From contig SSBO01000001.1 of NCBI GenBank assembly GCA_005281725.1, positions 438,956 to 502,955 on the forward strand: a stretch of 64,000 bases of DNA, in the 5' to 3' direction. The translations under genes and the position numbers were made by a program. Shown here in pieces: positions 1 through 64,000 of this stretch. This stretch comes from Wuchereria bancrofti (taxonomy: Eukaryota; Nematoda; Chromadorea; Rhabditida; Onchocercidae). The notes beneath the pieces were generated by a model, which did no database searches, was not told the DNA's origin, and saw only the letters and a program-made list of their open reading frames with translations. Within the stretch, counting starts at the first letter, position 1. Every line of letters begins with the position of its first letter.

Positions 1-70
1 ACAATGCATTATAGATTTTCATGAAATGAAGAAAGGAAAAGTTTTACACCATCCAAAGTGCACGTTATAT

Positions 71-130
71 AGGAGTAATACGTGTAATATGAAAGTAACA
101 CGTGTAATGTAAAAGTAACACGTGTACGTG
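71..130. repeat. Three tandem 20-bp units with E-box cores
   Basis: Three consecutive 20-bp units (71-90, 91-110, 111-130) share the pattern RRRAGTAAYACGTGTAATRT. Units 2 and 3 each hold a perfect E-box CACGTG (99-104, 119-124). They lie about 190 bp upstream of the histone H1 TATA box, so they may be an upstream regulatory array for that gene. This is inference from position only. Confidence 0.6.
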
Positions 131-275
131 CAGTACACAAGTATTATGCGAGTAACATTCATCCTTATATAAGATTTGTCTTTTTCTCCCTCTTTCTCTC
201 TTTTCTCTCTCTCTATTGCTGATAAATCAATTTTACAAAAATACTCCAGTTGAGATCATAAGATTTAATTTGCAG

Positions 276-308
276 CTTCCCGCCAGTTTCTGAAATTTTG
301 GCGGGAAG
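276..308 (+). promoter_or_regulatory. Inverted pair of E2F-type sites upstream of H1
   Basis: CTTCCCGCCA (276-285) and TGGCGGGAAG (299-308) are perfect reverse complements separated by 13 bp. Each contains the E2F/DP core TTCCCGCC. E2F sites are typical of genes switched on in S phase, as expected for a histone gene. The pair sits just upstream of the TATA box and about 80 bp before the start codon. Confidence 0.7.
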
Positions 309-317
309 ATGGAGTAA

Positions 318-325
318 TATATAAG
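318..325 (+). promoter_or_regulatory. TATA box of histone H1 gene
   Basis: TATATAAG lies 63 bp upstream of the ATG at 388. That predicts a transcript start near 345-355 and a 5' UTR of about 35-45 nt. It also argues that the GTG-initiated extension beginning at 325 is not translated, because it would start inside the TATA box. Confidence 0.65.
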
Positions 326-387
326 TGGGATCGATCGTCGGTTATGTTATTGTTTGCTGCATAGGGTGTGGTTTAACCAACGACGAT

Positions 388-960
388 ATGGAAGCAACGG
401 CTATTGAATTACCTTCACCTCCACGAATTAGCGATCCAATTGGGAAATCCTCGAAAAAACAGTCGGGAGTTCAAGGCACATCTAAGGCACGTTCGAAACG
501 ACAAGGCGCAAAAGTAACGAAGAACCATCCTACCTATTCTCAAATGATAAAAGAAGCAATTGTTGCCCTGAAAGATCGTAAAGGCTCAAGTCGATTGGCA
601 ATCCTCAAATATATCTCTGGTCATTATCAGTTGGGTGATAACGGCAAACGTGTACATTCTCAACTTCGATTAGCGATCAAGAAAGGTATTGCATCTGGAA
701 AGTTGACGCTTGCAAAAGGTGCTGGTGTTAATGGTTCGTTCAGGCTTGGTAGTGCAATTGAAACTAAGGCTAAAAGAGGACCACATAAGCAAAAGAAGAT
801 AACATCGAAGCAAGAGGAGAAAAGTAAGGTTACTTCTCCTGTTCCAAAGAAGCCACGTGTGAAAAAAGTTACAACTGCGAAATCGCCAAAACGGAAGCCG
901 AAGGCAAGTAGTAAACCGAAGAAATCGAAGGTTTCAAAGCCGAAGAAAACAGCGTCGTAG
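388..960 (+). CDS. Linker histone H1
   Basis: Single-exon gene for a 190-residue linker histone, which binds linker DNA at the nucleosome entry/exit site and compacts chromatin. Residues about 46-121 form the winged-helix H15 globular domain (HPTYSQMIKEAI, GSSRLAILKYI, the KKGIASGKL segment, then GAGVNGSFRL). It is flanked by a basic N-terminal tail and a Lys/Ser/Pro/Ala-rich C-terminal tail with SPKR- and KPKK-type motifs, as in metazoan H1. The ATG at 388 is chosen because a TATA box lies at 318 and the longer frame has no upstream ATG. The gene is intronless and followed by a histone stem-loop, so the mRNA is probably replication-dependent. It converges on isw-1. The family assignment is secure; which H1 subtype it is cannot be told. 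Confidence 0.95.
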   Translation: MEATAIELPSPPRISDPIGKSSKKQSGVQGTSKARSKRQGAKVTKNHPTYSQMIKEAIVALKDRKGSSRLAILKYISGHYQLGDNGKRVHSQLRLAIKKGIASGKLTLAKGAGVNGSFRLGSAIETKAKRGPHKQKKITSKQEEKSKVTSPVPKKPRVKKVTTAKSPKRKPKASSKPKKSKVSKPKKTAS

Positions 961-997
961 ACATGTTACGTCCGTGACGTTGGTCTCATAACCCAAC

Positions 998-1013
998 GGC
1001 CCTCTTAAGGGCC
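998..1013 (+). terminator. Histone mRNA 3' stem-loop
   Basis: GGCCCTCTTAAGGGCC forms a 6-bp stem with a 4-nt loop, 38 nt after the H1 stop codon, followed by ACAAA. This matches the size, base composition and position of the metazoan histone 3' stem-loop bound by SLBP, which replaces polyadenylation on replication-dependent histone mRNAs. Confidence 0.9.
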
Positions 1014-1754
1014 ACAAATTTCATGAGTCATGCTATCTCTTCCGATCTTTCTGTTCCCTTTAGTTCAGGAGGATCATACTTCTGTTCTTGAAAATAAATT
1101 TTTGTCTAACCAATAAGTTGGAAAATTGTTATGCACTACAGTGATTTTGTTTCCAGATTAATCATTCACAATAAACGTCGATTATGGTACGGTATCATTC
1201 ATAGCCATGATGTGGTCGATGAATGTTGTTCCTAAGATGATTGATGAGAGAACTGTCAGAATATCTGTTAGTGATCATTATTGTAGAGTACTTGTACTTA
1301 AGCAATATGATTGTAATTTAGAACTACAAAAGAACCCAATATCGAAAGTGTACTGTCATCCAAATCGTGAGCACAATAAACTAATTATCATAAATCAGTT
1401 TATGAGGAAAATGTTCCAATTACATTACGTCAATATAAAGGATGTTTAAGTTCATTATAATTTTCGCGTAACTGTTCAAGTGTTAATTCCCCGTATTCCA
1501 GTTAATGTAGCTTCTTCATTTGATGCCCACATTGCTTGTCAAACTTGACCCACATAGTTTAACGTTTTTTATGACGATACCAGGAATGCCAAATATGCAT
1601 GTGTCAAAAAACAAAGAGATATATATTCAAACTTTATCATACAATAGAGATTGATGTACATATATTGCAGATAGGTACGCATCAAACAAAGATAAGCAAT
1701 CAATAAAAATGATGTAATCACTCAGAATTTTTCTCAAAATAGGAAGGGAATGTA
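1014..1754. other. Intergenic spacer between H1 and isw-1
   Basis: Spacer between two converging genes. It contains an open frame of 80 codons at 1207-1449 with no recognisable domain, which I do not call a gene. Nothing else is supported before the isw-1 3' UTR. Confidence 0.5.
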
Positions 1755-1760
1755 TTTATT
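1755..1760 (-). terminator. Probable polyadenylation signal of isw-1
   Basis: AATAAA read on the minus strand, about 140 nt beyond the isw-1 stop codon. Position fits a 3' UTR of normal nematode length. Confidence 0.5.
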
Positions 1761-1898
1761 AGATTCAGCCGGAGCAAGAAAATTTAGTCTTATTTCAAAA
1801 TGTGAACAACTTCAAGTTGCTACATGTACTCTGAGATACAAATAGTAACAATGACGAATTTTTCTGATACAAACTTCACATGGTTCATGCGACCAATA

Positions 1899-9093
<7,195 letters not shown>

Positions 9094-9777
9094 CTTATTC
9101 TGTCATACATTTCATAAAAATTAACGATATGCTAAGCATTACAGAACGGTAGGAAAACGTATATGAATTCATTAAAATCGTACATATTACACTTAATTAT
9201 CCAATCAACCATAGAACTCTCATAAATGCACATGCTACAATATCTCCGGGAGCTCCCGGAACTTCTTGAATTTTGTACATCTGAAGTGGTTAATGGTAAC
9301 GTCAAAGTTACCAGCCCCTCAGATAAGATCACTTTAAAGAGGACACAATGAAAACTTTTGTTCCTCCATATTTCATAATTCTGTAGAGTATCGAAATATT
9401 CGATACCGACATACCGGGGAAATGATTTGTTGTGAGTGCAGGAATACTAGGAAATTAATTAAGAAGCAGAATATTTGAAACTGATAGAAAAGTATTGCTT
9501 AAAATTGGATGAAATCATGAATGCTAGTTTCTTGAAAATTCATCATTCTGTTTCATTTCACTCTCGAATTGATTAAAGAAACTATCCGTTTCAAATATTT
9601 GCTTCATATTCATCATCATTTATCTAGATTGAGCTATTAAGAAGAATAAGTTACACTTCGGCTTTAATTGCTTGACTTTCGGACATACTAGAATTGTTCG
9701 ACTTCTATTTTAATAATTGTTATCAGTTTGTTATCAGTTGATTGCTTTATTAAGTTTCACTTACTACAGACTGTTCT
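9094..9777. promoter_or_regulatory. Divergent promoter region of isw-1 and Dus4 gene
   Basis: 684 bp between two start codons that point away from each other, so it must hold both promoters. It contains the perfect palindrome TCCGGGAGCTCCCGGA at 9245-9260, the most GC-rich spot in the interval. No clear TATA box is seen on either side. Confidence 0.6.
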
Positions 9778-12601
9778 ATGATTGCAGTGATGAAGGGTCA
9801 ATTATATGATATATTGGTTGGAGAAAGTGTTAGAGGAAAGAATGTCACCAGTGGCATACATATGGATGATGATATACCTTTATTTGTATCTGCACCAATG
9901 GTGCGATATTCAAAGTAAGCTTTTTTGTACCTCTTCAAATGTTTCTTTAATTAATACAAATTCACAGATATATAATTAATGTAATCAGTATGTTATATGC
10001 TTTTTATTTGCTCTAACAGTGAATTTGCTGAGAATTTTTTCTCATGTCTTTTTGTTGATTGTCATTGTTTTTCATAATTATATTATCGTATTATGTGGAC
10101 AACAAACATCCACTGATACTGATAAATATGTTAAGTGCTGATAAAAATTCCACTGATAAGTATGTTAAGTATCAAAGCTTAGCGAAAATTGAAATATGTC
10201 AAGTCCTTATATTGAAAATGAATAAAATCTATATATTTGCTTAAGCTGAATAACAGAAATGTTGTTAATTGGTTAAAATGAAGCAAGACTATTGTCATTT
10301 CAGGAAATTATTAAATTTTAAATGAGACAAACATTTCTTCGTGTATAGTGTGTTTGTTATGTATTTGTGTGCATGATGCATGTACATGTGTGCTCGTGTA
10401 TACGTGTGCGTGTGTATGTCTATATAGTTTATAGGAGTTTCTCTATGGATATTCGTCGTATGATAGAAGAAATCAAATTGAAAAGCTAAATAAAAGATGG
10501 AACAATTGGATAGAATTAATAATTAGAAGTCGTAAAGTATTTATTTGTCAGATAAGATACAAGTTACTTTTTTATAGATTGCCATTTCGAATGTTGGTTC
10601 GATTGTACTCAGTGGATGTTGCGTTTACACCTATGATTTATGCAAAACATTTCATTGCATCAGAACAGTGCCGATCTGCAGAATTCACTACCTGTCCAGG
10701 TTCATTGTAACTTGTTTCTTATGACAACTGCGATGCTTTACTTGATTTATTTTGATAATTTTGAAATTACATTTCATTTAATAATGAATGAAAACTATTT
10801 GTATGTTGAAGTATTTAAACAAATAGTTGAGTATAAAAACGGGTTAAGATAGCTCAATTTATGCTACTATATTATTTATATTATTTACTTACTATTTATT
10901 CAGATCTTCTTAATATATTATTTCGTAGTTTACTTTGCTAGTCGATGGTTAACTCAGTGTGAGTTACTTTATAGGTTATTTTATGTAGGTGACAATCCAA
11001 CCGTTGTACAATTTGCTAGCAACGAGCCAGAGGAGTTTTCCACAGCAGCGATGTTCATAAGCAGGTATAGTATTCTTATTATGAAAATGCGCCTTAGTTA
11101 ACCGATATTTTATTTATAGTAGAACACCTGAATAACGGTCGAAACGTGCAGGCTTTTGATGTAGTCAGTTGGTCAAATCAAACTATACAAGATGATATTG
11201 CTATTAATGTTTATATTTACGTAGGTATTGTCGTGGTATTGATCTGAACTGTGGTTGCCCACAACGAGATGTTATGAAAGAGGGATATGGTTCGAGTTTG
11301 TTGACAGATCCCGTTCGAATCGCTGATATTGTTTCGACTACACGTCGGCGAATTTCAAAACCAGATTTCACTGTAACACTGAAAATTTTTTTGATAATTG
11401 ATAGTAATGAAAAATTGGTAGCAAAAATTAGCAGTGAAAATGTGCAAATTGATATGTTGCATATTTTAGATTTCTATCAAAATCCGACTAAAACCGAATC
11501 GCCAGTTAACTTTAGAAACATGCCGTCAAGCAGAAAGAGCTGGTGTTTCATTTGTAACAGTGCACGGGCGAACACCTGAACAACGATCGGAACCTGCAGA
11601 CTATGATATGATCAAGTTGATCAAATCAAGCCTATCTGTCCCAGTAATTGCTAATGGAAATATCAAAAGCTATGAACAAGCATTACAAGTTGTAAAATAT
11701 ACGGGAGTTGATGGTTAGTTTTTATAACTGTTTCCACAAACAAGAAATAATTTCTTGAATGATTACTTTGTATCAGTACCAAGCTGTTCATGTATCATAT
11801 TGTTTACAGTTCTCAAATATTGGAATAATTCTAGGTAAGGTTTCAGATTTTGTTTCTTTAATTTGAAAATTACTGTTGATGCAATTATTTTTATGCACTG
11901 AAGTTAAAATTCAATTGAAACATAATTTCAGTCTTTTTAAGATCCTTTTTACCGCACTACTACTTTTTAGTGAACTTCTATTAATAATCTAAAAACCGAA
12001 TCATTTTGAATCATGTCAAATCTATCCAGCTCTCTTTTTTAGACGCATTTCAGTTATTTTCATAAACATGAATTTATTTTTCTGAAATTTATAAGCTTTT
12101 TATATAAAGGTCAGATTTCAGTGTGCTGTTATAATCGTTTTTTACAGGTGTAATGTCGGCAAATGGTTTATTAGAAAATCCAGCGATGTTTGCCGGTTAC
12201 ACTTCTACTCCGAAGCAGTGTGTTGCAGACTGGGTACGATTTTTTTTTTCTTCTCCCTTTTTTCTTTTGTTGCATTTTTTATATGTTCTGTAACTTATAA
12301 TCAGTGATTCATCATTTCATATTTCTTTACTTGGTTTACATCATTTTGCATATTTATTATTTAATGGTTGTTGTTTGCGACCATGATTTTCACTAATTTT
12401 TGAAAATGTTATTAAAAACTACTAATTATCGTACAGGTGCGATTGACCACAGAACATGGTTGTCCATTTGATTTGTTCCATCAACAGTTAATGTTTATGC
12501 TTCGATCTTCACTTACTAGTAGGCAAAGAACGATGTTCAATGGACTAAGTAATCATCCAGCTGTTTTTGACTATCTAAATTGTAATATCTTCAAAAAATG
12601 A
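9778..12601 (+). CDS. DUS4L: tRNA-dihydrouridine synthase, Dus4-like
   Basis: FMN enzyme that reduces uridine to dihydrouridine in the D-loop of cytoplasmic tRNAs; the Dus4 group acts on positions 20a/20b. Exons: 9778-9914, 10578-10699, 10989-11064, 11225-11372, 11470-11713, 12146-12233, 12437-12601, giving about 325 residues, the usual Dus4 length. Seen in order: SAPMVRYSKLPFRMLVR (FMN-barrel start), TPMIYAKHF, DLNCGCPQ with the catalytic Cys (about residue 123), GYGSSLL, IKIR, TVHGRTPEQR, PVIANGNI and VMSANGLLENPAMF. Intron 4 (11373-11469) is only 97 nt and can be read through in another frame for a while, which gives a false ORF; splicing restores ISIKIR. ATG at 9790 is an in-frame alternative start. 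Exon 6 borders may be off by 2 nt. Confidence 0.92.
10341..10422. repeat. TG-rich alternating purine-pyrimidine tract
   Basis: Imperfect run of TG, CG and TA steps (such as GTGTGCGTGTGTATG) in intron 1 of the Dus4 gene. Such tracts can form Z-DNA. No coding content. Confidence 0.5.
11121..11208 (+). pseudogene. Decayed copy of Dus4 exon 5 inside intron 3
   Basis: Starting at AGAACACCTGAA, this stretch matches exon 5 of the same gene (about 11569-11658) at roughly three quarters of positions by eye, for example GAACACCTGAAYAACGRTCG and TCAAATCAA in the same order. The intron copy has TAA where exon 5 reads CAA, plus small indels, so it cannot encode the same peptide. A TTTATAG lies just before it, resembling a splice acceptor. 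It is probably a partial exon duplication that has degenerated. Confidence 0.7.
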
Positions 12602-12693
12602 CATTTTAAAGTGATACAATCTTCTTGTTTAGACTTCTGTATATATTTTTATGAATAACACAAAAACATGTTTTATATCCTTTTTATCTTGTA

Positions 12694-12699
12694 AATAAA
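12694..12699 (+). terminator. Polyadenylation signal of the Dus4 gene
   Basis: AATAAA 93 nt after the stop codon, in an AT-rich 3' UTR. Position fits. Confidence 0.6.
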
Positions 12700-13386
12700 C
12701 TTTTTAGTGATGTTTAGTTATATACAAACTTCATGTTTTGAAAAATTTTTCAGTTCAAAATCTGAAACGATCTTTTGTATTTTTATTTTTTAAAATTTAT
12801 ATCTCTGTGTCTTACGGGAAAACATTGAGTTGTTAATTGTTATTATGAAATATTTGAATAAAAGTTTTTAAAAAAAGCGATGAAAAGTCCGGGAAGATGT
12901 CACATCTACATCTTTTGCACCTCTGCTTATATATGAATTTCATCCTTGGACTGACAAAGTTTTGCTTTGACCGGTCATTCAATTAAATTTTACTTTTTAT
13001 TATTAGTCGATGGATTATTTTCGAATTTACTTTATGATTCATTTATTATACATGAAATGAGTTAGACAAAAAATTTATATTTTACAATGATCAAAGCTAA
13101 AGACTTTCAGTAGATTTACTTCATTCATAAGTCATTTCCGAAAGAATTTCAATTTTTTAAAAGAATTTTTCAACCATTGTGTACCAAGAGACAGAGGGAG
13201 AGAGACAGGAAAAGAAAGAAAGAAAGAAAGAAAGAGTAAATAAATGCAAGGAAATGATGGTAGAAAAGTTACTATTTAAGAGCATAATAGCTTTAAATTT
13301 TGAAATTCTTCCAAAATTTCACCTTTTCATAATATAATTTCATTTATAATATAAATTGCTCTCATAACAATAAACTTATCATTAAT
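12700..13386. other. AT-rich intergenic DNA
   Basis: No gene is supported. Contains a short GAAA microsatellite at about 13210-13236. Confidence 0.6.
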
Positions 13387-13537
13387 NNNNNNNNNNNNNN
13401 NNNNNNNNNNNNNNNNNNNNNNNNNNNNNNNNNNNNNNNNNNNNNNNNNNNNNNNNNNNNNNNNNNNNNNNNNNNNNNNNNNNNNNNNNNNNNNNNNNNN
13501 NNNNNNNNNNNNNNNNNNNNNNNNNNNNNNNNNNNNN
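13387..13537. other. Assembly gap (151 N)
   Basis: Run of 151 Ns, with T-rich low-complexity sequence on its right side. True size is unknown. Confidence 0.98.
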
Positions 13538-16500
13538 TTTTTTTATAATTTTTTTTATTATAATAATAATAATTAAATTTTTTTTTGTATTAATTAATTT
13601 ACATTACTGTAAAATAGGAAGATTGCAAATTTATTTGATGTAAACAAGCAGAAAAAAAGATATTAGAGGAAATTTTACAGTAGTTAACAGTAATTAATAT
13701 AAACATCACTAATTAATACTTAAATAGCAAGCAAAAAATTTTTCAAAATTATAAATATCAAAAATACTGAATGGAAGGAATAACATTCTTATTTGAAGCT
13801 TTTTTAGAGAATTTAAAAAGATTACGTAAAGTGTTAAAACAAAATTTTGTTTTGCTTTGTTTTTTTTTTCAAAACTTCTGTAATTTTCTTTTTGTCGTTT
13901 TTTTTTTTTCAATTTTAATTTTTTTCTTTTTTGTCTTGTTATATATTCATTTCAATAGTGCATATCCTGAATGAAAAAATTTTTTGCCTTTAAATTAAAT
14001 AACAACAAATGTTGATATGAAATAATTGAATAATGAGCTAGAAATATGATGCGGAAGACTAATGATAATGAAAAACAAAAAATTAAATTTTCTTGAAAAC
14101 TAAACTTTTCAAAATGAAAATTATTTCAATTGAATTGATCAATTCTTCATTTTTGCTTTAATGGTAATATTAATTGAAAATATAACATTTAATAATTATG
14201 ATTACAGAATTGTTCTGGTAAAAATTAAAATTATTATAATTCAAATGGCTAACAAATAATTTTTCATTCATTCTATGTAAGAATCTTTATGATATTGTAA
14301 CATACTATCTATCAAACTAATATAATTATCATAATTCATCACCATCCTTATCATTATTATTAGCACTATTTCCCTCTTCCTTATCATCATCAACAATATC
14401 CATATTATCATCGATATCACCATTATTATCACCATCATTACCAACAACATCATTATCAATCATCATTACCAACAACATCATTCTCAATCATCATTATTAT
14501 CATCATTATCATCATCAGCACCATTAATACCACCCATATTACCGTCATAAATATTACAACTTGGCTTCATGAACGATTTGTGAAGAAATCTATTCACGCT
14601 TGATGCAAAGACGTTAACATTATCATTAAATCGTTATCACTCTCATTAACGCATTATCATTACCTCTACAAGACCTCACTAGTATCATCTTCATCAAAGC
14701 CATATTACTATCATTAACAGTATTATCATTCTCATCAGCGTATAATCGTTATCACTGATACAAACCAAACAGCAAAAATTAACATTTCTTTTTTATTTAT
14801 GAAATCATTTATGATATTAAATTATCACCTGTGTTTAAATTAATACTCTATGGATTGTAAACTTTCAAAAGTTTCATTTATTTTTTTTTATACTTTCATT
14901 AAACATTTTATTATTTTCAAAAAGTTCAGTTACATTTCACATAATTTCATTATTATGTTGGTTTAACTATGTAAATTTTCAAATGAATAATCTTTTTTAA
15001 ATGAACTAAAATGAAAAAATAAAATATTTCTCTTTAAGTTAATTATTACGCAGATCATATTTTATCTTTTCCTTGTTTTTTTTTTTGTCATCGGCAAACA
15101 TCAGATAGATTAATTTCACTTTTCTTATAAATAAATACATACCCATTCATTTCTATTTTATCAAAGATGTGAGGAAAAAGTTAGATTTATAAATTATTTA
15201 AGTCATTTAAATATAATAAACTCCTACAAATAAAACGTTTCTATTTACCACAGTGATATGCCATTATTTACTATTTAATCTTTGTTGGGCGTATTTTTTT
15301 TTTTAATTTTTAATTTTAGCCTTCTAATTCACTTTTTTTTCATTCTTTTCTTTTTAAATTCCAATTATGGAAACATTCAAGGAAAGCGAACAAATGAAAT
15401 GAATGAATGAATGAATGAATGCTGAAGTTATGCTATAGTTTAAATTTCTTAAATTTATCAAACTATTAACATTATTCTTTCTTTTAGTACATTTTTTTTT
15501 CTTGATATTTTAAAACAAATGTTGTTCGACAAATTTTTGTACAATACAAATTATTCAAATATTTCATTTTACAGTGAAAATTCATAATTTTTTTAAAATT
15601 TGTTTCTCTCGTTCAAATTTCTCGGTAGAAGAAATTCGTGGCTTGCAAAATTTTTCTCACATTTTGTTAATCTTTTATAAATTAAAAATTAATCTTTTCT
15701 TTCTGCTATAATTTAAATTTAACAAAATTTTTTTTTATTGATGGAATGATTGAATCACAAAGTTAATTTTACAATCTTGTGACGATTTCCAGTGAAAACG
15801 GTTTAAGATAGGAATGATAATGATTAAAATATTTTAAAAACAATTATTGAAATATTTTAAAAAAAATTGAAATATTAAAAAAAATATATATATAAATGAT
15901 ATGCACATTAGAAAAATCTAAAATGACAAGTTTCTTTGGAATTGTTAATTTAATGTTCATTTTAATTGAAATCGAAATGATTAAGGCATAAATATTATAT
16001 AAATTTTTATTTGTAAATGAAAAAGGACATCAAATAATTGATCATCTTTCACTTAAATTTTTAATAATTCAAAATTAATGATGCAAAAAGATATGACTCA
16101 TTTTCAGGTTGGCCAAAATCATTCATAAAATATTAACAGGTTATCACTTTCAATTAATTATTGCTGGTGCAATGAAATATTCCTTAGTTCATGCAAGGTT
16201 AAATACTTTTTTCCCTTCTGATAGTATTTTATCAATCAAAAAATTCACTTAAATTTTCCCTCACATTTCAATAAATTTCAAAATTAACCAAAATAAGACT
16301 AAATTTTTCTCATTAAACTTAGATTCCGGAAATTCCGGAAACATTTAGGGTTTTCTTTATTCATGAAAATAGAGGAACTTCAGTTTACAGTAGGAAAATG
16401 ATATGTTACATGAATCAGAGCTGCATAAATGTAGAGAGATAAATTATTCAAATTTATTATCAATCATCTATGGGAAGTAACATTGCGTGAAAAGTACCAC

Positions 16501-17154
16501 GCACGTGCAACGATACATTTTCTTTTTTCACGTATACAAGATATGAGGAAATTTTTTAGAGGATAAAGCACTTTAAGCATCTGAACTTTATTTCTCTTCT
16601 GACAATCTGATAATAATTTCTGATAATCCTCTATTTTTTCATCTGATAATAATTTATCAGTCGCATAAATTTTCATTTTCTGACTTTTTACTTTCAAATA
16701 AATCAAAGTGGAAATAAAGATTCTTGTAAATGATGAAAATATTTCCTAATTCGATTCGAATTATGCTTGATTACGATAGCTTAATGATATGATCGTTGTT
16801 GTTTGTCGTAGAAGATTGAATCAAATTCTGAAATGATACTATCGTTTATCAATCAGTCAAGACTGTAAACCAATTGATTACTGACCAAAACTTATCTGAT
16901 CAAGTGGAGAAAGAAATTTAAGAAATGATTATAATATTAAAAGATAGAGTTCACTTGAAAGTAATGATATATAATATTCGCTCATAACAAATATCACGTA
17001 TCACGTACGCATTCATGATTACGAGAAAGACATTTCCTGCGTCAGTAGTTGTTATTATTGATATATCATTAATTGATTGTACTTATGTAAAAATCTGGTG
17101 AGATTGCATTTGAACAGAGAACCGGAAAAGAAGGCTAAAATACTATTGTAATAA
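13538..17154. other. AT-rich intergenic DNA, no gene seen
   Basis: Extreme AT content with homopolymer runs. Open frames here are short and rich in Lys, Ile, Asn and Phe as expected by chance. Two TTCCGGAA octamers one base apart lie at 16324-16340. A GAATGAATG microsatellite lies near 15396-15420. Confidence 0.6.
14318..14545. repeat. Degenerate ATC/TCA trinucleotide repeat
   Basis: Imperfect array of ATC, TTA and ACC triplets (CATCATTATCATC and similar). The minus-strand open frame across it is only the repeat read as Met/Ile. Confidence 0.75.
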
Positions 17155-17241
17155 ATTAATTAATCACAAATGCTGTTTGTGATTAATTAATATTAAACAA
17201 TTGAAAAAATTGGACTAATCAATTAGCCCAATTTTTTCAAT
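17155..17241. repeat. Two adjacent perfect or near-perfect hairpins
   Basis: Hairpin 1: ATTAATTAATCACAAA (17155-17170) and its exact complement (17176-17191), 5-nt loop. Hairpin 2: ATTGAAAAAATTGG (17200-17213) and its exact complement (17228-17241); the inner part pairs further with one mismatch, giving arms of about 20 bp around a 2-base centre. They are 8 bp apart in a gene desert. No target-site duplication or transposase is visible. Confidence 0.8.
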
Positions 17242-17958
17242 AATTCTGTCTAAATGAGCAAACTAAATGATATATTTTTGCAAATAAGTGTAGCAAATAG
17301 TAAGATGTTTGATCTTTTTGTATTGTTTATAAAATGTGATAATTAACCTGAAGAAATACCTGAAACATTGTTGACATTAGTAACAATAATTTTTTGCTAA
17401 ATTTGCTTCTTTAAGTTTATTATTATTGATGATAATGACATTGAGTTATGTGACATTTGTATTTTTGTTAATAATAGTTGGAGAAAATATGACTTATTGT
17501 AAATCAACATTATCACAGCAATGAATAATGACCATATTTGGTTTATCATCATCATCATCATCAGAAATGGACAGATAATGACCAACTAAAATGGAATATT
17601 CGTGCTTTTTCCTTTTTCCTTTTTTTTTTTTTTTGATAAGTATGATGAAATGGATGAAAGGGAGTTAATGAAAATGGTTTTTAACTGAAAGAAGTGAAAT
17701 GATTTGAGAAATGAAGAATGAAGATGATAAGAATAGAGGAATGAAGAAGAAATTGAAGTGAGAAACTGAACCATTTTGCCTGAAAAGTAAGCTTGTCCCT
17801 AAGGAAAAGCTTAAAGATTCTTCGTCATCGTTCATGTTGACACGATTAAAGTAGAAAGTTGCGATAGAGCTTTACGCGCAATTTTCAAATCGATGAGAAC
17901 GGGTAGTGGCATCCGGAAATAGACTCTCGTAGGATGATGATGAGATGAATGTAAAAAT

Positions 17959-18066
17959 GAGGAATGGAAAAATGGAGAGGAAAAGGGAATGGAAATGGGA
18001 AAGGGAAAGGAAAATGAAAAGGAAAGGAAAAGGAAAAGGGAAAAGGGAAAAGAGAATGGGAAGGGG
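17959..18066. repeat. Polypurine tract (GGAAA-type)
   Basis: About 108 bp almost entirely of A and G on the + strand, in units like GGGAAAAG and GGAAAGG. Polypurine-polypyrimidine DNA of this length can form triplex structures. It marks the left edge of the GC-rich island. Confidence 0.7.
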
Positions 18067-18299
18067 TTTTCTTCGGGTATCTTCAGTTAGTTCTGACGTA
18101 TTTCTAGGCTAATGATGCTTCTTTGGCTCTAATAACAACAACCGATCGGATAGGAATGAATGATGATAGAATGAGGTGAAAAGGTAATAATGCAAGATAG
18201 AATGTATGACTGACTACCCTTTCTATCCATCTATCTATCTAACACTTTTCAGATCTTCAAAGATCATTTCTAAACAAGAAAGAGAAATGATGGAAACGA

Positions 18300-19050
18300 A
18301 AGAGGAAGAAGAGAAAATACGAGGAAGTGACGTTATAGCAGGTGGCGTAAACGTGATGTAAAGAGGAAAGAAAACGGCGGGGAGAAAAAGAAGATTGGAT
18401 GGGAAGGGGAGGGGAGGGGGGAATACTAGATGGGTAGATAGGCGGTGAATGAATAGATAGATGAGTGGGTGGGTGGGTATAGTACGGGGATAGGGTAAGG
18501 AGAGAAGAAGGGGGGAGGGGAGTAATAAGTTCGATTCAGCTAAAATAGTAATATTCAAGCGGGGTTGGAGCAAAGAGAAGAGCCCCGTCCAATAAACATT
18601 TCTCTTTCGTGTCTGCCATTCTAGTGAAGTGTTGCAATAAGATGGCCCCGCGGGGTTGTCCCCCCCTTCTTGTCATACCCCTCTCTTTTCCTATCTGCTA
18701 AAACCCTCTCCATTATTTAGTCAGAGAGCACACTATGTGTGTGTGCGTAGGTGGACGAGTGTGTTGCTTGCCGCCCCGTCCCGTCCCACCCCGTCCCGTC
18801 TCGTCCGTCCGATGTTCAGAAGGTGTATGGATGGCTGGCTGGATGGATGGATGGATGGATAGATGGACGGATGAATGAATGAATGAATGGGTGGAAGGGA
18901 GGGGGGAAGGGGGTGGCGGTGTTGGCTGGTTATTTCAACCTCCCCGCCTACGTATGTGTTGTTTTGAGATTGTATACAACCACCGCCTCGGCATTTTCCC
19001 CCCTCCGCCCCCTCTCTTCCGATTTCGTTCAATCTTGAATTGTTGTAATT
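18300..19050. promoter_or_regulatory. GC-rich island with G-quadruplex motifs; possible promoter
   Basis: This segment stands out sharply from the AT-rich surroundings. It holds G-quadruplex patterns at 18401-18421 (+), 18773-18798 (complement strand, CCCCGTCCCGTCCC pattern) and 18889-18913 (+). It also holds the palindrome CCCCGCGGGG at 18646-18655, preceded by AAGATGGC (18640-18647), which matches a YY1/Pho-type core-promoter motif. The open frames on both strands are compositional. It lies 5.5 kb upstream of the BED zinc-finger gene on the same strand and could hold its promoter and a 5' untranslated exon; that is inference. Confidence 0.45.
18826..18891. repeat. ATGG/AATG tetranucleotide microsatellite
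   Basis: Runs of GGAT and GAAT units beginning with ATGGATGG and ending in GAATGAATG, inside the GC-rich island. Confidence 0.85.
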
Positions 19051-19149
19051 GCTAATACCTTGGAAGGTTTTCGATTTCAGTTGAAAGTTTTCAGATATCT
19101 CAGGTAAACAGTAATATGTTATTTGTTGTTGTTCATTAAGGATAGATAA

Positions 19150-22100
19150 CAAATGATAGATTTTAGACTGCTGATTTGTTGATTAGAATAATTAAAATTT
19201 TAGAATTACTTTTATATAGCAAATATATATTCTCTAATGTCAGTGTTGTTCTTACTTCTATTCTTTTATTATTTCAAATGTAGCATTAATTTTATCATTT
19301 TAGATTAAATGTAAAATGATATTTAGATGTAAATAATGGAATGGTAATTTTTATTTATCAAATGCAAAATAATAGAATGGAATTATTGATCAATTAATTT
19401 CATTGAAAAATACAAAAGAATTGATTCGATACACTTAATTTACAAATAGACTAAAATAATAATCCATTATTATTGATAAATATTCATTATAATTAAGTAA
19501 ATACTAGAAGTAGCTGAAATTATCATTTTCATTTGTTATCATTTGTTTTCTTCTTCCTCTATCACATAAAACAAACATGTTGCAATTAGTATTAAATTTC
19601 TTTTTTTTATTTTTTATTTTACTATTTGATACTTTATTATTTTGTAGAGATTAAGACAGAAATAATTGGGAGGAAATAAAATTATAAATTATTTTTGTTT
19701 ATTATAGAAAAAAATTTTTATATTAAAAGTGTAGCATATTTAAACAATTATCTGATCATTTATTCATAAATGGATAAATATTTGTAAATAATCAATTTGA
19801 TTAAATGTAAATTTACAAACATATTTTTTTGAGCAATACTCTTAATGATAAGCTATTGATATCATATCATAATTGCAATATTGATGATAATTTAATCGTT
19901 CGAATTATATATGTGACATATGATTGTATTCTTAATTTTAATAAATTTCTATTGACAATAAAAATTAGTAATATTGCAATTATAATATTTCATATTTGTG
20001 AATATTTTCCTCAGGAAATTAATTAAATAAACTTATTAATTTATTGTTTTCAATGAATTCATTATTATCTAATAAGGAAATACAAGTTGAATTATTTACT
20101 TAAATTTCATTTAACATTTTTTGCCTCTAAACTTAACTATTCATTTTCTCTCAAAATATCAGATACTAAGCAAACAAAGCAAATAAGTAAGATAAATATG
20201 AAAAAAAAGAGAATTTAAAATTGATTAATGTTGTTCATTTTACATTCTTTTTTCCAACTCTTTGCTTACTCTTTTAATTTTTCAAAAATTTTGTAAAAGC
20301 TTGTCAAAATAATTTCATCTTCTTTTAATTTTTTCATTTCCTCTCTTCCTCTCTCTTTCTCTCCTTCCCTCCCTCTCTCCTTTCTCTCTCTCTCTCTCAT
20401 CCATTGTAAAATCTAAGCGAATGCAATTCAGAAATTATTCAATTCGTTGAACATTAAATAAGAATAAATTTCAAATCACCAATAGATTTATTAGAAATTA
20501 AATTTACATTACTATGCCATATCATCAGATATTATCAAATTTCTTAGTTTACCATTATCTTATCATTATCAAATCTCTCTATTTTCATTTTTCTCTCTGC
20601 ATTAATTTTATTTCAAGTTTTTCATTGCCATAAATTTGATAATAAGATGTGATAATTAGATGACAGACTACTTCTTATCCGTTTAGGAATGGAAAAATTT
20701 TCAATCCAAATTTTCATCGTATATTTTGCCACTAATTTTTGCATTTCTTTAGATATATCAAATGGAATTTATGCAAAATGAAATGTCTGAAATTAATTTG
20801 AAATTGTTATTGTTATTATTTATTAATTTGAATTTGATTAATTGAAATTATCAATTTGAATTTGATTGAAAAATCAGTTAGCAGCTAATAATATAAATGT
20901 TATTATTATTCATATTAATTTGAATTGATTTGAATTTGATTCTACCATGAATAGGTTCACTTTCAATAATATTATCATTCACCATCCGTTCGTGACAATT
21001 AACAATTGCTTATAACTATTGACAATAATATAGTTTTTTTTTTTTTTTGTTAAAAGTTATTTGAAAATTTTAATTAAGCTTATTGAGAATAATTGAAAAA
21101 TCAGTTAGCAGCTAATAATTTAAATGTTATTATTATTTAGTACTTTGTTTAATTTGAAACACATAACTATTTAAATATAATTTATACATAATTATTTAAA
21201 TCTACATTAAAATGCGTAATTATTTAAATGTAATAAAATGCATAATTACTTAAATATAAATATAATTTAAAATACACAATAATTAAAATGCATATTAAAA
21301 TATTAGAATTATTAAAGATAAGAATAAACCGTATGTTATTTATTATTGATAAAAATGAATTCTAATTAGGTAAAAAAAGTAAACAAACTAAAAAAATTGA
21401 ATAAAAAAAGAACAGAAAATTTGGAAAGCTTGAATAAAAGAAATAGAAAAATTTTAAAGCATAAGATTGACGCTATTAATCGATATGCATCTAATCGATA
21501 TTATATTTTTATTTTGCAAAGTAATTTTCTGATAAATTTTAACAGATTTTAATAAAAAACAAAGAATAGTTCAGCACAGACTGAAGTGAAAATTAAAAAA
21601 TAACCGATAAATAGCTAAAAGTTCAATATAGGTTTAATAATATGCATTTGCCTTCCTTGGCTGTATCTCTTTTCTTGGCTGTATCTTTCTTGGCTGTATC
21701 TCTTTTCTTGGCTGTACATCTCTTCTTGGCTGCACATATTTTCTTGGCTGTATCTCTTTTCTTGGCTGTACCTCTTAGTACCTTTTTTTTTTGGTTGCAT
21801 CTTTCTTAGTATCTCTTTTCTTGGTCCTACTTCTGCTTTTCCTGATTGTTCCTCTCTACTTAATATCTTTCTTCCTAGTTGACCTATAACCCCATAAAAT
21901 ATCGCTTCACTTATTTTGCAGCAATTAAATGAATGAATGAAATTTTAACAACAGATAATCATCTCTTTTTCATAAGATTAGAAAAAAAAGAGAAGGTAAA
22001 GGCACCTTTTTTCTTTTTGTTCTTCAATAATTTAACAAATATTAAGTTTTAATTTTCTTTTAATTATACAATTAGATATGATAAAATTTTGCAATATATT

Positions 22101-23780
22101 ACTAAATTAATAAAAGAATAGTACGATAATTTAGATAATTATTTTGTTGGTTTTATAATAATATTCTTTTTGATATATTAATTTATATTTTATAAATTTT
22201 TGAAAAAAAAAGTTAAGTGGACAGATGAAAAAAAAGAGAGAAGAAAAGAAAATTAGAAAAAAGTTTAAACGAAAAAAGCTCTCTTAATACTATGTTACTA
22301 CTTTTTTCATTTTCCTATATTCTAATTATTTTGTTATTTTTCATCTTATCACATATTTCCTTTCATCATATAATCTGTAAATTTACCACTTCCTAAAATT
22401 ATTTAATTTTATTTTATTAATTTTTTTTTGGATAAACTTTAGTGATTGTCATTGTCATTGTTCTTTTTTTTTTTCTTGCTAACATTAATCATTTTATTAA
22501 ACAGTATCATAGTTTATAGTTGAAAATATAAATATTGTTAAAGTCAAGCTAAAAAACAAAAAAAAAAAATACGAAATTGTAAAATTTTGAAAATCTCCAC
22601 GGCAATCAATGATCAATTGTCATTATAAGTTTATTATTGTGATATTTAATTTTTCTTTTTTTTTTTTTTTATTTCCATTTCTCTTTTTTTTCCTTTATTT
22701 CCGAATTTATTTCATCTGTGTTATTTATCATTTTTCAACAATTGCTACCTATCAAAGTGAACTTTTTTTTTCGTGAAATATCAAATTTTTAAGATTTTCA
22801 AGATTATAAGATTGAATTAAATGTTTTTTTTTTTCGAACTGTTTTCTTAATCTTCTTATCTCATTGATATATTTTTTTATAAATTAGATCAAGATGATAT
22901 TTTTATCACTTCATTTCATTCTTAATTTTTTTCATTCAGTGATACCTATTCAATTACAGATCAAAAGCAGATCAAAGATTTTTCCCTCTCCCCCTTTCTC
23001 TCTCTCTCCCTCTCTCTTTCCCTCTCTCCCTATCATGCATAGGTCATTGTTGCATTTTGAAAGAAATCATATCACAATAAGTGAAATTATTACTGGAAAG
23101 ACAATTTAAGATAAATAATAGCTCATCTCACATCCATTTATAGTAAATGACTAAAAGGTCAATGATTTTTAGAGGTTGAATATTTGGGAGAGAGAGAGAG
23201 AGAGGGAGAGGGAGAGAGAGAGATAAGCTAAATTTGAATTCCATTTTTTTCTGCTAATACCGTAACATTAAATTTTCAATGCTAATCAAATTTCTCTTTC
23301 TTTTAATCCTTTAACACTTTTTTTTTTCATATCAAATTATTATCTTAAAATTTATTTGTTTATTTTTTTCCCTTCAAAATTCTTTGAAAATGATCACTAC
23401 TTTTGTCCATTTTTTGAATGTGAATATGACTTCTTCCTTAATTACCTCTTCTTCTCATCCCTCTTGAAATACCTCCCTAACATTGCTAATTATTAAAATT
23501 TAAGCTAATTTTTTAGAAGAAAAAAAAATTAAACTTTAAACCAAAAACTACATTTTTTTTTGCTATCAAAAAATTTCGCATAAATCTCAATGCATAATTT
23601 TTAATTAAACTATTAAAAAAAAAAAAATTTTTCTTTTTGATCATCTCAAAATCATACAATTAAATGATGATTATTTTCATAATAAAAAAACCTTTTGAGT
23701 GATTGAAATTTTTTATTTTTTATTTTCTTATTTTTTGTTTGATGGAATTATCACTTTTTTTAAAAAACTTATATCATCAA
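19150..23780. other. AT-rich intergenic DNA with simple repeats
   Basis: No gene is supported. It contains a CT-rich tract at about 20340-20398, a minisatellite at 21650-21790 listed separately, a second CT-rich tract near 22980-23030 and a GA tract at 23188-23222. T and A homopolymers are frequent. Confidence 0.6.
21650..21790 (-). repeat. 18-bp minisatellite reading as Arg-Tyr-Ser-Gln-Glu-Lys repeats
   Basis: Imperfect tandem units of about 18 bp (core TTGGCTGTATCTCTTTTC on the + strand). Read on the minus strand they stay open and give RYSQEK-like hexapeptides for about 8 units inside a 61-codon frame (21615-21800). No flanking exon, domain or clear start is seen, so I list it as a repeat rather than a gene. 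Confidence 0.6.
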
Positions 23781-23793
23781 ATGATTACTAATA

Positions 23794-23974
23794 GTAAGCT
23801 TTACACATTCCGTCGCATGCTATCACGTCATGTGTCACACTTCACAATAACAAATTGAATAGAATAAAAAGTAAATGTTTTTTTTTAAGACTTTTTAGTT
23901 TATTATTACCTGCCTGATATGATATGACGTAACGTAACGTAACGTAACGTGATGAAATGTGTAAAGCATACCGA
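23794..23974. repeat. Imperfect inverted repeat around an ACGTA pentanucleotide array
   Basis: GTAAGCTTTACACATTCCGT (from 23794) and the complement of the sequence ending near 23972 (GTATGCTTTACACATTTCAT) match at 16 of 20 positions. Just inside the right arm is a 24-bp array of ACGTA units (23927-23950), and TGACGT occurs next to it. This could be a small non-autonomous element or a regulatory palindrome. No terminal duplication was identified. Confidence 0.55.
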
Positions 23975-24073
23975 ATAATTTCCTTTGATGAAAAGCTATT
24001 TGGTAATCCCAAAAATTGATCTCTCTAAGTGACTTTTCCATTTCTTTTAATTATTGTGGAGGAACGGTACTTA

Positions 24074-24170
24074 GATCATTCTCTATGGAGGTCATTCTAT
24101 ACTTAGGGTCATTCTATACTTAGGGTCATTCTACACTTAGAGTCATTCCATACCTAGGGTCATTCCAACC
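24074..24170. repeat. 17-bp tandem repeat upstream of the BED gene
   Basis: Units of exactly 17 bp, best form GTCATTCTATACTTAGG, start at 24074 (degenerate), 24091, 24108, 24125 and 24142, then a partial copy. There are no spacers. It lies 337 bp before the BED gene's first called codon. Confidence 0.85.
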
Positions 24171-24506
24171 TTTCTCTTTCATTCATATCCTTACCGTAAA
24201 TCATTATCGTCCATACCTACACGTAAATTGAGATTTTTAGGATTATTAATCCGCTCGGTTAATTAATCCATCTATAAGTTAAAGTTAACAGCTTATTATT
24301 AAAGTATATAATTAGTGAATTTTCCTAAGCAACTAATTTCTATTCGTTTAAAATCAATTTTTCTTTTTTTTTTTTTGCTTCTATAAATACTATGAATGAG
24401 TTTTTTTTAACATATTTATTATTTATTATTACGTATATCGTATTTGAAATGAAATTTTGTTTATTTTGTTTGTTTGTTTTCTTAAATTTTTTTAGAAATA
24501 AAACGA

Positions 24507-27500
24507 ATGGTAGAGAATCATAACGAAACTTTTCATGCCAATTTGGATATTTTTCGATCGGATGATTGTATAAATTCAGGAACGAATACTAGCAATGATA
24601 GTAATGATAAAATGATTGTAAATCACAACAATAATTTATCAACAAACGAAAAAATTTCAACCGTTCTACCTATGACGGCAATTAATGAGACGAAAGAAAT
24701 TAACGGTGGAAATAATTTATTAAATTTAAGTAATATTGGTGAATATTCAATGGAAATGTTAGCACGATTAACATCATCAGCTATAATAAATCCAGAAAAT
24801 TATCATTATGATAATAATGATAATTGTACTAGTGCTAATGCTAGTGGTACTAGTACTGGTGATAATGGAATAAAAAAACAAAAATCACAAAAATTTAAAC
24901 CATCAAATGTTTGGCGACATTTTATGCGTTTATCTGATGGTAATGTACGTTGTATACATTGTGGCAAAATTTTAAAACGTAAAGATAGTTCAACAAAAAC
25001 AATGTGGGGACATTTACGAGCAATACATTCAAAAGATCGAGAACGAGAACGAGAACAACAACAACAACAACAACAACAGCAGCAGCAGATTGGTCGAGAT
25101 TATGATAAATTAAATGGAATTGAAATGCAAACAATAGATGAATTAGATCGTAGTGGAATTATTACAACACAAAATTGGCTTGAACAACGAGTGGGTATAT
25201 TATGTGATAAAACACAACAAACTCAATTGATAAATAATGAATTAATTGGACAATTGGATGAAACAACAACAACAACAACAACAACAACATCATCATCAAT
25301 TGAATCATTTCGTTGGGTTAGAAAATTATTTTTTTAATCATTATCTATTTTTTAGTTTAGAAAAGAAAAAAATTTATTTTTATTTTTAGTGAAAACTTTT
25401 TTTTTTTATAAAATTACTAATTTTTATATATTTTTATTTCTTTTATATTATGAATTTGGAGAAGAAAAAAAAACAAAAACAAAAATAAAAATATGTAAAT
25501 TTTTAGTCATCAACTCAACCATATAACAAACGTAATCGTTTATCATCATTATTTTCAAATGGTTATGCAACAAATTTAAAAAATATTAATCATAATACAA
25601 TTAATGATTGTATTTATAATGGTAATGGTTTGAATACAGCATTTACAACATTTGCACAATTAGATCATAACACTGAAGACGTATGTTTTAATTTTTTATT
25701 TTTATTAATTTTACATCCATCTCTTATCTTTATTATCATTTCTTTAAATAATACTTTCTTTTTTTTTTTTGTCCCTTTTTTGTAAGTTAAATTTTCCAAT
25801 AAATTTTGCAAGAAAAAAAAAAACTTATTAGCCAATTTAATTAATGATTAATATTTTGTTAAAATTTAAAATATAAAATTGAATATGATGCATCATTAAT
25901 TTTTATAGAAATCACGTAACTTCTTATCATCTATTCCACATACATCTGAAGTAATCAATATCACTGCTGGTTATACTGGTAATACTGATCATCGTCGTTT
26001 ACCATTTAATGGAAAGTTAGAAGAGGTAAATATTTTTTATTTATTATAAATGAATAATTAATTTATGAATGTAATGCTAATAATTAGATAATTGTCTAAA
26101 ATAAATAAATTCATTCTACTTCAATTCATTTTTTGTAAAATATTATAAATAAATTTTTGATAAAATGTTTAAGAATGATATAATTTAATTGAATTGATAA
26201 GTTCAATTAATAATATTTAACAATTCAATCATAAAGTTTATTTCTCACTTTCTTATTTCAATGATTTTTGTGGGAATGAATTTGATAAATTATTTTAGTT
26301 ATAGGATATTCTTAAATTTTACAAAGATTATTTATAAAGATTTATGAAGTTGAATTTTAGAATGGTAATGGTAATGCTGTAACAGCACTAAATGCTTCAA
26401 ACTCTTTGTTAACATCAATTCAAAATCATTTAAATGCTACTGATCAGTCTATTGCATCTCTGAGTACATCATTAGCACATATTTTAGATTCGTATGTTTC
26501 TTTTTTTTAATTATTTTCCATACTAATTACTACTATTTAACTACTAATATAATTCTTTATATATTAATTTTAATAATTTTCATCAAATTTTGCAATGTTT
26601 ATTCTTTGCATTTAGTTATTTTGCATATAAAATATAATAAATATTAATGAATGGAGGCTACATTTAAATTTAAAGCTTAAATAATTCTCTTTTTCTTTTG
26701 AACTTCATTTTTGAACTTTTGAATTTTATTAAGTTAAATTAGTGCTAGTATTTTTATTCCCACTAAGATATCATTTGAATTAAATTGCAATGAGTGTTTA
26801 TAGTATAAAACAGTAGTTAGAAGAGAAATTTTAAAAGTATTGGTTATGAATAAATCAAAGTAAACATTTGTTATTATCTTCATTATTCATAGTTATTTTT
26901 TAAATCTTTGATAATTTTATAAAGTAAATATAATGATAGTTTTTTATTCTTTTTTTTTTTCTTTCGTTAAAAATCAGTATTTGAATATTTGACTATAAAA
27001 AGACTCAAAGTGTAAGAAATTTTAAGATTTTCAATATTTGATCCTGATTCAATGGCAATATTTATGCGAACAGCTACTGATCTTGACTGTACCTTATCAT
27101 TTCACTGTCGTAATAATCAACCGCAACTATCTTTTGAGTCAAATCGTACCGCTGCTAATGGATTAAAGTAATATATATATTTTTTTATTATGCACTAATT
27201 AGGACTAATATCAATTCAAATTTTATTAATTTTTGAAATTAATAAGAAAATTAGAATTAAATAATAATAATAATAAAGATTTTCTTTTTTAATAATACTA
27301 ATTCTATTATTCATTATTGTTTCAATATTGGTTCATTAATGAATTTTAACACATTTATGAGTGTAAATTATTTACTTACTGTATTGCTAAAATAATAATA
27401 ATAATAATAAAATTATAAGTAATAAACACAAAAGTAATCACACTTTTTAGAGGTGTAAAAATATGTATGACTGAAATGGACGATGAAGTGCAAATTATAG

Positions 27501-27607
27501 TGCAAACTAATGGAAATGAAATTGATAAGGAATGTTGGAAAAAAACAGATAGAGCACAATTCCTATGGGCAATTCGTGGGAAATGTCAAAAAATTTTAAC
27601 ACAGTAA
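24507..27607 (+). CDS. BED-type zinc-finger protein
   Basis: Exons 24507-25316, 25507-25680, 25909-26025, 26361-26491, 27027-27167, 27451-27607 join in frame to about 509 residues. Residues about 135-172 form a BED finger: VWRHFMRL, then CIHC, then HLRAIH, with the aromatic pair and Cys2His2 spacing of the family; BED fingers bind DNA and occur in transcription factors and chromatin proteins. The rest of exon 1 is Asn/Ser/Thr-rich, with a poly-Gln run of 12 (about 25053-25088) and a poly-Thr run (about 25264-25290). The last 95 or so residues (SIFDPDSMAIFMRT to GKCQKILTQ) are ordered-looking and not recognised. The acceptor TTTTTTTAG 12 nt before the ATG could be an SL trans-splice site or join an upstream exon. 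The stop at 27605 overlaps a donor-like GTAAGC, so a further exon is possible but none was found. Confidence 0.8.
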
Positions 27608-30600
27608 GCTTTCCCATATATATTATGCATATATATTCTATTAATCGATCTCATAAAAATATTAATTGAGCGCTTCCCAGTACTCTAATAATAATATTTG
27701 TGTGTGTTTTTTTTTCTTTTTAAATCCATTCATTCATTATTATTTATTTATTTACTCATTTATTTATTTTTTATAATTATTATCATCATTCTTATCATTA
27801 TTATTACTATTAATAGTAATTGGTTTCTTGTAAAGTTGTAAATGTCGGAAATTTGCTATGAGTTAGTTAAATGTTCAAAGTTTTGAGCATTACTACTACA
27901 TCTTTCTAGCTTATTTTAAAACTTTTATTTTTGATAACTGAAAAGAGATATGGTGTAGAATGTTACGTTGAGAGAAATGAATTAAAATTTTGAACAATAT
28001 AAACTTTCTCATAGATGCTTTAAGGGAATGGAAATGTTGGGATGTAAATATTTTTGCAATATAAAACTGAAAAAGATATCTCAATTAAAATGGAATGCTT
28101 TTAGCATGGAATTCTACAAAATTTTGTGAATTTCAAATAAAATAATAGTGGTAATTTTTTTTTTTGTAGATTTTTTGTAAAAAAATGTAAATTTTAGACA
28201 AAATATTAGTGCTAATTTATAACTTATACTGGTAGAAGATAATTACGGACTAATCCAACGGGCGAAACTTTTCTTATCCATTTTGGTATTTTTGTTTAAT
28301 TTCAACAAATTTCCCATTTATACAGCCACAAAAAAAAAAATATTCTTTCATTATTTGACTAAATGAATAAATTAATTGAATAATTAATTTAAATTTTATT
28401 GATTTTTGCTTCAAGAAGAAAAAAAAAACTATGCAATTTAGAAGGTTCGCTTTTAAGCAAATTGAAATGTATTGAAGCAACAAATAAATGATGCATAGCT
28501 TTTTTTTAAAAAATATTTTTAAATGCTTTGAATGCTATAAGTCAATGTTTTTCTTTTAGCTTCTTTAACTAGTGAAATTTAAATTTTATTAGTGAGATAT
28601 GTGAAAGTTTCACATTGTCAACTTATATTTTAATTTTAACATATGTGAAAAATTTGCTGTAAATTAAGCGAGAAACTTGTAGCTAATCAATGAAGTAATA
28701 TTCTAATATTTATTATCCTGTAGAAAAATATTTTAATTATTGTTATAAAACATTTTTTTTTAGAAAATTTAGATGAAAGTAACTTCCTTTGTTACATATT
28801 TTTCTGTTTCCTATTCTAAGCAAATTTTTTTTTCTCTACAATAAAATTTAATATAATTTTGACATTGTTTAAATTTCAATACTTTCTAAAATTATAAAAA
28901 TTGGATGATTTGAAAAAACCGAATTTAAAAAAAAATACGAAAATTTTGCAAAAAATAAATGAATATCGATCAAATTGTTTCATAATAGTTTCCTAATTAA
29001 AATATATCCGACATTTACAAATTTACAAATATTTTTGAATTTTTTTTTTTTGCAAATAATTCTGATAGAAATTTATAGCGTCAGATTATGATAATTTAAA
29101 ATTTGTATCATATTGTAAATTATTATTGTTTGATATGTTTCAGGCAAAAGTTTTGATATAATATATTCATTTTTAAAATTTATTTTCATTTCATTTAATA
29201 TTTACTAATTTGACAATCTGTCACATCCAAATTTATCAGTACTGAATTATGTGATAGTATGAATTGGATTGTTTAATGTCATCGTCCATTTTAAAACTGA
29301 TATCATTCTTAGCGATATATTAATCATTAATTGATATCATTTCTTTTCTTTTTTTTTTTGATAATCATTGATTCTCAATAATTATTATCAATTTATAAAT
29401 TAGAGAAGAATAAAAATGGTTTTTTATTATGGATAACTTATCATTTCTTTTTTTTTGGGGAGGCAATTTTCGAAAAAAAAAAATGAATAATTTTGATTGT
29501 AAATTTCTGAGTAGAAAAAAAATAACTCCCAATAATTACTATATATATTCATATTTTCAATTTTCAATTACAAAATTAAAATTCATTTAGTGTAAATGGA
29601 ATGAATAAGTTTGAATTAATTATTCAATTCATTTCTTTCTATCAAATTATTCGACTACTATATGTAATGATCAAATTTGGATTGTTAGGCGGTATAATTT
29701 AAAATGCGCGCATATTCATTTACTCTGATTTACATTGATAACAGGTTCTATTTTTGTTTCTTGCTTTCTTGATCTCACGTGATATACACGTTTAATTTCA
29801 TCCATTGTATTGATTAATTTTATAAATTTCATATTTCAATTCAATTCCATCCATCATCTTAATAAATTGCTACTAATTTTTATTTTCTAAAAAAAAAAAA
29901 AAAAATTACATTGCAATGATAAAATGATACTTAAAACTAGTAATATGTATATGTATTGGAATTGTTGAAATTGTATGAAATTAAAAATTAGAAATTATAG
30001 GAGAAAAAAAAGAAGAGAAAATGTTTGTAAATATAATAATAGAAAATGAAATAGTTATTACACTACATCAATCTTTGCTAGTTTTATCTTTTTCTTTTTT
30101 CTTTGAATATTTTTTTTTTTTGCAAATATTTATTGTCATCATTCCCTTCCCTTATTTCATATGAAAAATCATTTAACACATTGTTTCGAGGTGACATTCA
30201 TCAAAATTATTGACAATTATTTTTATAATTTTATCAAAAATTATTTTTTTTTTTATATTTTATGAATACTTCTTTTTTTTNTTTTTTTTCGTAATTTATA
30301 TTATTTAATTTTCATTAAAACCAATTTAATTTTTCATTAGTTATCTTCATTGATGTCTAGTCATTTCTCTTAAAAAAAAAAAAAACTTCATTTTTGGCGC
30401 AGGTTTATGAAATTAATGCCTGAAATGTAGTTTTTTTTTTTTTTGTTTTCGTTCCTTTCATTCTATACTTACTTCTTTCATCATTTATAATTAATTTTGG
30501 TATCAATTTAGTTTTGTCATTAATTCTTACTTATTTTAGATCTCTAAAATTTAATTTTATGAACTGAATTTAAAATAGGGCAAATAGTTTTTATTTCTCA

Positions 30601-31761
30601 AAATAGTTTTCTTGTAAATTTTTGACAAAAGTGATCTAAAAGATATTATTTTCTCGGTAATTAAAATGATTAACTTTAATTTATTGATTAGCATCCAAAT
30701 CTGCCTAAAATATACATTGTTTTTTCCAGAAAAAAAGACAAAAACGTAAGGGCTTATCTTCCTATTTTATTAAATTCATTTGAATTTGAATACTTAATAT
30801 GATTTGAAAGTTTACAATTCTCATATTCTCCTCATTTGTTTAGATTTTTATTTTATTTTTTGCTTTTTTCTCAATGATATATGACTTTGTGTTTCATTTC
30901 AAGCTTTATCATATACTGCTGTTATTATTGCAAAATTTTTTTGGAAATTCAATTTGTATTATTTGATTAAATTTGAAAATAAATAAATGATGAATGGATT
31001 AATATGATATGATTGTTTAAAATTTCTTTTATCAATGGCAGTTTTAATTTAACTATTCATTGTTTATTTTTATATTCATCGATCATTTTTGATGATAGAA
31101 TATGCTTATTAAGTGATGGCTTTATAATGATATTATCTCATTTGAAATCTTCTAAATTTATATAAATAGAAGAGGAAAAAAGTGATAAATTTTTATCGGA
31201 TAAGATTGATAAATTATCTGATATGATAACATTTTATTGCAATGATGTAACAAATATCTAATTTATTTGAATATATATATCTAAATATTTGCCATTTATA
31301 GTAGTAAAGAAATGCGAATATAATTATGAATGATTAAGAAAAAATCAAATTTTATTAAAACAATCATTGTTGAAAAATATCATTTAAAAAAATCAATTAA
31401 TTTCAATTCTATAAACTACCTTACATTTTCTTTTTAATTCTTCATAGAAATAAAATTTCATACTATTATTATTTCTTGCAAATACATACATCCCATTATC
31501 TTTTTATCTTTTTTTTTTCATTTTTCATGCTAAAATTGATCAAATTATGTTTAAAAATATTCCGAAAATATTTAAAATATACATAATGAAGTAAAATATT
31601 GGCATAATTCATTTTTTCTTCTTTAAATTATCTAATTTCTTTCTTTTTTTTTTTCAAATATATCTATTATTCTTTTCAATAGAGAATATTTCGAAAATGA
31701 AAGAAAAAAAAGAGAAAAAGAAAATTTGATAGATACATAAATAAAAAGTAATATTATATAT
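27608..31761. other. AT-rich intergenic DNA between converging BED and unc-79 genes
   Basis: 4.1 kb with many T and A homopolymers and one unknown base at 30281. Open frames are short and compositional. No RNA gene, element or conserved coding signal is seen. Confidence 0.6.
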
Positions 31762-34700
31762 TTAAACATTATAGAATGGTGATGCCGCGGATGTTTGTAA
31801 TTCAATTTGTGAAATTTTATAGCGTACACCTTTAAGCCATTGCTGTAATGGTTCAAAATTTAACGATGGTTGATTTTCACAGCAATCTAATTTTAATCGT
31901 AATTTATTGGGAATTTGAGCATGATAAGCGGTTAGAATTGGTTGCCACATAGCACCTAATTGACCAAGTACAGCTGAACTACACTGTCGCAAAGCTTGTA
32001 TTGTATTTAGAAAATGTAAATTGACCATATCTGCTAACTGAAATTATTTGTTATATGATAATTGAATAAGTTAAAAGGTTAATTAATTGTTTATTTCAAA
32101 TGTTTATGATAAGAAAATGTATTATCTAATTCATATTATCATTTCTAGCACTTTTTTTCTTTTAACATTTAATATTTGAAAGATAATAATTTGTTATCTT
32201 ATGCTATGCTTATCAAAGAGATTAATATTATATGAATTTTGAAATTAATTTAAATGAACATACCACTTTTGAATGTGATAAAAGCTGTAGAATAGCTGGT
32301 GTTACTCGAGCCCAAAAGTCCAAAATATTAGCTAATGAAGAGATTTGTGGCTCATCTGATGTTAGTGCAGCTCGTTCACAATAAACAGTCCATAGTTGAC
32401 ATAAATGAAAAGCATGAAAAAGTGCTGACATATGAACAACTGATTCCTAAATTTTAATTTTCTTTCAAATAATTTCAAATAACAAAACAAAATTTAAATT
32501 ATAATTTTAATATAAATTAATAAAAATTCATTCAATAAATAAACATATAAGATTAAAATCATTGGCTTTTTTCCTTTTGGTAATTTTAAAATAAAATTAA
32601 ATGTTAAAAAATAGAAGAAATGAAAAAAAAGAAAAAAAAAACCTTTGATTGATCAGCAAAACCAGCAAGTACAAAATGAATATAATCAGCCATATATTGT
32701 GAGCAACTAATTGGTATCGGTAAACATGGTTGATTAGCTTGAAGTGCTCCAACTAATAACCATGAAAGTAAACGTACGTTTGTTACAGCGTCAGCAAATG
32801 CATTTGGCGTAGATTGCGTCACAGATGGCGGTGATACTAACCATGGCAGATAACGATTCTACAACATATATTTCCTTTTTCAATAATATATTTTATATAT
32901 GTGATCAAGAATTAATTAATTAATTAATTATTTCGATCATAGAATCCCAATAGTTTATTATGATGTAATCAAGAAAGTAAATAATAGATTATAATAAAAT
33001 CGATGAAAGAAAAAAATGTTTGAATGAAAAATGAAAAAAAAAAAAGGGTTGATAGAGTAGAAATTAATTGAAAAAGTTTTAAGTGAAATATTTGATAGAG
33101 TATAAATTAATTGAAAAAGTTTTAAATGATATGTTTGATTGAAGTATTAAGAATGAAAAAAAAAAAGGAATAATAGATCTGAAATAATTCAAGGAAAATA
33201 AATTTAAAAAAAAGATAAAGATTTAGAAAATTTTTACAAATATTTTTTAAATCGAATTTATCATATCATATTTTTATGAAGAAAAAAAAATCAACTTTAA
33301 TTAGTTAATAGTCTTTTTATTCAAATGATAATTCTTTCGTAATCTTATCAGTGTTTTTTAACAAATGATAATAGTATTTACCACAGTTCGAGAATCACGT
33401 ACACCTGATCGACTCATTTCAACACCAACAATTTGTGCTACTGATGATTTGATATCACCACCAATACTATCAGAATTGGTAATTCTCTAGAACAAATTCC
33501 CCTTCAATTTAAAATTGAAATAATTTCAAAAAATTGAAATTGATTTAAAAGAATTCTAGTAAAGAAAAAAATAATGAAAAAAACCAAAAAATTTAAAAAA
33601 AGAAACTATTTTATGGTATATGGTAACAAATTATATAAAAATTTTATTTAAAATGTATATAAAATATTTACCTTAATTTCAGTTAATACATGTAAATCTG
33701 ATATAAAATCAATAAAATCAAAGATATATGGTCGAACAGCATCACAAGCTGCTGTATTATACTGAAAATTTATTTTTGATTAATAACAATAACAAATAAT
33801 TTATTCAAACCAAAATTAATTGTCAGAAAAATTTCAAAAATTTCATCTATCAAGATATGATTTATTAATCTTTACAAAACAAATCTACACAGCGAGAAGT
33901 AGTAGCAGTTAAAAAAAATGAAACATTTTAATTAAATAATTAATTAATATATATTTATATCTATTTATTAAGTAGAATATGAGAAAATCTAATGGATAAC
34001 CAAAATAAAAAATTTTATTTTATAAAGTTTATTAAATCTGCTAAATATTTTACTTGAAGATATCTGAAAAAAATCCTTTTTTTAAAAAAAAATATGTATA
34101 ATCTTTACAATTAGATAATAGATAATACAATTGGATAATAATCAAGTATTAAATAAAAACATTAGACAATAACAATTAATAATTAGTAATAATTAAATAG
34201 TAATATAGTACCAATAATTAGTAATAATAATCAAATAATAATAATAGAGTAAAATAAATAATATAGTAATAATTAAATAATACAAATAATTTTTACCTGA
34301 TCATCAATAATTTCCTCTGGAACATTTTCACCAGCATCTTGTAATATTAAATCTAATACAACCATATAATTATGCTCATTCATATCACATTTAAATTTTA
34401 ATGCTTGTACAAGCTCTGAGACAATTGCTTTTGTTAAGAATTGCTTATCACGATCCTGAAAAAACATATGAATAAATTAACATTCAATGATAGTATTATT
34501 ACTATTAAATTAATTAAGCCAAATTAATTAATTGAAAAAAAAATATTTAAAATAATTAATTTGAGAAGAAAAAAATTATGTAAATTTTACCCTTAATAAA
34601 GCACGATTACATGCCGTACAAACAGCCAAAAGATCTAATAAATCAACTTTACATTCATGTAATACTTCTGTAAGCCATTTCGAAAATCCTTCTACTAGCA

Positions 34701-37700
34701 ATATTGAATTCTGTAATAATTTAAATTATGAATTTAATGAATTCTTTCAAATTATATATTTATTTTAATTTCCTTAATTAATTAATCGAAAAAAAAAAGC
34801 TTTTTTCCAATAGTACTAAAATAAAGAAAAAAGTGAAAAAATTTGAACCTTAAATGTGGAAAAGTTATGTACACGTAAAACAGCTACCATTACACCGATA
34901 CAATTTTTTAATTCAGTACGAATTGGATTTCTATCAGTTTGCGTTTGAATCTACAAATTTAATGTTTCAGGAAGATTTTTAAATTAATTAAAAAAAGCAA
35001 AAATTTAGAAAAGTATTTATAAGAGAAATAAAATAACTAATTGACATTTAATGGTATGAATGTTTACATTATATTAGTTAATTACTGTAAAAAGCTTAAA
35101 CTAAAATGATTAAAATTGATCAAAATTTTTAATTATTTTTTCTTTTACATTAAAAGATCAAAAGAAATGAGTGTAAAATAAAATATTAAAATAGAATGAA
35201 AGTGAATAAAAGTGAAATGAGAACAGAGTTAATATTATTAGTCATTTAAAATGGAGAATTTTTGTGTAAGAAAATGAAAATACTTACCTTGGAGAGATAC
35301 TGACGGAAGAATGAATCGAGTAAATTAGTAACAATACTCCAATGCGAGAAATATGCATCAGGCGATACGTATTCCACGTACGTTGACAAATTAAACAAAA
35401 TTCGAGACAATCGATTAGGCCAATCTTCTAGGATATCCTAAAATAATTTCCTTTAATTTTATTCATTCTTATATTTTATTACTATTATTTATTTATTATT
35501 ATTATTTTTGTTATTATCGTATCATATTATATTATTTAAATAATTTAGTTGTTGTTCTGAAATTTTACTTCGTTAATTCAAATTTTACCAATTAACTAAC
35601 TTCAAGCAAATATTGAATAACAGAAACTGGATTTAATTCAGGAAAATCAGTTAAAGCAAATGATATTGTAGACCAAAATTGATTGACTCGTTCAATATTT
35701 GTATCAAATAATTGCAAAAATATTCCGCTTGATGACAGCTGAAATTTTATATTAATTAATTAATTATTTCATGTTAATTAATTAATTGCATAATCAAAAT
35801 AGTTATACATTTTTTTCATACAAACTAATGCAATTAATAAAATTCTAGACAGAAAAAGAAAACTTTTTGAGAAAAAAATGATGAAAATATTTGAAATTAT
35901 AGGAAAAATTATAAAAAAAAAAAATTTCTTATTGGCATAAAATGCAAACTTGATGTAATAAAATACGAATTAATTGTTTTGCAACACTTCGACAATTTCC
36001 AGCAACAAACATTAATGTGTCATGCCATGGATACAATGGTCTTTCAATTAATCTAAATATTATTTTATAATTATTACAATCTCTATCATAAATTCTTGAT
36101 AGTAACTTTATGTAATTTTTTTTTTTAACCTAAATATTATTAATCTAAATATTATTTTGTAGTTATTACATAATTTTTTTTTTTAAAAAGAAAACTTTTC
36201 ATTATATAATATTTTACTTTATTTATATAATATTTAACTTTATACAATACGATATAACTTTATACGACATTTTTATATTTATATTATTAATAAAAAATTT
36301 AGAACAGAAAAACACTTAACTTTATATGATACTTTTATATAATACAAATGAATGAATTAAGAAAAAAAAAAGATACTTTTATATAATATTTAATTTTATA
36401 TAATACTTTTATATGTATATATAAACTTTTTTTTTAAATTTTTTAAATTCATTTTTCTTTTCTAATTATTATTATTTAACCTGGTGACAGTATTAATAAT
36501 ACGAAAGAGAATTGGAGCTGCCATCGCTGGTTCTCGATGAACAAATGTTTCTAAAGCAATCATACACAGTGATAAGGTTTCTTCATCAAAATTTCCTAAT
36601 AATTCATTGCAATAACCGCATCGATACGTACGTCTATCCATGATTACATTATTTGTTGCTATAAATAATAATATACGTTTGTTTAATATTTACGTAAATA
36701 TAACTTACGTCTATTCATGATTACATTATTTGTTGCTATAAATAATAATATACGTTTGTTTAATATTTACGTAAATATAACGTACGTCTATTCATCATTA
36801 CATTATTTGTTGCTATAAATAATAATATACATTTGCCTTATATTTACGTTATTTGTTGCAATAAATATAACGCACGTCTATTTATTTATCATTTCTATTT
36901 AATTCTTACTAATAATTAAAAAAAAAATTATTCATGATAAATTATTTTTAAATTAATTAACATTATAATATACACATCTATGCATATAAATTATTGTAAA
37001 GAAACTTTTTCGAAAACGACGTTTTGTACAATCCATTTGCTTCTTTTTGCCATTCTCAATACCTTCTTCTTCAATTGCTTCTAATTTTCCTTCATTTACC
37101 TAAAATAAATAACACTGTCATTATATTTCATACATATATAATTAATCACAATTTAAAAAAAATTGAAAATTAACTGAAAATTTAATGGTAAAATAAAATT
37201 TTGATATTATGTAATTTGAAGAAAAATTTTTTATTTCAATTATTAATGATCGAATAATTTGTAAATAATAATATAAGAAAATTTACAATAAAATAATTTT
37301 AATTTCTTCCTCAAAAATTCTTTTGCATTTTAAATTACAAAGTTGAATTAAAATTATTCAAATTCATTCTCTTTCATTTTAATACATAAAGTCTTTTTTT
37401 TTTTCATATTATTATGATTTTTATAAATATTCCTAATCATATAACTTACATCAATAACAGAATTAGTTTGTGGACATAGAACAGTAAGTGTTTCAGGTCG
37501 ATGTAACTTATCAGTACCACAATCATTTTCTAATTCTTCTTCATCAGAACTTGATAATGGATCCATTTCAATTTTTATTGGTTGTGCTTTCATATTACAA
37601 ATATGAACCTTTAAAAAAAAACAAAAATTAAAAAATTAAAAATTCAGCAAAATTAAAATTATAAAAAATATTGAACAAAAAATTCACTGAACAAAACAAA

Positions 37701-40700
37701 AAAAGAACAAAAAGAAAGAAAAAAAGAAGTGACACCGGCAAAAGTTTTTTCTTTTAAAATTAAGAAAAAATAGAAACTGAACTAATGAATCAGAAATTAA
37801 ATAATAAAATAAAGAGTGTAACATACAGAATTGATTGATTACCTCAGTTTCAAGAGTGCAAATAATTATTGAAATAAGTTTTTGTAAATATTCGCTAAGT
37901 GGTGGCGCATCATATCGATACTATAAATGTTTCATATCAGTGTAGAAAATAGATAAAATCATAATCAAAATGATATTAAATTAAGAAAAAATTATTTTTT
38001 GAAAAAGCATGAAACAAATTAAATTAAAAGCTTGAAATAGTCAATAAAAGATTAATTAATTAATAAGCTAATTAATTAGGAGTAAAATAACAGACTAAAG
38101 CAAAACAACATACCACATTCAATATTCTCGAGAATAACGAAGTTAAATTACAAATATTTTTATATTAAACACATGAAAACCTGTATATGCCTAATTTGAA
38201 TATTTTTCCTTCATTTTCACGTAAGTAACGTGAAAAAGAGCATATTATTTAGGCCAAAAGTTTTTTTTTTCGCTTCATTTTCAACTTTTCCAAACGATTA
38301 TAACATAAATTTCATTACTTCATTACTATATAAACAAATTATGGTTAATTTAAATATTTGAAAAAAAAATTTTTTTTTAATTTCAAAAAAAAACCTTATA
38401 AAGGATAACAATAACTGCATTGAGCCAAAAATGCCTAGCATTATTATCCAATAATGTAAGTGAATATTCGACCAATGGTTGATCACTGGCCAATTTCTGA
38501 GGCGATGGCAAATGTAGCAGAAGTTGTACACCAAGCATTAAAATCTATAATATATTATTTAAATTAAATTTTGTAAAAATTTAATTTTTACTCTTATTAA
38601 TCCCAAACAATACTGTAGTCTTACTTTTAGTCTATAAAGTATAGTATTTCAGCCTATAAAGATAATAATACTAATTCTCGAATAGACCAAAATGGTTATT
38701 TTTTTGCATAAAATATGATAATAGCTAAAAGATAATACTATCATTTATTGATAAGATAGCATTGAAATAGCAATGAGATACTTTTGACTTTAAACTAATA
38801 TACAAATATTAAAAAAAAATTTAGTATAAAAATTTGATTAAGTATTTTTAACTTTAAATTTAGTATAGAAAGAATTATTTTATTAAGTATTTTTAACTAA
38901 TTAATCATTTTACCTGATTACCCACTACCAAATTGCAATCCAAAATTTCCGGTAAACCACTTAAAAAGCTATTACATACCGCTGATTTGCTGAAATATTT
39001 TAACATTTTTTTTTTAGCTTAAATATAAAATCGTATTTCTTTTTTCTTTCATATTTTTAACTTAATTATTGCAAATAATTTAAGTCCATTACAAAAGATA
39101 TCTTTTAGTCTTTTAGCTTATTTTATATAATTAATTAAAAAATGTGGCAAATAATTAAGTTAAAATATATATAATAATTATTATTATGATTTAAAATTAT
39201 GTTTAAATATTTGAACTAACCGTAATATTTTTGGTGGTATGGTAAAGCATTTCTCAGAATTACTGTAACCAATGAGAGCATTAAAATGTCGAAATAATAA
39301 ACTTTGTTTTTTAGCATTTACTTTTTCATCGCCACTTTTATTTTTACAAAGAAATGATACAAATAGGGAAACGGTCAAATAAACAATGTATCGTTCCGGA
39401 TTATCAATATCAACAACTCGATTCATTAGTAAACACATATTACTCTCCTCATCTGTAAATTCTCGTAGACGTGAAAATGCTCCTGAAAATTAATTACATT
39501 TGAAATTAGTTATTTGAAAAGTTAAAAAAAATTTTGTTGAAATTTTTTTATGATTCAAATTTATATTAGCTCATATATTGAAAGAATAATAATAATTTTC
39601 ATTACTTATAAATTAGCAAATAATTAATTATGTTAATTTCATCCTACCAATGTTATTACAATTTTACAAACAATTTATCATGATAATATTGCAGAAAAAA
39701 AGAAAGAGTAGAAATAATGATAAAATTCATTGAAAATTTTAGAAAATAAATTCAAATTTAAATCTAGCAATTAGAAAATGAGTTCAGATTTAAATTTGGA
39801 AAATGAGTTCAAATTCAGTACCTAAAATAATTTTTTACAGTTTTTTTGGTTTATAATTTCTACAATTCATAAATTTTTATAGAATAAAACTAACCACTAT
39901 TAGAGGATGTATTATGCAACGATTCTTTCATTTCTTGCGCTGAAAAAGAATTTAATATATAAATAAAATTTATTATTACAAATATGAGGGAGAAAAAAAA
40001 AACATTTAATTTATGCAAAAAGGGATAATTCTAATTTAATTATTTCTTCTACATGTCGCAGGATAATATGATATTGTGCATTTGATTAATGAACGATTAC
40101 AAAGTGATAAGTTTAAATTCGCTGATAAGCTTAATTGTGAAAAAATGCAAAAAAAAAAACAAAAAATAATATCATAATATGTTAATTAAAAACATTAGAA
40201 ACTATCACAAAAATTTCAACAATTAATTATTATTAAAAGAAAATGAATTATTACAAATTTTTTTCTTCAGCTAAATTATTTCATGCTTATAAAATACATA
40301 AAAAAAACAACAATATGATAATTAGAATGGAAATATTCAAGTGAAAATAAATGGGATGAAATTAGAAATTAAACTAATTAATTAAATACAAGTATGCTAA
40401 TTGTGATAATTAATTTTTAATAGTTTTAATTTAATTTCAACAAAATTTCAATGATAGGTTAGTTAATATTAGGGATGAAATAGTGCAATGGATGAATGAT
40501 GATGGCATGGATAAATGTGCAACATTCACAACTATACAGTGCATAAAAGATATGATAATGACAGTGATAATAATAGTGATAATGATGATATCGATGATAT
40601 TTGTTGATTACATACAATTGGTTGTTGATCGAGCCAAAACATTTGTAAATGATTGTAGATGCTTGGATAATTTCCAGGTAGAAATAACTTTAACGATTGT

Positions 40701-43700
40701 AACCAAATGACGAATCTTCTTTCTGCCACTGATTAACGCATTTGTACGTCTTTTCATTTCATCATATTTCAATTCAGCAGTAATTTTCCCTTTAGTTAAT
40801 TAATTAACTATTTAACTAATTAACTTACATTTTTTTTTTAAAATTCCTATTTCAATAAACTAAACTTTTATAATACAACATAAGTTAGCTTATTGCTATA
40901 AGCTAATTATAATTAATTAAGAATTACTACATTCATTATGATTATAAATAAATCCTTGTAATATATTTCAAATCTATTTCAATACTGTAAAAATAATGAA
41001 ATTTAGAATTAATTAGTAGATTGCACATATTATAAAGCTTTGATTATTTATTCTAAATGATAAAAATGATAGATACATTAATTGACAATGAAAGGGAATG
41101 ATATTATAATTGATCGAATTGAAATCAAAGAATTGAAATCAAAGAAATGAAATCAATATTGAATAGCTTAGAGTTAGTTTTACTAATAAGTACAGCAAAA
41201 ATGCAAAGATAGCTAATTATTTGGTAATTTTTAAAAATTATAATTTTAAGTGAAGAATATTCATCTAATCATTCTTCACTTCCTAAATAACTAATTCATA
41301 TGATATTTAGAAATTATCATATGATAAAAAAACAAACAGAAATACAATATAAAATTTAGAAGTTTAATTTGTTTTTTTTCTTTGTTTTGTTCACAATTTT
41401 TATTTCTATTTCATGTGAAATTTAAATATTATTTAAAGGAAAAAGAAGGAAGAAAATAGTTATAAATGAATTAATAAGAAATTATTTACTTCAATTCAAT
41501 TATTCGTAAATTCACTTTTATTTTTAAAATATTGTATGAAATTTTAAATAACATACATGACGAAGGTCGAAATATTGCAGTACTAAGTTGATGACACATT
41601 GAATTATTTTGTAAAGTTCGAACAATTGATCGAGCATTACAACTATTCTCGATAATTTGACGAGCACGTGTTAATTTTCGTTGATATAATTCACTCAGTG
41701 GATCCGAATGAGTTAGATCTAAATTTTAATTTAATTTCAACTCTTTTTAAAAAAAATCAATTTTTAATTTCCACTCAAATTTCAATAATATTTTATGTTT
41801 TTTAAATTCAATTACTGTAAATTTAAAATATTACACAATGTATATTATTGGAAATGAAAAATAAGGTTACTGAATAAATAATACGTTATTTTATTTGCTA
41901 AATCTACAAATAGTAAAAGAAAAGAAGAAATAATAAATAATTTTATGAATGAATTAATTAAAGACTTAATTAAAATAATTTTATGATTAATTACAAATGA
42001 AAACTAATAACTTAAACAAATTGAAAGTAATGCAATTCTTATTTAAATTATCTGATGATATGAAAATATCAATGATAATCATCAAATATTTCCTTATCAA
42101 ATAAAACTTAAAAAAAAAAAATAATCAATAAAAATATAATGAAATAAAAAAAAGAGTTTAGAGTTAAGTTAGTTCAGAGTTAAGCACAATATCTAGAGTT
42201 AAGTTAGTTCACAGTTAAGTTTAGTAAGTTTAGAGTTAAGTACAGTGTTTAAAATTTAAGATTAAGTTTAGAGTTAGGGTTAATAAATACACTTAGCACA
42301 AGTGCGCAAATGTATCAGAATAAAATAAATGAGAAATGAACCATGAACAAAATTAGATTCGCCATTCTTTGCAAGAAGTTGACTCTCAATTGCAAGTCCT
42401 TCAAATCGTTGAATGAAAAATTCCCAGGTGAGAATTTCTACATTCGGAACAATTGATGTAAGTTGTTGAATTCGAGTGATAATTAATGCTCGATCAACAA
42501 TTGAACTATCAAATTGTGATTCCAAACAAAGACACATCAACTATAAAACATAATATATTTTGTTGTTAAAATTTTAAAATTGAAATTCACTAGTATTTGC
42601 TAAAATTTAAACTTTAAATTTACTATCACTTTTTCTTTCATTTGTAATTTCAAAATTGAACAAATTAACAAATCATTCAACGATTTGTATGATTAAATAA
42701 GAAATTCTCAACAAAATTTAACTTTAATTTATTAAATTAACAAGAAATAAATGCAAAAGAAATAAATAAATCAAAAAAAAAAAACTTTTCTTTGACTTAA
42801 CACAAAAAAATACTTATTTAAAGATTAAAAATAATAATTAATACAATAAGCATTAATAATTTTAACATTATAAAGATTGAAAGAAATATTTGTTAAAATT
42901 TCTTTCTTCCTTTACAAATAACAAATATATCTAATTAATTTTATATTTCTAATCAATAAACAATAATACTCTATTAATCTATACTAATTAATTAGCTAAT
43001 TAACTAATTGTAATTTTTGAAACCTTTAAAGAAGCCGAAGGCATATGTTGAATGGATAATAATGCTTGTTGAGCAACAGCTATATTTGGATCATCAATTG
43101 ATGCAATTAAATGTGTAATACAGCAACTTAAACTCGTTTGAATTACCTTATTTGTATTAACAGGTAAAGCATTTGCTAATTGAAGAAGTACAGTTGTTCG
43201 TTCCACTACAAAGAAAAAAAAAATATATCATTAATTATTATAATATATTTTTTCTTATTAATTAGATATTAATAAAAAAAAAAAAAAAGATTTGATAGCA
43301 TCAAAGAATATTCATTAAATGCAACTAATCTTTCCTTTTTCCTTTTTTTTTTGAAATTAGAAAAATTAATACAATTAATAAAAAATTACAACAATTAATG
43401 TAAATATTTATTGAGGATGAAAAAAAATTTTTTAAAAAACAAAAATTAAAAATGTAAAAAGAAAGTAACTAATAATTAAACTGCTTCATTAAGTTATAGT
43501 ATATAATTTTTACAATTACAAAAATTGTTCCTTCTTTTTTTCTTTCTCTCTCTCGTTCTTTATTTATTTCGTTAAAAATAAACGAATTAAAATTGACTAG
43601 GAAAGTTTTAATTGTAATTAATTTACCAGCTGAAAAACGTTCCTCCCATTTTTGACTGATAAATTGTGTATTAACCACTTTCCAAAACATTTCTTCACCA

Positions 43701-46700
43701 CTTGGTAATGTTATACAATGCATAATTAATGGAATTACTAATTCAGCTAACTAAAATTCATTCATTTATTATTACTAAAAATTTAAATGAAAAATTTAAA
43801 AAAAATTCAAGTTCTAAAAATTTAATTTTTTATATGAAATAATTACATTTATTGTGTGCGTGTGTAAATTCAACTAACTATTTCCATTTTTTTATTCTTA
43901 TGTCACATATAAAAATATTTCAATAACTTCATCTAATTTTATTAGTTGAATTTAAAAATATACTAACAAATTTAACAAGTTTAATTTAAAAAATAAAATT
44001 AACAAAAAAATAAATAAATTTAAAAAAAATTTTTTTATTTCTTTTCCTTTTTTTTTCTTTTTTTTTAAAATTATTCATATACCTGTGAACGATCTGAACG
44101 AAGTAATGTCCATAATTTTGATATGAGTAAATTTTCTTGTGCCCAAATTAAATAGCCTCGATGTTCACGACGAGCATTTAATAATGATTCACAATGAAGA
44201 CATAAAAATTTCACTGTTGTAAGCATATAGTAATGAGCATCTGCTTCATGTTCCATTTCCAAATTCTATAAAATAAATTGTTACATTTCAAATTTTAAAA
44301 TAAATTTCAAAATGCATCATTTTATTATTTATTTTTATTATCATTTATTAGCCATTTATATTTATCATTCTTATTATTTGCTTTAAACTATATCATTTGT
44401 ACTATCATTCGTTATCACCTGTCATTTACACTATCATTTTATTGTCATCTATCATTTGTAGCTATTACAGTATAAATAAAATTGAAATAATTAAAAAAGT
44501 AATCAGCTGCATAATAAACCTGCTAAAATTAAACAAAAAAAAAACATAAAATATTATCGTTATCACTTATCATTTTTGCTATCATTAGTTTTTATCATTT
44601 ATCATTTATACTGTAATTTATTATAATAATATGACATTATCTGTTAATACAATTAGTTATTATTAGTGTTTGTAAACTAAAAATGAATTAATTTATAGAA
44701 ACCATGAAAAAGTTTTTTCTTTTTTTCTTTTTTATTTTGAAAGAACAAATTAAATGAATGACAATTTTTTTTTGTGTATTTATTCATTAATTTTGAAAAA
44801 CATTTTTAATGCTAAACATTTTCCACTTTTCAAATTTTAATTTTAACCGTTAAAATAGAATGAATAAGGCAAAGTTGAGATGGTAAATCAGAAAGCGCAA
44901 AGCGGAAACGTCCAACTGAAGTATTCCAAAATTTTGTTGTTTCTTTTTCCACTGTATCTTCCACTGGTATTCCTTTAATATCATCTACTAATGATGCTGT
45001 TATAATATGACATATTTCACGTCCTACGTCTGTTTCCGTCAATGTTGTTGCTTGTGCCACAGCTGTTTCTACCTAATAAAAATAATAAACAATTATTTTA
45101 TGACTAATTAAAATATGTATATTATCATTATTTAATCATTTAACAAGCAATAATAATAATAGTAATAATAATAATAACAATAATAATAATAATTCAGTGT
45201 TTTAAAAAAAAAAAAACTTAAAGTGAAATATTTTTTTCATAAAACTCTAGCAAATAATATGGCAATATACAAGATAAATAAAATCATTAAATAGAAAATA
45301 AAATACGCAAATGTAGAAAACATGTGATTCGATTATTTATTGTTTTATTTCTAAAAAATAATGTAATGAATGAATGATTGAATTACTAAAGCACAAACGG
45401 AACAATTTGATTACTTTTAAAATTTAACCCATTTGTCAAAAAGATAACAGAAGAGAAGTGGAAAAAGTGATAAAGTATTAAATTTAATAAAATAGTTTGT
45501 AAATAATTTAATAAAATACCTCCTCACTAGGTAATAGACCAACAAATTCAATGCTTGTTTCATGAATAGTAGCCGTTTGAAATTGAAGTTCAGCCGTATG
45601 TGTTGTTGCTGATCGTTGAATAAATGATAATGATGATGATCGTGATAAGGTATTTGATAATGGTGCAATCATTGATGAATTAGATTTATCAACTGGTGAT
45701 TGTTTTGGTGATACATTGGTAATTTGTGTTTTCCAATCAATTGCTGGCTAAAAAATTGAAATAATATTAGCAGTGGAAAAAAAAAGGAAGAATTTTTTTT
45801 TTTTTTAAATGTAACCTTTAAATAATTATATTAAAAATGAAATATTTATTATTTAAAAATATTAATATATTACCTCATCATTATTAACTGATATACAAAG
45901 TTGCTCTTTCGGTGATAATCGTTCCATAATTTTAGCAACAGTTTGATAAACAAATACAGATTGTTGGCATGCTGAACAATCAAGAAATTCATCTAATTCT
46001 GGATTATCACAGTTATGTTTACAATGCGCAAATGGTTTTTGCAATATTATTGCGCAGGTGGAAAAGATTAATTCAGAAATTAGATTCACTTCATGATGCA
46101 ATTGATCGTTTAAAGATATCTGCAACAATTAATATAGTAAATATGGGAATGAAATTTAAATTAATCATTCAATTTAATTTCTAAGTTAATTAAATAAAAA
46201 TTGGAATTAGGAAAAAAAACGAAAACTAAAAAATTGCTAATATTACTAGTATTAGTACTAAATAAATTTAAAAAAGAGAAAAAAATGCATGCAATAATTA
46301 AAAATGTTAGTATTTCAAGTAAGATTTGATAATAATTCGTCTGAATTGAAAAAAATTTTATTTTTTAATGAATTGAAAAAAATCAATTCCAACACTATCA
46401 TAATTCACTCATTATCACAATTCAGCCATTATCATCATCATCGTCACATCATCGTCTCGTTATCAATGTTATCACTTATCATTATCATCATCACCATTAT
46501 CGTCATCATATTATTATTTGTTATTATTACTGTTATTATTATTTATTATTATTATATTATTGTTTATTATTATATTATTATTACTATTATTATTATCAAT
46601 GTCACACGATTAAATAATTTTAATTTATCAATTAAATAGTATTAATAAATTTATTTATTTGATATTTCTATCAAAAAATACCTGTTGAGAGATGATATCA

Positions 46701-49700
46701 ATCATGGAAACATGAAGTGATATATGTTCCTCCTCTAAACCATTCTCATTATTTCGCTTTAATTCCATTTGTGATATTCGTGAAGCACATTTTGAAAATG
46801 CATCAAGTAAAATTGGAAATGGTATTGAAATCTCCATTAATGATAAAGCCTAGAATTAATCCATTTCTTATGATTTCTTTTTTTGATTATAATTTACAAA
46901 AATAATTGGCTTATTATCAAAAAAAAAAAAAAAATTTCAAGATAGTTTTTTCTTCATTTTTTGCAAAATTTCCTTTAAAAAATTGAATCAAATAAATGTT
47001 ATCAATAAATTTATCGCATTTTCATATTTCTATTAAATGCTTTATTTATAAAATTGAAGCTTTATTCATATGAATTTATTACTTATTTGATCATTCCAAA
47101 TCTCTTTAAAATTTAAGTAAAAGAATTTTAATTAATTCCAAAAATTTATAATTTTCTATTAATCAAATCAAAAAATAAAAATTCACATAAATCCAATCAA
47201 GTGCATTTGAAATACTTCTTTCATCGCCTGTTATCAAATGATCAGTAATAAACTGATATAATTGCTCATCATTGAATGGTAATGGACGAAGATCTGGTTC
47301 AAATATTTTGCTATAAACAAAAAACGTTTGAAAAATAAATTTCCAAATTATTTCAAGGCTAATATAGAAGATGAATGATAAATTAATTGTAAAAAAATAA
47401 AATAAATGCCTTTAATTAATTAATTAGTCAATATAGAAGATGAATAATTATATCGAAATGATAGTTATTAATTAAATTAATTGTAGAAAAATAAAATAAA
47501 TGCTTGTAATTAATTAATTAGTCAATATAGAAGATGAATAATTATATCGAAAAGATAGTTATTAATTAAATTAATTGTAGAAAAATAAAATAAATGCTTT
47601 TAATTAATTAATTAGTCAATATAGAAGATGAATGATTATATCGAAAAGATAGTTATTAACTAAATTAATTGTAGAAAAACAAAATAAATGCTTTAATTAA
47701 TTAATTAATTAATTAATAATACCTAAATAGTATCTTAAATTCAGAAAAATCATCATCTTCCATTAAATCACAAATACTTTGCATCCATTGTGGTATTAAT
47801 CGATTCCACATACTCAACGTGATAATATCATATGGCATTATTGCTAATAACTTATAAAGTCCATCACGCATTTGTTCTTTTTTTGTTGAAAGTCTATCCC
47901 AGACGCCACCAACCTGAACGGAAAAAAAAAAGTATTTCAAAAATAAGTCAAATTATTTAAATTACAATTGCATTACATTATTTGGCAATAAATTAATTTT
48001 GAAGATTTTTCTTTCATAAATATTTTCAATGTAATAAAATATTTTAATAATATTATCATTCAAAATTTAAAAACTTTTATAATTATATTAGTCAAGTTAA
48101 ATATTAATTATTTTAATTTTAATTTAAAAAAATCTTAATTTAATAAAAAAAANAAAAAAAACCTAATTTTCAATTAAAATATAATGTGCAAAAGAAAATC
48201 ACCTGAGCATATTCCGGTGGATTTGGCATTAAAGTTTCAAGAAAATTCTCATAATGATTGATAATTGCCAAATTAATCCAATCTAATACAAACTGAAAAA
48301 AAGGAAAAAAAGTAAAAACTTATAATTCATTAATTGAAATGTGTAAAATTTCACATACATATTTAATTTAAAATATTAAATACAAAATAACAAAAAAAAA
48401 AGGAGAGAAATCACTTATTTATGCAATCATCAATCATTTATTTTCATTTTTAATATGAATGAAAAAAGGAAAAATCCACCATTAATTTATTTCAAGNAAA
48501 TGTGTAAAATTTCACATACATATTTAATTTAAAATATTAAATACAAAATAACAAAAAAAAAAGGAGAGAAATCACTTATTTATGCAATCATCAATCATTT
48601 ATTTTCATTTTTAATATGAATGAAAAAAGGAAAAATCCACCATTAATTTATTTCAAACAAATAATTAATTTTTTTTTTCTTATTAAATTATTTCGTTTTT
48701 CATACATTTACGGTTTTTTTCATTTGCAAAAATGTTTAATATTTATATTACAAAATTTTCATTCCATTTCATTTCATTTCAGATGAAACGATAGATTAAA
48801 ATAATATCATTAATTAACATTTTTAGCATATTTTTTCTTTTAACATTATTAATAATCATTATTCTCTTCTTCTTTCTCCTTCATCCCCTCTCCTTCCCTC
48901 TCTCTCTCTCCCTCTCCCTCTCTTTCCTTTTTTTTCATTATCTTAAAGCTTGCAATTTTGTAAATACGAAATTAGTAATGTATTCACAAAACGATCAGTT
49001 ATACATTGCACATAAAATAAATATATTAACAACTTGAATTTGCTTCCTTTGTTTATTTTGATTAGAAATTTATATCAATTATCAGTGTTATCATGATAAG
49101 ATTACGAGTAGTATTTACACTAATAATATTGTTTGATTTTACTGATTTTCTTAATCAGTGCAAAATTTGCTTTCTTTCAATTAATATTTTCATTTACTCA
49201 AAATCATATCATTTCATCAAATAATTCAAATGATAAGAACTAATCAAAGGAGTGATAATTGATAAAATAAAATTATCAGTGTAATTTACATCAGTTCTAA
49301 GTTGCTCCAATGCAGCACCAATAGAATCATTAGGTAATAGAGCGGTCGTTGCAAACCATTGTAATAACATTGACATCATATAAGCAATCGCTTGCTAAAA
49401 CAAAAAAAAAAAAATTCGAATTCTTATTAATTTAATAATCGAAATTCATTTGTATTGATTATTTTATGATTCAAAAATAAAAATTTTTTTTTTTACATTT
49501 GACAAACATTTCTTTAGAAATTTTTACAAATTTTGAATGGAATTTTGATTATTCAAATTTGTTCATAGATTAAAAATCATTTCAAGTTTGCTTAATATAT
49601 TATATTTTATCTTATTTAATAAGCATATTTAGCTTATTTATTATTGATATGACTTATATTATACTTAATTATAATAGCAATAATTTTAAAATTCTAAAAA

Positions 49701-52700
49701 TTTTATGAAATATTTAAATTTTTAATCAAAGATAGTACCGGTCTAGCTTCTGGTACAGGTGGACAGATTGTTGCAAGAAGCCAAATACCAAAACGACTTA
49801 AGGCTCGTCGTTCATCGGCCATTTTATCAATGTCACGGCCAAGTGTATGGCCACCTTCCAATTGTCGTAACCATTTCGGTCTTTTACCCTCAGTTTCTGA
49901 TCCTTCAGTATTAAAAAAAAAAAAAGCATAATTTTCATTCTTTTTTTTTTTGTAAATATTGGAAAAATTATTTTATATTAAAATATATTATATCAAGTTT
50001 TATTGTACTATTTTTGCTTAATTTTTATAAATTTAATCATCTTTTTTTAAAATTAATAGCCATAATTAATTGCTTCAAAAAAAAATTGTTAATTATAAAT
50101 AATTTACTGTTTAATTATGTTAATTTTATTAAGCAAAGTGAAATATTAAATAGAGCTTTTGTAAGTAAAAAAAATTTTTGTGGCATTTAAATGTTTAATT
50201 TAACTTATAATTTTAATATAATACAATTTCAAGTCATAATTTTAATATAATTTCAATAACTTTCATATTGAATTTATAAATACAATATGAAAATTTACAA
50301 ATATTTAACATTCTAACATCGTCTTGACAGAAATTGAAATTGTCAAAAAGTGTAAAATTTAGGAAAAAAAAAAACAATTTTAAAGTTTATTATAATAGGA
50401 AAAAGAATTAAAGTACAATTTAAAAAAAAAAAAAAAAAACCTTCTAAATTAGCAGAAGTTTCCTTTAAAAGTTTAACAATCGCTTCAACAATATCTCTTT
50501 CAAGTTCTGTTCCCCAAGCGCATTTCATACTACGATGATTAATATGTTCCTTACAATTAACACTGTGTAATGCATCAAGACATTCCTAAATTAAATTTAT
50601 AAAAATTCAATTCAAAATTTACAAAATATTATTGATTTTTAATTATCCTTTTAATTATGATTTAATTAATTATTTGTGATTATGATTTAATTAATTATAA
50701 TTGTAACAATTTAAAAAATTCAATAATTCATATCTTTTTTTTCAAATTTCTTTTATCTATAAGCTTTTAAATTGAAAATTTTTTATTAATTTATAATCTA
50801 TAAAACACATGAAAATATGACATATTTATAGACAATTTGAAAAATATATTTAGGCAATTTGAAGAAAAAAATAATGAGTAATCATTTTAAATTAATAGTA
50901 AAACTAATAGTAAGTAATTAAGTAATTATTTAACAAGTTTAACAGATTCGAAAAATTGCCCAATTAAACTAATTCTATTTGTTTACTTATTTAAAGTAAA
51001 AAAAAAAAAAAGACACCTGACAAAGTCGTAACGGAACATATTGATGTGATCGAATGCAATCTTCAGAAAAACATATACCTATAGCTAATCGTTTTGACGA
51101 TTCACAACCCTTTAAAAATTATTATGATACATTGTAAGTAAAATTTGATAAAAGCTTCAAGCAATTACTAATTACTTTTTAATAAACTTTTTTTTAAAAA
51201 AAAATTTTTTTTTAACAAATTAAAAGGAAGAACAAACTAAAATACCAAGAAGAGAAAGATAAAGATTATTAGCTTTAGTTGATAAAAATTTGATAAACTT
51301 CAAGAGATTATCAATTATTTTAATAAATTTAAAAGACACAAGAGATAATTAAGTAAATAAATAGATAAAAAATAAACAAAAAGTGATAAGATATTACAAA
51401 TAGATAAACAGATAACAAATAAATGAATAAACAAAAAGTGATATGATAATATTAGCTATAATTAAATATTAAAGAGATTTATCAGTTTACCTTATTTTGA
51501 CAAACTACATTATTCGATGCTGATAATGGCATACAAATTGGTATCGTTGTTATCTTATCATCACTTTCTATCATTTCAGCACATTTTTTACACAATGATA
51601 TTGGCGGTGCTGTTTCACCATATTTTATTGAAATTATTGGATCAAAGCAGCATCGTACACTGAAAAAGTATTTTTGTTGAAAAATTTTTAATTCAAAATG
51701 AATGTGATAATTTCAATTTTTTAAAAATTAAAAATAATTAACATCATTTATTAATCGTAACAAATTTCTGTCCTAAAATTAATCAAATTTTAAAATAATA
51801 TTTAAATTATCGAATGATTTTTTTTTTGCTTATTCAATCAGTAATTTATTATTTTATAATGGAAATAATGCAGAAATTATGAATTAGAATAGAATGTAAT
51901 GGAATTATAAATGATTTATAATGAAATTATAAATAAATAAATAAATGTATATAATGAAATTATAAATTCAATGATTTTTTAATGAAATATTTGATTTAAG
52001 AATGAATTTAATATAGCAAAACATTAGGCAAATTTACTTTTAAAATAATAACAATAAAAAAAAAGAAATTGAAATCATTTCAAATTTTCAGGTAATATTT
52101 TACCTTGGCTCATTGTCAACACATTTGGTATTTTGACATGGTATACATGTCCAAGCTGTAAAATATTTCATTTTAATTTATGCAAAAAATACAAAAAAAG
52201 TTTATAATTAGTAAAAAGATTTAATTGAACAGAAAAAAGGAAAAGAAATATTCCTTTTTCCAACTAATTTCTTAATTAATCATTTGAAAATAGCAGGAAA
52301 AAAGAAAGTTTTTTTCTAACATTTTCATATAAAATTAAAAGCAAAGCAAATTTTTGCTTTTTTTTTCTGCTTTATTCTTTTTAATTAATGACTTTTAATA
52401 AGAAATTTTAAAAATTTAATTCTACCTTTAATACGATATTGAATTGATTTACGATGTAATATGTGCCTATTATGAATTGGCCAATAATGGAATAATAAAT
52501 TTGCAGCAGCAATCCGAGCTTCACTTGTACCTTTTGATAATACTAATATCATATCCTTTAAAATTAACATTTATTTTTATTTTTTAAAAATTTATTAATC
52601 ATTTTATTTATCTAATTACTTACTTACTTACTTACTTACTTAATCACATTTTACTTATATTTTTTGGTAAAAGTCAAAATTAGCATTTATTTTTGTTAAA

Positions 52701-55700
52701 AATTTATCAATTCATTTCATTTATCTGATTATTTATTTATTTAATTAATCAGCAAATTAATTACTTTATTTGTTACTTTGCATCTATTTCATTTGCTAAG
52801 ATAATTTATTGTTTACATGTGATGCTTGAATTAATTAGTCAATTATTTGAATATATTTTCTTGAAAAAATTTTACTTTAAATATTTTTTTTTCTTTTTCA
52901 GGTATAAAGTAGAATCCATGTGGAAAATGTGACACGTATAATATACGAAACGTAAAACGTATAATTTAACTTATATGAGAAATGTGTACTAATATGAAAC
53001 GTCAAATATTTGCATAAATCGTTATGAAGCAAAAAAAAAAAGAAAAAAATATGAGCAAACGTAATTTTTAAGTTAAAATAATAAAGTAAACACTGATAAA
53101 AAGATTAAAATGTATTTTTACCCTGTAAACATTTTCTTTTTGTGCCAAAAGATTTTCGATAAAAAGTGTATGAAGACCTGAAAATGAAAAGTAAAAAATA
53201 ATATTTGTGAATAATTTAACATTAATAAAAATATTTATAATAAAAACTAAAACAAAAAGAAAACATATAAACTTTGTGTTAATTAATTTAAACCATTTTT
53301 AAAATATTTATACAAAAAAAAAAAAAAATTATGAAAATGTTATGCTTCTTTATTTTCTTCATTTCTTTTTTAAAATATAATTCATCCGACAGTTTTTTCT
53401 TTCATTTTTTTTTTTGTTTTTTATTTAAATTTTTAATTTAACTTCTTCTTCCATCTTTATTTGTCTATCGTTTTTTTTTCTTCATCCATTTTATATTCAT
53501 TTCATTTCGTCTTATCTTTTTTTTTTCAAAAAGCATAAAAAAATTTAATACTCCAAAATTGCATATATTTTTGGACAATAAATCAAACAAGAGCTTGTCG
53601 TCTTTTTTTTTTAAAAAAAAAAAAATTTTTTTTTTTAAAGTCAAAACGAAATTAGCAATGAATAAGCATGTTTTTATTTATAATATACTGTAAGGAAAAT
53701 TAAGATTGCTTTATTAATAGAAATTATTTCTACCTAATGATTCTTTTCATTGATATATATATTTAAGTCTATGGTATCATTTATACTAATAGTACTAGTA
53801 GTATGTCATTGCTTTCTTATAATTTATTAAAAAACTTTTTTTTCAAATTAGCAAAAAAAAAAGCTATCTAAGCTAGTAATAAACATTCACATTCACTTGT
53901 ATAATATACTTTTCCCATTTGTATAATTAAAATTTTCCCTTCAAAAGTAGCAAGAATAAGACTTAAAGATGATAAAATATTGATAAATTATAATTTTAGA
54001 ACTGAATGAAAAGAAAACATTGTCAATTTATAATTCCATCACATATTTTAAATGCTAAAGAAAATTTGGAAAAATATAGAAATGCAAGTTAATTTTCATT
54101 ATCATCATTAATTTTCGATTCTCTTCTAATTTAACTTGAATTTTCTTTTTTTTTTTAAATAAAAAATGCAAATTAATAAATGTATGTTTTATTAATTATA
54201 GTTGCATAAAATATATTTTAATCATTGTGCATTTGAAAATCTATTGAAATTGAAATTTTAATCAATAAAATATTGCACACAAAATTTTCCTTTTTTTCTT
54301 GCATAAATATTTGAAAAAACTGGGTTTTTTTTTGTGTTTACTTCTTTAAAGTAATAATAATCTTGATAAATTCTGATTAAATTAAAATAAATTAAATTAA
54401 CTAAATTGCTGGTAACTTTCTCTTTTTCTCTCTCTTCCTCAGAATTAATAGTAATATTTTTCACAATTTCTTTTTCCAGTGTTCTAATTAAATTTTCACG
54501 CATTAATGCATAATAAAATTAGTATTTTTCACTATGCAATCCGTTCATTCATTCATTCATTCAGGCAAATCATTTCATCGTTTGCATTTTTTTTTTCCTC
54601 TTTTAAAAGCATTGAAATATAATTGAATCACACATTCTTTCCGGAATTCTTTCTAAAGAATAACAAAATTGCTAGTTTTTATCAATTTATAACTATTCAA
54701 CCGTATTAATACAATGAAATAATTTATTACTAAATTAAATTAGTAATTCAAACCGAAGAGATGCTAACATTACAATCATTTTATAATTGTAAAAATTTAT
54801 AAACAGAATTTATCCGTTATTTTTACTTTTGCAAATTTATCAATTTAATAGTAATGAACTGATAAACAATTTTGATAATCAATCCAACTATAGTAGCAAT
54901 TATTAATTGAAAATTCATCAAAATAATAATGATAATAATAATAAATAATAATAATGATAACGATATGGTTATCAGTATTTGCTTGAGGAAAAAAAAAAAC
55001 TTGATAAGTTGAAAGTCTTACTGAGATCAGTCGAATGCTGAAGTATCATCATTAAAACAGCTGGCACTGAAAAGCATTCCTGTTTTGGTATCAGAATAAA
55101 TGGAATGAAACAGGTGCTTATCAGGTGTACAAGTTTTTTATCAAGTTCAGCAGGTAAAATACCAAGTTGAGAAGCTAATAAAAATGGTAATTGTTCGAGA
55201 ATATCACGCTGTAGAAAGAAATACAAAGCTTTCATTGTATCAAGAATTGCATCACCAATAGCTAAAATTCATTTAAAAAAAAAAAAAATAAATTTTATGA
55301 TAAAAATAAAAATTTATTAATTTAACATTTCTTTTTTTTGTATTTTTTCCTCTAAGAATTGATTAAAAAGACAGAAAAAAAAACAAATAATTGACAATTT
55401 TCCAAATTGTTTGGATTTGACTGTTTTCCAAAAAATAATTTTATTTTCTTATACAATAAAGATTATTACCAAGATGTGAGGATGAAATTTGTTGAAAAAC
55501 ATCTAATAAATTAATTATTCCATAATAAAGCCCTGAATAATTTAAATTTGGATATAATGTTACTCGATTCAATGTGGGACAATAACGCTCGAAGGCGCTT
55601 GTTGGTACTGGTGGCATTTCTTTCAGAAATCTATAATATATACATAATTTTATTGTTGGTATATAAAATTCAAGAAATTTGAAATGAAATTTTAAAAAAT

Positions 55701-58700
55701 CAAAATGTTATATGTTGCAATTTGTCATCTTTTCAAATATATTCAATCATTTCCTAATTTATTTCTTCTTCTTCCAATTTTTTTTCAAAAAAAAAAAGTT
55801 TTTTTTTTAAATCCAAATGTAACTTCAACATTGTGTACTTCAACTGTTTAATTTTTTTCGGAATTTTTAGCATGCAAAAATTTTCAGACATACTTAAGAA
55901 TAGCAATCATAAAAAAGATGAAAAATTACACCATCCCAGCTTATCCATTTTCATATTAGGACGTTCCGGAAATAATAAATGCAATCGGATGGAAGTAAAT
56001 TATCATTGATGTAAATTTTAAATAATTCTTTAATTGTTGCATTTAAAATAAACCATTAATTTATTGTAATAATTTAAAAATTTGACCAATAATAATATTT
56101 TAATTTTGCTTCATTCATAATTGAATTTTTTTTAATCTCAAGGAAAAATGTTATATTTTAAATTTCAAAAATTAGTAAATGTTTAAAAATATGATCGATA
56201 TATATTTTTTTTTCAATTTAATTGAAGAAATTTTTTATCATTAAACATTTAACACTAATATTGCTTATCTTTTCATTATCATTAAAATCATTTTACTACA
56301 TTAATTATAATTCACAAATTTTTATTTCGTTGTCAGTTTTCATATTTATTATTCATTCAATTATATCATTCGTATTTTTATTTTTAATCGTCTCTTTTTT
56401 TTTTACTTTTATTTCAATCATTTCCCTAAGAATATAAAGCCAACAAGAATGATTCGTCAATGAATGATATCACTTAATGTCACATCAAAATGATTGTCAC
56501 ATACATTACAATGACGAAAGCTTATTGGAAAATTTTAATATTAATAACTGTCATTTATCAACAAAGTATTTATAAAGTAAATGCAAATGCAAAGGAAAAA
56601 AAAGCTATGTATAAAGATTTTATGGAAAAAAAAATTGTTCAGAATATAAATTATCTTTTTTTGTTTCTTTAAAAAAAAAAAGAAAAAAAGAAAAACGGAA
56701 AATTTTGAAATTAACTAAGACTTTTAAGCTTTAATATACATATATATATATAACCTATTTTTAAAATAAAAATTTTTTTTCTTAAACTAAAAATTTTTCA
56801 AAGATAAACTTATAACATGCAAAAACATTTGATAAATTCAAGAAAAGAAAAAATAGAAAATGAAAAGGAAATAAATAAATAAATAAGCAAATAAATAAAT
56901 AAACAGAAAAGAGCTAAAATGTTTTAAAGGAATGAATAATACTTTATCTATTTTCAAATTGAATTTTTTAATATTTAACACTTCGCTTCATAATATTCCT
57001 AATGATTTACTTTTTGTTTTTATTTTTGATGTAAAAAGTATTAGTCTATTAGATTGTAAAGTATTTAGTATTTTATTAAGGTTTAATTTTTTGCAAAATT
57101 CATCGAACTGTTTACTACCACTGACTAATACTAAATCTGTCAACATTCATTAACAAATTATTATACTATTTATCAAATAATAAATTGTAGAAAATTACTA
57201 GAGAAAAATTGAGAGAAAAAACAATTTTAGAAATCAAAATTAAATTTAAAATTAAACAAAACATTAGTAAGTGTCATTTTATTTTAAAATAATCATCAAA
57301 AAATAAATCACTATTACCATTATATTTTATCATCAAATGATTTATTAATTGCTGCTTATTTTGCATTTATTTTAAATCTATAAGAATAATATCAGATAAA
57401 AAGCACTGAGTGATTTATTTATTTATCAATTTATTTTTGAATTTCTTCAAATACATATATCAATAATTTTGTGCAGAAAAAAGCAAAAATAAAAAAATTT
57501 TTATGCCAAAGAAAAAAATGCTTATTTGTTCATTTTGTGCAAATTATTTTGGGAGGAATGAATAAAACTTTGTCTATTTTATATTTATTTGTTTTGCATT
57601 TATTTTAAATCTAACTTTCATAATTGATATCTTGCTTAAACGAAGAATCTGATAAGAAAAGAAATCTGATAAGAAAAGAACACTGAATGATAAGCTTATA
57701 TTGGATCGAAATATTGATAATAGAAAAATAAAAATTCATAAATATTATTTCAGTTCCTAACATTGCTCATTTCATTATAAATTTTATTTGAAATAAGAGA
57801 TTAGTTAGCTCTTATATAAGCTGCAAGATGCAGGAATCAAATTCCATCAAATTTCAGGATTTTAGTTCAAATTCCATATTAGCTCATTTTTCATCATAAA
57901 TCAGACTTCTAATGGTGAAATTTCACAATGAAAAATCTGGCAAAAACATACACTGAAATATAAAATATCATACAAAACTAAAATTTTATTCCTTCTTCTC
58001 TCTTAGTTAATCATTAAAATTTTCCTCTTTTTTTTTAATAAAATAAAATGAATAAAATGTTAATTATATTTTGTAGTTAAAATAAAAAAAGGTATAAAAA
58101 ATAAATGGAATAATTCAAAATGCTAATTGCAAACTGAAATGATTGAAAGCCATTAAATTTAATGCCAGTATTTAATGAAATTGAAAACAAAAAAGGCTTA
58201 ATCAAAATGCAAAAAAAAAAAAATTGCCTGTTATATTTTTTAAATCAAAGTAAAAATAAAAATGAAATAATTATAATAATGTATAAAAGAAATCATTAAT
58301 AAAATACACGAATTAAATGGATTAATTAAGTTAAAGTTGAAGCGTAAAATTTCAAACATCAATTATGAAATCAAAAAAAAAAGAACAATAATAATAAAAC
58401 AAATAAATAAAATGAAATAGAAAAGAAAAAAAAAAAACTAAAACATAGAATAATTTCATGATAAATGATATCTCATAATATTATATCAAACATATTGATA
58501 AAAAAAAGAAAGAAAAAATTTTGATTATTTATTAATCAAGCAAATATCAATAATGGAAAGAATGAGAAATTATAACAGAAAATGTTAGATGGGAAAAAGG
58601 AAATGCTAAATTGCTGACATTATTAACACATTCTCAGAATTAATCATTCAAACTAAAAAAGAAAAAAGATTGAAATCATTATGAAATGATTTATAGAAAA

Positions 58701-60017
58701 GAAATTATAAAAATTAAAATGAAATCTTTTTTTTTTTTTTGAAATACAACTTAAAAAGATTTAATTCAACTAACCCAATCAATGTTTGTTGAAAATATCG
58801 CAATGTTGTTAAAATTTCGGCAGCACTTGGTGGTTGTTGATTGCATGCTATACGACTATGAAATTCACTTAGGGTACGAATTTTTGCCGAAACTGAAAAT
58901 AAAAAACTTAAGTTTTTCCTATTTTTTTTAAATTAATAAACATTATAATTTTTAATCATTTAATGATAGTAATTTAAATTATTTAAATGAAAATATGCAG
59001 TCATTTACTTCATTAGTAGTGATTTTTTTTTTTGATAAAAAATTATTTATAAGCAAAATAAAATAGGAAAAGCAAAAAAGAGGAGAGAGAGAGGGAAACA
59101 GAGAATGAGGAAGAGAGCAAAGCATAACTTGAAATGGTTTAGAATTGTAAAACAATTGAAATTGCTAAAAGAGACAAATTCAAAGTTTTGCTTTACTATT
59201 TCACTATGTCTCACTTTTTCGTATTATTCTTTATTTCAATTAAAAAAAATTTCTCCAACAATCTTTTGCGATGTGATAAAACTTCAAATTTTTACAATTT
59301 ATAAGTAAATTAGTAAATTTTTAGTTTTATTATTAATAATATTAAAAATATTCATTATACAATGCAAACATATGTATAATATTAATAGCGTTTAATGATT
59401 TTTATAAATTGAAATTATCAAATTTGAAACATTTTATTAAAATACGTGCAAATTTTTTCGTATTTGCATTTCTTTTTCAGCAAATTTTTTTGCAAATTTT
59501 ACAATTGTAAACATAGAAATATGCAATATTTTAAATTAAAAAATATAATTTGTACTAATTAGTAATATTTTCATTGCAATCAACATTTCTGAACCATTAA
59601 ATTAATTACTTCTTATATATGCGTATGTAATATTTCATCATGTTCGATGAATAAATTAAAACATTTCAATTCAAAATATATCAAAATTCAATAAATTATA
59701 TTATGTCAATGGAAAAAAAAATAATTTAAGGGAATTATCAATCGTTATAATCTCTTCCATATTAATAAAATTAAATTAAAAAGGTGAAAAAGAGTGAAAA
59801 AAAAAAGGAAATTTCGTTTACTAAAATGCCATAACATATTTTCATTACGAGTAAACTTATCATATTTGCCGTACTGTAAATGAAACTAATTACTTAGTCT
59901 TCTATTTATTTAATTTTTTTTTTTGAGTAACAATAAGTGCTATTCTATACAAATAGTATTGTTATAAGAAATAAATTTCAATAACTAACAGGTGTAGTAT
60001 TTCAATAGGTAAGCCAT
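31762..60017 (-). CDS. unc-79: UNC-79, subunit of the NALCN/NCA sodium-leak channel complex
   Basis: Large cytoplasmic scaffold that, with UNC-80, supports the NALCN (NCA-1/NCA-2) leak channel setting neuronal resting potential. Forty-four exons join in one frame of about 2,146 residues, somewhat shorter than vertebrate UNC79. Landmarks in family order: AKIRTLSEFHSRI near the N-terminus; NYSGLYYGIINLLDV; a Cys-rich stretch (LLFHYWPIHN, CIPC, CCFDP, LCKKCAE); FGIWLLATICPP; VGGVWDRLSTKKEQ; CSACQQSVF with ERLSPKEQ; KFLCLHCESL; WEFFIQRFEGLAIESQL; a long helical C-terminal half ending ELQTSAASPFYNV. No membrane segments are seen, consistent with an auxiliary subunit. Exon 1 (ATG at 60015-60017, 28 nt) is the least certain: it is chosen because its GTTAGT donor and phase fit and it places Phe before SAKIR. 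Introns range from about 70 nt to 3.1 kb. Confidence 0.95.
36709..36735 (-). other. Candidate 27-nt microexon A in unc-79
   Basis: Read on the minus strand, this copy begins right after TTTATAG and ends right before GTAAGTTA, a stronger donor than many used in this gene. It would insert nine residues and, being 27 nt with matching phase (2 nt in, 1 nt out), keeps the unc-79 frame. Whether it is ever spliced in is unknown. Confidence 0.4.
36786..36812 (-). other. Candidate 27-nt microexon B in unc-79
   Basis: Third copy of the duplicated unit. It has the same TTTATAG acceptor and a GTACGT donor, also 27 nt and frame-preserving, differing from copy A at one base (GTAATGATG for GTAATCATG). Use is unproven. 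Confidence 0.35.
47352..47708. repeat. 94-bp tandem repeat in unc-79 intron 14
   Basis: GTCAATATAGAAGATGAAT recurs at 47427, 47521 and 47615, a 94-bp period, with a degenerate copy before it at about 47352 and TTAATTAA tracts between units. It is wholly intronic. Confidence 0.88.
48337..48656. repeat. Exact 160-bp duplication joined by an N, probable assembly artefact
   Basis: Bases 48337-48496 reappear from 48498 with no difference that I can see, and the joint is a single N at 48497. Identical copies with an ambiguous base at the seam are typical of gap closing rather than biology. It lies in unc-79 intron 12 and does not touch an exon. Confidence 0.85.
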
Positions 60018-60232
60018 GATGATTTGATAATGAAGAATAATAGAATGATCGTAGATGAAATGATCCGTTAAGTTTATTACTGATTTATATCCGATTAAAT
60101 TTTATTCCGTTTAAATTAAATTTAAAATGTTAGTTTATAAAGGATCATCGGATTGATACATCCCTCTCTGCTCATTCTTTCATAGCAAACAGGCGGTGCT
60201 CACTACTTTCAGTCATAACCACGCCTTCATCC
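60018..60232 (-). promoter_or_regulatory. Putative 5' flank of unc-79
   Basis: Sequence immediately upstream of the candidate first exon. It is less AT-rich at 60150-60232 than its surroundings. No TATA box is recognised. Called from position only. Confidence 0.3.
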
Positions 60233-60274
60233 ATGCACATTTTACATTGGCTATTTCCCTATTTTATACATCTA

Positions 60275-61118
60275 TCCATCTGTCTACTTGTTTATCTATT
60301 TGTCCATTTATTTATTTATTTACTTATCTATTTACCTACTTACCTATCTATTCATTTATTTTTTTTTAAATTATTTATCTATTTTACTTTTGTCTATTTA
60401 TTTGTTTACTTGTCTATCTATTTTATTCACTTATCTATTATTCCTCTACCTATTTATCTCTCCATCTGTTTATTTGTCTATCTCTCTATCTGTTTATTTA
60501 TCTATTTGTTTATTTATTTACCCATCTATTCATTCATTTTTTACCTATTTACTTGTCTGCTTTTACTAGTTTATTTATTTTCTTACCTGCTTATTTTTTT
60601 TCCACCTACTTATTTATTTACTCATCTATTTATTTACCTATTTACTTATCTATCTATTCATTTATTTTTACCTATTTACTTGTTCGCCTTCATCTATCTA
60701 TTTACTTGTTTACTTGCCTACTTTATTCACTTATATATTATTCCTCTATCCATTTATCTCTCCACCTGTTTATTTATTTGTCTACATATGTGTTTATTTA
60801 TTTACCTACTCATTCATTTTTTACCTATTTATTTATCTGCCTCTATTTGTCTATTTATTTTCGCACCTGCTTATTGTTCTACCTATTTATTTATCAATTC
60901 ATTTCATCTATTCAATTATCCATTCACCTACTTATTCATCTATTTATTTACTTACCCATTCATTTTTGCTCGTCTATTCACTTATCTATATATTTATTTG
61001 GTTATTTATTTACCAGTCTAATTATTTCTTTATTTATTTGCTTGTATTTGTCTATTCACTTACCTATTTCACTTTTATTTACCTATTTATTTCCCCATTT
61101 ATTTATTTATCTATGCAA
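60275..61118 (+). repeat. Long degenerate CTAT/TTTA tetranucleotide repeat
   Basis: About 840 bp of TTTA, TCTA, CCTA and TTCA units. Stop codons are rare in all three forward frames because the units contain almost no TAA, TAG or TGA in the + sense. This produces several long overlapping Leu/Tyr/Ile/Phe-rich open frames that are not genes. It sits upstream of the unc-79 start. Confidence 0.9.
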
Positions 61119-61413
61119 TCTAACCTAACCTATCGTTTCTTTATACTTATGTAATATAATTTTGTAAAATGAAACTAATAACGAGAAAACAATGAATTCT
61201 AATGATATATTGCTGCTTACTTGTTCATACTCGTTAAATTACTTCCTTTTATCCATTCCCCTATTTACTCCCTTCCCAGAATTTCCCGCCTTTTCCTGAC
61301 AAAAATAATTAAACTGATAATTTTCTTATCCTTTTCATGCAATAATATAAGCAATTATAAAGCTGAATGACTTTTTTCTTTTCATCTTCTCATCAATATT
61401 CCACTATTATCAT

Positions 61414-61511
61414 TACTATCATTAACAACAACAATAACAACAATAATAGCAACAATGATAACAGCAGCAGCAACAACAACAACAATAACAACAGCAACAA
61501 CAACAACAACA
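61414..61511. repeat. CAA/CAG trinucleotide repeat
   Basis: Array of CAA, ATA and CAG triplets; the + frame reads as poly-Asn/Ser. No flanking gene. Confidence 0.85.
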
Positions 61512-61908
61512 TCGTCCTCTTTAATGTCCAAAAAGTCATTATCTTCTCATTATCTCTTTTTACATTAAATCCTATTCAAATTAAAAATATATAGAAAAAA
61601 AAATTATTAAAGTAACAAAATAAAAATGAACAAACATGTGGCAGATCGTGTCATCATATCGTTGATTGAAGATTATCGCATGCAATCACAATAATAGCTG
61701 CAGCTTACAAATCCATAATATCATTATCATAAAATGATAAACTTTATTACAATCCATAAGTAAATCGCTATATTTGAATATCGAATGAAGCAATAACCGC
61801 AACGCATGCATTCTTCTATCAGATTGATTGAGCGCAAAGCCTATATACTTCATGTGTTAGGCCTTATGATAGTTTAAAATCATTCATTTCACACAGACAT
61901 CAGACATA

Positions 61909-61948
61909 AACATACACATACATACATACACATACATACATACATACA
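61909..61948. repeat. CATA microsatellite
   Basis: About 40 bp of ACATACATACA units. Confidence 0.85.
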
Positions 61949-62196
61949 AGCAACACATATTATTGACAGCTTTATATAGCCTAATCGATATGAGAGGATT
62001 TCTTTTTGAACTGATTAATCCATAGATATAGACCTTAACTCTAACAGCTAACTGCATTCAAATGCTTCTAGAATGTATCATTAAAAATTGATAAATTAAA
62101 ATATTTCTTACTTATATGAATAATTAATTGAAATAAATTCAACTGAAATAAATTAATAATCTTAGTGCAATACATTTCATATGTAACACACTTATA

Positions 62197-62796
62197 TCAG
62201 TTAGAAATATCATCTAAGAATCGTTTAATACGATTTAAAGTTTTAATATCTTTAATATCAACCATCATTTGTCTTAGACGAGAAAAATCCAAAAATGACA
62301 TAGAGGTATATAAAACTCGTGCAATAGGTTTTAGACAATCACTTAATTTATTGTTGAAAAAAGTTTCAGTTACTGGATAATTAATTAATTCCCGAAAAAA
62401 CCTAAGGAACATTTCACCATATGCAAATGGGAATAAGTCATAAGAATCAGTAAAATTCACAGCTGGCAAATAATGAAGCAAATGAAATTGGCCATTGATA
62501 ATAGCTATCAGAATAGTTTGTCTAAGACAAAATGATAGGTCATACACTGGACCTTCAAAAAAATTTCCAACTAATTCTTCCTGATAATTAATATTATTTA
62601 GAGTTTTATTTCGTAAACCAATCCAAGCACATACTGCAGCTGGCCAACCATATTGTGCCGCGCTCAGAATAGTTTTATTTCGAAGTTCATAAAATTCAGC
62701 AGGATGAGACATTAGACGTGCCGTATTTCTTATCGGTTCATAAAACGAATTCAATATTTTGTGCTGTTCTGAATAAAACAATCGTTCCCATAAAGC
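62197..62796 (-). CDS. 3' exon of a diverged M1-aminopeptidase-like protein (partial)
   Basis: A 199-codon open exon ending in TGA at 62197-62199, with a TTATAG acceptor at 62797. It begins ALWERLFYSEQH and contains ELRNKTILSAAQYGWPAAVC and LRQTILIAIINGQFHLLHYL. The pattern of a Leu-Arg helix start, a small-residue helix and a second Leu-Arg pair resembles the helical C-terminal (ERAP1_C) domain of M1 aminopeptidases, many of which are catalytically dead in nematodes. The match is by pattern only and is weak. The upstream exons, if intact, lie partly in or beyond the window. An unrelated helical protein is possible. Confidence 0.45.
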   Translation of the reverse strand, partial: ALWERLFYSEQHKILNSFYEPIRNTARLMSHPAEFYELRNKTILSAAQYGWPAAVCAWIGLRNKTLNNINYQEELVGNFFEGPVYDLSFCLRQTILIAIINGQFHLLHYLPAVNFTDSYDLFPFAYGEMFLRFFRELINYPVTETFFNNKLSDCLKPIARVLYTSMSFLDFSRLRQMMVDIKDIKTLNRIKRFLDDISN

Positions 62797-63068
62797 CTAT
62801 AATTAGATATACTGATATTTATCAATAAATTATTAGAAACTAACCGAAGTATTTCTTTTTATATTTAGAAAGTTAACTTGTATGTCCTTTAATATTAATC
62901 TGTTGTTATTAAATACATTTCATAAAAAATAAAACGAAAAACTAATCAAATTATTTAGCTAAATACTTATATCTTGAATATTATAATTAACATTCAATTT
63001 TTTCCTCACAAATATTGTCTAAGTATTACAATATCATGATGCGAATTTAGCAATGCTCTTTTTAGAAA

Positions 63069-63178
63069 TTATTCCTGGAAAGTCACAATTCCGAACATCT
63101 CAAGAAAGCTAAATAAAACAAAACCAATAATATGACATTAATTTTCACCTTAGTTTCAATAAAATGTACGATCTAATT
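63069..63178 (-). pseudogene. Possible upstream remnants of the same M1-like gene
   Basis: Two short segments, 63149-63178 and the one starting at 63108, join in phase to read about YILLKLSFLEMFGIVTFQE and then TAA (63069-63071). LEMFGIVTFQE resembles the GAMENFG-ITFRE region of M1 peptidases with the exopeptidase motif altered. No donor is seen before the stop. The 270 bp between this and the 3' exon are too short for the HExxH catalytic region. So this is either a broken gene or a chance likeness. Confidence 0.3.
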
Positions 63179-63490
63179 CTGAAAAATCCAAGCATTTTGA
63201 AGTGTCTGCTCTTTTATAAAATTTAAAAGAAAAAAACAGCAGCAAATAATATAAGTTGCACGATAGAATTTATATGGGATTTGCATCAGAGAAAAGAAAA
63301 ATAATGCAATTTCGTGACTTATGCTAATTTTAAATTTAAAAAAAGCCTTAAATTTCAAAATAACTTTGCCCATGTCCAGTAGATGCAATAAGAAATATTC
63401 CCTGCAATGTTAATCAGGAAATGCTTGATTTAAATTGCAAAAAATTTTGGTAACAAACAAGTCTTATTAAAAATTATATTCTTACTGGTC

Positions 63491-63550
63491 TAATTATTCC
63501 TAATTTTATATAGTAGTATAAAATTATTCCTAATTTTATATAGTAGTACA
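63491..63550. repeat. 30-bp tandem duplication
   Basis: ATTATTCCTAATTTTATATA occurs twice with a period of 30 bp (from 63493 and 63523). AT-rich, no gene. The rest of 63403-64000 shows nothing that I can support. Confidence 0.8.
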
Positions 63551-64000
63551 AAAATGCAAATAATAAATAATGCGGTAATTAAAATAAGATGGAAAATTGG
63601 AAATAATACGAAGTATTTGGAAAAAAGAGAAAAAGAGAAAAAAAAGTGATAACATCTATAATATGATCTATTCCTGCTAAATAGATTTAGATATGCTTCA
63701 AAAATTTATCCAGCCATTATGCATCTCAACAATTGTTGTCATTGTTCTTATATAAATAATGAGTAATTAGTGCAACAGAATTTTATACTAAAACTTTTTA
63801 AATTCAACAATTTAGCTTATTTTCACGCCAACTGCATAATTAAATAATGCCAAAATATGGGAAAGAGAGAGGAAGAGAATTAAGAAAGACCACATGTTTC
63901 GTACTAGAAGACTGATAGTTCAGTTAATTTAACATTACCTTTAATTATTTTTACTAATTATAAGATTAAACTACCGATAAGGATATGACTTAAAAACTTC

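What the first reader, a model, noticed from the sequence alone, without database searches (positions are those of the whole stretch)
36631..36850. Tandem duplication that minted two frame-preserving 27-nt microexon candidates in unc-79
A 77-bp unit straddling the 3' splice site of exon 36481-36658 is repeated about 2.9 times into the intron. Each intronic copy keeps TTTATAG, then 27 nt of exon-derived sequence, then a donor. In the middle copy the exon sequence GTACGT has become GTAAGT, a textbook donor. The 27-nt length and phase leave the frame intact, adding nine residues per copy. This looks like microexon birth caught in the act in a neuronal channel subunit, a gene class where microexons matter.
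Basis: partly seen in the sequence, partly recalled or inferred. Interest (0 to 1): 0.75.

Follow-up and report, generated by a model that had tools for sequence, protein, structure and literature searches.

The report
Duplicated splice junction in worm unc-79
In a parasitic roundworm's unc-79 gene, a short stretch spanning the start of one exon was copied into the neighbouring intron, giving two look-alike mini-exons that could each add nine amino acids; the same kind of event is known from a potato gene, and whether the worm uses the copies is untested.

Summary
A 77-bp unit across the 3' splice site of unc-79 exon 36658-36481 is repeated 2.9 times (36626-36849, 94%), with decayed pieces of an older copy upstream, to 36882. 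Copies A (36812-36786) and B (36735-36709) each carry the acceptor, 27 exon-derived nt and an exon-derived donor; GTAAGT is a change found in B only. Splicing 37005 to 36659 reproduces the orthologous protein at the junction. Of 11 orthologs aligned, 10 cover the junction; all 10 have it direct and none has the insert, so the exon is the source. The candidate sites fall within the native range, and B has no equal in 30 other introns. Against regulated "microexon birth": one crossing of a 3' splice site is what this gene's four arrays predict (0.93 expected, 1 seen), frame preservation is a 1-in-3 chance, the older copy has lost its AG, none of 31 native donors has C at -1, and no held protein shows inclusion. 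A published potato case has the same anatomy. Best reading: a recent, probably neutral duplication that may be spliced as an optional 9-residue insert in a disordered linker, the direct junction being the main isoform. Splicing could not be tested here.

The parts
37006..37099 (-). unc-79 exon upstream of the array (ends in phase 1; donor AAA|GTTTCT at 37005)
   Evidence: Spliced against ortholog P0001; donor score 3.52, 3 of 30 native donors lower
36481..36658 (-). unc-79 exon downstream (178 nt), source of the copied sequence; encodes TNNVIMDRRTYRCGYC at its start
   Evidence: Match to PDB sequences named unc-79 homolog, best E 6.6e-7; direct junction reproduces RKTTNNVI of P0001 exactly
36626..36849 (-). 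77-bp tandem array, 2.9 copies, across the 3' splice site
   Evidence: TRF score 399, 94% matches
36709..36735 (-). candidate microexon B, 27 nt (adds 9 residues)
   Evidence: Open in frame; acceptor 9.82, donor 4.92; no equal in 30 other introns, 14,388 b
36786..36812 (-). candidate microexon A, 27 nt (adds 9 residues)
   Evidence: Open in frame; acceptor 9.82, donor 3.58; one equal in 30 other introns
36703..36708 (-). donor of copy B, GTAAGT (derived from exon GTACGT)
   Evidence: B-only change at unit position 31; 6 of 30 native donors score lower
36780..36785 (-). donor of copy A, GTACGT (as in the exon)
   Evidence: 4 of 30 native donors score lower
36659..36665 (-). native acceptor TTTATAG
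   Evidence: 27 of 30 native acceptors score lower
36736..36742 (-). copied acceptor of B, identical to native
36813..36819 (-). copied acceptor of A, identical to native
36847..36867 (-). decayed outer copy of the splice junction; AG lost (TTG)
   Evidence: 2 of 21 mismatches; 0.07 matches of the pattern expected by chance in the window
36862..36882 (-). decayed outer copy of the donor side, GTGCGT
   Evidence: 1 of 21 mismatches; 0.02 matches expected; local alignment score 40 against a maximum of 33 in 494 random pieces

Best explanation
Repeated tandem duplication, probably by unequal exchange or slippage (inferred), copied the 3' splice junction of an unc-79 intron together with the first ~33 nt of the exon back into the intron. 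Each of the two recent copies therefore carries the native acceptor, 27 nt of coding sequence and a donor recruited from the exon. The main mRNA uses the direct junction 37005 to 36659. The copies are decoy junctions: most transcripts skip them, and a minority may include one or both as a frame-neutral 9- or 18-residue insert in a disordered linker. They are probably neutral or mildly harmful and have no regulated function. Shown: the array, its direction, the signals, the open frames, the ortholog junction. Inferred: the duplication mechanism, skipping, and neutrality.
For: Direct junction gives the orthologous protein exactly at the junction; of 11 orthologs aligned (of 144 held), 10 cover it and 10 of 10 have it without an insert. 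The closest ortholog, P0001 (97.5% over 1661 aa compared), comes from a 6,632-nt contig and has 2,085 aa, while the gene spans about 27 kb here, so that contig must be spliced RNA (inference). Four tandem arrays, this one included, lie in or at introns of this gene, and 7 in 170 kb sampled elsewhere. Random placement of four arrays of these widths predicts 0.93 crossings of a 3' splice site, 1 seen. The older copy has lost its acceptor. 0 of 144 held proteins contain NRPTN, the string that inclusion would create. The insertion point lies in a low-confidence linker (P0126 residues 98-170, pLDDT below 50; junction residue 162).
Against: The three acceptors are identical and strong (27 of 30 native acceptors score lower), and both copied donors score at or above the native donor of this intron when that intron is left out of training (A 3.58, B 4.92, native 3.52); with it included, A is below native and B about equal (3.43, 4.77, 4.72). 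So skipping is not guaranteed. The substitution in B's donor improves it. If an upstream acceptor were used without its donor, an in-frame TAA would follow, so the array is not obviously harmless.
Confidence: 0.62

Rival explanations
1. One or both copies are real cassette microexons, included in a sizeable share of unc-79 mRNA, B above all because of its improved donor.
For: Length 27 nt and phase 1-to-1, no stops; B combines acceptor 9.82 and donor 4.92, a combination found 0 times in 30 other introns (14,388 b). In C. elegans, two microexons are reported with flanking introns as short as 49 nt (passages of PMC8378409); here the downstream or intervening intron would be 50 nt. The same anatomy was shown by RNA reads to be spliced in potato.
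Against: No protein with the insert found (the library's 90% clustering could hide some). C at -1 in 0 of 31 native donors; the shortest of 31 native introns used here is 163 nt, so a 50-nt intron is outside the range of this gene; at laxer thresholds pseudo-microexons do occur in the other introns (2, 6 and 16 at three cut-offs).
Confidence: 0.22
2. The copied acceptors act as poison sites: the spliceosome sometimes picks 36812 or 36735 without the following donor, giving an extended exon with a premature stop and lowering unc-79 output.
For: Acceptors A and B equal the native one in score; both extended reads meet an in-frame TAA 16 codons after the junction codon (36762-36760 for A, 36685-36683 for B).
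Against: Each acceptor is followed by a usable donor that can remove the stop; a large loss would probably be selected against (inference).
Confidence: 0.1
3. The extra copies are an assembly artefact.
For: Short near-identical tandem units can be assembly errors; no reads were available here.
Against: Copies differ from each other at 2 of 77 positions, B differs from the exon at 2 positions, and an older diverged copy sits next to them; no N in 36301-37260.
Confidence: 0.05
4. The direction is reversed: the start of the exon was made from an intronic repeat.
For: None beyond the homology itself.
Against: Seven filarial orthologs at this place read TTNNVIMD(R/K)R or close variants (ATNNVIMDRR, STSNVMMDRR, TTNHVIMDKR), and Thelazia VGNTVNVDRS, all without the insert.
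Confidence: 0.01

Closest known systems
[quoted passage not shown] abstract and Results and Discussion section read)
   Same: Duplication crosses the intron-exon boundary; acceptor and upstream signals inherited from the parent intron; donor (GTAAG) recruited from the copied exonic piece; the paper also notes another tandem duplication (83 bp) within the first intron of that gene.
   Different: Potato splicing is shown by 106 RNA-seq reads and dated by relatives; here splicing is not shown. Here there are two full copies, the in-between exon is 27 nt, and one donor was improved by a substitution.
Tandem genomic duplication model with AGGT (reviewed in PMC3443670, passages seen; attributed to Rogers 1989 in PMC4974935)
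   Same: Tandem duplication supplies new donor and acceptor.
   Different: No AGGT site: the acceptor is the real parental 3' splice site and the donor is a cryptic exonic GT.
C. elegans neuronal microexons (PMC8378409 and PMC12287369, passages seen)
   Same: Length of 27 nt or less, frame preserving, neuronal gene; short flanking introns tolerated in two cases.
   Different: Those are seen in RNA, and the unc-13 one is highly conserved; these copies are absent from the aligned orthologs and not shown in RNA. The main text of neither paper holds the term unc-79.
Tandem exon duplication with mutually exclusive splicing (PMC9741552 and PMC9013439, search listing only)
   Same: New exon copy made by local tandem duplication.
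   Different: Only about 33 of 178 nt of the exon were copied, and the copies are additive in frame, not substitutes.

Membership tests
Intron gain by tandem duplication across an intron-exon boundary | Duplicated unit crosses an intron-exon boundary | tested here: met
   Unit holds 44-50 intronic and 27-33 exonic nt
Intron gain by tandem duplication across an intron-exon boundary | New donor comes from previously exonic sequence; acceptor inherited | tested here: met
   GTACGT in exon and A, GTAAGT in B; acceptors identical in all three
Intron gain by tandem duplication across an intron-exon boundary | New intron removed from mRNA | not testable with these tools
   No RNA reads of this species; no held protein shows the insert
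Intron gain by tandem duplication across an intron-exon boundary | Absent from close relatives | tested here: inconclusive
   Insert absent from 10 of 10 ortholog proteins that cover the place, but intron DNA of relatives was not available
Microexon | Length of 27 or 30 nt or less, frame preserving | tested here: met
   27 nt, phase 1 to phase 1, no stop
Microexon | Splice sites within the native range | tested here: met
   A and B donors above 4 and 6 of 30 native, acceptors above 27 of 30; but C at -1 in 0 of 31
Microexon | Included in mRNA, usually in neurons | not testable with these tools
   No RNA data
Microexon | Conserved across species (typical, not required of a young one) | tested here: not met
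   0 of 10 orthologs that cover the place have it
Tandem exon duplication (mutually exclusive exons) | Whole exon duplicated | tested here: not met
   About 33 of 178 nt copied

The most novel reading that the evidence does not exclude
The array is a frame-safe acceptor ladder. Whichever of the three identical acceptors is chosen first, a donor 27 nt downstream of each copied one allows the growing exon to be re-spliced to the next acceptor, so every such path ends in frame and adds 0, 9 or 18 residues to a disordered linker of a sodium-leak channel subunit. It would be a natural example of serial re-splicing and of a young, still neutral-to-useful microexon pair made by junction duplication, with an older rung already lost by decay of its AG.
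Probability: 0.18. Interest if true: 0.6.

Novelty: new member of a known kind. Interest (0 to 1): 0.32.

Why it matters
[quoted passage not shown] If RNA shows inclusion here, this locus would add an animal case in which a complete splice unit, with a donor recruited from a copied exon edge, appeared by duplication, and it would let one measure how a young microexon is tolerated: the same acceptor three times, two donor strengths, one dead copy as a control. I did not search for all comparable animal cases. If RNA shows only the direct junction, it is a clean example of how the spliceosome ignores identical decoy acceptors.

Tried and rejected
Reverse direction (exon start made from an intronic repeat): rejected by orthologs. 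Dispersed element or satellite: rejected, the unit matches only this place in the own genome; the reverse-strand match at the same place (66% identity) I put down to palindromic AT-rich pieces such as TATTTACGTAAATA. RNA structure of the array: somewhat more stable than shuffles (z -2.19, 3 of 100 shuffles at least as stable), taken as too weak to use. Alternative donor at 36975 (GTGTAT) for the upstream exon: open and in frame but does not match the orthologs. Search for inserted isoforms among short (about 59-189 aa) and mid-length (about 264-840 aa) proteins: 5 and 19 hits, none with the insert; weak as a negative because the library is clustered at 90%. The four rows of acceptors listed first are off by one base and were discarded; the rows below them and one search are used. 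Of 35 exon pairs, 30 passed the filter, and one of the five that failed was added by eye (32263/32038), giving the 31 introns. Species: the direct-junction translation contains all 158 residues of Wuchereria bancrofti fragment P0125, and P0001 differs from that fragment at 1 of 158; I infer the Wuchereria/Brugia group and did not settle the species.

Full report
WHAT IS THERE. On the minus strand, tandem repeat analysis finds a 77-bp unit repeated 2.9 times at 36626-36849 with 94% matches. Reading 5' to 3' on the minus strand: upstream exon 37099-37006; intron from 37005; a decayed outer copy; copy A (exon-like 36812-36786, then 50 nt); copy B (exon-like 36735-36709, then 50 nt); then the true exon 36658-36481. 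A and B differ at 2 of 77 positions. B differs from the exon at unit positions 21 (A for G) and 31 (A for C) before homology ends at about position 33. The change at 21 is shared by A and B, so it probably arose before they split; the change at 31 is the donor change GTACGT to GTAAGT and is unique to B.

The junction sequence TATTTATAGCAACAAATAATG has a fourth match at 36847-36867 with two mismatches, one of which turns TAG into TTG and so destroys the acceptor; 0.07 matches of the pattern are expected by chance in the window. The donor-side sequence has an outer match at 36862-36882 with GTGCGT; 0.02 expected. A local alignment of the upstream piece with the unit scores 40, against a maximum of 33 in 494 random pieces of the window. 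The array is thus older and longer than described, and its oldest part has lost a splice signal.

THE GENE. The two exons joined match 3 distinct PDB sequences, all named unc-79 homolog, at E 6.6e-7 to 1e-6; the match covers residues from 42 on and leaves the linker before it unaligned. The joined reading frames of the region match the same three with E as low as 2.1e-139. 346 homologs were found, 120 listed. When the window was spliced against the closest ortholog P0001, 30 of 35 exon pairs passed the filter, and for the pair in question 37005/36659 gives RKTTNNVI, identical to P0001. Identity to P0001 is 97.5% over the 1661 residues compared. The direct-junction translation contains all 158 residues of the Wuchereria bancrofti fragment P0125, so the worm probably belongs to the Wuchereria/Brugia group (inference).

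DIRECTION AND ANCESTRAL STATE. I aligned 11 of the 144 proteins held, the nearest relatives, with the double-insert isoform. Ten cover the junction (P0142 does not); 10 of 10 have the direct junction and 0 of 10 the insert. The filarial ones read TTNNVIMDRR or close variants at this place, so the exon is the source of the copies. Among all 144 proteins, 47 carry the downstream motif that I searched for, 45 of them with at least 20 residues before it; none of the 47 shows a duplicated TNNV-like segment, and 0 of 144 contain NRPTN, the string that inclusion would create (40 of the 47 were printed). Two targeted protein searches returned 5 and 19 proteins, none with the insert. The library is clustered at 90% identity, so an inserted isoform could be hidden behind P0001. 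P0001 is encoded on a contig of 6,632 nt although the gene covers about 27 kb here; I infer that it comes from RNA and shows the direct junction in mRNA of a close relative.

SPLICE SIGNALS. Weight matrices were built from the introns of this gene, leaving out the one in question (30 of 31). Acceptors A, B and native are identical at 9.82, above 27 of 30 native sites. Donors: native 37005 3.52 (3 of 30 lower), A 3.58 (4 of 30), B 4.92 (6 of 30), outer copy 2.76 (2 of 30), the GTACGT inside the exon 2.05 (1 of 30). Of 375 GT inside the other introns, 19 score as high as B, 60 as high as A and 62 as high as the native donor; of 395 AG, 3 score as high as these acceptors. A pseudo-microexon of 30 nt or less with both scores at least those of B occurs 0 times in 30 other introns (14,388 b); at the thresholds of A, once; at three laxer pairs of thresholds 2, 6 and 16 times. 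So the combined signals, of B above all, exceed the background, while the donors alone are unremarkable. With the intron itself in the training set, A falls below the native donor and B equals it (3.43, 4.77, 4.72). Against use: C at -1 occurs in 0 of 31 native donors, GTAAGT is used in 1 of 31, and the shortest native intron used here is 163 nt whereas the new ones would be 50 nt. In C. elegans, two microexons with flanking introns as small as 49 nt are reported (passages of PMC8378409).

CONSEQUENCES. Inclusion of A, B or both keeps the frame through the following exons. Use of acceptor A or B without the following donor leads to an in-frame TAA 16 codons after the junction codon (36762-36760 for A, 36685-36683 for B). 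The junction corresponds to residue 162 of Onchocerca ochengi P0126, inside a stretch (98-170) with predicted confidence below 50, between better-predicted helical regions; the model rests on an alignment of 36 of the 144 proteins held. Extra residues there are probably tolerated (inference).

HOW SURPRISING. Seven arrays of period 40 or more were found in 170 kb sampled elsewhere (17 stretches of 10 kb, of 20 asked) and 5 in the 64-kb window; 4 of these 5, this one included, lie in or at unc-79 introns (positions). Placing the four at random in the gene gives crossing probabilities for a 3' splice site of 0.060, 0.212, 0.334 and 0.326, sum 0.93, against 1 observed (only 31 acceptors used, so this is a low estimate). 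That the array crosses a junction therefore needs no selection. That the donor lies in the right phase is a 1-in-3 chance, and stop-free copies are expected after so few changes (argument, not a test).

MECHANISM. The likely course is: an early exchange or slippage copied the junction region upstream; that copy decayed, including its AG; one or two later rounds of 77-bp duplication made A and B. Each recent copy is a complete splice unit because the acceptor came with the intron end and the donor was latent in the exon. I think most mRNA uses 37005/36659, with low inclusion of B possible. The bold alternative is serial re-splicing along a frame-safe ladder of acceptors.

WHAT IS KNOWN. The potato RdRp case (PMC4974935; abstract and Results and Discussion read) has the same anatomy: tandem duplication across an intron-exon boundary, inherited acceptor, GTAAG donor recruited from the copied exonic piece, supported there by 106 RNA reads. 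The wider model is reviewed in PMC3443670 (passages). This locus is therefore a candidate new member of a known kind, not a new kind. In the literature searches no listed paper holds unc-79 together with microexon or with filarial terms (20 of 120 and 8 of 3,504 matching papers were listed), so this is only a weak statement about print.

VERDICT. Observation confirmed and extended; interpretation partly supported; splicing untested.

Noticed in passing
window 47379-47707, intron 47722-47312 (-): A 94-bp unit repeated 3.5 times (95%) fills most of this unc-79 intron without touching its splice sites.
   Followed up: partly
window 48336-48656, intron 49289-48293 (-): A 161-bp tandem duplication with 99% matches, so probably very recent.
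   Followed up: no
window 40799-40611 (-): A frame matching an extra segment (ELKYG...KHLQ) present in orthologs P0003, P0043 and in part P0006 but absent from P0001, P0002, P0004 and P0005: a likely cassette exon of unc-79, basic and IQ-like in look (motif name recalled).
   Followed up: partly
window 993-1038 (+): Histone 3' UTR stem-loop (RF00032, 34.3 bits against a cut-off of 34), so a histone gene probably ends just upstream (inference).
   Followed up: no
window 24486-25337 (+): Open frame of 283 aa with a BED zinc finger (PF02892, E 2.2e-13) and glutamine and threonine runs.
   Followed up: no
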